Assembly (NCBI GenBank): GCA_020152595.1
Contig: JAIGNY010000456.1
Location: forward strand, 585,001-649,000
Length of the DNA stretch: 64,000 bases
From: Chiridota heheva
Lineage: Eukaryota > Echinodermata > Holothuroidea > Apodida > Chiridotidae
Reading direction: 5' to 3'
The notes beneath the pieces are model-generated. The model did no database searches, was not told the DNA's origin, and saw only the letters and a list, made by a program, of their open reading frames with translations. Position numbers and translations under genes: made by a program. The stretch's first letter is position 1. Each line of letters begins with the position of its first letter. This document shows, piece after piece, positions 1-64,000 of this stretch.

Positions 1-508
1 GAGACAGCACAGAGAAGAGCAGCACGCTTTGTGTTCAATGACTACTCCAGCAGAGTCACACCAATGCTTGAAACCCTTAACTGGCCCCCTCTAGCAGAAA
101 GGAGAGTCCGCTTGAAAACAATAATAATGTACAGGATAGTCCATGACCTTGTTGCTATACCTACCACCTATCTCCAGCCAATAACAACAACTGCTAGAGG
201 TCACACACAGAAGTTCCTAATTCCCCTCACCAGGACCCAGACTCACAAGCGCTCTTTTTCCCCAGACACCATCAGGGTATGGAATGGCTTACCTCATCAG
301 CTGGTGCACAGCTCATCACTTGAATGTATCAAGAAGGTTGTACCTCACATCCGGCTTCGGCCTTAGGTGGCCTTCTTTTTACTTGCACCATGTATATAGA
401 CTACACATTTTAATTCTCACCAGAACGCATTTAGTTCACAGAACATTTATACTCCAATGGAGGATTACTTTAACAGAAGAAGAAGAAGAAAAAGAAAAGA
501 AAAAAAGA
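1..508 (+). mobile_element. Non-LTR retrotransposon, 3' end (reverse transcriptase C-terminal tail plus 3' UTR)
   Basis: An open frame runs from the window edge to the stop at 364-366. It starts ETAQRRAARFVFNDYSS and continues with MLETLNWPPLAERR, MYRIVHDLVAIP, RGHTQKFLIP and the terminal SFSPDTIRVWNGLP. This is the typical last ~120 residues of metazoan non-LTR (RTE/CR1-like) ORF2 proteins, where the SF.P.TI..WN.LP motif is highly recurrent. A short 3' UTR follows, ending in a GAA/A-rich tail (about 472-508), as expected for the 3' terminus of such an element. The 5' part lies outside the window, so I cannot tell whether the copy is intact. Most genomic copies are 5'-truncated and inactive. 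Confidence 0.85.
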
Positions 509-810
509 TATGTTTGGCTTTTGTACTTGTTAGTGTTGCATCCCTTTCAGTTCCTTCAATGATGATATTTATATTTGTCCTCTTTCTTCAAAATGTCTTA
601 CAGTTGAAAAATCTTATGCAAACTTTTAGCGAACCCTTTGAATAACTGTGATAGATCTGAAGGCCAAATGGGATATGGCTATCAAAATTCCAATTTTATG
701 CATACAAAAATTACAATCTAGTTTTGAGATCACCACAAGGGGTAAAAATCTATTTCTAGAATTTGTTTCATCACAGGTTGGAATTTTGTAGCAGTCACAC
801 AAGGAAGAAA
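509..810. other. Unannotated intronic DNA
   Basis: AT-rich, with no motif or repeat that I can support. Confidence 0.5.
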
Positions 811-1485
811 ACATTTAAGGTATATATGGACAGGTAGACATTTAAGGTATATATGGACAGGTAGACATTTAAGGTATATATAGACAGGTAGACATTTAAG
901 GTATATATGGACAGGTAGACATTTAAGGTATATATGGACAGGTAGACATTTAAGGTATATATGGACAGGTAGACATTTAAGGTATATATGGGCAGGTAGA
1001 CATTTAAGGTATATATGGACAGGTAGACATTTAAGGTATATATGGACAGGAAGACATTTAAGGTATATATGGACAGGTAGACATTTAAGGTATATATGGA
1101 CAGGTAGACATTTAAGGTATATATGGACAGGTAGACATTTAAGGTATATATGGACAGGTAGACATTTAAGGTATATATGGACAGGTAGACATTTAAGGTA
1201 TATATGGACAGGTAGACATTTAAGGTATATATGGACAGGTAGACATTTAAGGTATATATGGACAGGTAGACATTTAAGGTATATATGGACAGGTAGACAT
1301 TTAAGGTATATATGGACAGGTAGACATTTAAGGTATATATGGACAGGTAGACATTTAAGGTATATATGGACAGGTAGACATTTAAGGTATATATGGACAG
1401 GTAGACATTTAAGGTATATATGGACAGGTAGACATTTAAGGTATATATGGACAGGTAGACATTTAAGGTATATATAGACAGGTAG
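811..1485. repeat. 27-bp minisatellite, 25 units
   Basis: The unit reads ACATTTAAGGTATATATG then GACAGGTAG. The block is 675 bases, exactly 25 x 27. Units are nearly identical, with single-base variants (TAGACAGG, GGGCAGG, GGAAGACA) scattered through. Homogeneity implies recent expansion or active homogenisation. It lies 33 bp upstream of a family A MITE fragment. Confidence 0.98.
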
Positions 1486-1518
1486 AGAAAGAGCTTTAAA
1501 TTCTGAACAAAATAGTCG

Positions 1519-1700
1519 TTAAAGGATTAGTTCAGGGGTCAAGCAAGTTTATCTTATATGAAAGAGGACTTTAATAGATTAAAAATGGTGAAGGATCTAC
1601 TTCAACATCTTATTCCACTAAGGAGATATTTAAGTTTAAAGCTCTGTTTTAATTATGTAGAAATGACTGGAGAAGTAAGTCTACTATAGAAAGTCAATTT
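1519..1700. mobile_element. MITE family A, 5' half only
   Basis: It begins TTAAAGGATTAGTTCAG and continues with the family A subterminal sequence (GGTCAAGCAAG, TATATGAAAGAGGACTT, AAATGGTGAAG, AAGGAGATATTTAAG, AGAAATGACTGG). Similarity to the fuller copies at 12842 and 41835 stops near 1700, so the right half is lost. Confidence 0.85.
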
Positions 1701-2222
1701 TTGACTGATTTTGATGAAATTCTGTGCTATTCTCATGGGTTATAGAATATTTTTTTTCAACGAAGCTCAGGGTGTGATCCTGATAAAAAATCTTGGCGAT
1801 CGATAACTAGATATTAGTGATCAATAACTTGATATTAGTGATTGATATTAATAAACAAACAAGATTTCAAGATATTTCTGTGTGCCACATGTAAAGAATA
1901 ATTAGAACTAGAGAAAGAATTTAAAAATATTTTTCGGCTTTCTCGCTTCGAAATCTGTCTTGTTGCAATATTCTTGAATCATACGAGAATCTGTCTTCAG
2001 AATGGAATTCTCGTCTGCATGTTTTTCTGCAAAGGAGATGTAAAATGGTGCCTTGGGGGATGATAAGAAAAGATTCGGTTTAAATGGAACGAGGTCGACA
2101 GAGCTTCCCATTACATCCTGTTTGATATTTGAGTTGTGGATTTATATGTGTATCCTTATATTCTCTGATTCAAATCCAGCTTTTTTTTTCTTGATTAAAA
2201 ACGATGTAGGATACGTTTGCTG
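1701..2222. other. Unannotated intronic DNA
   Basis: AT-rich. Contains a short ~24-bp duplication built on GATATTAGTGATCAATAAC (about 1796-1850). Short open frames on both strands around 1908-2111 show no recognisable protein. Confidence 0.4.
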
Positions 2223-2580
2223 CAGTGGCGTAGTTAGACCTAGAAATTTAGTGGGAGGGGGGAAATTTAGTGGGAGGGGGAGGGGGGTGGCCTCGTACAA
2301 TTTTAGAGGGGCCAAATTTGACGAAAGGCCTTTTGTCTTTTTAATTATGAAAGAATATGAACCACAGGTGCAGACATTTCAGTACCATCGGCAGATCGGA
2401 AGGTATTTATTATTATTCGTGGGGCGGGACTAACATTTGCTGATGTATATTACGTTATCGCTATTCGAGCGCAAAGCGCAAAAGTTTTGACGTGGGGCCC
2501 ATGGATCTGCTTAAAGGAGCGAAACCCCCAGTAGGGGTTCAGGGGGCGCCCCCAAAAAGAAGCCTGGTGTATTTTAACCC
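2223..2580 (+). repeat. GC-rich dispersed repeat with CAGTGGCGTAG start
   Basis: It starts CAGTGGCGTAGTTAG and carries G-runs (GTGGGAGGGGG). It ends in a block with CCCCCAGTAGGGGTTCAGG and GGGCGCCCCC, all much richer in G+C than the surroundings. Related sequence in the opposite sense ends ..GCGCCACTG at 49548 and ..GTGCCACTG at about 36437, so this is a dispersed family. Its right boundary is uncertain. Confidence 0.5.
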
Positions 2581-3297
2581 TTTAAAGGGCCAAACTTTGA
2601 TCTAACTTCAGCCCATTATTAGGAGTGAAACAGGACTTTTTTTAAAGAATCTTGATAAATTGGTGGGTCAATTGATGGCAAAATGGCTCGATATACAGTG
2701 AATTCCTAAAGCAGAAGCGGCGCCACAGTGATGAGCGCAAGGTTACTTAGCCATCGTACTTGCCAAGTAGAGAACCTCCTCCACGTTAAGAAAATAATGA
2801 GACAAGCATTATATAAAATAAAAAAACGGAAAAAAAAAAACCCTTTAAAGTAATTTTCCCTCCAAATTATAGCTAATGAACCTTAACTTACATGTAGTAC
2901 CTTAACTTCTCATTTTGTTCGTCAGGCTCCCAAATATCATGCAGGTTGGCCCACCATGTAAGCATATATACATACAAAAAAAAGGCTTGTAATGAGATGA
3001 TACCACTGGCAGACTGTTGATATATAATTTTATGGGAACCCTCATCTTAATTTGGAAGCACATACAACAGTAATGGCATATCCTAGGCTGCACCCCAACT
3101 GAGAAAAAATATCAAAAAAATGTTTGGTCCAAATATTGCTAGTGGCGGCAGCCTATTTTTAATTTGAAAATTGTAGATTAAGATCCCATAGTATCGGGAG
3201 ATTTACCACCAAAATTCGGAACAATTGGAAACTTTTAGAACAATAAGCAGCAAGATTAAACCTTTTAGACCAAAGTTAGGGAGAATTTGAATATTTA
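2581..3297. other. Unannotated intronic DNA
   Basis: AT-rich with two short A-runs near 2820-2842. No gene or repeat recognised. Confidence 0.4.
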
Positions 3298-3612
3298 ACA
3301 ATCATGAATAATGTCTTAAAGAAAACAGTTGTGAATTTCTTTTATTCTCTTTCACAATTCGGGGCATACATTTTGTTTGGGGCCAGAATTTCATTTGGGG
3401 CCAGAATTTTATTGGGGAAGGGGGGGTCAGGCCCCCTACATTAGCTTCCCCCCTCCCCTCTGCAAATTTGAATATTGAACAATTATAATGTCTTAAAGAA
3501 AATGTTTGTGAATTTCTTTTATTCTCTTTCACAATTTGATGCATACATTTTGTTTGGGGCCAGAATTATATTTGGGTTGCCAGAATTTTATTTGGGGGAG
3601 GGCGGTCAGGTA
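3298..3612. repeat. 177-bp tandem duplication (second copy partial)
   Basis: AATGTCTTAAAGAAAA starts at 3310 and again at 3487. Both copies continue through GTGAATTTCTTTTATTC, TTTCACAATT, GCATACATTTTGTTTGG and GGCCAGAATT. The second copy runs directly into the G-rich array. Confidence 0.9.
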
Positions 3613-4304
3613 GGGTAAACGGTAAGGTAGGGAGAACAAGGGGTAGGGTAAGGGGTGGGGTAGGGGTAGGGGGTAAGGGGTAGGGTAGGGGTAGGGTAAG
3701 GGTGGGGGTAGGGTGGGGGTAAGGGTGGGGGTGGGGTAAGGGGTAGGGTAAGGGGTAGGGTAAGGGGGTGGGGTAGGGGGTAGGGAAGGGGGTGGGGGTA
3801 AGGGAGTGGGGGTAGGGGTAAGGGGTAGGGTGGGGGTAGGGTAAAGGGGGTAGGGTAAGGGGTAGGGTGGGGGTAGGGTAAGGGGTGGGGTGGGGGGTAA
3901 GGGGGTAGGGGTAAGGGTGGGGGTAGGGGGGGGTAGGTGGGGGTAGGGTGGGGGTAGGAGGGGGGTAGGGTGAGGGTGGGGTGGTAGGGTAAGGGGTGGG
4001 GTAAGGGGTGGGGTGGGGGGTAAGTGGGGGTAGGGTGGGGGTGGGGTGGGGGTAGGGCAAGGGTAGGGTAAGGGGGGGTAGGGCAAGGGGGGGGAGGGTG
4101 GGGTAAGGGGTAGGGCAGGGGTGGGTAAGGGGTGGGTAAGGGGGGGTAAGGGGGTAGGGTGGGGGTAGGGCAAGGGGTAGAGGTGAGGGTAGGGTGGGGG
4201 GTAGGGTAGAGGGGTAGGGTGGGGTAAAGGGTAGGGTAAGGGGTAGGGTAAGGGGTAGGGTAAGGGGTAGGGTAAGGGGTAGGGTAAGGGGGTAGGTAGG
4301 GTAT
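3608..4304. repeat. G-run array of GGGTAA/GGGGTA units, telomere-like but not canonical
   Basis: About 700 bases of runs of 3-7 G separated by TA, TAA or T, dominated by GGGTAAGGGGTA. The last ~100 bases are nearly regular 12-mers. The canonical metazoan TTAGGG is not the repeating unit, so this is not a simple interstitial telomere. One strand is almost free of C, giving very high G-quadruplex potential. The long Pro/Thr/Tyr reading frames on the minus strand are by-products of the repeat. Confidence 0.95.
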
Positions 4305-4499
4305 TTTATTTTCCTACATCTACACTAAAATGAGAAAAAATGAATCACATACAAATGGTTCACATAAAGATCCCACCCAGGCTTCCCCTGTAAATTTGAG
4401 CTATCTATGGCCCCTGCCTTAAATAATCATGGCTTTGTTTGGGATTTTAGTTTGAATGATTTTTAATTGCACTTTTTTTTGGTTTGTTGATTAAAAAAA

Positions 4500-4556
4500 A
4501 TTATAAGGATTTTGTAAGATGTGTATCTTACGTGTATCTTACAAAATCCTTATAAT
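4500..4556. repeat. Perfect hairpin: 21-bp stem, 15-nt loop
   Basis: The left arm TTATAAGGATTTTGTAAGAT (4501-4520) is the exact reverse complement of 4536-4555. One more A:T pair outside makes 21 bp. The loop is GTGTATCTTACGTGT. It could be the tip of a foldback element or an incidental palindrome. Confidence 0.95.
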
Positions 4557-5231
4557 GTATTTTTTTTCTTTCGCAAATCCCTTCCTATGCGAATTGCAAT
4601 TAATATTTACAAAGAGAAAAGGAAAATCATTATTTTGAACAGATCGATTTCTGATTCATTCTCTCTACGAGAAACAATTTTTTTAAACGACAGTTGCAAT
4701 ATTTCAGCTCTTAATTTGTCTGCCTTTAAGATATGTTCTCGCCTTGTAACAAAATCTGGGCATGAAATGTTAAATTTTCTGCTGCAATTCATGAATGGTT
4801 ATTTTAACCATGAGGGAAATTCACTCGCAATTAGACATTCCTTTTTTGCGTATTGATCGTCCCCGCCAGTCCTTGCTTATTGCACTATTAGCTGTCAATC
4901 AATATGGTAACCCGAACCTCCCTGCGAGCCGGAGTTCCAAGTGCTGTAAAAAGAGCGGTTCTAGCCTATTGAAGAAAAATGATACAATGGTAATTTAGCA
5001 TGGCAAGTCCTTTAAAAGAAAAAAAAATTCAAGAGGGAGAGAGCATATTTTTTTCTTATAATTTTTTTGTCGTGTAAGTTGAGAAAGTGAATGAAAGGAT
5101 ATGGAGAAAAGGAATATTGACTAGAAATGGAGGAATGATGATGTACAGCAGACATTGTATGAGATTTGGGAGTGCCTCACCAGGGTTTGACTCACTGGGT
5201 GCCGAGTAGGGGGGGGGGCACTTCCATTTAT
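4557..5231. other. Unannotated intronic DNA
   Basis: An open frame covers 4521-4856 (+) with a shorter one opposite. The predicted peptides match no family I know, and there is no splice context. I treat both as chance. Confidence 0.4.
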
Positions 5232-5276
5232 GATATATATATATTATATATTATATATATATATATATTATATATA
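5232..5276. repeat. (TA)n microsatellite
   Basis: Interrupted TA dinucleotide run of 45 bases. Confidence 0.95.
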
Positions 5277-5441
5277 GAAACTCTGCCAATATCTTGCAAT
5301 GTTCATCTTTTAAAGATGTGACAGACTTGTTGGAAATTGACTAGTCAAGGAAGTCTGCTATAAACGTCTGTGGTATTTATCACACACTCAGTTTATTTTC
5401 AACAACTTTTTCTACTTCATGAAATTATCATTCTTCAAGAT

Positions 5442-5591
5442 GGGCCCATCAGTATCACTGATCTTGACAGCATAGATGTAGAAAGCAGGGGGGTAGGGGG
5501 ACATTTTGGAAAGAATGGGCCCATCAGTATCACTGATCTTGACAGCATAGATGTAGAAAGCAGGGGGGTAGGGGGCCATTTTGGAAAGAAT
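5442..5591. repeat. 75-bp tandem duplication
   Basis: GGGCCCATCAGTATCACTGA recurs at 5442 and 5517. The copies differ by only a base or so (GGGGGACATTTT versus GGGGGCCATTTT). Because 75 is divisible by 3 the frame stays open across both copies. There is no sign that it codes. Confidence 0.95.
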
Positions 5592-7532
5592 CCGCCTTTC
5601 CAAAAATTTGATAGAGCGTACCAGATTAGGAACTAAATTGATTTGAAATTTGTGCATGCATTTGATTGGTTGAAATACAACACTTCTATTTGCACTGATA
5701 CTGATTTGACCTATCAGGAATTGGTTGGGAATAATCTTAATAATGACAAATTGCATTACAATTTTGCAGTGTTCTCACGTCAAAAAGTTTCTGGAACAAT
5801 AATGGCGTACCTGTTTTTTAAAGGAAAATGGTGCCCCTTTTCATATTTATCCAAAGAAAAAAATACTGACAGATAATTCAATTTGCAAAGATTGATAAGG
5901 TATAGCTATATAAACAAAAAAATTAAGTGTGATGAAACAGTCACAGGGTTGTTTAGTGTAAGTAAAGATATTTGTTTATTTGATTTATTTTATCTTCAGA
6001 TCAGTTTACAACAACATATACATAAATTTTAGCAAAAAGTTTTGAAAATGGAATATTTGAAAACATTTTGTAAAAAACATGAGTATAGAAAACACACACA
6101 GCTCTAAACATGTGATGTGGTAACTATTACTATAAGAAGATAAAGGACCAGAAATAAGTAATCCTTTCTAGTCTGGCCCTTTGAAAATGAATCATAATGA
6201 TAGTATATAGAAATGCAACCCTTACTCTCCCCTTTTAAAACTGGCCCATTCACACCCCTAATACAACAACCGACAAACAATTTTGTATATCAAAGGAATT
6301 TGACTTAAACAAAATTAAATGAAAAATTATGGCTTTTTCTTTAGGGCACAAATTGTAATTACATAATTATTACAGTTCCCTGTAGTATGTGGCATATCCC
6401 CTCAGTACAACTATTTGTGTATGTTTCATTATATAAATACCTCATTAAATGTTTAAGTTCCTTCCCATGAGTCACCGCATTGCCCCTGGAAACTAACTGT
6501 TGAATACCGGGCAACTGCAATTGAAACAGTTTCTGATGTTTCGCCTTTTTCGAAGAGAAATTTTACAAAGGTGGTAAAAGGTGTCAACGAACGGATGCGA
6601 GTGATGTGTTAAATGAGGTTTTAATTTCTCATCATTTCATTATGAGCGTGTATATAGGTTTTGTGTGAGTCATTTCACGCAATGAGTTGATTACAAAATC
6701 TGGTAATTGACACTGATATTTTTTTTGTGGTTGCTTTGCATGTTGGTGTATGCCTTGTGCGAGATGATATGATTTTGTCACGTTGAACTGCTTATTCATA
6801 GCTATGATGTACAAATTTGCATTGCGATTGCAAGGTTTCAATAATACAGCTTTAGGGGTGTAGGTAAATTATTGTTGAATGAATTGCCATTAGTTTTTAT
6901 GTGCTGTTGATCAAACAGGTTTTCGTGTAGCTGGAGCAAATAATGTTATGAATTTACAATTAACATATCGACTTGTTAGAAGGGTTTTTCCACAAAAATC
7001 AATAAGAAATGATTGTACCCGTCCCTAAGGTATATATAAAAACAAAAGATAAACAACAATTTTTTTTTATTATCTTTTAAATTAAAAAAAAATTCTTGAA
7101 GTTTTTTTAGAGGTACCTAGGTAATTACGATTTTTGCATAACATTCTCTCAGTAGTAGCACTTGAGTAATTTGCTAGGCTGTCAGCAATAGCTGAACTTG
7201 AATATCAAAGCACAGGTCAATTTTTGATTGTAATTCATGGTTAGCTGTTGTGGATGAAATCAAATGACAAACCAATTTAAGGATCTAGGGACATTTTGAC
7301 TGGTTGAAGCAACAGAAGCTCAATTACTCTATTATTCCAATTTTCTTGGATGAGATTGGTTGGTTTTCTTTGGACTGGACACTAGTCCAACACAGGCTAT
7401 TTCCCAGGATAGAGGAGGCTGTTATTTTTCATTCCATAGGTGTCCTGAATATCCCTCCCCCACCCTCCAGGTGTAATAACTATCCTACCTGTCATGATCA
7501 CCCAAGAGACTAAATGGAATGAGTTTCAACTA
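5592..7532. other. Unannotated DNA upstream of the Eph exon
   Basis: AT-rich intron-like sequence. I looked for the preceding short Eph exon (a peptide of the LLDxx....LGW type followed by a donor) and found none. Short open frames occur at 5643-5876 and 7304-7513 without recognisable domains. Confidence 0.5.
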
Positions 7533-7560
7533 TTAATTTTCTCATTTATTTTTTCAACAG
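7533..7560 (+). promoter_or_regulatory. Splice acceptor of the Eph exon
   Basis: A T/C-rich tract (about 7536-7557) ends in CAACAG immediately before the conserved Trp codon. It fixes the exon start and agrees with the family's exon boundary. Confidence 0.85.
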
Positions 7561-8221
7561 TGGCAGGAAACTGGTTCTAGTTTTAACAGACGCTATAGAA
7601 TATGCCAAGTCGCAAGCCCCGCCGCCAACTGGCTAAGACTACCGTATATGAGACGAGGTGATGCAAGTCGTATTCATGTGGAGATCCATTTTACAATGTC
7701 AGAGTGTACAGAAACACAAAATGCTCAGCTCTGTAAAGAAACTTTTGATCTGTATTTTTTCGAGTCGGATAGTGAACAAGCATCTGATACTTACCCTCCT
7801 TGGCAGGCACCCCCGTATAAAAAAGTACAAAGAATTGCCTCAGCTGGACGGTTCTCGGACCCAGGTGCGGATGCGACGGAGTACACTACAATAGCTCACG
7901 AACACTTCCCTGTGTTGACGGAGGGATTTTTTATAGCGTTTAAAGATGAAGGGGCCTGTTTAGCGATTGTGAAAGTTATTGTATTTAAAGAAGCGTGCCC
8001 GCAAGTGACGCAAAATTATGCTATTTTTAATAAAACGTTTGAAGGAAGAGAGTTGAAAGACCTCGTGGAAGTAACAGGAACGTGTGTGGATAATAGTATT
8101 CCGTTAGGAAATGCACTGCCGATATTTCGATGCCAGTTTGGAGGGACGTGGACGTTGGCGATGAATGAATGCGGATGCAAACAAGGGTACCAACCAACTT
8201 CAACGCAAGATGGCTGTGAAG
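7561..8221 (+). CDS. Eph: Eph receptor tyrosine kinase, ligand-binding-domain exon (internal exon, partial gene)
   Basis: Eph receptors are membrane tyrosine kinases that bind ephrins on neighbouring cells and steer cell sorting and axon guidance. This exon supplies the extracellular ephrin-binding jellyroll. Seen: a pyrimidine tract plus CAG acceptor just before 7561, an open frame of 220 codons plus one base, and a donor G|GTAGGTG at 8221/8222 (entry phase 0, exit phase 1). Residues in order: YRICQV near residue 12, NWLRLPYMRRGDASRIHVE (about 23-41), the CKETFDLYFFESD strand (about 57-69), TYPPWQ, PYKKV, EGFFIAFKDEGACLAIVKV (about 121-139) and CPQV. The C-terminal stretch (FRCQFGGTW, NECGCKQGYQP, DGCE) enters the cysteine-rich/sushi module. 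Known of the family: vertebrate Eph genes also encode this domain in one ~660-bp third exon beginning at a Trp. The signal-peptide exons, EGF-like region, FN3 repeats, TM and kinase exons are not found here. The internal ATG at 7648 is not a start. Odd: the usual IAADESF segment reads IASAGRF. Certain as to family; orthology to a particular Eph is not resolvable, although many invertebrates have a single Eph gene. Confidence 0.96.
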
Positions 8222-8229
8222 GTAGGTGT
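8220..8229 (+). promoter_or_regulatory. Splice donor of the Eph exon
   Basis: The sequence is AAG|GTAGGTG-like: the last exon base is the G at 8221, followed by GTAGGTG. Read-through in frame meets a stop codon about 40 bases later. The position, just after the GYQP..DGC segment, is where the family's ligand-binding exon usually ends in phase 1. Confidence 0.85.
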
Positions 8230-8289
8230 TTAAATAAAATACAATTTCAGAAAACTAATTAAAATTTTAGCAGCCTGGTATATATGCAT

Positions 8290-8575
8290 TAGTGTTGACA
8301 CTAAGGTTCAATTTTTTTTTTTTTTGGGGGTATTTTCCCCCCTTGCATAATTTTTTTTGGGGAGGGGATTTTTTTTTTAAAAGGACGGGGTTCTTTTTGA
8401 AAAAATACCAAAAAAGGCCAAAAATACCCAAAAATTTGGCTGAAGAAATGCCCAATTTGGCATTTTTTAGTTTTTTTTTTGTTAGCAGGAATTTTCCCCC
8501 TTAATTTTTGATGTGAATGTGCCCCTTTTACACCCCCTATGTGGGGTTGACTGCGATATGAGCTGATCCACACTG
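8290..8575. mobile_element. Diverged copy of the hAT-like MITE at 52997, with T/G-rich interior
   Basis: The left edge AGTGTTGACACTAAGG resembles the left edge of 52997..53252. The interior shares AAAAGGCCAAAAATACC, AATTTGGC and GCAGGAATTTTC in the same order. The right edge (about CACACTG at 8575) is uncertain and I see no target duplication. T- and G-runs at 8311-8390 are expanded low-complexity sequence. Confidence 0.55.
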
Positions 8576-11484
8576 GGGGTGTGAGGGGTACTTTAAATAG
8601 TTGGGGGAAACCAAAGTAACAAAGATTCTATTCTACAGTGCGTGGACAGCATATTTTGCAAAAAATGTACTGAAAAGTGTGAGGAGGGGAAGGGGCATGG
8701 GCCCCTTAACATACTTGACCCTTCACAAAATTATGTAATAGAATGGCTGTAATTTGCAATGCAGTACTTCTTTGAAAAAGGTGAATACATGTTTAAGAAA
8801 CAACCTGTTGTACATGAAATTATACAGAATGTACAAAAAATTACATCAGTGTGTTTGTACATCCCTTCCCGAAACATACAAAGTCAGAAAGTGCAGACTT
8901 GTTTTGCATAATACATTAGTTTTATTTCCCTCTGGTTTGTTTAAATTCGGAAAGCCTTGAAAACATCACCTTCTGGTTGAAAACTGTGAAAGGATGGTAG
9001 CATTTGCTGAAGACAGTTTGCGTAGTCAGGGCTTTAAATTTGTCATGAATTGAAAATTAATTCAGTTCTGAGGAATCCTGCTCAGTGTCTGCCCATTCTG
9101 ATTTGGGTGTCAATATTTATTTCTTCTCGCTAGATGTCGTAAACGAAGATAATAACGGAGTATATCTTACGTTTTGTATTTTTCAAAATGATTCTAACAA
9201 ACTCAAATCATCTCCATTTATCAGCAACATAAGATTGTGAATCTGAATTCTCAGGTTCGAAAAACAACAGTTGTTTTCCTCCTGTGAATATTGATTGGCC
9301 CATTGTGAGGTCATCGTTTGCCTAGAGCAGTTTATTGACGTCCTGGGCCTGGACACAAAGGGGTGTTCCTTAGGACATGATGCACGAATAGGACCCAAAG
9401 TCTTTAGTTTATTTTGAAAAGATAGGAAGACAGCAATATGGAATGTGTGTCTTTTATTCTGGGTATAATGTACATCTGAAGGATTATAAGGTCAATGATT
9501 CTGTTTATTGGGTTTCTGTAAGTGCTTCATCTTTGACTGCTGTGTTCTCCGTGATATTAGAATCATGTTCTCCTTTCTTGAAGAATGAATGAGAGAGATT
9601 AAGAGTGTTATTATTTTATGAGTCGGAGACTTACAGATAAATCTATATTATCTTTTGTATGATGTTTATTTCCTCACCTTGTAAACATGTTGTGATGTGA
9701 TGATGAATTTTTTTTTCTAGGAAAGTATTTCTGAAGGAGGACTTATGGGGGGGTGGGTAGATTGGCAACAACATGTATTTGCATAGATGCAAATCCTCCA
9801 ACTTGTTTACAACATTATTGAAATGATCTTGTTCCTCTTTAGAGTGTAAACTTTAAAATTTATAACACACTTTTTGAAGAAGTTTTTCTTTGAAGTATTT
9901 CTTAAAATTTTGAAATACCAACAAGGGATTATTTATAATGGATGGCTTGTATTATAAATGAATTAGATTAGCAACTTGGAATAATTTTTAGTTAGTAGAA
10001 AAATAATATTGAAATACAAGCTGTATTCTATAACTATTTATTCATGTCCTAATTAGTTTCCCTGGGCTGTGGGGAATGTATAGCCACCCATTGAGCAGGT
10101 CTGGGGAAGTGTGGTAATAGATCTGTATGATCTTCTAGAAGAGTAGGTCTAACTGATTTCTATTGATTGTTAAGTCTAAGGGCTGTAGGGGTGACTTTCA
10201 TTTGCCAGTCCATCCCTGAATCAAGACCTGTTTTCAAAGGACATAATTTTACCCAACCGATATTGTTGTTCTAACATTATAGCTCTCGTTATCACTGAAT
10301 GCCTTCTATATTGTATATAGGTTTGTCTTGTGAGTTAGACAAAACGTGTGAGACTTTTTTCAAAGTGCAGTACCTCTGTAATTGGAAATGATGTAATTCA
10401 GAGCGTGCGTTAAATTAGCACTTACAAACACTTGAGCAGTTGAGCTAAACATGGCCTGATCATTTACTTTAAAACTCAATGTAAATTTTTGTAAAATCTG
10501 ACAAAATGGTGATTGGGCATGAAAATGTGAAATGGGAAAATCAATTTGGATAATTTTCAACGGGAGGTCCATCGAGGGTATGTGACAGGTTTTCGTTTAA
10601 TAATAATGGGAAAGGTATTTTGTTTGGGGAATATTTATGGAGTGAAGATGGCATTTGCAGGTAGTTGAACGTAAGTACTTGTTTATGCATTAAAAATTTG
10701 CATAAATTGTGCTTGCATGTCAACTGCACGTTAAGTGACCTTTCAGAAACTTAAAATGCGCAAAGGAATTTGTTATACTAGAAGGGTTGACATATACAAA
10801 ATTGATTTTGGGCATGGGAAATTGTATTGATATGAATATTTATAGATAGAATTTTTAATGAATATGCAATTGATTAAAAGATATCATTACGCAGAAAATG
10901 ATGTCATCTTGCTGAGGGGCGAACCATCTTTAGTCATGTTATTGATTCTTTACGGTATCTTGTGCACAGATTGTTTAAATCATCTCTGTGGAAGCAGCCA
11001 TCATATTTTATTAGTCTTTACGTAAACCTATTGTATGATTAACCAATAAGATCCTTACCGAGCAACAACAACATCACAAAATCACCAGGAAAACTCGTAT
11101 CAAGCAAACAACACAAATGGTTTCTTCAGAGATAAGAAAAGTGATTTACTCATTTGTTGGGACAGTGATTAAATGAGTGCTATGCAAGCCCTTTGTCTTA
11201 TAAACCACCTCCTTTAGTCAGATGTTCTAATTTGACACCTTAATTGGTTTCTTTTGTAAATATACTCATTGTTGAAACAAGGCTCAGATGGGAGTTGCTT
11301 GCACTAATTGTTTTTAAGCAACTGATTCAAAAGAAGTCATTTATAGTAGGTTTATTTAGCTGAACTTTTGTGTGGATGTTTTTGGATTGTGGGTGGTGGT
11401 GGTGATGGTGACTAAACTGGCCATAGCCGGGGGTAACAGGGGTGCAAGGAGGCACTTCCCATCCACTTTGTTTCCATATTCAAC
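8576..11484. other. Eph intron, no further feature recognised
   Basis: Mostly unique AT-rich sequence read in both strands. A G-rich stretch near 8576-8710 and a short GGTGGTGGTGATGGTG run near 11391-11408 are low complexity. No exon with cysteine spacing matching the Eph EGF-like region was found. Confidence 0.5.
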
Positions 11485-11875
11485 TTTTTTGTGATGATTT
11501 TTGTTTGTAACACCGATCTCTCCATCAGGCATATCTTCGTAACCTGTCCCTTATACCAGAACTCCAGATCTCTTCTCTCCTCACTATCCTCAATCTCTGA
11601 CATTTTTGAAAACAATTCTACCTCAAACATTATTAACTTTCTTTGCAACAACAACCTCTTCCACCACATTTAAGTTCCCTCCCCCCCTTCTACACCTAAC
11701 CTTATTTATTTCCTTTTTTTTTCCTTCTCCCTTTCTGTTTTTCCCCCTTTTCTCCCTTACAAACCTTCCTTTTCTCACTATCCTAAATCTTACACCATAA
11801 TTTATTTACACCCTCTTGGCACATTTGACTCGACTGCAGCAGTGCTGTTAAACATCAACAAACCAAACCAAACCT
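11485..11875 (+). mobile_element. Non-LTR retrotransposon 3' end (RT C-terminal zinc-knuckle region and 3' UTR)
   Basis: The frame through 11491-11673 gives a peptide with VCNTDLSIRHIFVTCPLYQ and IINFLCNNNLFHHI. This resembles the terminal Cys-His segment (..C..C....H.L..CP.Y) and last helix of R1/Jockey-like ORF2 proteins. The downstream UTR ends with CCCTCTTGGCACATTTGACT, then GTTAAACATCAAC and a CAAACCAAACCAAA tail. The same 3' UTR end recurs at 17585, 42530 and 50175, always in the + orientation. Confidence 0.75.
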
Positions 11876-12841
11876 TGTATCTTAGTGTGATTGTGCCCCC
11901 TTCTCCCCTACTTTTGGTAAGCTTGATTTTGCAACTTTACCCCTCCCAGATTTGAATTCATAACTTTCTCCACACATAGTGTAAAATGATAAGGATTTAC
12001 TGTCAACATTTTGCAGCTACCAAATTAAAAAATTGCCCTGGAAATGTAACTTCTCTGATATGCCATTTCACCCTAATCCATGCACAGACTCTCTCCTTGT
12101 TTCCTAAAGCTTCCCTGGTTACATTTTGTTCAAATAGGTATCCCACAAAAATGACCCCAAGTGTGCCTGAGCAAGTGCTGTATAATACACAATGTTTATC
12201 ACTAAACATTGCCTTGATAATGTCCTGAGGGCAGCGAAAAAAATCTCATTTTGTCATAAATTGTAAAGTGGGGAGAAGAACCTCCATGAGGCAGAGCGCG
12301 ACCTTCTAGTGCACAGTGGAGAGCTAGAATATGTTTGTTTGAGGTAAAGTCATGGTTATTTGAATTCATGTTAAGGGTAAACATTTTGAAAAGATAAGAG
12401 GTGAATTGAATTACCATAATGGTATGGGTGAATTGATTGATAAAGGTTGGGTATGGGGTCTTGTAATCTTTTGTTCACAGGGATTGAAGTATGTGTATTT
12501 TTCTTCCATTTAAACATGTAGATAACAGTTTTGCCTACAGGCTTTTAAAATAAATTTTTTGAAGTTGAAGGTTGTTTGTTGTTAGGGAAGGGGGTGTTAA
12601 AGGTCAAAAGCCACAAATTAAAATTAAATTGTTTAGTTGCAAGGACTGGTAGGTGATATTGGTAAAAGCTTGTGATTCCTAAAAACTGATTTTGTTTAAT
12701 TGATAATTTTTTTGAATGAAATTAAACAGTAAATTTTAAATCAAACAATCTAAAAGTTATTTTTAAAATAGGCTTTATGGTTATTAATGTTCAGAGTATT
12801 CAAAAACATCTAATCTCTAAAGAAACATATCTAAATTTAAG
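11876..12841. other. Eph intron, no further feature recognised
   Basis: AT-rich unique sequence. Short open frames at 11986-12228 and 12202-12417 have no recognisable homology. Confidence 0.4.
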
Positions 12842-13305
12842 TTAAAAAGATTAGTTGAGTGGTCAAGCAAGTTCATCTTGTATGAAAGAGGACTTTTAGA
12901 GAAACAAAATGGTGAAGAATCTACTTCATTGCCTTATTCCATTAAGGAGATATTCAAGTTTAATGCTCTGTCTTATTTATGTAGAAATGACTGGTGAAGC
13001 AAGTCTACCATGCAAGGTTGACACCCACATCTTCACATTCCTAACAATTGTTACTGATTCTGAAGAAAATCTATTTAACTTTTTTACTAATTGAATGATT
13101 TTCCCTCGAACTTTCTTCAAGTGATAAATTTTGGTTACCCTCACAATATTCTGTTTGATTACTTCCTGACATAATATCCAATGGTTTTTAAGCCGCAAAT
13201 CACAGGGCAATATATGATAAAATACGTACAATTTGAGGAATCTGAGTATGTGACATCACAACTAGTCTTATTTCAGTCGTTTCTATTAGCAAATGATACC
13301 AAACT
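12842..13305. mobile_element. MITE family A, right terminus missing
   Basis: The left end TTAAAAAGATTAGTTGAGTG is followed by the whole family A interior, including the inward inverted segment (ATCACAGGGCAATATATGAT, TGACATCACAACTAGTC, TTTCAGTCGTTTC). Similarity is lost near 13305, before the right terminal TIR module. Confidence 0.85.
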
Positions 13306-14639
13306 TTATACTTCTTGACATGCAATCTCCAACTACAGACAAAAACCTCTTGCATTCCGTCACTATCTCAGAGACAGACATACCTACACAACTATTTGAA
13401 TTATTTAACTTACGAGATGTTAAGAAAAACATGGAATTTTTTAATATGATCTTTGATGTTTCGCGAAGCAGTCATTTACAAATCATGCTTTAAGTCCTCC
13501 TGGGCAAATACGCTAAGGTTCGTAACCACCTAGGCAGAATTTCAAGTGTGCTGTTTCCTCGTACATTTGCATAAATTTGCAACATCTGTTTGTGGCATTG
13601 GCACATATGACATGTACATATCTTAACACAGGTACTCTAAAGCATACACCGGCCGCTAATTGCTCATAGGAAAGAAGTTGAATAATATCTCTCGCTGTTT
13701 CTACAAAGGAAAAATCAATAGTGGGGAAAATGTCTAGTGATAGGTTTACACATGAAGAGGCATGTGATAGTGAATCTGAGAAGTATAAAAAAAAATGTCG
13801 TTGATGATGCTGGTAAAAAGTGCAGAAATTAGAGCAAGTTTTGCCGGTGATATCGGATACTTAAAAGATCGGGCGTCAAAATTAGTTTAACCCAAATGAA
13901 AAAAATTAAATAAAATCTGTTTGAAATAATTGGTTCACAGTTAATAAAATTAGGTCATGTAAAAAAGATGTTGCATTTAAGGAATTATTATACGTTTTGT
14001 TCTTGTAAATTGAATTTGGTGTTAAAATAAGGAAAATTTCCTGCGTGTGATAATTAGATTATGTAGTGTGTTTTGAAGTTAATTTTGCTTTTTTTTCTTC
14101 AATATCTTAATTTCATTTAAAGTTGCACTGAAATGACTAGTTGTCCTGAACTTTTTTATTGTGTTTCATTCCATCTGTATTGCTCATATAAAGTTAAACC
14201 TAATTGGTTTATTTAAGGTTGATATGAAAAGTTCTAAGTTTGAGAAAAATTGTTGTTTCATTTTTGCCAGCTGACATTGCTGTAGTGACACAAACAGATG
14301 GAATCCAAAGTTGAATGAAATTCTTGACGGAGGAATGAAATTCAGAATGAAATACATATATTAAAAAACTGCAAATGTTTTTGCAATTTAGAATAAATTC
14401 TCAAATTGAGAAAAGAATTCCCAAATTAGGCTCAAGTGCCTTCCCTACCCAAGCCACTTCAGTTATGTTCAAAACGAGGGACATAGGCTGATGTAAGAGA
14501 TTTTAGTTGGAGGGCAGAACTTGATTTGGTGATAGGGAGGGGGTTGTTGTTGATCATCCTTTAAATCATACATATAATTCAAGCATGTGTGTATTCTTTG
14601 TTAGTTACAAATCTGCGGTAAGCTTATTGTACCCCTTGC
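13306..14639. other. Eph intron, no further feature recognised
   Basis: AT-rich unique sequence with no repeat or exon that I can support. Confidence 0.4.
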
Positions 14640-14702
14640 CCCTATGGCGAGCCAATGGGGGAGGGGACTCCTTGCCCCAATGGCGAGCCAATGGGGGGGG
14701 GG
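14631..14702. repeat. Short G/C-rich tandem duplication
   Basis: TGGCGAGCCAATGGGGG occurs twice, each preceded by CCTTGCCCC, with a unit of about 35 bp. Confidence 0.85.
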
Positions 14703-16507
14703 TTATGTTTTTGCTAAGTCACTGATGGAAAAGTTATTGATAATTGCTGCAATTACCATAGCTGTGCCATAAGGAAAGATGAGGGCCCAGGTGAACATTT
14801 GTAGACTTTGTGTAGGGAGGCTTTACAGGGCTTTAGCTAGCAGTGGGGAGGGGGGGGGGGGCGGTATTGAAATGAAATCTATTATATTCTTGTATATGAG
14901 AGGTGCCTCAGTGGGCCCTTTTGCTCACATTTCTCTCTCCTGTCCACTCATACACTCACTAAGTTTGAATTACCTGCATCCTGGTCACACGACCGGTCTG
15001 TTTTCAAACTAGTGCTAAACCGTTGGTGAATTTTGATCAAAAACTGTTGGTGAATTTTAATCATCACCAGGTATTGTAAGACATGTCTTTGTTTCTCACA
15101 AATGAACACTTACCGTGTACACAATGACATGCAGTGAGCGTTGTGAGTGTACATTGACACCAGCTCCCTGCTTGATCGTGGCACAATTTTCAGTTGTTGA
15201 AAGAGATGTATCATTTTTTGGCCCTGCGAACAGCTCCTAGTTAATGTCCTCTTTGTGTTTCCAACCATGCGTTATGTATTTTCCAAATATACCAATTTTT
15301 GCTATATGCAAGTTTTGAAAAGATGGCTTTGGGAAGATTTTATTTGATAGCTTTAGGGTAATAACACACTTCATGAATAGCAAGGCCTTTACCAAGTGTT
15401 ATGAATGAAAACAAACATAATATGACCAAGGTTATGCATGAAGATTGTATTACAATACTAGCAGATACCAGTTATGGATGAATTATTAAATAAAAATGAA
15501 ATTTGTTTAACAAGGTTGAGCATTGGGACTTGCAACCCACTGAGAGAAAACCTTCATAATTGTTGGTTGATAATAGATACTTTTAATATTTAGATCAGCT
15601 TTAAAGAAATAATTAAGAAAAACATCTTTTTCATACATTGAATAATATTTTGAAAGAGGTCGGTCAAAGAAAAAGACTGCAGGGACATCTATTCCTTTTT
15701 TTTGTTGAAAATTTAGAACTGTGGGAACAAAACACAACTGTATATACTCAAATGTTTTTTAAGATTAAAAGGAATTTGTCCTCCAGAGGAATATGTTTTA
15801 AACTGATTTAAAGGAAATATTAAAGAGGATTTATTTGCTGTTTGTGTAACTTTTTGTTGTTTTGTCCGCGAAATCCGGGGAGATTTGGATAAAAAGCTGT
15901 CCTCTGGCATAACACTTTGACGGATATATAAATATTTTCTTTAACAAGATGTGGATTATAAGAAAAGTTTTGTAAAAGGTAGGAGGGAATAGTTTACTGT
16001 AGTTTGAAATTTCTTTGTATTAGACTTAATTTTTTCATTTTTACAATAATTTGATTTGATTGTAGTTGTTATTTTTGGTCTTACAAATTTAGGAAATTTG
16101 TTAGAAAGGATAAGCATTTTAAAAGCATATTTGTGCCTCGGAAGGTGACAAAATAAAGCAAAATTTAAAAGTTTTTTTTTTTAAGAAATGAAAAGTTAAA
16201 CATACTGTTGTGCAAAATGTTAACTTGGACAAATTTTCTCACTAATAAGTTTATTTCATGCACATTTAAATGATATTAGGTTTTAGTCTGCAACTTGAAA
16301 TCAATTTTGTTTTAAATTTGGTGTCCTTAGGCAGTTTGTATAGTTTTAAAACAAACTGATATTTGTATGAAAAGCATGGACAAGAACAAAAGAAACAAGC
16401 CAGTCTTTAAACTCGAGTAAAAAGATTGTTCTGAGGCTGTAGTTGGGAAATATTTTTCAGTTTCAAAGAAAATCTTCGGAAAGATTTAGCCTCAATGTTT
16501 GAAACAC
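14703..16507. other. Eph intron, no further feature recognised
   Basis: Contains a G-run near 14848-14862 and a small duplication of GTTGGTGAATTTT near 15023-15060. Otherwise unique AT-rich sequence. Confidence 0.4.
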
Positions 16508-17079
16508 TTAAAGGATTAGTTCAGGGGTCAAGCATGGCCATCTTATATGAAAGAGGACTTCAATAGAAACAAAATGGTAAAGAAAGCATTGCAAAATCTT
16601 ATTCCGTTAAGGAGATATTAAAGTTTAAAGCTTGCTATTATTTCTGTAGAAATGACTAAAATCAGACTAGTTGTAATGTCACAGACTCAGATTTCTCAAA
16701 GTATGTATGTATAATAAAGAAAGTTTATTTAATTTTGTCACTATTAAAATTATTTTCCCTCAAACTTTCTTTAGGTAGTTTATTAAGAATACCCTTCCTA
16801 GATTCAGTTTTATTACTTTTTTGACATATCCCGAGGTCTTTAAGCCACAAAATCACAGAACAAAATATGATAGAATACATAGAGACTTTGAGAAATCTGA
16901 GGCTATGGCATCACAACTAGTCTGATTTCAGTCGTTTCTACACAAATAATACCAAACTTTAAACTTGAATATCTCCTTAACGGAATAAGATTTTTGAATG
17001 TTTTTTTCATCATTTTGTTTCTTTTGAATTCTTCTTTCATAGAAAATAAACATGCTTGACCACTGAACTAATCCTTTAA
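16508..17079. mobile_element. MITE family A, full-length copy (572 bp)
   Basis: Bounded by TTAAAGGATTAGTTCAG at 16508 and its inverse ..CTGAACTAATCCTTTAA ending at 17079. The first and last ~200 bases are mutually inverted (ATGACTAAAATCAGACTAGT pairs with ACTAGTCTGATTTCAGTC). There is no coding capacity, so it is non-autonomous. The TTAA at each end fits a TTAA target duplication. Confidence 0.93.
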
Positions 17080-17584
17080 GGCCATGCAAGTTGAGGTTAG
17101 CATGCAGACATTTTGTTTGTTTTTGTTTGTTTTTAAACCAAGAGGGGCAATAAGTAGATGGGGTTGTCATTTGCACAACATGCTATATATTAGAAGGGTG
17201 ATATAAGCTCCTGATTTTGAGATCATGGTAATATGCAAAAAGGAGAGGGTGGGGGAGGGTTGGGGATGGTGGGGGGATCCAGGAAAAGATTAAGTGGAAC
17301 AGTCAAGGAAGGTCTGTCAGTTTGATGAACATTTTAAATTAATTTGTCACAGAGATAAATTAATGATTGTTGCAAGCTAGATTACCTCATCTTATGGTGA
17401 TTCAGACATTATCCTATAGACTGAAAAGGAAAGCAATCTTGATTATTCTTTGACGATTGTTAGGGGTGCCTGGGCAACCAATTGTATCCCTTGCAATTTA
17501 TTGCAGAACAGGCAGGGCTTTATATATAAAATATCTCAAAAACCTGGACCTAAAGTTTATTGTTTTAAAATTTGTTGTCTCAAA
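17080..17584. other. Eph intron, no further feature recognised
   Basis: A (GTTTTT)n patch near 17115-17135 and a G-rich patch near 17243-17278. Nothing else. Confidence 0.4.
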
Positions 17585-17678
17585 CTGTTAAACTGCACCT
17601 TAATTTATTTAACACCCTCTTGGCACGTTTGACTCTGACTGTTGCAATGCAGTTAAACATCAACAAACCAAACCAAAT
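17585..17678 (+). mobile_element. LINE 3' end fragment (same family as 11485)
   Basis: Carries TTAATTTATTTAACACCCTC, TTGGCACGTTTGACTCTGAC, GTTAAACATCAAC and the CAAACCAAACCAAA tail. It stops 12 bp before the family C MITE. Confidence 0.8.
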
Positions 17679-17690
17679 GTTAAAGTGCTG

Positions 17691-18389
17691 TTAAAGGAAT
17701 ATTTCCATGGTTTTTTGTAATATTCCCATAGTTTTTTTGTAATATTCCTATGAATTTCTGTAATATTCCCATGGTTTGTTTTGTAATATTCCCATGTTTT
17801 TTTTTGTAATATTTCCATGGTTTTTTTTTTGTAATATTCCCATGGTTTTTTCTAAAATTTTATTTGAAAGAGCATACTTTTAAAGCCAATTTGGTACAAA
17901 AATCAGGTTGATATCACATTCCATTCAGGAGATATAAATTTTTAAAGATTTCCCAGTTGCATTTTAAAGTTTTTGTACAGTATGATAAATTCGTGTTTGA
18001 TGATGTCATAGAGACAATTCCATTGCAAATGATTATGTATTTCTTTGAAGGTTAATTGATTAGAAACAACTTTCCAAAAGTTATGAAAGTAGAGTATATT
18101 TGGCAATGTATATAAATACCTAACTTTCATCAATTTATTTTTCTAGCAGGTTTTATACTAATTAAAAAAGGATAATAGATTTTAATAAAATACATCAACT
18201 TTGTGGGAGAATGTGTTGCTGTGATGTCATACTGAGCCTTTCCTATTTGTTTATTGGCATTTTTTGTGAACATTGAAATTTGAATATATCCTGCTAAGAA
18301 AAACATATCAACATGATTATTGTTCTAAATTGTTTGTAAAATTTTTCTCTTATGAAAAGTTACGAAAAAACATGGGAATATTCCTTTAA
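17691..18389. mobile_element. MITE family C (699 bp) with amplified subterminal repeat
   Basis: The left end TTAAAGGAATATTTCCATGG is matched inversely at the right end (CATGGGAATATTCCTTTAA, ending 18389). The T2-like TTAAAGGAA terminus fits a TTAA-targeting, Kolobok-type element. The left side holds about six imperfect ~27-bp units of the CCATGG-T(n)-GTAATATTC type (17705-17852). The right end has one. No coding capacity. Confidence 0.85.
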
Positions 18390-18707
18390 ATTGTTTAAGC
18401 CAAACAAGCAAGCCAAAATTGAACAATTCTGATATTTTGTGCTTGAATTTAGTTTTATCCTTTCAAGTTTGTTTACTTCCAGCTAGAAACATGCAGCTTC
18501 ATGTCTCATTAGTCTGTAAAATACATGGTTTTCTTTACATTGCTTCATTAGTGTGAAACGCATGATTTTCTTTCCTCAATTTTATTAATTCTACAGAATG
18601 GAAACACAATCTTTTATTAATGCCTAAAATTGCTCAAATTTGATTTGGAGAGGTATTTGGCATGCATGAAATGTGGTAATTATATTACGTGATAGTCAAT
18701 GAAAAAG
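18390..18707. other. Eph intron, no further feature recognised
   Basis: AT-rich unique sequence. Confidence 0.4.
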
Positions 18708-19048
18708 TTAAGAGCCAAAGTAAGAGCTAATGTTAGAGCCAAAGTTAGCGCCAAAGTTAGAGCTAAAGTTAGAGTTAAAGTTAGAGCTAAAGTTAGAGCT
18801 AAAGTTAGAGTCAAAGTTAGCGTTAAAGTTAGAGCTAAAGTTACAGCCAATGTTACAGCCAAAGTTTGAGCCAAAGTTAGAGCTAAAGTTTGAGCTAAAG
18901 TTAGAGCCAAAATTAGAGCTAACATCAGAGCCAAAGTCAGTGCTAAAGTTGGAGCTAAAGTTAGAGGTAAAGTTAGAGCCAGAGTTAGAGCTAAAGTTTG
19001 AGCCAAAGTTAGAGCTAAACTTAAAGCTAAAGTTACAGTCAAAGTTAG
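18708..19048. repeat. 12-bp minisatellite (GAGCTAAAGTTA), about 28 units
   Basis: Imperfect units alternate GAGCTAAAGTTA and GAGCCAAAGTTA. As 12 is a multiple of 3 and the unit lacks stops, frames on both strands stay open and give Leu/Ala/Thr, Ser/Asn/Phe and Glu/Leu/Lys repeat peptides. I regard these as non-coding. Confidence 0.95.
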
Positions 19049-20084
19049 GCTGCATGAAGATTGACAAAATTAGCTTTTATCACTTGCTGTTGATTTGTGA
19101 TTAATTCACTAAACTTTTAATCGCCAATATTTGCCAGCGTTAAGCGATTAATTGCAACCAAGCTTCATCCAAAACTCAGTAAAAATTTTTTTATATGTGG
19201 AAGTGGTACAGTTTACACACTCAAACATACCATGCATTTTCAGACCCAAAATAGGCCAAGAATCTCACCAAATGCAAATTTAATGTCTTATAATTACCCG
19301 TTAGGTTTATAAAACTAGTTAAAGATAAAGATCCTGGGTTTGGATGACATTCGAAGCAGCAGAGAAATAAAATATTTAACAAGAAATGTTGCCAATTTCT
19401 GGCAGCCTGAAGTTCATCTGCTGTTACAAAATAATTTTTGTACGTCGACCATACCCCAGTACAGTATTGGCTAAGGCCTGTAAAATGGCACATCCCTGCT
19501 GTAAATCAATTTCTAGTTCTTAAAGTGCTTCAACATTTTTGAATTAAACAAGTTGAATTTAGTTCATGAACATGTTGTGGAAAAATCTAAACAATTAATA
19601 ATCAAGAAAATGAAGAAATTTGCTTGATTTTTAATGGCTTTTTAGGCAGAGGCGTTTGTTTTCAGTTTATAGCTCAAATCTTTCAGGTGATTTTTTTTAG
19701 TATTTTACAATCTTTTTTATTGTTACTGTACACTAGGCCACCCATATAGTATTTTCGCGATTAATCGTTTAAAACTTATACAAAACATTAAAAAAACTTC
19801 CGAGTGATGAGCGATTAATCACTAATTTTAATCGCTAATCGTTGAATTACTTATCACCAAATATGGCCGCATTCTCACTTATCTCCGGATCATGTTCCTT
19901 ATCTCTGGATCATGATCCCGGCTGATGATAAACCAGCTAAATGATTATAGAAAAACTCAATGGTATGTATTCCCACTTTGATTGCGAGCTCGCATCAACC
20001 TCTCTCACGGCTCCCTCCTCTCCCTGTGTATCCCCGTCTATAAATATGTATTTGGTGTAATATCAGTGTAAGGGAATGCTCCTC
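19049..20084. other. Intron with a diverged ~30-bp direct repeat
   Basis: Near 19098 and near 19810 a GYGATTAAT..CACTAA..TTTTAATCGCYAAT pattern recurs about 710 bp apart in the same orientation, with further GCGATTAAT motifs near 19152 and 19755. It may mark the ends of an old element. No gene seen. Confidence 0.35.
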
Positions 20085-20110
20085 CCTTGATCCCTGAACT
20101 AATGCTTTAA
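20085..20110. mobile_element. Solo right end of MITE family A
   Basis: CTTGATCCCTGAACTAATGC then TTTAA matches the family A right terminus with one or two changes. No matching left end was recognised. Confidence 0.6.
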
Positions 20111-20264
20111 GATGTCACATTCTGTGGCTTCATGCCAGTCAGTTTTAGTAACACATATGTTTGTGACATGCTTTTAAATTGCAACTCTTTTTCTAGTGGA
20201 ATTACGTTTTATTCCATATTATATTCAAGCTAAATCCATCTGAGCCATTAGACTCATTGAACCG

Positions 20265-20465
20265 GTGATTATATCCCTGGTTTCCATGGTGCAAGCGGAT
20301 GAGAGTACATTACTCTCCCTGGACGGGATGCCAGTCCATTGCAGATTAACTCCCCAGCAGTGCTGGTACTCATTTTACAGCTGAGTGGACTGAAGCAAGT
20401 AGAGTAAAGTGCCTTGCTCAAAGACACAATGCAGCACTCAAGGCAGAAATTGAACTTCGTACCTC
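20265..20465. repeat. Old dispersed repeat with 'GTGCCTTGCTCAAAGACAC' core
   Basis: The string CTGGACGGGATGCCAGTCCA, then GCAGATTAACTCCCCAGCA, GAGTGGACTGAAGCAAGTA and GTGCCTTGCTCAAAGACACA, then AATTGAACTTCGTACC, matches from memory a widely dispersed repeat of marine invertebrate and fish genomes (usually '..GGGATTGAACCC..'). It is short, diverged and present once here. Confidence 0.5.
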
Positions 20466-22433
20466 TCTATATCTCTCTATATACCTCTATATCATATATG
20501 TGGAATATAATTATCGACCAATGTCATTTTCTGTAAAAAAGAATTGTTCTGATCACCAAAAAGCAAGTAAAAGAACATTGCGATCCATCTGATCAGGTGA
20601 GCTACATATAATTTCTGCCTGTGTTGTTTCAGTCATATTCTCTAATTCTATGATTGCATGTCATTATAATGCTCACGACATTTTTAAACCAAAAAGAAAA
20701 TCAAGGAATATCATACTGCAAGGAATTACGCCTACAAAGATAATCTTCCTGAAGCTTGCAGCTCTTGACTGCTTGAGTAAAAAGGAAAAAAAAAGTGTCG
20801 CTATAGCTCTCCTTAGATGTGACTTTTATCCATCTCGTGCCAAATTTTGTTTTGTCAGGCTGTGAAGTTGTTGCAGCCACTATTGCATCTTTATTGCATC
20901 ATTTGGTAAAGCTGTCACGTATTATTAACTTAGGCTTTACATCATGTTGCAGATAACTTGCAATTATCTGTCGTGAATTCGAACGGTATGAAATGCGCTT
21001 GCCTACGCAAAATGCAAATTTGGATTATGTTAGTAATGAAATGTGCTACGATGGCAGATAATGTTATTCGGGATTCTGTCCAGAATGTAGCCGTTTAAAG
21101 AAGATACTGTATAATCTCACATGTTCATTTTTTTGTGGGAAAATTTGTGCCATAAAAGCACTCTTGTGAGATAGATACATTTTCAAACCTATATAAGAAT
21201 ATACTAAAAGCAATTCACTTATTTTTTGGGTGGGGGGAGTTAGGGGTGAAGGGGGGGAGGGAGTGATTTATTGTTTAAACAGAAGAATTGACTGGGACTT
21301 AATGAATTTTCTTTTTCTTTTGTCATTCAAGTGATTTCAAAGTGAAATTTTGGCCCCAAATTAATTGATGACCACAAATATTCAAATGAGATTCAACAGA
21401 GATATTATGATTTCAGGCAATACAAATATTTAAATAAGATGCTAATCTGACCTTTATATGTATATTCATGACTGCTTGACTTCTTTGGATAATTATTCCT
21501 AACTTCTTTGTCAACCTCGTAGACTGCACAGGCACATGCCTTTGCTTATCAGGTTCCCCTGACCGTTGTATTTACAGCACATTTACTGGGAAGCAATTAC
21601 AGAGAAATTGTTACTATCAACATTGCATGCTGGTCTCATTAATGAGCATAGGCTGGGGGCATACCTTCACAGTGTGAATATGATTGAGCCTTTCTTTCCA
21701 CTAAATTGGCGTGGATTGTTGGTCAGCAGTTGTTAAGGGGTGCTTGGCAACAGAATTCTATCATTTCTTTTGTAAATTCTTTACTTGACCAATAAGGTCA
21801 GCCAATTAACTCGGACATAAATTTGAAAGAAAAAAAAAGGGAAGAGAATTACATAAATATTTGTAAAGGTCTTGAAAGTCTTTTTCTGGTGGAAATTGAA
21901 TCTATTAGAGCAGGATTTGTATCACAATAACATTTGGTATATGCAGGCCCAGGGGGTGGGGAAGGGGGGGGGGCACAAGCCAGCACTTAATTCAGTGTGG
22001 TCTTGTCCACTAATAGTGGTCTCGTAAATCCAAATTGTGGTTTTGTAGACCAAATTTGTTTAGTGTTGTTAACAGATTTAGTGTTGTTAACGAACCTTTA
22101 GTTTGATGCCTTTCGGTGCCATCTCCCTAAATTAGTGGTGTTGTAAAAATCCCTTAATTTAAGCCCCCCTCCTACTCCCTCCCCTCTTGTGCAAGCACTT
22201 TAAAAGGGAAACTTGAGTAGATTCTCCATATGTATTTTTGTTTGATTTTATATAAGGGGGCAAAGGCATGGACCTTCACAAGGGGAAACTTCCCATTTTC
22301 TTGAAATCAATTTGAAAAGAAAAGTGATATTAAATTGTGCTTGTTGGGATGTTTTCATTTCCTTACAATAAAGAAATTGTTTATCACAAAATAACCGTAC
22401 CTTGATTTGTATTTATGTTAGGTGAACTACTTC
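20466..22433. other. Eph intron, no further feature recognised
   Basis: Includes an open frame at 20650-20865 with no recognisable domain and no supporting splice pattern. G-rich patches near 21228-21260 and 21951-21975 are low complexity. Confidence 0.4.
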
Positions 22434-22638
22434 TATGCTTTCCTTAACTTTATGGATAGCCTTTTATGTTCATAGAACATTGACTATGCTTTCCTTCACT
22501 TTACTGATAGCCTTTTATGTTCATAGAACATTGACTATGCTTTTCTTCACTCTACGGATAGCCTTTTATGTTCATAGAACATTGACTATGCTTTCCTTCA
22601 CTTTACAGATAGCCTTTTATGTTCATAGAACATTGACT
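22434..22638. repeat. 51-bp tandem repeat, 4 units
   Basis: Each unit reads ATGCTTTCCTTCACTTTA then GATAGCCTTTTATG and TTCATAGAACATTGACT. At 17 codons long it keeps a frame open (22435-22695), but nothing indicates translation. Confidence 0.95.
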
Positions 22639-23261
22639 GTTAAAGATCATTACTTGATTTTACGCGAAAAGGGAGATCTATATAAAAAAAGTTAGATACA
22701 AAACGTCACATACAGTATGTTTATATGTTGGAAAAAGATTTATGTATTGCGACCAGCTCTCCTGAGGGTTTTGTCTCATTAGGAGCTAGCAGCTAATGCT
22801 ATACAGCCACCTCGGTACATGAATATCGGAAAAGGTCAAAATGGATGGATGCTGAGGAAAATATAAGAATTTGCAATATTCATGTGCTAGATAGTTATAA
22901 TTACTGAGAATGAGCCAAATTATGAGTATCAAAAGTGTTTGTGTGAAAATAAATTCTAAGGCTAAGAATGTGTACTTATACTATACAGAAGCAGCAGAGC
23001 AGGGGCTGGTACAATAATTTCAGATAAATTTGAGCAAGTGTATAGTCTGTGTCATCATTTTCAGTGACTGAGATTTAAGAAAAAAATTGAAAGAATGAAA
23101 GATATTAAGCAATCTGTGCAGTCATAAATGATAAAGGTTTACCTTTATACATAGCTGAAATTTATCAAATTTTGATCAACTATAAGTCGGAAGCCAGTTT
23201 TAGAAGAAAAAAACTGTTCCACTCAAAGTTATAATTTCATTATGGACCCATAGTCTAGACC
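22639..23261. other. Eph intron, no further feature recognised
   Basis: AT-rich unique sequence. Confidence 0.4.
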
Positions 23262-23450
23262 TTCAAAGGATTAGTTTAGGGGTCAAACAAGTCTATCTTA
23301 TATGAAAAAAATATAATAATGAAGAAAGCATTCAAAAATCTCATTCCAGAGATCTTTCACTTTAAAGTTTGGTGTCATATGTGTAGAAATGACTGAAATT
23401 AAGACTATTTGTGAGATTCCTCAAAGTCTTTATGTATTTATATTAGTTTA
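23262..23450. mobile_element. MITE family A, 5' fragment
   Basis: TTCAAAGGATTAGTTTAGGG followed by the diverged family A left arm (TATCTTATATGAAAA, GAAATGACTGAAATTAAGAC, CCTCAAAGTCTTTATGTATT). Similarity ends near 23450. Confidence 0.8.
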
Positions 23451-24119
23451 TTCTTAGTTTTTTTGAGGACTGAACCATTTCTATCTTACTGTGCAGAGGG
23501 AGCCTCCAGCCCTTACAAGTGCTTGAGTGCTTTAATTAACAATCTAAGAAAGGATGGGATCATGAATATTCATTTATAATTATAAGTTATTCATAAATTC
23601 TTCTATAATGTAGTTCTCTGTTTGTTATATTTTAAGTTAAAGAAATTGCTGATTACATGAGTTGGATGTATAATGTGGCCGTGAGATAGCCAAGATTTGT
23701 GATGAATTTTACATAAATTTGAAAACAATGAGACTTGAAATATGTTTGTATTACATATGTGATTGGTGGTTTTGTGCGAATTCAGGTTAAATACTAATAC
23801 TAAATGTTCTCAAATCTCTTTGGACAATACACTGAATAGTTAAAAATTACTGGCTTTCATTTGCCTTAAGAGTAATACACTTGGATTTGACATTTTCTGA
23901 ATTTTGAAAATGATTGTCAATTATGAATAAAACGGAAGAATCAACTTTCAAAAGGGCAAAAGCACTGAATAGTTCATAACTAATTTTCTGGCTTTCGTTT
24001 GCCTCTAAGAGTACTGTATGTGACACTTAGATTTGACAGTTTCTGGATCATTGTCAATTTATAATGGATAAAATGGAAAAATTAATTTCTCAAAAAGTTA
24101 AAAGTTTTCTGGCTGACAC
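23451..24119. other. Eph intron with a diverged internal duplication
   Basis: Two blocks (about 23838-23950 and 23965-24080) share TGAATAGTT, CTGGCTTTC(A/G)TTTGCCT and AGATTTGACA..TTTCTG, a degraded ~127-bp duplication. Confidence 0.5.
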
Positions 24120-24605
24120 TTGGCAACCTGCTGCAAGCTTGCAGGAAACGTGCAGCAAGTTTGCTGTAACTTGCAGCATGTTTGCTGCAAGCTTGCAGTA
24201 AACGTGCGGCAAATGTGCTGCAAGCTTGCAGCAAACGTGCTGCAAGCTTGTAGCAAACGTGCTGCAAGCTTGTAGCAAACGTGCTGCAAGCTTGTAGCAA
24301 ACGTGCTGCTAGCTAGTATTTGGAACAAATTAGCTTGCTCAAGCTAGCAAAAGCTATCTGCAAGCTTTTGCAAACTAGCAAAACTTTCTGGAAGCTTGTG
24401 CAAGCTATCAAATATTCTATGCTAGCTTGCGCTATTAGATGTTTTATGCTAACTTGCGCAAGCTAGTAAGCTGGTATTTGTTCCAAATACTAGTTTGCAT
24501 CATGCTTTCTGCAAGCTTGCAGCATGCTTGCAGCATACTTGCGCAAGCTAAAAATGTTAGCTTGTCGTATTAGCATGCTGCAAGCTAAAATTTCTGTAAG
24601 GGTGT
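24120..24605. repeat. AAGCTTG/GCTAGC-rich palindromic array
   Basis: Regular ~22-bp units (GCAAGCTTGTAGCAAACGTG then CT) cover about 24120-24310. Degenerate AGCTAGC and GCAAGCT words continue to about 24605. The core word AAGCTT is self-complementary, so each unit is a mini-palindrome. The Leu/Gln/Ala/Cys-type peptides on the minus strand are by-products. Confidence 0.9.
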
Positions 24606-25797
24606 TATAAACACATTATATGATTTCTCTTGAGTATATTCATTGTCATGACCCATGCATTAAATCCTGGTAATACCCTGAATTGAGTATTTTATTTAGT
24701 CCATTTTTACAACAAGGTGAATTTCTTTAATAAAGTGAAAAAATGTATGTAAACTTTTCTTGTTTTTCATTATATATATATATTTCTTTATGCATTTTAA
24801 ACAATCTAACATGGAATTTTTATAAAAAAGATTAATGTTTTAGGCATTGTGTATACATGCATGTAAATGCACTGTTCAAATGACTTTGCACTATGAATTG
24901 TCCTCCGTAATGTCTGGCCATTCCAGTCAAGCCAAAGTCCTTCACCCAATTCACTCTGCCTAAACATTAATCATTAATTGAAACCAAGGTTTAAGCCTTT
25001 TCTAAAACCTTACAGTTCTTAATATGCAAATTTGCAGTACATATATTAATAAGCAGACTCCAGCAGTTTTTGATGTGGGTCCATTGTTTTCAATCATCCG
25101 CCTCATCAATACTGTAATACTCGGAATCAATAATGATTTTTTCCTAAGTGGGGGTTAGAACTTTTTATGCGTACGTGCTTGTAAACTTTCAATATTTTAA
25201 AGGCCAGATATTATGTTAATGTGGAGATAAAATAACTACAATCCAACAGTTCTGATTGGTTAAAATGTTTACACAATCACTGACAAACCATTCAGTTACC
25301 ACCGTGAGAGAGAAGTTTAGTATGTATCAGATTTATTGGTGACGGGTCAAGCAGTTTTGTTGAGACAAGATTCACTTTTAAGACTAATAATGTGACATAT
25401 GTTTTGATAGTCCTATTACTTGTTCGTTAGTTCTATATTGCCAGGTCCTTTCTATTTTAGTTCATTTAGCGAAGTATTTTGAAACGAAATAACGTACTGA
25501 CACCATTTCTATGTCGACAGAACCCAGAATTTTTAAATTTGAGTTTATTTATTTCCAAGCGCGAGAAATATCTTATTAGGACCACATAATGGCTTGATTT
25601 GGTTTTCAATAACTTTCACACTAATAAGAGTGTAATTATTTATCATTTGAAAGGTGTGAATTTGATAACTAGACAAACATAAATAAAAAGAAAACAGATT
25701 ATAGTTTGCCAACTGTCTAAAACTATATTATGATGTCACTGTTTGTATGTCATAAATATCTTGAAACATGATTGCAAAGTTGTAATTTTGACAGCAT
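24606..25797. other. Eph intron, no further feature recognised
   Basis: AT-rich unique sequence with a short (TA)n at about 24772-24783. Confidence 0.4.
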
Positions 25798-27020
25798 TAC
25801 AGTAAAATAATAATAGTAAATAGTATGGAACCATAGCATAATAAGTAATATAGTTCTGAAACTAATTTTGCACTGTTGTGTTTTAATTTCAGCATATTTA
25901 CATGAAAATAGCTGATATCAATTTTAGTTAAGAATGCAAAATGGAACCACAGTACAAGTAACATGGTTTTGAAACTGCATTGTGGTGTTTTAATTTCAGC
26001 GTTTGTATAGTGCACATCAATTGCTTTGGTCAAGCCCTAAATGGTTATTACCTTGGAAGTAAATAGTATGGAACCACAAGTAATGTAGTTTTAAAACAGT
26101 GTTGTGGTGTTTTAATTTGTAAGTACATCAACAACTTAAGCTAACTTGGCCTGTTAGATGAAGAGTATGGAGCCACAGTATAAGTAACACAGTTTTAAAA
26201 CAGCGTTGTGGCGTTTTAATTTCAGCATTTGTATACAGCTGATTATGTACATCAATATCTTTAGCTAAGGCCTGTTAGATGGATATGAATAGTATGGAAC
26301 AACAATAGATAATATAAATTTGAAACAGTGTTGTGTTGTTTTAATTTCAGCATTTGTATATAGCTGATTATGTACATCAATTTCTTTAGCTAAGGCCTGT
26401 TAGATGAAGATAAATAGTATGGAACAACAATAGATACTATAAGTTTGAAACAGTTTTGTGTTGTTTTAATTTCAGCATTTGTATACAGCTGATTATGTAC
26501 ATCAATAACTTTAGCTAAGGCCTGTTAGATGGATATGAATAGTATGGAACAACAATAAATAATATAATTTTGAAACAATGTTGTGTTGTTTTAATTTCAG
26601 GGTTGTATATAGCTGATTATGTACATCAATAACTTTAACTAAGGCCTGTTAGATGGATATAGATAGTATGGAACAACAATTAATAATATAATTTTGAAAC
26701 AAATGTTGTGTTGTTTTAATTTCAGCGGTTGTATATAGCTGATTATGTACATCAATAACTTAAGCTAAGGCCTGTTAGATGGATATAGATAGTATGGAAC
26801 AACAATAAATAATGTAATTTTGAAACAGCGTTGTGTTGTTTTAATTTTAGCGTTTGTATATAGCTGATTATGTACATCAATAACTTTAGCTAAGGCCTGT
26901 TAGATGCAGATAAATAGCATGAAACCACAGTATAAGTAACAATTTATTTTGAAACCAGTGTTGTAGTATTTTAATTTCAGTGTGTGTATATTGCACATCA
27001 ACTGCTTTCAGTTAAGACAG
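25798..27020. repeat. 125-bp satellite array, about 10 units
   Basis: The landmark TTTTAATTTCAG recurs with a spacing of exactly 125 bp between 26221 and 26846 (5 intervals). Flanking units are looser (105-130 bp). The unit contains GCTGATTATGTACATCAAT, GCTAAGGCCTGTTAGATG and AGTATGGAACAACAAT. Each central unit carries a pyrimidine-rich stretch ending in CAG, a serial cryptic acceptor-like motif on the + strand. Confidence 0.95.
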
Positions 27021-28153
27021 TGCTAAATGGTTAATTCATTACTGTTTACCTTGAAGGCAGTTTGGCTAGCTTATGCAAATATTGGTGGTTGTTGTTAGAA
27101 GGAGGTTGTTGAGATGCGCATGCATTGAATTATTACAGTGCAAAGCTCTTTACATGTATTTGATTTTGTTAGGGTGCTAGTTTGTCAAAAGTATTGGTTT
27201 GATTTTTAGGAAGAGGAAGGGGAAGGGGAAAGGTATGGGTGGGGGTAAGGAAGGAATAGTGCAAGGGGAAGCAATGTACAGAAAGTGTTTTTTTGCATGA
27301 TTTAGTCCATAACTGAAAAGAATAATGACACATAAAAATTATTTTTGTTTGGATGCCAGTTGATTTTAAGGAAGGGGAAGGAGCAGAGGAAAGATAGGGG
27401 TAGGGGTGAGGAAGGAATTGTGGAACAAGGGGCATTCATACCCATTTGATCAGAGCAGAATAAAGGCATACAAATTCAATGAAGACTAACTTTTTTAATG
27501 AAGTTAAGTTTTAAAGAATTAAATAATTACCTACATCCACTTTACATACATCCACTTTTTTTACCACTCAATCAAATTGTAAATTTATGCAGGTTTTCAT
27601 TGTCCAATATTGGTAATAAGTAATGGCAGTCTGTTAAATGCCTTCAAGTTTTTTTTCCTGAAAACACCCATATTCACTCATTTAGGTTTAGGGAATTATA
27701 ACAAAATGATATCCTATTTCATATTATTCTATCAATTTCTGACAATTTCTTTGTTCTTTCATTTCATACCACCGAAAGAAATTGTCATATATACATGTTG
27801 TTTAAAAAATTGTTTGTAATATTTTGTTTTGCAATAGTAAGATGGAAAACAAAGCATTTTGACGACCACCTTTGTCGGCAAATGGTCATGTTTGCTAAGT
27901 TGCAGATCATGTGACGGTCATCTTGTTATTTGATTTACCAGTCAAAAAACAGAAAGCAAAAGAAAGAAGTTCAGCCAATCTTGTTAATTAAATTGGTTTC
28001 TTGGTCCTGTACTCCTTCCTTCTTTCTTTATTTTCTTAAATTAATCAGATGGACTTATAATCTAAACAAACTGTCCAGTGTTGATAGGAATAAAAGACGT
28101 AAATTAAGATGCATGTTTGTTTGATGTAAAAAGATTGAAGGGATGGGTGTAAT
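27021..28153. other. Intron with a purine-rich duplicated segment
   Basis: Two related blocks (about 27173-27262 and 27345-27437) share TTGATTTTAGGAA-type and GGAAGGGGAA/GGTAGGGGTGAGGAAGGAAT-type purine-rich sequence about 172 bp apart. Open frames at 27610-27819 and 27930-28124 are not recognisable. Confidence 0.45.
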
Positions 28154-28586
28154 CAGAACCCTAGCTTTGATGTTTCACATGGGCGGCCTGCCCTGCCTCG
28201 CCCCTCCGTGGGTCTGCCCTCCCCTGGGGTCTGCCCTTCCCCTCATGAGAAAAATGATTTCAAAAAAATAATTTTTTTAATTTGATTTTTTTTTAAAACT
28301 TAATAATCTTAATTAACCTCATAAATTAAATACCTTACATGGATGCAACACAGAATGATAGCATAGTAAGCAATTGTTCTTTGGCTCATGAATGGTCCTT
28401 ATCAATCAGAATAGTTTCATGCTAAGGTGCATGATTATAGCTAAATTCCCAGAGCTTCTTCACCATGGGATTGAGCCTAAAGGGGGCCCTTGACTCCACC
28501 CGAAAAGATGCAGTGCTTCACTTGCGCATTAATGTGCCCCTCGATAAGTCTAGCACCCTGCCCTTTTTCAATCAAGCTAGGGTCTG
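28154..28586. mobile_element. hAT-like MITE (433 bp)
   Basis: The left end CAGAACCCTAGCTTTGATG is matched by the inverse of the right end (read inward CAGACCCTAGCTTGATTG). The CAG start is typical of hAT elements. Flanks GGTGTAAT (left) and GGTAATGG (right) share GGT..AAT, only a weak target duplication. The interior begins with C/G-rich GCCTGCCCTGCC-type sequence and has no coding capacity. Confidence 0.6.
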
Positions 28587-28854
28587 GGTAATGGTCTAGT
28601 ATCTCTATGTGAAGGAATAGGGTAATCGGTCAAGTGTGTCCAGTATATATGGCACAGTGTGGAACTGGGAGAGAATGCAAACAATTCTTATTCCATCCAA
28701 AGGATGCAGAATTGGTCAATGTTCACAAGTTTGTTGTCTGATAAGGAAATTGGTATCAGAAATATATACAAAAAGAAAGTTAGCATAAAGAAATTCGAGA
28801 GATTTCTTGTAGTGATGTCACAAAATTTAAAGGAAATTTGCATAATCTATCATA

Positions 28855-29096
28855 TTAAAGGACCACTAGACCGAAAAGTGAGGCATATTTTTAGGGGTCT
28901 CCAAAAAATCAAATGCTTATGTAGCATGCAAATTTCTGCTTAATATGAATATTCAAAATTAGTAACCTTTGCCCTCATGTCATCTGTGGGCTATAAAGGT
29001 ATGAAGGTTAGGATCTTTTGTGGATGGTATATTAGTGAAATTTGCCAAATCAAGCGCCTTCACTTTTCGGTCTAGTGCTCCTTCAAGGCATTCAAA
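28855..29096. mobile_element. MITE family B, full copy (242 bp)
   Basis: The left end TTAAAGGACCACTAGACCG, then AAAAGTGAGGC, is matched inversely at the right end (CACTTTTCGGTCTAGTGCTC, then CTTCAA). TIRs are about 30 bp. The interior has CCAAAAAATCAAATGCTTAT and ATCTTTTGTGGAT. A second copy is at 38015. No coding capacity. Confidence 0.9.
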
Positions 29097-29284
29097 TTTA
29101 AAAGGCTATAAAATAAATGTTTAACTGATTTTACTAAAATTTTTTGCTGTTTTCATGGTTTATTGTCTCCAAATAAAACTCAAGACTTGTTTCTACTTGT
29201 ATGTACATCTTTTAGACAATAATTTGATTTCAAGTTGAAAATTCAAATCTTAAAATGGATGGAGTTTTATAACACCAGGGGTTC

Positions 29285-29575
29285 ATATGGTTCCTGGAAT
29301 TCCTGGAAAGTCAGAGAAAACTAAAATACTAATTTCCAGGCCTGGAAAATCAGGAAAATGTACAATTTTTCAAAAAGTTAGGGAAAAGTCGGAGATTTTT
29401 ATGAAAGCACATATTTTGTCCCGATTTTCTCAATTTTAATAAGTGATTAAAAAAGCAAGAAAGGCACCATATGTTGTAGTTAAAGATATATGACTGTTTT
29501 AAAGGTCCTGGAATTTTCAGTTGAGGTCCTTGAAAGTCATGGAAAAGTCAGGGAATTCTGCAAAGCCAAATGTGT
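29285..29575. repeat. 'CCTGGAAAGTCAGGGAA' type dispersed repeat
   Basis: Contains many degenerate copies of CCTGGAA, GGAAAAGTCAGGGAATT and AGGAAAATG, a pattern seen from memory in many invertebrate genomes. It may be two diverged arms (29285-29400 and 29505-29570). Confidence 0.45.
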
Positions 29576-30532
29576 ACAAATCCTGAACTCTTTTTTTCCA
29601 CCATTTCATTTTAAAATTTATGCTACAAAATGGACATGCCTCAACAATAGGTGGGATATAAGGGAGGGGGAGGCAAAGGGTCACTTTACTTTTTTCAGAA
29701 TTTGTATCTTTGTATGGTGTTTTTTGCATCTTAGCATGATTTTTGTGGTTCTGCCCCCCACTTTTGACTTTGTTCCCCCCCCTCCCCACTTTTGATAAGT
29801 AAATCCTACCCATGGCCCCAACAGTCTAAGCTAATTAAGCCTCAAATAGATATGTAATTTCAAACATGATTTTAATAATGATTTTGCAGTTGATGTACAG
29901 AATACTGGATTAAACAGATTGAACAGATGTCTGTATGTCCAGTCCATTACATGTTTTGACGAGGTATTCCATCAGGAATGTTTAACACCAGTTCAGACTA
30001 GAACTCAATATTTGCACATTTTTTTCACCGCTCTCCCTTCCGTCATTATTTTGTTTACCAAAGAAACAAAAGAAGAAGGGCCTGAACCAAAGACAGTTGT
30101 TAGGGACAGTCGTTGTCGGTGTAATACAAAGAGGGATTCCTAACGTCCCATCTGATATCGTAGTTTCTTTTAAACCAGATAAGTGTTTACCAAGCTGGTT
30201 AGACTGTGTGGCTGAGCCTACTGCCAAGTGCCTGTTATGAATAGTCTCCCTTTTTGATGCAGGAGATGCATAATTTAAGACTTATTTGGGCTTCTGTGTC
30301 TTGTAAGTTTTGTGGATTCTGGGGGTGGATGACAGATGGCTTTAAGGAGATTTAAACAGATCTTAGAATCTTAGGAGATGGAGAAGCACCTATGTAAACA
30401 GGAGTTCATTCTATGCCATCTGTTGCGGTTGCTCGGGTAATTCAACATTCTTAAGAAATTTAGGGGGATGTCTCTACTTTGAAACTGGTTTGCCTTCCCT
30501 TAAGAATGATGAGTTCATGTACGATGGACTCG
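29576..30532. other. Eph intron, no further feature recognised
   Basis: Open frames at 29490-29813 on both strands and 29919-30143 have no recognisable domain. A C-rich patch occurs near 29752-29790. Confidence 0.4.
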
Positions 30533-30802
30533 CTTGACCACTGACCAAACTAATCTTAATCTATTAGAAATCTACTTCTACTAGATACTATACTACAGTT
30601 TAAATGCTTGCTACTTCAGTTCCATACATTTATTAAATACTATATTTAACCCAATGGTGCCCATTGTCTTGACCACTGACCAAACTAATCTTAATCTTTT
30701 AAAAATCTACTTCTACTAGATACTATACTACAGTTTAAATGCTTGCTACTTTAGTTCCATACATGTATCAGATACCATATTTAATCCAATGGTACCCTAA
30801 GT
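30533..30802. repeat. 135-bp tandem duplication
   Basis: CTTGACCACTGACCAAACTA occurs at 30533 and 30668. Both copies continue through ATCTACTTCTACTAGATACT and CAGTTTAAATGCTTGCTACT to CCAATGGT(G/A)CC, with few differences. Confidence 0.95.
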
Positions 30803-32262
30803 CAGTACCATTGAGAGGGGGGAGCATACAATGGAAATTGCCCTGCTCCCAGCCATCGAGAAGGACCCAAGGAACGATCGAAGGGAGGCCATCCAAAAAG
30901 CTGAAAAGGTTTTCAAGTTGCTGTATATTGCACACAAATGTGATTATAGCAAAGCTACTGAACTTTTGAACAGTCCCTGACAAGGGGCACCCATTTTGGT
31001 ATTGGCCTGGGGTATGATCAGGGGCAGACAGGCCAACGATCGACTGATCCTGGATCGATGGGTCTGTATGGGCCGTTAAAACAGGCGCAGCATATAATGT
31101 GGGCCAGTCTTCACTTCCACCCCTGGTATGCTTCCAATCCTTAATATATATTTTGGTGTGTAATCTTTCTGAAGTAAAAAAAATGTGATAGAAACTATGC
31201 AACCATAGTGATCATAGTAATTTGCACTTTGTGTCTATTTATATACATACCTTTATATTATTATCATATATTTGATGATCTTGTAAGAAGTATAATACTT
31301 GGGAAAAGTTATATTAGGAATTTTTTTTGTGCAAGGTGTGTTATCTTGTTAATTTTATAATTGCATCTCAAACATATCGAAAAAGACGGGAAAGTACATG
31401 GCATGTGATAAAGAAAATTCACGAGTATAATTTACCAAATTTGAGCTATTTTTGAAGACTTTACTGGCTTGTTTTTTTCTGCAAAACATCTTCAATGCAT
31501 TTGAAGGATGGAATAAGATATTTCATAAAAGACAAACATCTTCATTTTGTCCTTGGTATTGCATAGGAAACTTGTACTTGAGAGGAAAGACTGTTATTTC
31601 TTGCTCTCAGAGGAGCGTAATGTTGGTAACTGAAGACATCTTTAGGGATTTCACCACATCTTGCTTGGGTATCGAATTGGAGGTACTGAAGCAGGTGAGG
31701 TAGACGTGACGAAAGACATATTGAAGAGGATGTAAGAAAACCACAAACTTTATATCTCAATAAATTTTCGAGGAAAATACACTCTCTTAAAATTATCAAA
31801 TTTTGCGGAGTGAGGTGTGGAAGTATATGTGTTTGTTTATTATGCATGTATATACATCATTTGTGCAAAGGAAATTTCCTGCGCCTTTATATATTCCTAC
31901 TTATTAAGAAGATACGTTGTCATGTCTCAAAATGAAAAGTGTGATGCTTAGATGTGTTAAAATTCTGCATGATAGATATTTTCCAAAGGTGTATATTGGA
32001 TTAATCTAATATCATATTAAATTAAAGGGGCATTTGGCATAACAGATGTATTGTGGGTTTAGTTAAAGGGGCACTTGAGTGAAAATTGAGGGCAGATTTT
32101 TTGAGTCTCAAAAATAACTCTCAAGTAAAATTAACAGCACAAAGATGTAACAATAATAAAAGTGAAAAAAAAATTATAGCATAAATGAGATTTTAATAGA
32201 AATAATGGACCTGTTTCTTCAGGGATTATAATTAATATTTCAGGAAGCACTGACCAACATCT
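30803..32262. other. Intron with two orphan TTAAAGGGG ends
   Basis: TTAAAGGGGCATTTGGC (about 32021) and TTAAAGGGGCACTTGAGTG (about 32063) look like left ends of further TTAA-type MITEs. I could not pair either with a right end. The rest is unique AT-rich sequence. Confidence 0.4.
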
Positions 32263-32948
32263 TTAAGGATTAATTCAGTGGTCAAGCATGATTGTCTGAA
32301 TTACTTCAGTTGTCAAGCATGATTGTCTGAATTAGTTCAGTGGTCAAGCATGATTGTCTGAATTACTTCAGTTGTCAAGCATGATTGTCTGAATTAGTTC
32401 AGTGGTCAAGCATGATTGTCTGATATGAAAGAGGATATGAAAAAGGACTTCAAGTAAAACAAAATGCTGAAGAAAGCATTCTAAAATCTTATTCCGTTAA
32501 GGATATATTTAAGTTTAAAGTTAGGTATCATTTGTGTAGAAATGACTGAAATCAGTTGTGATGTCATAACCTCAGATTTCTCAAAGTCTTTATTTATTCT
32601 ATCATAATTTGTCCTGCGATTTTGTGGTTGAAAAACTATGGGATATGTCAACAAAGTAGTAAAACTGAATCTAGGAAGGGTATTTATAATATACCACCTC
32701 AAAAAAGTTTGAGGAAAAATAATTTAAATAGTGAAAAAATTAGATAAACTTTCTAAAAAATACATAAAGATTTTGAGGAATCTAGAGGCTGTGACATCAT
32801 ACCTAGTCTGATTTCAGTCTTTTTTTCACATATGATACCAACTTTAAACTTGGATATCTTCTTAACGAAATAAGATTTTGCAATGCTTTCTTCACCATTT
32901 CTCTTTCATATAAGATGGGCATACTTGACCCCTGAACTAATCCTTTAA
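32263..32948. mobile_element. MITE family A, full copy with 31-bp TIR expansion (686 bp)
   Basis: The left end TTAAGGATTAATTCAGTGG is followed by about five 31-bp units of TTCAGTKGTCAAGCATGATT plus GTCTGAATTA (32271-32422), an amplification of the terminal module. Then the normal interior follows, and the right end ..CCCTGAACTAATCCTTTAA ends at 32948. Confidence 0.92.
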
Positions 32949-33884
32949 TATGCTTGTTAACATTTAATGCCTGTGCAGTAAAGGTTTGTGTGTGGTGGCA
33001 ATGTGGGTAGCGTAGCCAATGAAGACATCAAATTCAGGAGAAATAAACTCCTTTAACATTTTCCATCAAAGCAAATTAACCAGTTGATTTTATAAAAGGT
33101 GAATCTTTATAAGAAAGGGTGGGGGTAACTTCGAAAGCCTCCCCCCATCTTTTCCACCTTCAATAATCCTATAAATTTCCATTAACTTATGTGATGTTTA
33201 TTTAAATTTTATCTCATGGAGATAACCTAAAACATTTTCCCTCCTCAAAACGTTATTCCTGACAATATTCAGCTCATTAAGACAATTTGCCCATGAACTG
33301 ACGATCTTCATCTTCTCTCTCAAGTGTGCTGAAATGAACGTCTTGAAAAAGACATCTGTTTGTTAGATACTCGCCTCTTACATGATCTTTTTCTTGCGAG
33401 TTGCTCATTGTTAACATGCACATGCTGCTGCAGATATGCATCCTGCTATCCAACTCGGAAACTTTTCATGAATAATTTCTGAATTGTTTATTGTTAATGG
33501 CTACGAGAGATTGCGTTGACGAAGATGCAATGTTGTAGTGTCGCAAAAGGTGTTTTTATCGTTTCTGACAGTTTCAGATGGAACGAGAGGGTAACGACAT
33601 CTGTATGCACGCACTCGCTTATATTGATCTTTAATTCGATTGAAGGAAAGAAAAAGAAGTAAGCACTGACAGGGAAGGAATAGAAAGATGTTTAAAATTG
33701 CAAATTAAGTGTCATTCAGAGTTTCTTTCTGGGAACGAGCGACCTTATAGGTGGATATTTTTACTGTCATCAAAGTGAAGGTTTAGAAAAGGGAGATTTT
33801 TTTTCCAATCTGTAGTAGTAGGGTTCAACAACATCCATAGTTGTTTAATACATGTGGAAAACTTAAAATGTATCGGAAGTGTCT
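32949..33884. other. Eph intron, no further feature recognised
   Basis: About 33240-33700 is less AT-rich and free of repeats by eye, so a conservation check would be worthwhile. No open frame or splice-flanked exon was recognised. Confidence 0.35.
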
Positions 33885-34372
33885 TAATAATAATAACAAT
33901 AATAATACATACGTTTATACAATGCTAATCTTGTAAAAACATTCATAAGTGCTGTACATACAAGGAGATTCGATACATAAGAATACAGAAATGACAACAT
34001 AAATAGAAATACAATGGATCAAGCTGCACATTTTAGATTAATGTCTTTTTAAACAAAAAATGTTTTAGGTTTAGTTTAGAAAAAGGTCAGGGATACATTA
34101 TCAATACATTTGAGTTCAGTTGGAAGTGAATTCCACAACCAAGGACCTTTATAAGCAAAGGCCATTTCGCCAAGAGTTTTATGCTTAATACGGGGAACAA
34201 ATAGGGACTTAAAACGAAAGTCATAGCGGGATGGTTTTTTAACAACCATTTCACATAAATAATTTGGAGCTAGGCCTTTAATGCACTTGAAAACTTGTAA
34301 AATAATTTTATAATCAATTCTTTGTTTGACTGGTAACCAGTGAAGGGACTTCAAAACAGCATTAATGTGAGA
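33885..34372 (-). mobile_element. CR1/L2-like non-LTR retrotransposon 3' end
   Basis: The minus-strand frame 34354-34076 gives LHWLPVKQRIDYKIILQVF, then KCIKGLAPNYLCEMVV and the terminal GPWLWNSLPTELK. This is the hallmark C-terminal tail of CR1/L2-type ORF2 proteins. The 3' UTR ends (toward 33885) with a GCACTTATGAATG..TATAAACGTATG sequence and an ATT-repeat tail, as in many such elements. 5'-truncated fragment. Confidence 0.85.
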
Positions 34373-34584
34373 ACATTGTAGAAATATGTAAAGAATTTAC
34401 TACATATTTGAAAAACAATGTCAAAGGAAAATTTCTTTTGACTTATTTAAGTCTATAGTAGGCCTATGTATGGACATTTTACATGTTAAAGAAGTGTGTT
34501 ACGGTTATATACTGTAACTATACCCAATTTTAAAGTTAAAGATTATAGGAATTTTTTTAATCAAGACTGGGAAAATGACATCTT

Positions 34585-35353
34585 TAATTAAATGAAAAAC
34601 AAAATAGTGAAGAAACCATTCAAATAACTTATTCTGTTAAGGATATTTAAGTTTAAAGTATGGTATCATTTGTACAGAAACAACTGAAATCAGACTAGTT
34701 GTGATGTCATAGCCTCAGATTTCTCAAAGTCTTTATGTATTCTATCATATTTTTTCCTGCGATTTTGTGGCTTAAAAACTATAGGATATATCAAAATAGT
34801 AATAAAACTGAATCTAGGAAGGGTATTTATAATATACCACCTGGAGAAAGTTCGAGGGGAAAATAATTTAAATAGTGAAAAAATTAAACAAACTTTCTTT
34901 AAGATACATAAACAATTGTTAAGAATGTGAGGATGAAGATGTCAATTTTCTATAGTAGACTTACTACACCAGCCATTTATACAGAAATAAGACAGAGCTT
35001 TAAACTTTAATATCTCCTTAACGGAATAAGATTTTTTAATGTTTTCTTCACCATTTTGTTTCTTTTGAAGTCCACCTTCAAATAAGATACATTTTCTTGA
35101 CCCCTGAACTAATCCATTGAACTCAAATATCTCCTTAAGGGAATCAGATTTTTGAATGCTTTCTTCACCAATTTGTTTCTTTTGAAGTCCTCTTTCAAAT
35201 AAGATACACTTGCTTGACCCCTAAACTAATCTATTGAACTTGAATATCTCCTTAAGGGAATCAGATTTTTGAACGCTTTCTTCACCAATTTGTGTATTTT
35301 GAAGTCCTCTGTCATTCATTATAAAGGATGAACAGACCCCTGAACTAATCCTA
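34585..35353. mobile_element. MITE family A with eroded left end and triplicated right terminal module
   Basis: The left TIR is degraded, but the interior (ACTGAAATCAGACTAGTTGT, AAACTGAATCTAGGAAGGGT) is standard. The right terminal module appears three times, ending near 35116, 35235 and 35353 (~118-bp spacing). Each carries ATATCTCCTTAA, TTCACCA, AAGTCCTCT and CTTGACCCCTRAACTAATC. Confidence 0.88.
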
Positions 35354-37026
35354 CAAATCTCTAGCATATATCAAGCTATAATATTTGACTTTATATGTCT
35401 CCTTTAATGGTTTATTTAAGAATACTTTGGCCATGACAGTTGATGTACATCGACTATAATTTTGTACAAAAATTGTTTTTTGAATAAAGGAATTTACTGG
35501 TAGGAAAATTGTTGTTATGAAGAAGGAAATTGATAATAACAGGTCTTCACCATGTACTTTCAGTTGTACTTGAGTTTGACAAAATCCCAATCAATTTGTA
35601 GATGTTTGTTGTTGTCATTTAGACAACATTTTGTTTTTCAGCACAGACATGATACAATTATTTATGAGTAATAACTTCTGCTGAGAAAAATATCATTCGG
35701 TTTAAACGCATGTTTTAGGAAGAAGCATGGTAGGGGGTCATGTAATGTGTGGTTCTGTCGCATGCCGAGAACGCATTATCCACGGGATTATGACGCAGGG
35801 ATTCCCAGCATGGAATGTAGTGGAACCATGAGTTAATGTTTCTCAAGAATGTCTGATTTCATTGTGTCCTAATTTGAAGGGATTGTATTGTCATTCTTAC
35901 TTGGTATTTGCCGAGTGAGCTTTAGTTTATTTGAGTAACTTGTGAGGGAAAAATTCAATACATATATTTCTATTGATTGACAAGGCCAGGAGAGATAGAT
36001 GTTTTCTTAAGTCTGTGAGTTTAAGGACTTTCTTCTAACTTTAAAATGTTTAGTTTTGCATGAATATAAATGAGTAGTAGAATATCCAAGCATACATGGA
36101 AGTAATAGGGGGAGTTTACAAAACAATCTTGCCTCCATAGATTTTTAAGGAGGGAGGGGGGAGGGGGGGGGCGGAATTTAAATGTTAAATAAAAGTAAAA
36201 AGTAATTTGAAAAAATAATTCAAAATGGGTTTAGTGTGAATTTGAGATGATATTTAAAACCAAAATGCAGGGCTTCCGGGGGATCCACCCCCTGGTCCCC
36301 ACCAGGGGCCTGCTTAAGGAACCTTATCCTATTGTGACGTATGCTTTGTGTGCCCGTTACCACCATAGGCAGTACACACTTATACATACAATTTCATTTG
36401 TGCCCCCTCCCCAATACAATATGTTCTAACAGTGCCACTGCATCGGGTCCAAATAATTGTTGAGAGTGCCCCTGAGAGTATCCCTATTTATTGTGATTTT
36501 CTTAAATCTCTCCTCCGTACAGTAAGGAAAATCGTTATGACAGACTGACATCATTGTCAGCTGCCTGATGGCAAATTAACCAGGGGGCTAGCCATCCATT
36601 CTTTTTTCAACTGGGGCTATGGAAATGAATTGAATGAATTTAATAATGTTTTCTTTTTCTCTCTCTTTTCATGCATTCTTCATCTTCTTGCTTGATCTGG
36701 TCCATTTTCAGGTAAGGAAATTGATTACTTAATTTATCTGTAAATAATAAGTATTTATGGGAGGTTTCTTACCCAGTTAAAATGGTGAGAAGGAAAAAAG
36801 ATTGTAGTAAGTAATTATTATTTTACTATAACTATCACGAAGTCACATTGAGCCTACTGAACAAAACAGCTTGCTCTATGCAGGTGCAACTTAATACCCT
36901 TTGCCATGACTGTAAAAAATGGGCCAGTTAGGATGAAAACTGTGTGAGTACCACCAAAAAGCCCTAAGCTTAGATGAACTAGAACGCCCCGACATGGGCA
37001 AAGCTATGTTAAATGATAAGAAACCT
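35354..37026. other. Intron with a GC-rich repeat relic
   Basis: About 36266-36440 resembles an inverted, diverged copy of the GC-rich repeat at 2223 (CCCCCTGGTCCCCACCAGGG, ending GTGCCACTGCA). A G-run lies near 36150-36172. About 35693-35850 is relatively GC-balanced unique sequence. Confidence 0.4.
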
Positions 37027-37112
37027 CAGCAGGGGGGCCGTGGCAGGGTGATGTCAGCAGGGGAACTGTGGCAAGGTGACGTCAGCAGGGGAGAGGGGCA
37101 AGGTGACACCAG
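37027..37112. repeat. 28-bp tandem repeat, 3 units
   Basis: CAGCAGGGG starts at 37027, 37055 and 37083. Units contain GGCARGGTGAYGT. Confidence 0.9.
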
Positions 37113-38014
37113 ACCCTTGTAGCAACCTGCAAGAGGCGTAAAATATAGATATGCATGAGGAAATACTGACACCAGGTAAGTACGGAGGCCTATGGTAATT
37201 CAAAGACAACGGGACCTAAACACCCTACCCGGAAGGCTCTGAATAAAATATTTTAGAGCCTCAGGACGTCCCCAAAATTGATTAATTACCAATTGTTACC
37301 AGCCTTTTAAAGCACAATTTTCCAATCTTCCAGCCTTTTAAAGTACAATTTTCCAATTTTTTTTTGTCAACTGAATTTCAGGGTCACAGCAGACTTATTT
37401 TATTTTCTATTACTAAGACTATAATAAAGCTGTTTAATTAAATGGCTATGTTGTAAGCGGTAGCACCCCACTATGCCTGTGTCATTGCAATGTTATGTTT
37501 CTTAGAATTTGCATCAAAATAGATCTCCTTGCGGCATTTACTTTCTTGTAGCTAATCAGTTTGAGTTACTGTTACGATGATAAAAGGTTGCATGTATTCA
37601 AGCATGACTGTATGTTTGTTCAGCGTATGCTAAGCGAGCTGTGTGAGGATAGTGCATTTGTCTTGGAATATTCTTGGCGAAGGCAGATCTGCGTTCTCAC
37701 CATGTCTCCTTTATCGATGCATATCATTAAAATGAACATGTTAGGCACTGAAAAGAAATTAAAAACTACAGTATGGCCTATGTTACATGATATTGTCGAT
37801 AATTCATGCTTCTGATTTCCAGTGTGCATATGTGTGTGTCGGTGGGAGAGCAAGGGTAAATCCATATTGAGATCAGAAACAATGGTCCAATGTTTTTGTC
37901 CATTCAATAGAATCTTTCAATATTTTCTTATAGTGGTTTCATTCGCTAGAGGGTAGCGGGGCAAAATTGAAACCTTAAATTACGGGTGTAGCGGATACTA
38001 TTGCTAAAACAGCG
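37113..38014. other. Eph intron, no further feature recognised
   Basis: An open frame of 84 codons lies at 37561-37815 (+), with a longer one opposite. Neither has a domain I recognise. A 17-bp word CCAGCCTTTTAAAGYACAA is duplicated near 37299 and 37330. Confidence 0.4.
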
Positions 38015-38505
38015 TTAAAGGAGTACTAGACCGAAAAGTGAGGGCGTATCTTTAGGGGGTTTCCAAAAAATCAAATGCTTATCTAGCATGCAACGGTATA
38101 ACAATTTTCTGGTTAATATGAATATTCAAGTAACCTTTTGCCCTCATGCTGTTTGTGGGCTATGGAAACATGAAGTTTATTGATCTTTTGTGGATAATAT
38201 ATCTGTGAAATTTGCAAAAAACGAGCGCCCTCACTTTTCGGTCTAAACAGCTTCTTTTTTCAAAATGGATTTCTATTTTCAAAATGGACTGGAAAAAAGC
38301 CTTCACATTTACCATTAAACCCTTTTTTTGGTGCTTAATAAACTCTGTACCACTTTACAGCAAACACAAATTTGATTAGATATTCTGGTACAGAGTTTAT
38401 TAAGTACCATAAAGGGGTATGATGGTAATGTGAAGGCTTTATTCCAGTCCATTTTGACAATAGAATTCTATTTCAAAAGTAGAAGCTGTTTCTATACTCC
38501 TTTAA
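38015..38505. mobile_element. MITE family B copy interrupted by a foldback element
   Basis: The left end TTAAAGGAGTACTAGACCG and interior match 28855..29096. The right TIR (TCACTTTTCGGTCTA..TACTCCTTTAA) is split by the inserted element at 38246-38490. Without the insert the copy is about the same length as the other. Confidence 0.9.
38246..38490. mobile_element. Foldback element nested in MITE B (245 bp, TCTA target duplication)
   Basis: It starts AACAGCTTCT and ends AGAAGCTGTT, with arms of about 110 bp: CAAAATGGACTGGA, AAAGCCTTCACATT and TACTTAATAAACTCTGTACC-type words are all mirrored. TCTA flanks both sides (38242-38245 and 38491-38494) and excising the insert restores the MITE B TIR, so TCTA is a genuine 4-bp target duplication. 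Confidence 0.9.
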
Positions 38506-39941
38506 AACAAAGGAAATTTTGTTTTGTTTCAAAGAGTCAGTTATATGTTAGTTACACTTTGCAATTTTTTTCATTGTTTATGCAATGTTTTAATGAGGCA
38601 CGTTTCTGACTATTTTGTTAACTAGATCAAATTGTGCTTGAGGGTTGTCTGCACTGCTGGAAAATATCTAAAAATATAAACAAATTCCCCCAAAAATAAC
38701 TTATAAAAATTGCAAATGTCTTAAGAAATAATTGCTTTGGGCTTTTTAATAGATTGCTAAAATTGCATGAATTTCTTTTTTGTGTTTTAGGGAGAAAAAA
38801 AAAAAAAAAAAAAAATTCAAAATAGTTTATAAAGTGCTGATGAATTATATATGGAACTAACCTTTGTTAATATGTCATTAAGGTGTCATTCACACTGACC
38901 TAGATATGCAAATGACTGTGACATGCATTAAAGAGCAGGTGCACTTTTTGATTTGCAGATGGAAATGAAACATATACTGTGAATTGTAACATCGTATAAT
39001 GCCATAATCTTGCCAGAAAAAAAAAAAAAAAATCAAATTAAGTGCAAGTTGGTTTTGTGTGAACGGATCTCTTCAGTGATTGATAAGAATAAAAAATCCA
39101 TGTTTTTATGCTCGTCATACATGACTTAGGCTGCACTTTATCTGTTTATATACCTCGCAGCTGCGTAAAGTTCCATCAGCGCTATTTGAGCATGCTCAGT
39201 GAGGCGTAAAACAATGTAATATCTGGGAATAGGTGTGAAAAGCCTTTGTGTGCTTTCATCTGTGTGATGATATAAGAGCAATGCCCACGAAGGCTCGCCA
39301 AAGGGCACGCCAGTTCATTGTCAATGCATGGGGTGGCCATTTAGGTCAAATTTAATATCTATTTACTTTATGCTTTGTGTGTGTTGTTGATATGTAAATA
39401 TACTTAACAAAAATTATGTTGACTTGAAATGTAAAGAAATTTTCTTAAGTATATAATATTTTAATTTTGTATTTTATTTTAAATTGTTAAAATGGACTTG
39501 CAAATACACAAAAGAAAAAAAGAAGAAGAAAACTGCATTATTTTATCAATGATTTATTTTTGTATTTAAATTAAAATGGGCATGGAATTACAAACAAGAG
39601 TGATACTTTGTTAGCATCATGTCAATGCCTTTTGACCTCTTTTGATATCATGAAAGCATGAGTATGCCTTGGAAAAATATATCTGTAGTACATTTCACAG
39701 CTGGTACTTGACTTTTTCCGGCATAGACAATTCTTTCTTATAAGTAATAAAATAATCCCCTTCAGCGATGCGATTCAAGTGCTCTTTGCCAAAATGCACA
39801 ACATAGTAATTTGTTTTAGCTGATCAGGATGAAGCAGTTTTTGAAATGCAACTGATACTATGCTTAAATATAAAACATGCAATCTGATATAACAAGGACT
39901 TAGTAGGTTTGCAGTGACCAAGCTCAGGCCTGTTCAGTTTC
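38506..39941. other. Eph intron, no further feature recognised
   Basis: Two A-runs (about 38796-38815, 39018-39032). Otherwise unique AT-rich sequence. Confidence 0.4.
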
Positions 39942-41009
39942 ATAGAACGACTGAAATCAGACTAGTTATTGTGACATCACATCCTCACATCCCTAAAAGT
40001 CTTGTTTTTGATTGAAGTTTTTCTGAGATTTTCAAAACCATTGGGTAAAACAGAATCTAGTAAAGTATCTATAATATATCACATTAAACAATTTTTAGAA
40101 ATAAAATCAGTCACAAAAAAAAGTTTATTTTCATTAAATTGCTGTAGCAATTGTTGAGAAAGTGATTGTAAACATCTCTTTAACAAAATAATAATTTTAA
40201 AGACTTTTTAACCATTTTTGTTTCTTTCATAATTGTCTTCTTCCATATAATATGTTTATTTTAAACTTTGATGGATATCTCTTTAACAGAATAAGACATT
40301 GGAGTAGTTTGTCCACCATTTTGTTTCTTTTAATATCCTCTTACATGAAACTAGAATTATAGCACTCTGCAGAGCCTATACCTAGCCCCTGTTCATTCCC
40401 AACTGGAATACAATCTACCAAGTTATAACCCCAAACAATCTCTTTCCACTGTTGATCTGTATTGCCATTTACATTCTAAACACTTGAGGATCATCACTTG
40501 TGATCATTGTTTTCAGTTTTATTCAGGCTAAGCATTCATTGTTTGAGCTCTATTCAGCCAAGATTCACATTCCATTATTTTCCTTTCATACAAGAAACCA
40601 ATTGTTTTGATTCTGTTCGATACCAGAAACCACTTGATCTTATTTTTTAGAGTCCAGAAAATTGATTGTTTTGAATTCATTTCAGGGCATGAATTGTTTA
40701 AAACATTTCATTGGAATTCATTAAAATGTTTTAACTATGTAAGTCTTCACAGATCTTATCTTAAAACATCCCCATCCCTATATTTCTGCCCTTCCCCTGT
40801 TCCATTAAGTCCCAAATTTTAATCACTTCTTCTTGAAACAGTAAGAAAACCACACACCAAATTGAGTCAAAGTTCAATCATCAGTTATTGAGATATCTTG
40901 ATGACAGACAAACAAACAGACAGACAAACAGAGGCGAAAACATAACCTCTGTCCGACTTTGTTGGCGGAGATAGTAAACTTGCTTGACCCCTTAACTAAT
41001 CCTTCTTAA
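39942..41009. mobile_element. MITE family A, right part, interrupted by another repeat
   Basis: Family A interior begins at CGACTGAAATCAGACTAGTT (39946) and runs to CCTCTTACATGAAAC (about 40350). It resumes at AAACTTGCTTGACCCCTTAA (about 40977) and ends ..CTAATCCTTCTTAA (41009). The ~625-bp interruption is the dispersed repeat listed next. Confidence 0.8.
40351..40976 (+). repeat. Dispersed repeat family D, + copy
   Basis: Begins CTAGAATTATAGCACTCTGC and ends with GACAGACAAACAAACAGACA-type repeats and ATAACCTCTGTCCGACTTTG, then TTGGCGGAGATAGTA. From memory, that 'ACAGAC..AACCTC..TTGGCGGAG' tail is common in dispersed repeats of aquatic animals. An inverted diverged copy lies at 50345-50886. 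An open frame at 40607-40822 is not shared as a protein and is probably chance. Confidence 0.85.
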
Positions 41010-41840
41010 AGGAATATTACTGGTGGTTTTGTTCACTAATCTGCAACCTTGAATGTTAATACCAAATCCGAACAAATATACATGCACTTGTTTGATATAT
41101 TATTCATTAACACATATATTATTCATTAATCACATAGTGACCTCTAGCTTATGCATATTGCAGAAGGTTTTCAACATGCGTACAACATGTCATGAAATAC
41201 ATCGTCTATTAATCTTGAAGATGTCATTTTCATATATAAGTTGAAAGAAGAGGAAACCTGAGTTAGAACATGTATAATCAAGTTATGTTTTGCTAATTTC
41301 TCCAGGGTCCAGATGCAGTGATTGATTGCATCATTTTTTGTCATTTGTGCAGTTTTTGGAGTCAAAAGTTGAGCCAGACTTAATTCTTTGCTCCAAAGAA
41401 ATGAATGAAAAGGTTCCATTAAGCAGATATGTACACAGAGGTCAAAATTTTCTAAAGAGATTCTATAAAGAAAGAATAAAAAAAAAAATAAAAAAAACTT
41501 CATCCATTTGTCCTAAAAGGTTAGTATGCAAAAACTCTGGGTTCAAAAGTGCTGAAAAGGCAGACAATGGTAGAAAATGTCCCAGAAAATTTAATCAGAG
41601 TCAAAATTTTATGAGAAGTTAAAAGAAATTTTTCTTACTTGATCCTTAAACTAATCCTTTAAGTTAGGTGAGCTATCACTGTTCCCTAAAACAACATCAC
41701 AGCACATTAAAAAAATTCACAATTTGCACACACAGTTTTGTTTGATTTGATATAAAAACTTTTATTTTATTTTTTCAAATACTAAAATCTAACAAAACTG
41801 GGTGCAGACCTTAGAGAAAAACGACATGGAAATTTTAAAG
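41003..41840. other. Intron with orphan MITE ends
   Basis: TTAAAGGAATATTACTGGTGG at about 41006 is a family C-type left end overlapping the family A terminus. CTTGATCCTTAAACTAATCC, then TTTAA, ending at 41662 is a solo family A right end. The open frames at 41171-41622 between them are not recognisable. Confidence 0.4.
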
Positions 41841-42443
41841 GATAATTAGTACAGGGTCTCAAGCAAGTTTATCTTTTGCAAAAGAGGACTTTTAAGAGAA
41901 ACAAAATGGTAAAGAAACTACTTCAAGATCTTATTACGAAGATCTTTAAGGAAATATTCAAGTTTAAATTAGGTTCTGTCTTATGTAGAAATGACTGGTG
42001 GAGTAAGTCTATTATGGAAGGTTCATGCCCTGATCCTCACATTCTTAACAATGGTTAATGTATTTTAAAGAAAAATTATTTGACTTTTTTGTCTGGTTGA
42101 ATAATTTTTCCTCGAACTTCCTTCCGGTGGTAAATTATGATTACCCTTACAAGATTCAGTTTTACTACTTTTCTGACATATCCCATGGTTTTTTCAATGG
42201 TTTTTAAGCCACAAAATCACAGGACAAAATATGATAGAATATATAAGAATTTTCAGGAGTCGGAGGCTATGACATCACAACTAGTCTGATTTCAGTCGTT
42301 TCTACACAAATGTTACCAAACTTTAAACCTAAATATCTCCTTAACAGAACAAGATTTTTTAATGCTTTCTTCACCATTTTGTTTCTGTTAAAGTCGTCTT
42401 TTATATAAGATGGATTTGCTTGACCCCTGAACTAATCCTTTAA
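41835..42443. mobile_element. MITE family A, full copy (609 bp)
   Basis: Left TTAAAGGATAATTAGTACAG, right ..CCCCTGAACTAATCCTTTAA ending at 42443. The interior contains both inverted arms (AGAAATGACTGGTGG; TGACATCACAACTAGTCTGA). Confidence 0.92.
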
Positions 42444-42529
42444 AGAACTGTCTAAAACAGTGGAAGAATGATCTCACACATCTGATAGCACTTTTAGGAG
42501 CATTCCATATTTCTTTTCCCCTTTATCTT

Positions 42530-42646
42530 CCCTACAAACCTTTCATCTCCTCACTATCCTTACTTTTACACCATAATTTATTAACACCCTCTTGGCACAT
42601 TTGACTCTGACTGTTGCTGTGCTGTTAAACATCAACAAACCAAACC
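42530..42646 (+). mobile_element. LINE 3' end fragment (same family as 11485)
   Basis: CTCACTATCCTTACTTTTAC, then CCATAATTTATTAACACCCT, TTGGCACATTTGACTCTGAC, GTTAAACATCAAC and the CAAACCAAACC tail. Longer than the 17585 copy. Confidence 0.8.
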
Positions 42647-43434
42647 ATTCCATATTTCCATACTAATTTGAAATAAAAAAAATAAAAAAAAACTTTTTTT
42701 ATGCCAAATATACTTCAATTTACTCGTATTTGAAACATTTGTTTTTTTTTCTATAAAAAAAATATATATATATATTATCAAGGCCTTACAAGACAGGCGA
42801 TTTATTTGATAAATTGGTAGCTTTTGGATGGCAGAGGCAAATAAACTTAAACCTAACAAATGGGCTAAGGAAGCGTCTCTTGTTATCAATCACTAAAGAC
42901 AACCTGTTCCTCCTTTCTTTAAATTCATTCAAGGAAGATAAATGAATCTTTTGGTACTTCAAAGGGACAATGTTTGACCATGGAGCTAATAGCTCCATGG
43001 TTTGACCATCCCTGAAGACTGTTTGGTTTTGGGCTGACCTAAACAGCTCTGAAAGATTACTAGTTAATTTTAAGCTGGTGTTTTTATTTGTTCAGGTTTG
43101 AAAAAACCTGCTAGCCTTCAGATTATAAATTTAAACCTAATTTAAGGATTTGCGATTTTCTTTTGTGAAAGAAAGATAAGGCCATCTTGTTTTATCAAGG
43201 ATTATCTGGAATGTTTTGAAGAAATCTTTGAACTTTAAATTTTTTAAACAGCTAAGGATTTAAGCAAAGATTCTTAGGAAAGACGGTTACTTATTTTAGA
43301 TAGTGTGGTGTGCAGACTATGCAGACTATTTGTATGTTGAAGTTGTACAAACATGCATATCTTGTGAGAATTTTTGTGATAAATTTCATAAGCAATAACA
43401 TATTAATTTGTTTGTTAATTGATATGTCAAGCCC
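42647..43434. other. Eph intron, containing a short palindrome
   Basis: AT-rich with a (TA)n near 42763-42775. The palindrome at 42978-43000 is listed separately. No exon seen. Confidence 0.4.
42978..43000. repeat. 23-bp near-perfect palindrome
   Basis: CCATGGAGCTA, one A, then TAGCTCCATGG: 11-bp arms, with TTTGACCAT repeated on both sides. Confidence 0.95.
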
Positions 43435-44000
43435 AACGACACCCCCTCCCCAACCACACCCTCTTAACAACATCCCTCCCCACCATATTTCTCCCCACCA
43501 TACCTCTCCCCACCATACCTCTCTCCACCATACCTCTCCCCACCATACCTCTCCCCACCATACCTCTCCCCACCATACCTCTCCCCACCATACCTCTCCC
43601 CACCATACCTCTCCCCACCATACCTCTCCCCACCATACCTCTCCCCACCATACCCTCCCCACCATACCATCTCCCCACCATGCCTCTCCCCACCATACCT
43701 CTCCCCACCTTATCTCTCCCCACCATACCTCTCCCCACCATACCTCTCCCCACCATACCTCTCCCCACCATACCCTCCCCACCATACCTCTCCCCACCAT
43801 ACCTCTCCCCACCATACCTCTCCCCACCATACCTCTCCCCACCATACCTCTCCCCACCATACCTCTCCCCACCATACCTCTCCCCAGCATAGCCCTACTT
43901 CACCACACCCACTTTCAACCACACCCCTTCCTAACCATACCCCTTCCCTGATTACACTCGTTCCACAACCACACCCCTTTTCCAACCAGCCCCACCCCTA
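43435..44000. repeat. 15-bp C-rich minisatellite (CCCACCATACCTCTC)
   Basis: Regular 15-mers cover 43474-43890 (about 28 units). Degenerate ACCACACCCC-type flanks extend to about 44000. As 15 is divisible by 3, all frames encode 5-residue repeats on both strands (TIPLP, HHTSP; MVGRG, WWGEV). These long open frames are artefacts of the repeat. G-rich on the minus strand. Confidence 0.97.
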
Positions 44001-46207
44001 TCAGAACACTCCTGAAGAAATGTTCAATGAATACACTATAGAAAAAGGTCTAAAATGTTACTTTTACTTCTAACTCTAATGCCAGTGTTCATATTTTGAT
44101 AAAAATATATGAAGCATATTTTGATATTATTTAGTATATAAATGATGTTTATTAAAAAGCCTCTCACTGTGCACTTAATTGAGAAATTAAAAAAAGAATA
44201 GGCTCAAAAGCGATGCATAATTTAGACTGTAGTAAATGAGCTATTTGACATCTGCAGTGAATAATGTAAGATGCTGTTATCACGCTGTTGTCACATCCAT
44301 AGCTTTCTCCATATTTAATGCAGTTGAATGAGATTTTTTTTTACTGATAAGAAGCTTGAACTTTTCTGCTTAAATTTGCTTGAGTTCGAAAAGAAAATCT
44401 ATTGGGATGGGTTTTTTTTTTCCCTTCTTTTTTGAATCATCATTTCATCTACAGCATGTGTTATTGTCTTATGAATAATGAAAAAGCATAAAAAATAGTG
44501 ATATAGTATTTATTGCCTACGGAATTGTTGATTTCAAGTTGAACAATGTGAATAAGTTGTTTTTCATTTTGGAGGGTAAATGTTGGGGGCTCAATGGTTT
44601 GATACAATATTTGAGTTTTGTTTGAAAAAATGGGGAGGGGCCAAAAACTTGCCTCTTGCTTTCATGCATAATGTGTCTGTCTAATGTCTGATAAACTCAA
44701 GTGTTTTAGTTTAGAATAAAAATATTAATAAATATAAAAATTGAACATGTTGATAGTTTGGTTCGGATACTATTTGACGAGTTTACTTTCGACAAGTTCA
44801 GATTTATAGAAAAGAATTCCCACGTACCATTTACCTTCATTAGGAGATACAACATTTTACAAATGGAATGCCCGAGAAATTTACGAGTGGAGGGCAAAGC
44901 GTAGTTTATTACCAACAAATGTTTCTCGCTCTCTCGGTAAGTGACTGATGAAAGACCAATCACAGGGGGGAAGAGAAGCCATTATTGCTCCATTAGTAAA
45001 ATTATGGCCGCTCCTGAGCGTCAGTTTATATTCCACTCAGGCCTGCTCTTAGGAGGGGATATGGAGCTTTAGTTTTTAATTGTTTATGTTACCATGCAAT
45101 TGCAAGAGTTAGAAGGAACATAAATCATAGCGTTATAGATCTTTTTTTTTAATTGATGAGAGTGATGAGCTCTGTTTATGTTTGATCTTGTCCAGAAAAT
45201 TTGTCGTTGTAAGATTAGGGCCCATTAAAGGGTATAAATTTCATGGTTTTGACCTCAATTTTACCATTATCTCTCCTTTAAACCTTCTGTTCTTATTACT
45301 TAGACTGACTTGTTTGTTATGTATAGCAGGAGATCAATTAGTAATTTACTGTCATTAGAGAGAGTGGGTAGGTGTATATAAGATTGTATTTTTTTAAAAT
45401 TTGTACAGGAATTGCACTTGGTTTGGTATGTGATGATAGTTCTTTGAATAATCATGTGAGTTGTCCCCAAGTCTTGAAACAAGGGGTTGTCCTGAATTTG
45501 TTGGGTCCTTAGCTCTTTTGCTCAAAAAGCGGTAATTTTTGCATATCTTTGGCTTAAGTGGACTTCACCTGTTCAGCTGATTGTAAGTTTTAAAACCTCG
45601 CTCAAAATAGTAACTGAAGTTCAGAAAGAATAATAGACAATCACTTCAAGTGTATTGTGCCTTTCCAACATTTCTAAAGAATTTCAAGTCATTAAATTTG
45701 AACACTAAATATGTTTTCTTGAATTTTTTTCCGCATTTTTAACCCTAAGTGATTGTGTCATTGCACATTTATCACACATTAATGTATCTATGTTTGATTC
45801 ATCAACTCATGGAGACATATACCCAGAAGCCTTTGCAACAGGCTGAATGCATTTCTGCCACAACCTAATTGGTTAATTTAAACCACTCCATTATCTGGTC
45901 CTTTAGGTATTAAATAAAAGAAGAAAAAAATAAAGCAAAATATTTCACATTTCTGTTCTGTTTTTTTCCTCCCTGATTGATGATTACTTAATACAATAAA
46001 TGTTAATGAAGCGTGATATTGGGCCGATAGATCAAAGTGATGGACGAGAGAGAAACCATAGTTCTCCTGGAGGTGCTATAGTAGCGAGAAACAGTTTCAC
46101 AAAGCTGCACTGAGGTCAGGGCAGACGTTCTCTAGGGCTAAGACATTTGTAACACCTTAAGTGATGGAACGTCTGGAGATTTATAACCAATCTGAGATGG
46201 TTTCAAA
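44001..46207. other. Eph intron, no further feature recognised
   Basis: Mostly unique AT-rich sequence. TTAAAGGGTATAAATTTC at 45226 with TCCTTTAA about 50 bp later is too short and too poorly matched to call a MITE. About 46015-46170 is relatively GC-balanced unique sequence. Confidence 0.4.
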
Positions 46208-46555
46208 GCTTTTTAAGTATGCTTTAAGGGCAGTGACCCTTGTAATTGCATTCAGATTTCAAAAGGGCATCCCTTACTTTCTTTGATACTTCTTGAAGAA
46301 AATGAGTCATTTTTGGTCACAATGCAAAGAAAATTGATGAGGAAAGGTATATTCTGAATTTCTCTTTTCTATTCAGACTTTTTGGTTGAGGAAGGCAGAG
46401 TCACCCCTGTAATTACATTCAAATGTTAGAAGGGCATCCCCTACTTTGACATTTCTTGAGAGATAATGAGTCATTTACGGTCACAATATGAAGAAAATTG
46501 ATAAGAAAAGGTGTATTCTGAGTTTCTCTTTTCAATTCTCTTAAGACTTTTAGAT
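46208..46555. repeat. ~170-bp diverged tandem duplication
   Basis: Both halves contain CCCYTGTAATT(G/A)CATTCA, AGGGCATCCC, AATGAGTCATTT and AATTGATRAGRAAAGG in the same order. Confidence 0.85.
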
Positions 46556-47186
46556 TGAGTACTTAATTTATTCAGCATCATGCCTCTGCGATAACTTTTC
46601 TTCATCAATAAGAAAGATCAAAAGAGGGGTTTCCTGCATCTTAAGTCCCTCAAGATTAAAACTGATACGCTCACTCAGCGATACCCTTTAAAGCAAGGTA
46701 TAACTGGATAGGATGCTGTGTGTTAAACTGTGACTCAGCATCTGTAGGTATTATTAATGAGGCACAGTTTATTTTACAAAAATTGAGTAAATGTGGAATG
46801 AAATGAAAGAAAATGGGTCGGGGTGTTCAGAGAGAACTTTTGGACTAATCCATTTTGTTCAAGGTATAGGCCTAACACTTTGAATCATTTGCTTAGATAA
46901 CTTTTAAGCTTATTTTGGTAGAGGAATGAATTATCACTGCAGTTCGCTGCAATTCATTTTTCAACTTACAGGTGAATTCTTTAGAGTGTAACAACTTATA
47001 AATGGAATAAGATGGCTTGTGAAATCTGTTAATTTAAATAGGTGAAATGTCATATGGACACCATATTTAGAATTCCTTTCAAATTGTTTGATTGGTTGAA
47101 ATTTCAACCAATTGCCGCACAATTCGTTGTCTCTTATTATAAGGTATGTATGTATGTATTGAAAAGGCTGTGAAGGTGAACATATG
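46556..47186. other. Eph intron, no further feature recognised
   Basis: AT-rich unique sequence. Confidence 0.4.
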
Positions 47187-47262
47187 TAATAGCCAAGTTG
47201 GTTAGGGTGATAGGTTGCAGATTTTTTTTTAAAAGCTGCAGTTCGAGCCCCGTTAGAATCAT
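47187..47262 (+). other. tRNA-like (A box / B box) sequence, probably a SINE head or tRNA pseudogene
   Basis: TAGCCAAGTTGGTTAGGGTGA resembles an RNA polymerase III A box, and GTTCGAGCCCCG about 35 bases later resembles a B box. The anticodon region is disrupted by a T/A run and the T-stem does not pair properly, so it is not a working tRNA. A C-run plus A-run follows at 47263-47282. Confidence 0.4.
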
Positions 47263-48039
47263 CCCCCCCCCAAAAAAAAAAATACATGCACACAATGTAC
47301 CATTGTCTAACTGTACAGACAACACATCTTGCATTCACAGCTGGAAGTGATGTCAAATGTTCGCATCTCATTACACAATTTTACTTAGACTTAGCCCGTC
47401 CTCTTCAATAGTCCTTTTCTGTATAAATGATAATGAAAATTTGTAGGAATATTCTTAAAGGGCCACGCGCCCAAAAAGAGGCCGCTGCCACTTCCGCTGC
47501 TTCGATTTTCTGCAAGACTCGCATTTATTCTAAACACTAGTCTAACACAGAATTTACGGAGCATCTTTGATATAGATATTCAAATCTGGAATGACTTATG
47601 ACCTCAGCCAACTTTGTACAGTTTATCGCTTCGGTGACTGTGTGTGAGCAATAAACACAAACCGCTTGGTTATCAAGTTTAGATGCCTAGAATTAATCCA
47701 TTTTTTCTTGGAAATCTTGGCATCTTTTGTAGTTGAGCTAGATTAGCGAATTTCATTTGGATTCATTACATTAGTGATTGTATTTTGCCAAATTGAGTCC
47801 GTTTGCCAACTTAATTTGCAACTTTGTTGTTAATGTAACATGTTGTTAGGCATAACATTGGGCCTTGTGTTAAGTCTGGAACTTTCTACACTGTCTTAGT
47901 GTTACTATACCAGGTGAACAGAGACTGAAGAAAAAAGAACCAATGACAATGACATCTCGCGCTTGACAAGTGTGCAATGATACCAAATGCAGCGAGAATG
48001 TAAAAGCACCTGGGCCCTTTATTCTGGAGCGCATGGTCC
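47263..48039. other. Intron with an orphan TTAAAGGGCC end
   Basis: TTAAAGGGCCACGCGCCC at about 47456 looks like another TTAA-type MITE end. Its partner was not found. Confidence 0.35.
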
Positions 48040-48510
48040 TTTTAAGTCATTTACTAGGTATCATGACTAACTATTACACTAGTCTATCAAAGTACTATTT
48101 CAATTTTGGGTCATTTAGCAGATGTCATGACTTAACTATGACACTAGTCTGTGAAAGCACCATTCAATTCTAGGTCATTTAGTAGATATCATGACCATTT
48201 ATGACATTAGTTTGTGAAAGTATCATTTCAATTTTAGGTCATTTAGATATCATGACTTAACTATGACACTAGTCTGTGAAAGCACCATTCAATCTAGGTC
48301 ATTTAGTAGATATCATGACCATTTATGACATTAGTTTGTGAAAGTATCATTTCAATTTTAGGTCATTTAGATATCATGTCTAATAATGACACTGGTCTGT
48401 GAAAGTATTTCAATTTTAGGTCATTTAGTAGATATCATGACCATTTATGACACTGGTCTGTGAAAGTATCATTTCAATTTTAGGTCATTTAGGAGGTATC
48501 ATGACTGAAC
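48040..48510. repeat. ~64-bp tandem repeat, about 7 units
   Basis: The unit carries GGTCATTTAGTAGATATCAT, GACCATTTATGACA, TTAGTYTGTGAAAG and TATCATTTCAATTTTA. Some units are shortened. Confidence 0.95.
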
Positions 48511-50174
48511 TTCACTGTGAGAATAAGCTACCATTACCATTACACTCCATTACGCTTTTCATTCATTATAATCAAAGCTGATTGTGACAAATGCTGTATC
48601 TTTATCCTAGCTGTATTATACTAACAGGTTAATCCCATAACCAAACTCTCATCCTTTTCTTCTCTATTTACTGACTATCTCTCCTAGCTTCCAACGTCCT
48701 TTTGAAAATCGCTTTTGAATGTTACAAAGAAAGTAAGATGTAAATATAGATGAATAATACACAATTTATTGGTTTGAGTTTTTCAAGATGCTCTTACGCC
48801 TTCCTTTGAAATAAACGGGTGGAAGGAAAGTATCTCTTCTATGTGAAAAAACTTTGGTGGAGGGCTAGCAAACAGTCCTGTGTTTGAATTAGATGGATCT
48901 TCCATTGTCATTGTGTCAGCTGCTGTTTGATTGGTTTGTTTGACAGTTCTTGATTAAACTAACGAAGAAAAAAAAAACGATACAAGGTTTCCTCTGAAAC
49001 AGATGCACAATGGTGAAAGGATTTTTTAGGTTTGGGGACGGCAAATACTACTGGGCATACTATTCAGTTGTTGCAAAATAGAGTCTGATTTATGACTCTG
49101 TGATTATGTACAGTAAGTGCAGTAAGTCAGTAAGGGGATAGTGAGAGGGAAAAATGATAGTTTATCCGAGTAGACGCTAAATGACTAAAGTGCTTGTGAG
49201 TCCAGGGCGTAAAGCCCCTGAAAATACTGATTTGTATCTTTTTCTTTGGCTTTTTGTGTCTAAATTAAAGAGTTAAATGTAGTATATTTATAGCATAAAA
49301 TTTTATGCTGCTATATTAGATCGTACTGTAGTTGATTGAGGTGCAAATTTTGTACCAAAACCCATGTATTGCGCACATTCAGAGTCATTTTGGGACATCT
49401 AAAACTTGAAAAATGCGAGGTTTCCCATTGCTTTTTCCCCGGACTTCCACCTGGCCCCTGGACCCCACAAGGGGCCTTAAGTTGGACCCCTTCACCCCAT
49501 TCCGAAAAGGTTTGTGCCCCCCAATATCGAATCCTGACGGCGCCACTGCAATTAAGCCATCAATCATCACTCCATTCTCTGCTGTGCTTTATCAAAGGAA
49601 ACCTTCCTAATTTTCCATTTCTAAAACATTAAACCGAAAACATCTCATTCAAATTGTCTGCTTCGAGCACAAAACATTGATATGAGGTCAGTCTTACTCG
49701 ATGGTATGCAATGAGTGCATCAAAACGAGTAGGATTACAGTTTTAAATGCCATTTGTACTTAGCATGTTGCGTGTGATTACCATGTAAATGCATTTTTGT
49801 AGGCATCTGGGTAAATATATGCAGGCAGCAGCAGATTTGAGTCCTGCGGGCAGAATTGTTACAGTTTTATCTCACTTAAGAATTCCCGATCCGTATCTCG
49901 AAGAAGAGTTAAGCATCTATGTATACCTGGATGCTAAGGTGAACAGGAAGGGAAAGTTTTTTGTTTGTTGAAAGCAATCAATTGCGTTTGCAAGATTTGA
50001 AAGGAAAGTTGGATGTTTATCACGAATGAGACGATAATTAGAATGCGAAGGAGCTTCAAGAAAGAGGTTGTTAATGAAAGACGAAGGAACTGTTACTTAG
50101 ACATGGTGTGTAATATAAAAAAATATTGAAGTAAAAACATTTCAGACTTCCTCCTTCCTTTTTTCAAAACTAAG
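48511..50174. other. Intron with a GC-rich repeat relic and one possible orphan exon
   Basis: About 49410-49548 is an inverted relative of the GC-rich repeat at 2223 (CTGGACCCCACAAGGGGCC, ending GGCGCCACTG). An open frame at 49789-49971 has acceptor- and donor-like borders but no recognisable protein (see findings). Confidence 0.4.
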
Positions 50175-50237
50175 GAGACACATTTGACTTTGACTGTCGT
50201 GGTGTGGTTAAACATCAACAAACCAAACCAAACCTAA
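50175..50237 (+). mobile_element. LINE 3' terminus fragment (same family as 11485)
   Basis: GACACATTTGACTTTGACTG, GTTAAACATCAAC, then CAAACCAAACCAAACC. Very short 5'-truncated tail. Confidence 0.7.
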
Positions 50238-50344
50238 GGAGATTCTATTCAATACAGAGCAGTTATGAAACTTGGCATCGATATATTCCATACAGTACTC
50301 ACTGCCTTTCTAAATATCAAAAGGTCAATTTTTTCTAAAGGTCA

Positions 50345-50886
50345 ATTTTTTGTCTATTTGGCTTGTGGTTTTGTTACTGTTTCAGGATGAAATGATTATA
50401 ATGGAACAGGGGAAGGGCAGAAATTGAGGGGTGGGGATGTTTTATGATGAGATCTGTGAAGACTTATAATAGTTGAAATTTTTCAATGGAATGTCCTAAA
50501 CAATGAATTCATGCCCTGAAATAAATGCAAAACAATCAATTTTCTGGACTCATTAAAGAAAAAAACCAGATCAAGTGGTTTATGGAATCAAAGAGAATAA
50601 AAACAATTGGCTTCTTGCGTGAAAGGAAAATTGATGGAATGTAAATCTTGGCTGAATAGAGCTCAAACAATGAATGCTTAGCCTGAATAAAGCAGAAAAC
50701 AGTGATCCGAGGGTAGACTTTGAAGTGTTTAGAATGCAAATGGCAATAAGAGATCCACAGTGAGAAAGAGGTTGTTTGGGGTTATAACTTGGTAGGCCCA
50801 GGGTTTTTGAGGTAGATTGTATTCCGGATGGGAATTGAACAGGGGGCGGAGGTATGCATTCTGCAGAGTGCTATAACTCTAGTTTG
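50345..50886 (-). repeat. Dispersed repeat family D, inverted copy
   Basis: Read on the minus strand it begins AACTAGAGTTATAGCACTCTG and follows the + copy at 40351 through TAACCCCAAACAACCTC, CTAAGCATTCATTGTTTGAG, CCTGAAATGAATTC-type words, TCTTCACAGATCTCAT and CCCTTCCCCTGTTCCATT. The 'TTGGCGGAG' tail is not retained. Confidence 0.85.
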
Positions 50887-51116
50887 ATGTTAAAATGTAA
50901 CATAATTATTTTGTTGGTTATTTTTAGAAAGGCAGTGTTCTGTATGGATATAGATACATCGATTTTAAGTTGAATATTTGCTCTGTGTTGCATGAATAAT
51001 ATCCTTAGTTTTGAAGAAAAAAAGAAAAAGGGGAAGTAAGCAATGTTTTTGCTTAAATATTTTTCTGAAAGAATAAAAGAATTCTTTTCAAAAAAAAAAA
51101 AAAAAATGCCTTTAAG

Positions 51117-51466
51117 GTATACCGGTAATAACAACATAGCTTCGTATACAGGGTAATAACAACATGGCTTGGTATACAGATAATAACAACATGGCTTGGT
51201 ATACAAATAATAACAACATGGCTTGGTATACAGGTAATAACAACATGGCTTGGTATACAGGTAATAACAACATGGCTTGGTATACAGGTAATAACAACAT
51301 GGCTTGTATACAGATAATAACAACATGGCTTGGTATACAGGTAATAACAACATGGATTGGTATACAGGTAATAACAATATGGCTTGTATACAGATAATAA
51401 CAACATGGCTTGGTCTACAGGTAATAACAACATGGCTGGGTATACAGATGATAACAAGATGGCTTA
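51117..51466. repeat. 27-bp minisatellite, about 13 units
   Basis: The unit is GGTATACAGGTAATAACAAC then ATGGCTT. Some units are 25 bp through loss of two bases. Tyr/Thr/Gly/Asn repeat peptides (+) and Leu/Val/Tyr/Gln peptides (-) are by-products. It starts right after an A-run with TTTAAGGTATA. Confidence 0.96.
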
Positions 51467-51587
51467 AAATATACTCAAAATCATAAAAAGAGCAAAAGGT
51501 CTCATCAAAATCGGTTAGAAATTGATCATTTTACAGCATCTTGAAAGTTTGGTACCGAATTAGCATAAATTGTGCAATATTTTGTGA

Positions 51588-51761
51588 CAGGGCCGTAATT
51601 TTATCTGGAAAGTGTGTGTGTGTGTTGAGGGAGGGGCATAGCCTCTTAATCCAAAAAGTTGGAGGGGGCAAGAGGCAATTTTCTCTCAAATGTACTGAAT
51701 TTTTAAAATTTTGATGATGTGGGGGGGGGGGGGGGACATGGTCTCCACGAATTCGGCCCTG
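51588..51761. mobile_element. hAT-like MITE (174 bp)
   Basis: The left end CAGGGCCGTAATTTTA is mirrored by the right end (read inward CAGGGCCGAATTCG). Flanking 8-mers TTTTGTGA and CATTGTGA agree at 6 of 8 positions, the target-duplication length of hAT elements. Contains a TG run and a G15-type run. Confidence 0.75.
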
Positions 51762-51973
51762 CATTGTGACATCACAACAAGAACACCATGGCTATTGCTT
51801 ATGTTAACTTATTGTTTTTTAATCCTTTCCCAAAATTGTATGAGAGGAAGCAGTTGGGTATAATGCAAAGAAAATGAAATTTTACCATAGCCAAGTTGAC
51901 CCATATTTTGCAGTAAATGCAATTTTATTCTCTGTTGTGTCTGAAATCTAGGAGAGAAATATAAAGGATTAGA

Positions 51974-52568
51974 TTAAAGGATTAGTTCAGGTGTCAAGCA
52001 AGTCCATGTTATATGAAAGAGGACTTCAATAGAAACAAAATGGTGAAGAAACCATTAAGATTAGAAAAGCATTCAAATAGCTTATTCCGTTAAGGGGATA
52101 TTTAAGTTTGGTAGCTAGGCCTATCATTTGTGTAGAAATGACTGAAATCAGACTAGTTGTGATGTCATAGCCTCAGGTTCCTCAAAATCTTCATGTATTC
52201 TATCATATTTTGTCCTTTTATTTTATAGCCTAAAAACCATTGGATGTCAGGAAAGTCACAAAACTGCATCTTGTAAGGATGATTAAAATTTACGACCTGA
52301 AGAAAGTTCGAGGGAAAATAATTGGAATAGGAAAAAAAGTTAAATATATTTTCTTTAACAATTGTTAAGAATGTGAGGATAAGCTCGCCAATCTTCAATA
52401 ATAGACTTACTACACCAGTCTTTTGTACAAAGTTGAGAAAGAGATTTAAACTTGAATATCTTCTTAACGGAATAAGAATTTTGAATGCTGTCTGCATCAT
52501 TTTGTTTCTTTTAAAATCTTCTTTTCATTATAAGATGGACTTCGTTGACCATTGAACTAATCCTTTAA
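51974..52568. mobile_element. MITE family A, full copy (595 bp)
   Basis: Left TTAAAGGATTAGTTCAGGTG, right ..CATTGAACTAATCCTTTAA ending at 52568. Inverted arms of over 200 bp. A further AAAGGATTAGA immediately upstream (51964) suggests a partial terminal-module duplication. Confidence 0.93.
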
Positions 52569-52721
52569 AGTTTTTGATCTGTTTTCTTGTCCATAACTTT
52601 AGCTCATGATGGAAAATTCTTCAAAATTTAATTTGTTATTACTTAAAAAACTATAAATGCAATTTTAACAATTTAAAGACTTATGAATTGTATGGTCCTT
52701 AATTTGAATAAAAATCTCTAC

Positions 52722-52952
52722 AGAATGAAACAAAATATTTATACCTTTGAAATTTTATCAAAAAAGATTTTAGTAGAAAACAAAATGTTTATTCCTTTGA
52801 AATTTTATCAAAGAAGAATATTTTAGTGAAAAACAAAATGTTTATTCCTTTGAAATTTTATCAAAAGAAGGATATTTTAGTAGAAAACAAAATGTTTTAT
52901 TCCATTGAAATTTTATCAAAAGAAGGATATTTTAGTAGGAAACAAAATGTTT
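52722..52952. repeat. ~54-57-bp tandem repeat, about 4 units
   Basis: Units contain AAACAAAATGTTTATTCCTT, TGAAATTTTATCAAA and AGAAGGATATTTTAGTA. Confidence 0.93.
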
Positions 52953-52996
52953 TAGAAATGTGAAGCTGTGCTGTTACTTCTAAACTGATATCAGAC

Positions 52997-53252
52997 CAGT
53001 GTTCACTCTAAGTTTATAATTGAGGGGGTCCTTGTGTAATATATGTATTTATTTGGGGAAGGATTTAAAAATATCAAATATTCCCAAAATAACAAAAAAG
53101 GCCAAAAATACCAAACAATGCCAAAATTAGGTGAAAAAATGTCAAATTTCGCTATTTTTTTGCAGGAATTTTCTCCTATATAATTACTTTTGAGCAGGAA
53201 TTTGATAATATGTGTGGGAAACCTGCAATCCCGCACCTTAATGTGAACACTA
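52997..53252. mobile_element. hAT-like MITE (256 bp) with 8-bp target duplication
   Basis: The left end CAGTGTTCACTCTAAG is mirrored at the right end (CTTAATGTGAACACTA). The flanking 8-mers TATCAGAC (52989-52996) and TATCAGGC (53253-53260) differ at one base. CAGTG termini plus an 8-bp duplication are the hallmark of hAT DNA transposons. There is no transposase, so it is non-autonomous. A diverged relative is at 8290. Confidence 0.85.
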
Positions 53253-53537
53253 TATCAGGCATTTCTACTTCTTATTTGGATGATTATGAGTAATAAGCTT
53301 GACATTTTATTTTACTTAATTTTTTCAATTTTGAAAACTTAATTTTGTATTTATTGTTATTTTAAAAAAATATTTATTTCTTTATTATTATATTTTGTAT
53401 TGTCTTAGTTATTACTCTCTGAGATAGACTTGAATATATTTCAATATTTTAATTATTTTTGTTTCTAGGCTTAGTCTTCTGAGGCACTATAAAACTGAAA
53501 TATGAACTTATTCTCTATCAATTTCTCATCAACTCAT

Positions 53538-53767
53538 CAGTGGCGTGCATAGCCACGGAAGGGAATGAGGAGGGGAGGGGGTCCGTCTTCTTTACTTTTT
53601 CGAGGAAATTTTTAAAACTTGGGTAATCTTTTTTTTTTAAATATCCTTTTTGCATTTAAAAAACAAAAATTGTCCTCAGAAGTGGGCCAAATTTAAACAC
53701 TTTGTCTTGGATGAGAAGTTTAGGACCTTTGCGGACCCATCACTTTTGTAATGCTGCTACGCCATAC
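53538..53767. repeat. GC-rich repeat with CAGTGGCGT start and ACGCCA end
   Basis: CAGTGGCGTGCATAGCC at the left and GCTACGCCATAC at the right are roughly inverted. The interior starts with G-rich sequence. Probably a relative of the 2223 repeat. No convincing target duplication. Confidence 0.4.
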
Positions 53768-54918
53768 CCATTCTACATTTAATCATAAATGACAACCATA
53801 TCTCATCAAACTAAATTTCAGAAATGAAACTAAAGATATTGATATCCATGCCTTACAATTTAGCCCTTAAAGACATTATCCCTTATTTGCTAAATATAAA
53901 ATTACGCCAAATTTCAGAAATCAAACTAACGATAATACCATATGCCATACACAATTTAGCAGATAGACAGACAAACGTTAACCCTTATGCTCTAAATGTA
54001 AAATTACGCCAAAATCATCAGCCGTAACTATAAGAAACTGAAGATGTAAAAAAAAAAATAAAAACCAAAACAGTCTTCCTCATCCCCTAGGGATCCTGAT
54101 TTTCTATTTCCATATTTATTGATCAAGTCAGGCGATAGAAATTCCAACAATATGATTTTTGTTGCTTTAGATTGGGCGCGATGATCCGGAGGGAATTTGA
54201 ACTGCTATAAGCCCATAATTCCATTCATATATGTTTTTGTAGCAATTTTCGGTGCTTTGCGTTTGCTTTAAGTTAATTTTGCCAAGTTTCTTTTGGTGAG
54301 TACATGACATACGTCACCTCTAGGCAGTGTTGAATTATTGTCGGGGTATGGTCGTGGAGGTGGATTGTCGATATTTTTGATAAGGGAGGTTACAAAGCTG
54401 TTTCTTTTCTCGTCTGTAAAATGGATTTTGAAGAGATGGGTTTGAAGGTTGTCGATTTCTTGAAAGAATTTAAAAGGTTTCAAAAAGGAGGGTGAGCAGT
54501 AATTGTCTGTCTGTAAAGGATTTGTCAGATGAAAATGTTTGTATGTGTGTATTGAAGGGGAGGGGGAGGGGACAGGGGGTAAGATAGTAAAGTGATTAAG
54601 GACTATGAAATCCATGAAGAATTATTTACCAGTTTGGTAATTTGTTATGTAGAACTGAAATGGCTGAACAACATCTCATCGGAAATTGTTTTTTGTTATG
54701 TCATTGTTTAAATAAATGGTTGCAGGTGGAGAGCGTGAACAAGGACAACTCATCAAAAATATTTTCCTAGTATTTTTAATAGGGGCTCCATGGGCCCCTA
54801 TTAAGGTTTTCCATTGTTTTTCTGTCAGCCCCATTGCCTCTTTTACACCATTGCTTGCACCTGCATTTTTTCTAGATTTTATTTGAAATATCTCTGATAC
54901 TATTGGTGTGAGATATTA
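53768..54918. other. Intron with an internal short duplication
   Basis: AAATTACGCCAAAATTTCAG-like words recur near 53900 and 54000, and GAAATSAAACTAAMGATA near 53821 and 53917. The minus-strand frame at 54268-54615 is Pro/Thr-rich without a known domain. Confidence 0.4.
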
Positions 54919-55583
54919 ACAGGGGATCGCGTCACACAACAGGGGATCGCGTCACACAACAGGGGATCGCGTCACACAACAGGGGATCGCATCACACAAC
55001 AGGGATCACGTTACACAACAGGGAATTGTGTCACACAACGGGATCGCATCACACAACAGGGGATCACGTTACACAACAGGGGATCACGTTACACAACAGG
55101 GGATCGCATCACACAACAGGGGATCGCATCACACAACAGGGGATCGCATCACACAACTGGGAATCACACAACAGGGGATCATCACACAACAGGGGAATCA
55201 CACAACAGGGGATCGCATCACACAACAGGGGATCGCATCACACAACAGGGGATCGCGTCACACAACAGGGGATCGCATCACACAACAGGGGATCGCATCA
55301 CACAACAGGGGATCGCATCACACAACAGGGGATCACATCACACAACAGGGGATCGCATCACACAACAGGGAATTGTATCACACAACAGGGCATTGTGTCA
55401 CACAACGGAATCGCGTCTCACAACAGAGAATCACGTCACACAACAGGGAATCACGTCACACAAGAGGGAATCGCATCACACAAGAGGGAATTGCGTCTCA
55501 TAACAGGGAATTGCGTCTCACAATAGGGAATTGCGTCTCACAACAGGGAATCGCGTCTCACAACAGGGAATCGCTTCACACAA
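54919..55583. repeat. 20-bp minisatellite (AGGGGATCGCATCACACAAC), about 33 units
   Basis: Near-identical 20-mers with GCG/GCA/ACG variants. Toward the right end the units become more diverged (GGGAATTGCGTCTCACAAC). The two overlapping long frames on the + strand (GDRITQQ-, SHNRGS-type repeats) result from a 60-base common period and are unlikely to be translated. Confidence 0.97.
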
Positions 55584-58366
55584 ATCTGCTGAATGGTTGA
55601 ATATATGGATAATCATAAGGTTTTACTAAACTTGGGCTTAGAAGACCGTTTGAAGTTCATTGGCAAATTTACATATTACAAACATTGTCTAATCAGAATG
55701 ATTTTAACATTCTATACATATTCATCAAACTTTTACAAGCTTAGCTATTGTAATTGATAAAATATCATTAGAGGTATGACTCAACAAATTTCAACAAAGT
55801 CACTGAACTTAAATGCAAGCACATAAAATGGGTAAAAAAACAAATAAACTTTATTTTCAATCAAAAAATTACATGTGGTGATGTATAATGAAAATGATTG
55901 AATTGTACACCATAGGAAGGAGAACAAATTTATTCTCTTGTATATATTTAGCCAGTTTGGTTGAGACAACAACTGTTTTTGCTATTGTCTTGGCCCCGGT
56001 ACTCTGATTTTTTAAAGCAGCTTTCTTACGATGAACTGGTATGTGTGTAGGAATGATAAGCAAATGCGTGCAAGATTTTCATATGGGAATTCCCAAGATT
56101 TTGTAGTGCAAAATGTACAATGCAGTGTTAATAGAATGAAAGATACTGACTGCAGCTATTCTGGGCGGGGGAATTTTCCCCTTATCCCCTCTAGGCCCTG
56201 CCTGTTTACCTCTATTTGGTGTGTATTTTCTCCTGTTGTCTTTGAACATCAATTTCACCCTCGCAGTCATCCCTCCATTTTGAGGTCAGGGTTCATGACC
56301 CCACGGGTAACATTTCTCATGTAGTAAAACGAAAAATAAAAATAAAATACTCAACAAAAACAACAATTCCACAAATAACCCTTTGTGTAATAAGCAGAAA
56401 CATAACAACATGACCTTTTTCCAAATGAATGAAAATTTAGTTCCATTTCTGCTTCACTGAAAACTTTATATCACAGCCAGCGCGCTGCGCGTCTCCTGAG
56501 ACTGTTTCTGCAGATTAATTCAAATCCCGTTTTTTCACCCTTAAGCGATTGATGAGAGTTTTGTCTCCAGAGTTGAATTATGACAACTACAGGAAAAGCT
56601 AATCATTTGTGATTCAATGTGAACCTTTCTCACAACTGTTATTTTCCTCGGAGCAATCTCCCTGTACCCTTTTTTTTTTTTTTTTGAGGTAAGAAAAAAA
56701 TAGAACAATTTTCTCGTCAGATTTCTTATTTTTGTGTCCTTTCTTAACATAAAACTGAGAAGTATTTCCCCAGAGTTTGAAAGTTGGAACGACTGATTAG
56801 TTTTAACTCACAACAAAATTCAAATGCAGACCCGCTTGATTAACTTACTGCCATATAGGGTATTGATTTATGTTCTGATCTTTATTTTGAGCATAAAATA
56901 ACTTTCGGAAATCAAGGATATTGCCTTTGTTTCGTTGAAATGAAGACAAGTTATGAGATTGAAATTTTTATAGGTTTGGGTTGAGAATAAAGCTTTTGAA
57001 ACGAAATTTTTGTGGAGTGTATATGTGGCCTGATGATTTGCTGGCCTAAATATTTAAGAAATGCTTTCCATAATGAATTTCTTATAAATGGGATTTACCT
57101 ACCAAAAGTGGGGGGTGGGGGAGGTGGCAGAATCATAAAATCACCCCGCCCCAAAAAAAAAAAAAAATAGCTGCTGACATGTGAGGGCATATTTTTTCAA
57201 GAATATTCGGACACGCTTAATTTTTGTTCATGTCATGGTACTGAAATATTAATCATAATTATTTTGTATGAATACTTTAAAGTAATTTTTCAAAAACACG
57301 TGTATCAAGACCTTTGTTTTTCCTCTCTCAAAATTCCCTTCATTTAAAAATTGCACCCTCGCTTCACAAACGAGAGCTCCTGTGATATTTGCGACTTAGT
57401 TTGAATTGTGTTGAAATACATTTAGAAATCCACGATACCTTTCATGTAGTTTTCATGCGGCCTTGATTAAACCGAGCCTGAAAAGTGCAGTAATATTAAA
57501 ATTCATTACACTTTCTGCAGGATGTCCTATTGTGCACTCTATACCTAATAAGCTGCTAAGCAAAAAAAAAAATATTTCAGAGATAAAAAGAACCATTTTT
57601 CTCCCAGTAAAACACCTATCACAAAAGCTGTTTTAATATAACTAACATTATTGGCAGCAATAGCAAAATTTCATTTGCAGTTATGAATATTATATTGGAA
57701 AAAATTCACTTGAGATGGATAAAGGGAAAATGTGCTGATATTATCTAGAAATGCTGTGTGTCTGTTCAATAACTCGTCGTAGATTATAATCGTGTTGTAA
57801 GCTTCCTTATAATGCAAATTAAAGCAGTAGGTATTCATATGTGTGTATTTGCAATGCTATAAAGATAAGAGTAGGTATTCATATGTATGTATTTGCAATG
57901 CTATAAAAATAAGATATTTCATGTGTTCTTTAGAAACAAATAAAATGCAAAATTGTATTATTTTTTTTCCCCTCCAGTTATATTTTATCTATTTTTTTCC
58001 CTCCAGTTATATATATATATATTTTTTTCCTCAGTTATATTTCAAATGCTTTCAAGCTTTTACAGAGACAATATTATACAATCAGTATGTAAAATATAAT
58101 AACAGAAGTCAAGATGGTTCACATATCCCGGTGGGTCTGCAACCAGTGAGTTCACAACTGGTTATCAAAGGCCGTGTGGCTGTCTTGATATAATGTCCAG
58201 CACTGGATGCTTTCGGGATGTTAAACCTTGCTATATGCTATGCTATATGGAAGTTACAAAAGACATTCATTTTACATATGCTATGTATAGGACATATCAA
58301 AAGGCATATGATTCACCTGGTACAATTCCTATGTACAAAAGCAAAGCCTTCATAATTCTTATTACT
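55584..58366. other. Eph intron, no gene recognised
   Basis: Holds a 44-bp duplication at 57827-57914 (GTAGGTATTCATATGTRTGT), three CCTCCAGTTATAT-type units at 57966-58041, and T- or A-runs near 56670 and 57152. Open frames at 55869-56324, 56541-56750 and 57843-58193 are unrecognisable. Confidence 0.45.
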
Positions 58367-58443
58367 GATGACCAGGTGATACTATTGATGATCAGGTGAT
58401 ATTACCGATGATCAGGTGATATTACTGATGATCAGGTGATATT
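58367..58443. repeat. 20-bp tandem repeat, 4 units
   Basis: GATGATCAGGTGATATTACT units with minor changes. The core TGATCA is self-complementary. Confidence 0.92.
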
Positions 58444-58650
58444 GATCGCTGATTGGCATATGTAAATGCATTTATTTGTGAAGTACAATAAGTGAATGAT
58501 TAAGAATTAATTACAGATTAAAGAAATTCTGAAAGTTAAAGACTTGCAATTTTAGTTTTTATCTAAAATATACTAGAATTTTATCTGAACACCAAAAGGA
58601 ACTTTGTATCAAGTATAAGCACATTAGAAATGATTTCTTTCATTTAATAA

Positions 58651-58819
58651 CAGGGCTGTAGCTAGGGATGGGGGGGTGGGGTTTGCCTATTGTAAATTTC
58701 CACACATAAGGTATATTCACAACATGGGAACATAAGCATTCCCCCCTCTCTTCCCAGATCCTCCATGCCCATGTTTATCCTATTTTGCCCCCAAGAATTT
58801 TTTTATAGCTACGGTCCTG
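58651..58819. mobile_element. hAT-like MITE (169 bp)
   Basis: The left end CAGGGCTGTAGCTAG is mirrored by the right end (read inward CAGGACCGTAGCTATA). Flanking 8-mers TTTAATAA and TTTTACAA agree at 6 of 8. The interior is G/C-rich with G-runs on the left and C-runs in the middle. Related termini to 51588. Confidence 0.7.
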
Positions 58820-58932
58820 TTTTACAATCATATAATTCTTTGCAAGGAAAATTGTATGATTGATTATTTTTTCTTGTAACTTTGAACAGCTAAATTAATT
58901 ATTAGAGGTCTATGTACAGGCAGCGACAACAC

Positions 58933-60208
58933 TTAAAAGATTAGTTCAGTGGTCAAGCATGGCCATCTTATATGAAAGAGGACTTCAAAACAAATGAAAT
59001 AGTGAAGAAAGCATTCAAAAATCTTATTCTGTTAAAGGATTAGTTCAGGGGTCAAGCATGGCCATTCTATATGAAAGAGGATTCCAAAAGAAACAAAATG
59101 GTGAGGAAAGCATTCGTAAATCTTATTTCATTAAAGGATTAGTTCAGGGGTCAAGCATGGCCATTCTATATGAAAAAGGACTTCAAAAAAACAAAATGGT
59201 GCAGAAAGCATTCGTAAATCTTTTTCCGTTAAAGGATTACTTCAGTGGTCAAGTATGTCCATCTTATATGAAAGAGGACTTATAAAAAATGAAAAATGGT
59301 GAAGAAAGCATTTAAAAATCTTATTCCGTTAAGGAGATATTCAAAGTTTAATGCCCTGTCTTATCTGTAGAAATGACTGCTGTAGTAAGTCTACTGTCTA
59401 CTATGGAAAGTTGGTGTCTTCATCCTTACATTATTAACTATTTTTAATGTATTTTAAAGAAAGTTTATTTAATTTTTGTATTATTTAAATTATAATTCCT
59501 TGAACTTTCTTCAGGTGGTTTATTATAAATACCCTTACTAGATTCATTTTTACTTCTTTTTTGACATATCCCATGGTTTTTAAGCCACAGTATTGCCTGA
59601 CAAAATATGATAGAATACATAAAGACTAGGAATCTGAGGCAATGACATCACAACTAGTTTGATTCGATTCATTTCTACACTAATGATACTAAACTTTAAA
59701 CTTAGATATCTCCTTAGCGGAATAAGATTTGTGAATGCTTTCTCACCATTTTGTTTCTTTTGAAGTCCTCTTTTATATAAGATGGACTTGCTTGACCCCT
59801 GAACTAATCCTCTAACAGAATAAGATTTTAGAATGCTTTCTTCACCATTTTGTTTCTTTTGATGTCCTCTTTTATACAAGATGGACATGCTTGACCCCTG
59901 AACTAATCCTTTACGAAATAAGATTTAGAATGCTATCTTCACCATTTTGTTTCTTTTAAAGTCCTCTTTCATATAAGATGGACTTGCTTGACCCCTGAAC
60001 TAATCCTTTAACGGAATAAGATTTTAGAGTGCTTTCTTCACCATTTTGTTTCTTTTGATGTCCTCTTTCATACAAGATGGACTTGCTTGACCCCTGAACT
60101 AATCCTTTAACGGAATAAGATTTTTGAATGCTTTTTCACCATTTTGTTTCTTTTAAAGTCCTCTTACATATAAGATGGACATGCTTGACCACTTAACCAA
60201 TCCTTTAA
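58933..60208. mobile_element. MITE family A, giant copy with terminal-module ladders (1276 bp)
   Basis: The left side has four successive terminal modules, starting at 58933, 59032, 59131 and 59229 (98-99 bp apart). Each holds TTAAAGGATTASTTCAG, GGTCAAGCATGGCC-type, TATATGAAAGAGGA and AACAAAATGGTG. The right side has five modules in inverse orientation, ending near 59815, 59914, 60011, 60110 and 60208. The centre (59340-59700) is a normal family A interior. The TTAA termini are intact. Reading frames here (59058-59285, 59580-59888) are repeat by-products. Confidence 0.95.
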
Positions 60209-61137
60209 GTCGTTTAAAATATACTAAAAACAATGCAAACAGCAAAACATTTGTTTGGTACTTGGGCAAACTTAAAATTTGGTGCCAAAATTTGGTCTCT
60301 CATGTAAGAGAGATCAAATTAAACTTGTTAGCTATTTTTAGAAATATTGGCCCTTAAACCTCACCTCATTCCTCCCAATTTATTTTGGACCATAATTCCA
60401 CCAAAATTGTTGTTCATTAAATTATGGAACCAATTCAAACTGATTTCCTTTGATTTTCAAAAAAGTATATTATTCTCTCCAAGGACAGTCTAAGACATGC
60501 TATTACCTGACCTAAATTTTTTCTCTCAAAAAGTTGATCAACAACAACTATCTTTCAGATGTATATTAACTTGCAAGGTGACTTTGAATTGCATGATGCG
60601 ATGTGTCAGTTTTAGTTCACCAAGGTTTCCATCAATTAATTTGTTAGAATGGAACGCAAAATTATTTAGGAGTGGTGCAACATTTCTGACGTGCATTTTT
60701 GAAATAGAAAATATCTGAATGATTAATTTAAAAAAAAAAAAGAATGTATGTTTATAGTTATATTTAACAAATGAAAACCAGTAACATGATGTAAGATTAG
60801 GAGTGCATGTTTAAGTGGACAATAATATTTTCCAACTGAAACGAGAGAAAGAAGTAATATTATTTTTCGATTGTTGGTTTAGAGAAAGGTCAAAGGTGAG
60901 TAGATGCAGAGAGACAAGGTCAAGAAAATTATACTTTGGTAGCAGATAGTGTTAGGTTTAAGAGAATCATTGTTTTAGGTTTGATGTTTAGTTAACACTA
61001 TATTACTGCTGAGGATTTTGAAAACAAAAGATTTCTATGAGAAAATAAAGAGCTATACCACTCATGACATCACAAATTTGCATAATACTCTAATAATAAA
61101 TCTTGAAATTTCAAAAGCCCTACAAAGTTAAAGGATT
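60209..61137. other. Eph intron, no further feature recognised
   Basis: AT-rich unique sequence with open frames at 60175-60357 and 60497-60718 that I do not recognise. Confidence 0.4.
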
Positions 61138-61227
61138 AGTTCAGTGGTCTTATATGATAAAGAGGATAAAAAAAGGGGGAAGTGAGGTCCTCTTTCATGC
61201 TTGACCACTGAACTAATAATCCTTTAA
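61138..61227. mobile_element. MITE family A, minimal deletion derivative (90 bp)
   Basis: TTAAAGGATTAGTTCAGTGG followed almost at once by TTATATGATAAAGAGGA, then GAGGTCCTCTTTCATGCTTG and ..CACTGAACTAATAATCCTTTAA. Only the two termini remain, forming a short hairpin. Confidence 0.88.
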
Positions 61228-62183
61228 GATCTGTGGAACGGCAATTTTATGCAAGATGTAAATATCATGTATGGAATTACATTACTAAATATCAAAGTGC
61301 ATTATGACCGCAGAATCAACATTTCGTCCCCGAAAAGTCACAATTGCAAATCACTGCATTAAAATGCAATCACCTCCGTACAAATGCCGTTGAGTGCCTA
61401 GCTGTCGTCTTCTCCTGACCTCGTCCTCTAGTTTTATGTCTCCGAGAATTTTTTTCTCTTGAAACGTAAATGAAGTGAATTATTTTGCATCAAAGTAAAG
61501 GCTTTCAAGCCATTGAATATGAGGCCCGCTATGTAAAAATATCTTTTGATACAAGTGTTATACTTGAACTGTGTGCGTTCCTCTTGTAGTGGGTATAGCA
61601 TCTTGTCATCAGTAGAGGATTAGTGTGGTTAATATTACATTAGGATGTGAGAGGAAGAGAAGATACTGACTGGAGATATGGGTTCGTTTGGTTGTTGTTT
61701 TACTGTCTTGTGTAAAACACTGTTAGAATGATGGTGGGTAGATTTCAATGGACAATGCTGAGACTCTGGGCGTCTTTGATTTTTTGTGGTGGTGGTGGTG
61801 GTTTTATATTGGGCTTTTTATGGGGTGACCTTCTTAGCCTGTAATCTTGTTATGTTATTGGGTAGATTTTACCAATATTGTGTAAATGCGGGGTAAAATG
61901 TACCCTGAAAGTTTAGTTAATTGTGGTGCAACAATAATGCAGGAAGGTTGGGTTAATCCCAGGGGTCCAAGCAATTTTTTTTTGGGGGGGCCCTGTGCAA
62001 CAACACTGCGATATGTTACCCCAAAAATGGTTAATTTTTACCCCAAAATTGGTTAAAATTTATCTCTAATTTAGGTGATGTAGTACCCGCAAATTAGGTG
62101 ATGTACTGCCCCCAACTGGGTAAATTGTATGCAATATTTGGGAAGATTTGACCCATTTGGTAAGTTTTCTTGCTACCTAAAAT
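61228..62183. other. Intron with degenerate GGTTAA/ACCCC words
   Basis: A TGG microsatellite at about 61787-61802. From about 61950, repeated ACCCCAAAAWTGGTTAATTT and ATTAGGTGATGTA words lead into the 17-bp array and may be its degenerate edge. Confidence 0.45.
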
Positions 62184-62642
62184 TGTAAAATACACCCAGT
62201 TGTAAAGTACACCCAGTTGTAAAATACACCCAGTTGTATAATACACCCAGTTGTAAAATACACCCAGTTGTAAAATGCACCCAGTTGTAAAATGCACCCA
62301 GTTGTAAAATGCACCCAGTTGTTAAATACACCCAGTTGTAAAATACACCCAGTTGTAAAATACACTTAGTTGTAAAATACACCCAGTTGTAAAATACACC
62401 CAGTTATAAAATACACTCAGTTGTATAATACACCCAGTTGTAAAATACACCCAGTTGTAAAATACACCCAGTTGTAAAATACACCCAGTTGTAAAATACA
62501 CCCAGTTGTAAAATACACCCAGTTGTAAAATACACCCAGTTGTAAAATACACCCAGTTGTAAAATACACCCAGTTGTAAAATACACCCAGTTGTAAAATA
62601 CACCCAGTTGTAAAATACACCCAGTTGTAAAATACACCCAGT
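62184..62642. repeat. 17-bp minisatellite, 27 units
   Basis: The unit is TTGTAAAATACACCCAG. 459 bases = exactly 27 x 17. Variants are confined mostly to the left half (AAAGTAC, AAATGCAC, TATAATAC, ACTTAG); the right 13 units are essentially identical. Since 17 is not a multiple of 3 and the minus strand has no stop in any phase, all three minus frames stay open with a 17-residue period (LQLGVFYNWVYFTTGCI type). Not evidence of coding. Confidence 0.97.
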
Positions 62643-64000
62643 TTGTGCACAAAGTCTTACTATTGTACCTTTTGTTGTCACATGATTGTTTTAGAGTGAA
62701 GAAGAAGGGGTAATTGACTGTCGACATGGGATTTAATAGGGCAATTAGAAAAGGTAAACAAACAAAAAACTACAAAGTTTGAGACATGACAGGGGTAAAG
62801 TTTAGGAGGGGAGTGTTCATGATTTGAAATTATTGGGATCCTGGCCCTCATAAGCCTCCTTTGTTCAGTGCAGTTGTATCTTGAAGGGGTAGAGGGGTCA
62901 TTTTGAAAGAAAAGGAAAATTTGATCATTTTTGGGGGGTGATTGGAAGCAAAATTGCTGACATGTTTTCTTTCTTTTGCTCAAGCGTGGGAAGATTGGAA
63001 AGAAATATATGATGATCTGAAAAATACTAAATCATAATTCAATGTTGAATAACAACTTTTTGCTCTGGGTGTACCCATTTATGTCAAATGCAAAAGTTGA
63101 AGTGGGATTTAAATTTGGTTATTGTGCGATGTTTTTAAAATAATTGATCGAAAACAGCCTCTCAGGTACTACTGAACTTAAACTGGTTCTGAGCCTCTTT
63201 AAAAATTGAATCGAGACAAAACAGCAAATCTCTTGTTTCTGAGAAATAAAAAGCGGTTTACTTCCGTAAAAACCCTGAAGAAAGGGAAGAGAAACGTCTT
63301 GGAATTCAAGCCAAAGCATCGGTGGCCCCTCCTAACGTCGTTTACTGCTGAATTTAAGTGCATTTCTCATGAACCAATCTGTTATTCTGAATTCGTTTTC
63401 GACATGAGTGGAAACTTTGTGCATACCAAGTAGTAACACTAGTTGCTTTTCAATCCCACAGTGCATTTGAACCCAAAAGCGAACATTTCCTCCTGATTTT
63501 AAAGATAATTGGATATTCTCGTAAGGTAGTGATAAAGACGTTACAGGAGAGATTTGGTTGAGCATCTTGACATTTTCCTTTCATTCCTGTTTTTCAAATG
63601 AGAACTTTTTGTGTTTTTTTGTTTTCGGTCGGAAACACTTGCTTATTCTTGAGTGTAGTGTGTGCATAAATGTTCGAATTTGAATGTTAAATGATGAATG
63701 TTTTTTAAATTTCAAGTAAAAATATTCTGAGGAACATTGTTGTATGGGGAAGAAATATGCTGATTTGTTCTAATATGTGTTAGTGCAAGTTTTACTCAGG
63801 AATGTGCATGGATAAAGCTGTGCCCTTGTATTGATTAGAAATATATTAATTTAAAGGAGTGCTCTCTCAGTACTTATCAACAATAAATACAGTGCACCAA
63901 GCAAATCCCTATAGGATGTTCATAAAACTGTTTAAATAAAATTATTTGTCAACGTTAATTTAGTCCCTTTTAAATGTTTAACAAATCTTTTAGTCAATAT
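62643..64000. other. Eph intron to the window edge
   Basis: AT-rich unique sequence. TTAAAGGAGTGCTCTCTCAG at about 63853 looks like one more TTAA-type MITE left end whose partner would lie outside the window. Open frames at 63206-63433 and 63332-63565 are not recognisable. Confidence 0.4.

Follow-up and report, generated by a model that had tools for sequence, protein, structure and literature searches.

TTAA-stepped ladders of terminal modules in a MITE family of the holothurian Chiridota heheva

In a dense family of short TTAA-targeting elements of Chiridota heheva, tandem copies of the element's own end are stacked in steps set by TTAA sites within the terminal inverted repeat (TIR), complete elements are found nested in other copies of the family, TTAA flanks the stacked ends, and modules of long ladders resemble each other as expected from local growth. 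On balance, we favour the reading that TTAA-targeted self-insertion seeds a rung and that unequal exchange then lengthens the ladder.

The window, that is, the whole 64,000-nucleotide stretch of contig JAIGNY010000456.1 that was analysed, contains a laddered element, here called K, with the following parts.

58933..60208, no strand: K, the whole laddered MITE, 1276 bp, TTAA at both ends (TRF, BLAST)
58933..58936, + strand: left TTAA, target site and start of module L1 (flank cagcgacaacac-TTAA)
58933..59031, + strand: module L1, outermost left, GTGGTC type
59032..59130, + strand: module L2, GGGGTC type, nearest to L3 (BLAST, distances, tree)
59131..59229, + strand: module L3, GGGGTC type (BLAST, distances, tree)
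59230..59328, + strand: module L4, innermost left, GTGGTC type, running on into the inner part of the TIR and the core
59329..59713, + strand: inner TIR parts and core of K, found in other copies too (73–82% in the six longest window matches)
59714..59811, − strand: module R1, innermost right
59812..59909, − strand: module R2, 96% identical to R4 (BLAST, tree)
59910..60008, − strand: module R3
60009..60107, − strand: module R4
60108..60208, − strand: module R5, outermost right, GTGGTC type, ending in TTAA 60205–60208

TRF reports 4.0 copies of period 99 on the left (58933–59332) and 5.0 copies of the same period on the right (59714–60208). The two ladders are mutually inverted and enclose a centre of 385 bp. 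The four left and five right modules described in the first-pass annotation are confirmed by both TRF and BLAST. With each module as query against the window, BLAST matched the other eight (E 1e-20 to 1e-34), and the similarity among modules is far greater than expected by chance. Divergence between them is 4–20%; GTGGTC is common to L1, L4 and R5, and GGGGTC is found in L2, L3 and R1–R4. Both outermost ends are of the TTAA type, as had been noted (cagcgacaacac-TTAA ... TTAA-gtcgtttaaaat). The module size of about 99 bp given earlier also stands (97–99 bp), with the refinement that each step is bounded by the terminal TTAA and by a TTAA within the normal TIR.

The family to which K belongs has a unit of about 570 bp and is dense in the 1.1-Gb genome. 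BLAST places family sequence at about a dozen positions in the window, and a first look at the genome gave 2029 candidates. Plain single-module copies in the window measure about 570–606 bp, with cores 73–77% identical to that of K, and include the following.

16508..17079, no strand: single-module reference copy, 572 bp, TTAA/TTAA
41838..42443, no strand: single-module copy
51974..52568, no strand: single-module copy, TTAA/TTAA

Seventeen copies, one of them the innermost part of K, were combined into a 574-bp family consensus. Its termini are TTAA-AGGATTAG...CTAATCCT-TTAA, and TTAA occurs at positions 1, 100, 118, 209, 224, 240, 335, 454, 460, 472 and 571. Site 112 is a TTAA in variant copies only, which carry AGATATTAAAG or AGATATTTAAG in place of AGATATTCAAG.

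The earlier assignment of K as a MITE agrees with these data: the family is short, dispersed, present in many copies and bounded by TIRs, and among the 17 stop-to-stop open reading frames of at least 140 amino acids in the window, on which the absence of coding capacity was judged, none overlaps 58933–60208. The target-site duplication is TTAA, 4 bp long, as seen at the ends of K, at a TCAA empty site and at the nested locus L035 (see below), and the consensus termini have the form 5′-RR...YY-3′. Kolobok elements are described in excerpts of two reports as TTAA-targeting with RR...YY termini (PMC9587614, PMC6004289), and piggyBac elements in an excerpt of a third as having CC[C/T]T ends (PMC2872659). 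The TTAA duplication would suit piggyBac as well, but the terminus AGGATTAG is not CC[C/T]T and rules out membership of that group. To judge from its termini, TTAA-AG...CT-TTAA, K appears to be a non-autonomous TTAA-targeting transposon that fits Kolobok and not piggyBac. A search of a plasmid collection gave no match, as expected for an animal repeat.

Several other features of the window were recorded. One open frame at 7537–8262 encodes ephrin receptor ligand-binding (PF01404, E 3e-37) and cysteine-rich (PF25599) domains. Receptors of this type are animal proteins, and the match points to an animal genome. Highly regular arrays lie at 811–1486 (27-bp unit, 25 copies, 98%), stopping 33 bp before the family copy at 1519, and at 62183–62643 (17-bp unit, 27 copies, 95%). 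A short-unit array at 24125–24549, with periods of 11, 22 and 33, is based on GCTTGCAGCA-like, partly self-complementary sequence.

Laddering was surveyed in 262,020 bp of DNA, made up of the window and 20 stretches of 9.9 kb picked among 75 listed matches by their similarity to module L2. Some of these stretches (C3260, C1982, C1941 and C3439) had several L2 matches, which enriches the survey for laddered copies; the window is its sole unselected sample. Extra end copies are present in 9 of the 23 elements for which both ends were found. Two of these nine are laddered on both sides and seven on one side only, and one of the nine, L009, has a 43-bp step that is not TTAA-bounded. Laddering is a habit of the family, mostly one-sided in this sample, and the symmetry emphasized in the first-pass annotation holds for K (four and five modules) but is no family rule. 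That other laddered copies should exist, as the annotation anticipated, is evident from 22 ladders in the 262 kb and thousands of junctions genome-wide.

The window itself holds a second ladder, which represents a third step class in the sample.

35009..35352, − strand: second family ladder, three modules stepped by 117 bp at site TTAA118, which is mutated to TCAA in this copy

The four loci that came first among the ladder-pattern matches listed (L029–L032) all have at least three stacked modules; seven of their ten printed junctions are TTAA and three are a one-base variant or shift. The ladder of L029 combines step classes.

Two unusual arrangements were also seen. An otherwise ordinary copy at L024:2388–5937 bears about 30 modules in a ladder on one side (33 profile hits, with three modules split in two). 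This array at the end of a transposon resembles a satellite, and the mean distance between its modules is lowest at lag 9 and next lowest at lag 4. At L021:5217, a laddered element adjoins an inverted family member; the junction is a TTAA that lies about 53 bp into the TIR and is present in some copies only.

To quantify the steps, we scored 165 ends from 193 TIR hits in the 262,020 bp, after excluding 28 hits whose start lies past model position 6 or whose flank is shorter than 60 bases. Element-internal sequence lies directly outside 97 of the 165 ends, and a BLAST version of the analysis likewise gave 97. The junction is at TTAA100 (or its mirror, 472) in 73 of these, at 112/460 in 16 and at TTAA118 in six; the remaining two are an end-to-end junction and a junction at a TTAA near position 54. 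None of the 97 element-in-element ends in this sample is at a core TTAA. TTAA stands exactly at the boundary in 122 of the 165 scored ends and in 42 of the 68 without element-internal flank.

Adjacent modules give the same picture. In 95 of 105 adjacent same-strand pairs, which are not independent since one ladder contributes many, the inner module begins at the element terminus (model position 5 or lower), and the outer module stops at TTAA100 (73 pairs), near 112–116 (14), at 118–121 (7) or elsewhere (1). Counted by ladder, 19 of 22 have at least one step from terminus to TTAA, or 18 of 21 if L016, which contains a segmental duplicate, is counted once. The three exceptions are L009 (43 bp), L023:8505 (site 112, mutated, with the start scored at 6) and the degraded ladder at 40168. 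The steps thus fall into three classes of about 99, 110 and 117 bp. A single slippage event, which the first-pass annotation had thought insufficient, is ruled out by the three step classes, the two sides and the many loci.

Alternatively, ladders might be started without a transposase, by slippage during replication or by template switching through microhomology at TTAA(A)G, and then grow by unequal exchange; the outer end and the internal sites do share TTAA to TTAAAG. Moreover, not every repeat in the family is bounded by TTAA, as the following array illustrates.

32269..32423, + strand: exception, 31-bp ladder of five copies, not TTAA-bounded, in the left TIR of the copy at 32262–32948 (TRF)

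Since this array, which also shows a 62-bp double period, is not TTAA-bounded, plain tandem duplication also occurs in the K family. Further examples are the 43-bp repeat in L009 and a 23-bp repeat at L019:7898–7948. The adjacency method would miss such short steps; a TRF pass over the same DNA (arrays mostly inside element hits, score at least 50, period at least 12) brought in the 23-bp array and, within L024, a variant unit of 145 bp. These 31-, 43- and 23-bp repeats show that plain tandem duplication takes place here as well. Against slippage stands the choice of partner. In a null model, tandem duplications can draw on whatever microhomology an individual TIR offers, with a minimum length of 4, 5, 6 or 7 bp, and the terminus is then one of the partners in 6.9, 11.6, 14.9 and 2.3% of cases, respectively; its observed use, in the 95 of 105 pairs and 19 of 22 ladders given above, is well beyond this range of 2–15%.

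Genome-wide counts bear on the same question. We searched with patterns of 26 bases at up to three mismatches, counting junctions and not loci, and used reversed patterns as controls. Ladder junctions number 3438 at TTAA100, 1836 at TTAA112 and 522 at TTAA118 (59 of them exact), with no match to any of the three reversed controls. Core TTAA209, the single core site compared, carries the same TTAAAG as TTAA118 but gives only 81 junctions (control 1), and with two exact matches, three at one mismatch, nine at two and 67 at three, this count is largely background. Locally, 75 intact copies of site 100 are available, 33 of site 118 and 17 of site 209 (22–24-base strings, up to three mismatches). 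Per site, TTAA118 yields about three times as many junctions as TTAA209, and the margin widens with background removed. The TTAAAG common to both sites does not predict this difference, and we consider slippage or template switching an improbable origin of the ladders. Falsely expanded or collapsed repeats in the assembly are scarcely credible as an explanation: the modules of K differ by 4–20%, both ends of K have TTAA, and junctions recur by the thousand at sites 100 and 112 and by the hundred at 118 against zero in the reversed controls.

If a rung is seeded by self-insertion, a family element would enter another copy, or a sister copy, at a TTAA whose distance into that copy's TIR is 100, 112 or 118 bp, and the outer end segment of the host would thereby be joined at TTAA to a complete element. 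The resulting M1-M2-core-M2′, or its mirror image, would be a ready laddered element with TTAA at each end. We infer that a transposase performs the insertion and that such a composite is then freed from the nest, either by moving with outer ends of mixed origin or through a collapse between the cores. Adjacent modules would subsequently allow unequal exchange, in single and multi-module units, to lengthen and homogenise the ladder.

Nested insertions of the kind envisaged are present in the genome. We opened six of the 12 loci with exact nested-type junctions (L033–L038). L035 has the order M1-core-inner-(complete element)-M1′, with junctions AATATCTCC-TTAA-element-TTAA-CGGAATAAG, and is a clean insertion with a duplicated TTAA. 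L034 is arranged as M1(partial)-(complete element)-inner-core-M1′ and is not a clean insertion, its left junction having eight extra bases (TTAAGCAG) ahead of the TTAA. In both loci, long host sequence lies on either side of a full insert, and the segment from the outer end of the host to the far end of the insert already constitutes a laddered element. L036 has clean TTAA junctions, with a host module on the left and a short stretch of host on the right. In L033 the insert is truncated and has the host on one side; in L037 and L038 the host is seen on the right only. In L038 (E2-inner1-core1-M1′), the element is complete, M1 was not found and the left end is CTAA; this is the structure expected at a new site if the other composite moved by its mixed ends, and deletion of M1 is equally possible. 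The element with a 3+3 ladder at L014:4932–5940 has a paralogous empty site in L022 that aligns without a gap over a single TCAA, in support of the view that a laddered copy duplicated a TTAA target of 4 bp.

Nested-type right-hand junctions at TTAA100 (element end followed by GGAGATATT) number 498 genome-wide (12 exact; control 1), a count that includes short tandem arrays and, at three mismatches, likely chance matches. Two such arrays were noted, at C2447:1419536–1419796, with a nested-type junction every 47 bp or multiples thereof, and at C3070:1439927–1440513, with spacings of about 40 bp or multiples of it. At site 100, ladder junctions outnumber the nested ones about sevenfold before background is considered (3438 versus 498), and by a wider margin among exact matches (at least 100 versus 12). 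Simple nested copies are therefore not the usual end state, and amplification as units or a more direct route is needed. The excess could reflect composites that move as units, fast collapse of nests or rung addition by hybrid ends.

The last of these possibilities is an explanation in its own right. The hybrid-element insertion model derives from work on the P element. Applied here, the left end of one sister and the right end of the other would be cut together in an aberrant transposition, and the joint ends would enter a TTAA in the TIR, adding a module directly without a nested intermediate. Such a route accounts for the numerical dominance of ladder junctions, and also for the use of sites within about 120 bp of the end while core sites go unused in the sample. 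Nested intermediates do exist, however, and we regard hybrid ends as an unlikely main source of rungs, if a better candidate than slippage.

Seeding by self-insertion, the reading we favour, has difficulties of its own. The L034 junction is unclean, sites 112 and 118 also provide TTAAAG microhomology, and duplications not bounded by TTAA (31, 43 and 23 bp) occur. Untargeted nesting, furthermore, does not predict the absence of core insertions among the 97 ends; possible reasons are that insertion favours sites close to bound ends or that composites formed in the core move poorly.

Relationships among modules bear on how ladders grow. For 66 of 115 modules, the nearest relative lies in the same ladder (mean 9.1 and maximum 19 in 500 shuffles), and this holds for 60 of 73 modules in ladders of at least five but for 6 of 42 in shorter ones. 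In short ladders, distances within the ladder and to outside modules are alike and the divergence is star-like. Adjacent pairs differ by 0.124 at the outer edge, 0.110 at the inner edge and 0.085 in the middle, compared with 0.136 between loci; the greater divergence of edge pairs is the usual signature of unequal exchange and suggests that this process operates here. Similarity at lag 2 is found in both L018 ladders and in the right ladder of K, which leans to a two-module period: TRF also reports 196 bp, and a 171-nt stretch recurs at 96% identity 196 bp on. Over seven subfamily columns, adjacent modules agree at 0.67 in short ladders, 0.77 in long ladders and 0.53 between loci. Since the value for short ladders exceeds chance (none of 2000 permutations as high), some rungs there are plain duplications, and the module data make it likely that both imported and locally copied rungs occur.

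In K, R2 and R4 are the closest pair (4% difference), and R1 is equidistant (6% each) from R2, R3 and R4. The nine-module tree proposed in the first-pass annotation as a way of separating joint copying from local expansion gave same-side pairs, L2+L3 (UFBoot/SH-aLRT 89/92) and R2+R4 (85/91), which recur in a 21-row tree (94/92 and 90/92). A weak fork unites R1 and R3 with L2+L3 (84/82 including an outside row, 48/77 in the nine-row tree). The module trees contain no left-right pair, no side clade and no fork at the tool's star. They lean towards local tandem growth on each side. Joint copying of left and right within a palindrome is unsupported, there being no left-right pair and seven of nine laddered elements being one-sided. 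Unequal exchange probably does lengthen ladders, but it leaves the start of a ladder unexplained. The left ladder of K and the ladder of L010 differ by 10.8% in register and by 12.4% at the next offset, a weak hint of movement as a unit; in this weakly registered comparison, the two loci are not shown to share one ladder.

A broader proposal can be offered tentatively, as a possibility that we rate well below the seeding of rungs by self-insertion. The transposition complex may prefer a TTAA in a TIR of its own kind to one in the core, in which case foldback-type end ladders would be a built-in product of transposition. The many potential ends per element, which the annotation had foreseen and the module ladders bear out, may raise mobility, and very long ladders such as the approximately 30 modules of L024 would be satellite DNA born from a transposon end.

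Among titles and abstract openings of open-licence papers, we found no description of TTAA-stepped end ladders, and the closest parallels that came up for composites among TTAA transposons are KolobokP (PMC9587614) and CMITE-IN (PMC2872659); what follows is limited to excerpts of the reports cited. KolobokP resembles the K family in its Kolobok-type TTAA target, its RR/YY ends and its composite-like architecture; it is rich in bivalves, and its multimers are ascribed to unequal crossover. Its repeats, however, are direct units of 450–660 bp that have their own ends and flank a coding region (PMC9587614), whereas the unit in K is a 99–117-bp piece of one end, inverted between the sides and with steps set by TTAA. 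The T2-MITEs and Kolobok MITEs of Xenopus share the TTAA target, a terminal AGG and the status of predominant MITE family, with a terminal motif AGGRR compared with AGGAT in the K family; the amplified part in T2/Xmix is internal (Xstir, in Xmix), whereas the K family amplifies its end (PMC6004289). The coral CMITE and CMITE-IN are likewise TTAA MITEs with tandem arrays, and CMITE-IN is a new mobile element formed by a MITE inserting into the TTAA of another element. Unlike the K family, CMITE has piggyBac-type CC[C/T]T ends, and its arrays consist of whole elements and are ascribed to slippage; end ladders are not described in the excerpt (PMC2872659).

As a matter of structure, with no claim about descent, inverted ends made of variable-number tandem repeats also place the K family beside foldback elements, and the layout of K works like one, with TTAA as its target. 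Galileo (PMC3573991) and Tetris (PMC4079207) similarly have long inverted ends with variable numbers of tandem repeats, which in Galileo differ between sides and are discussed as extra transposase binding sites (PMC3573991) and in Tetris have seeded satellite DNA (PMC4079207). Tetris is a foldback element placed near Mutator by its authors, with a target-site duplication of 8–10 bp (PMC4079207), and Galileo belongs to the P superfamily (PMC3573991); the 4-bp TTAA of the K family sets it apart from a Tetris-type duplication. Galileo repeats lie mostly inside the TIR and do not start from the terminus (PMC3573991), and a target-site rule for the step is absent from the excerpted descriptions of both elements (PMC3573991, PMC4079207). 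As far as these excerpts go, the literature on foldback-type ends and transposon-born satellites covers the growth of tandem ends and gives no rule for the first repeat. In the K family, the step is tied to the element's own target site, in three alternative positions and with nested insertions still visible, and the question of origin thus becomes testable.
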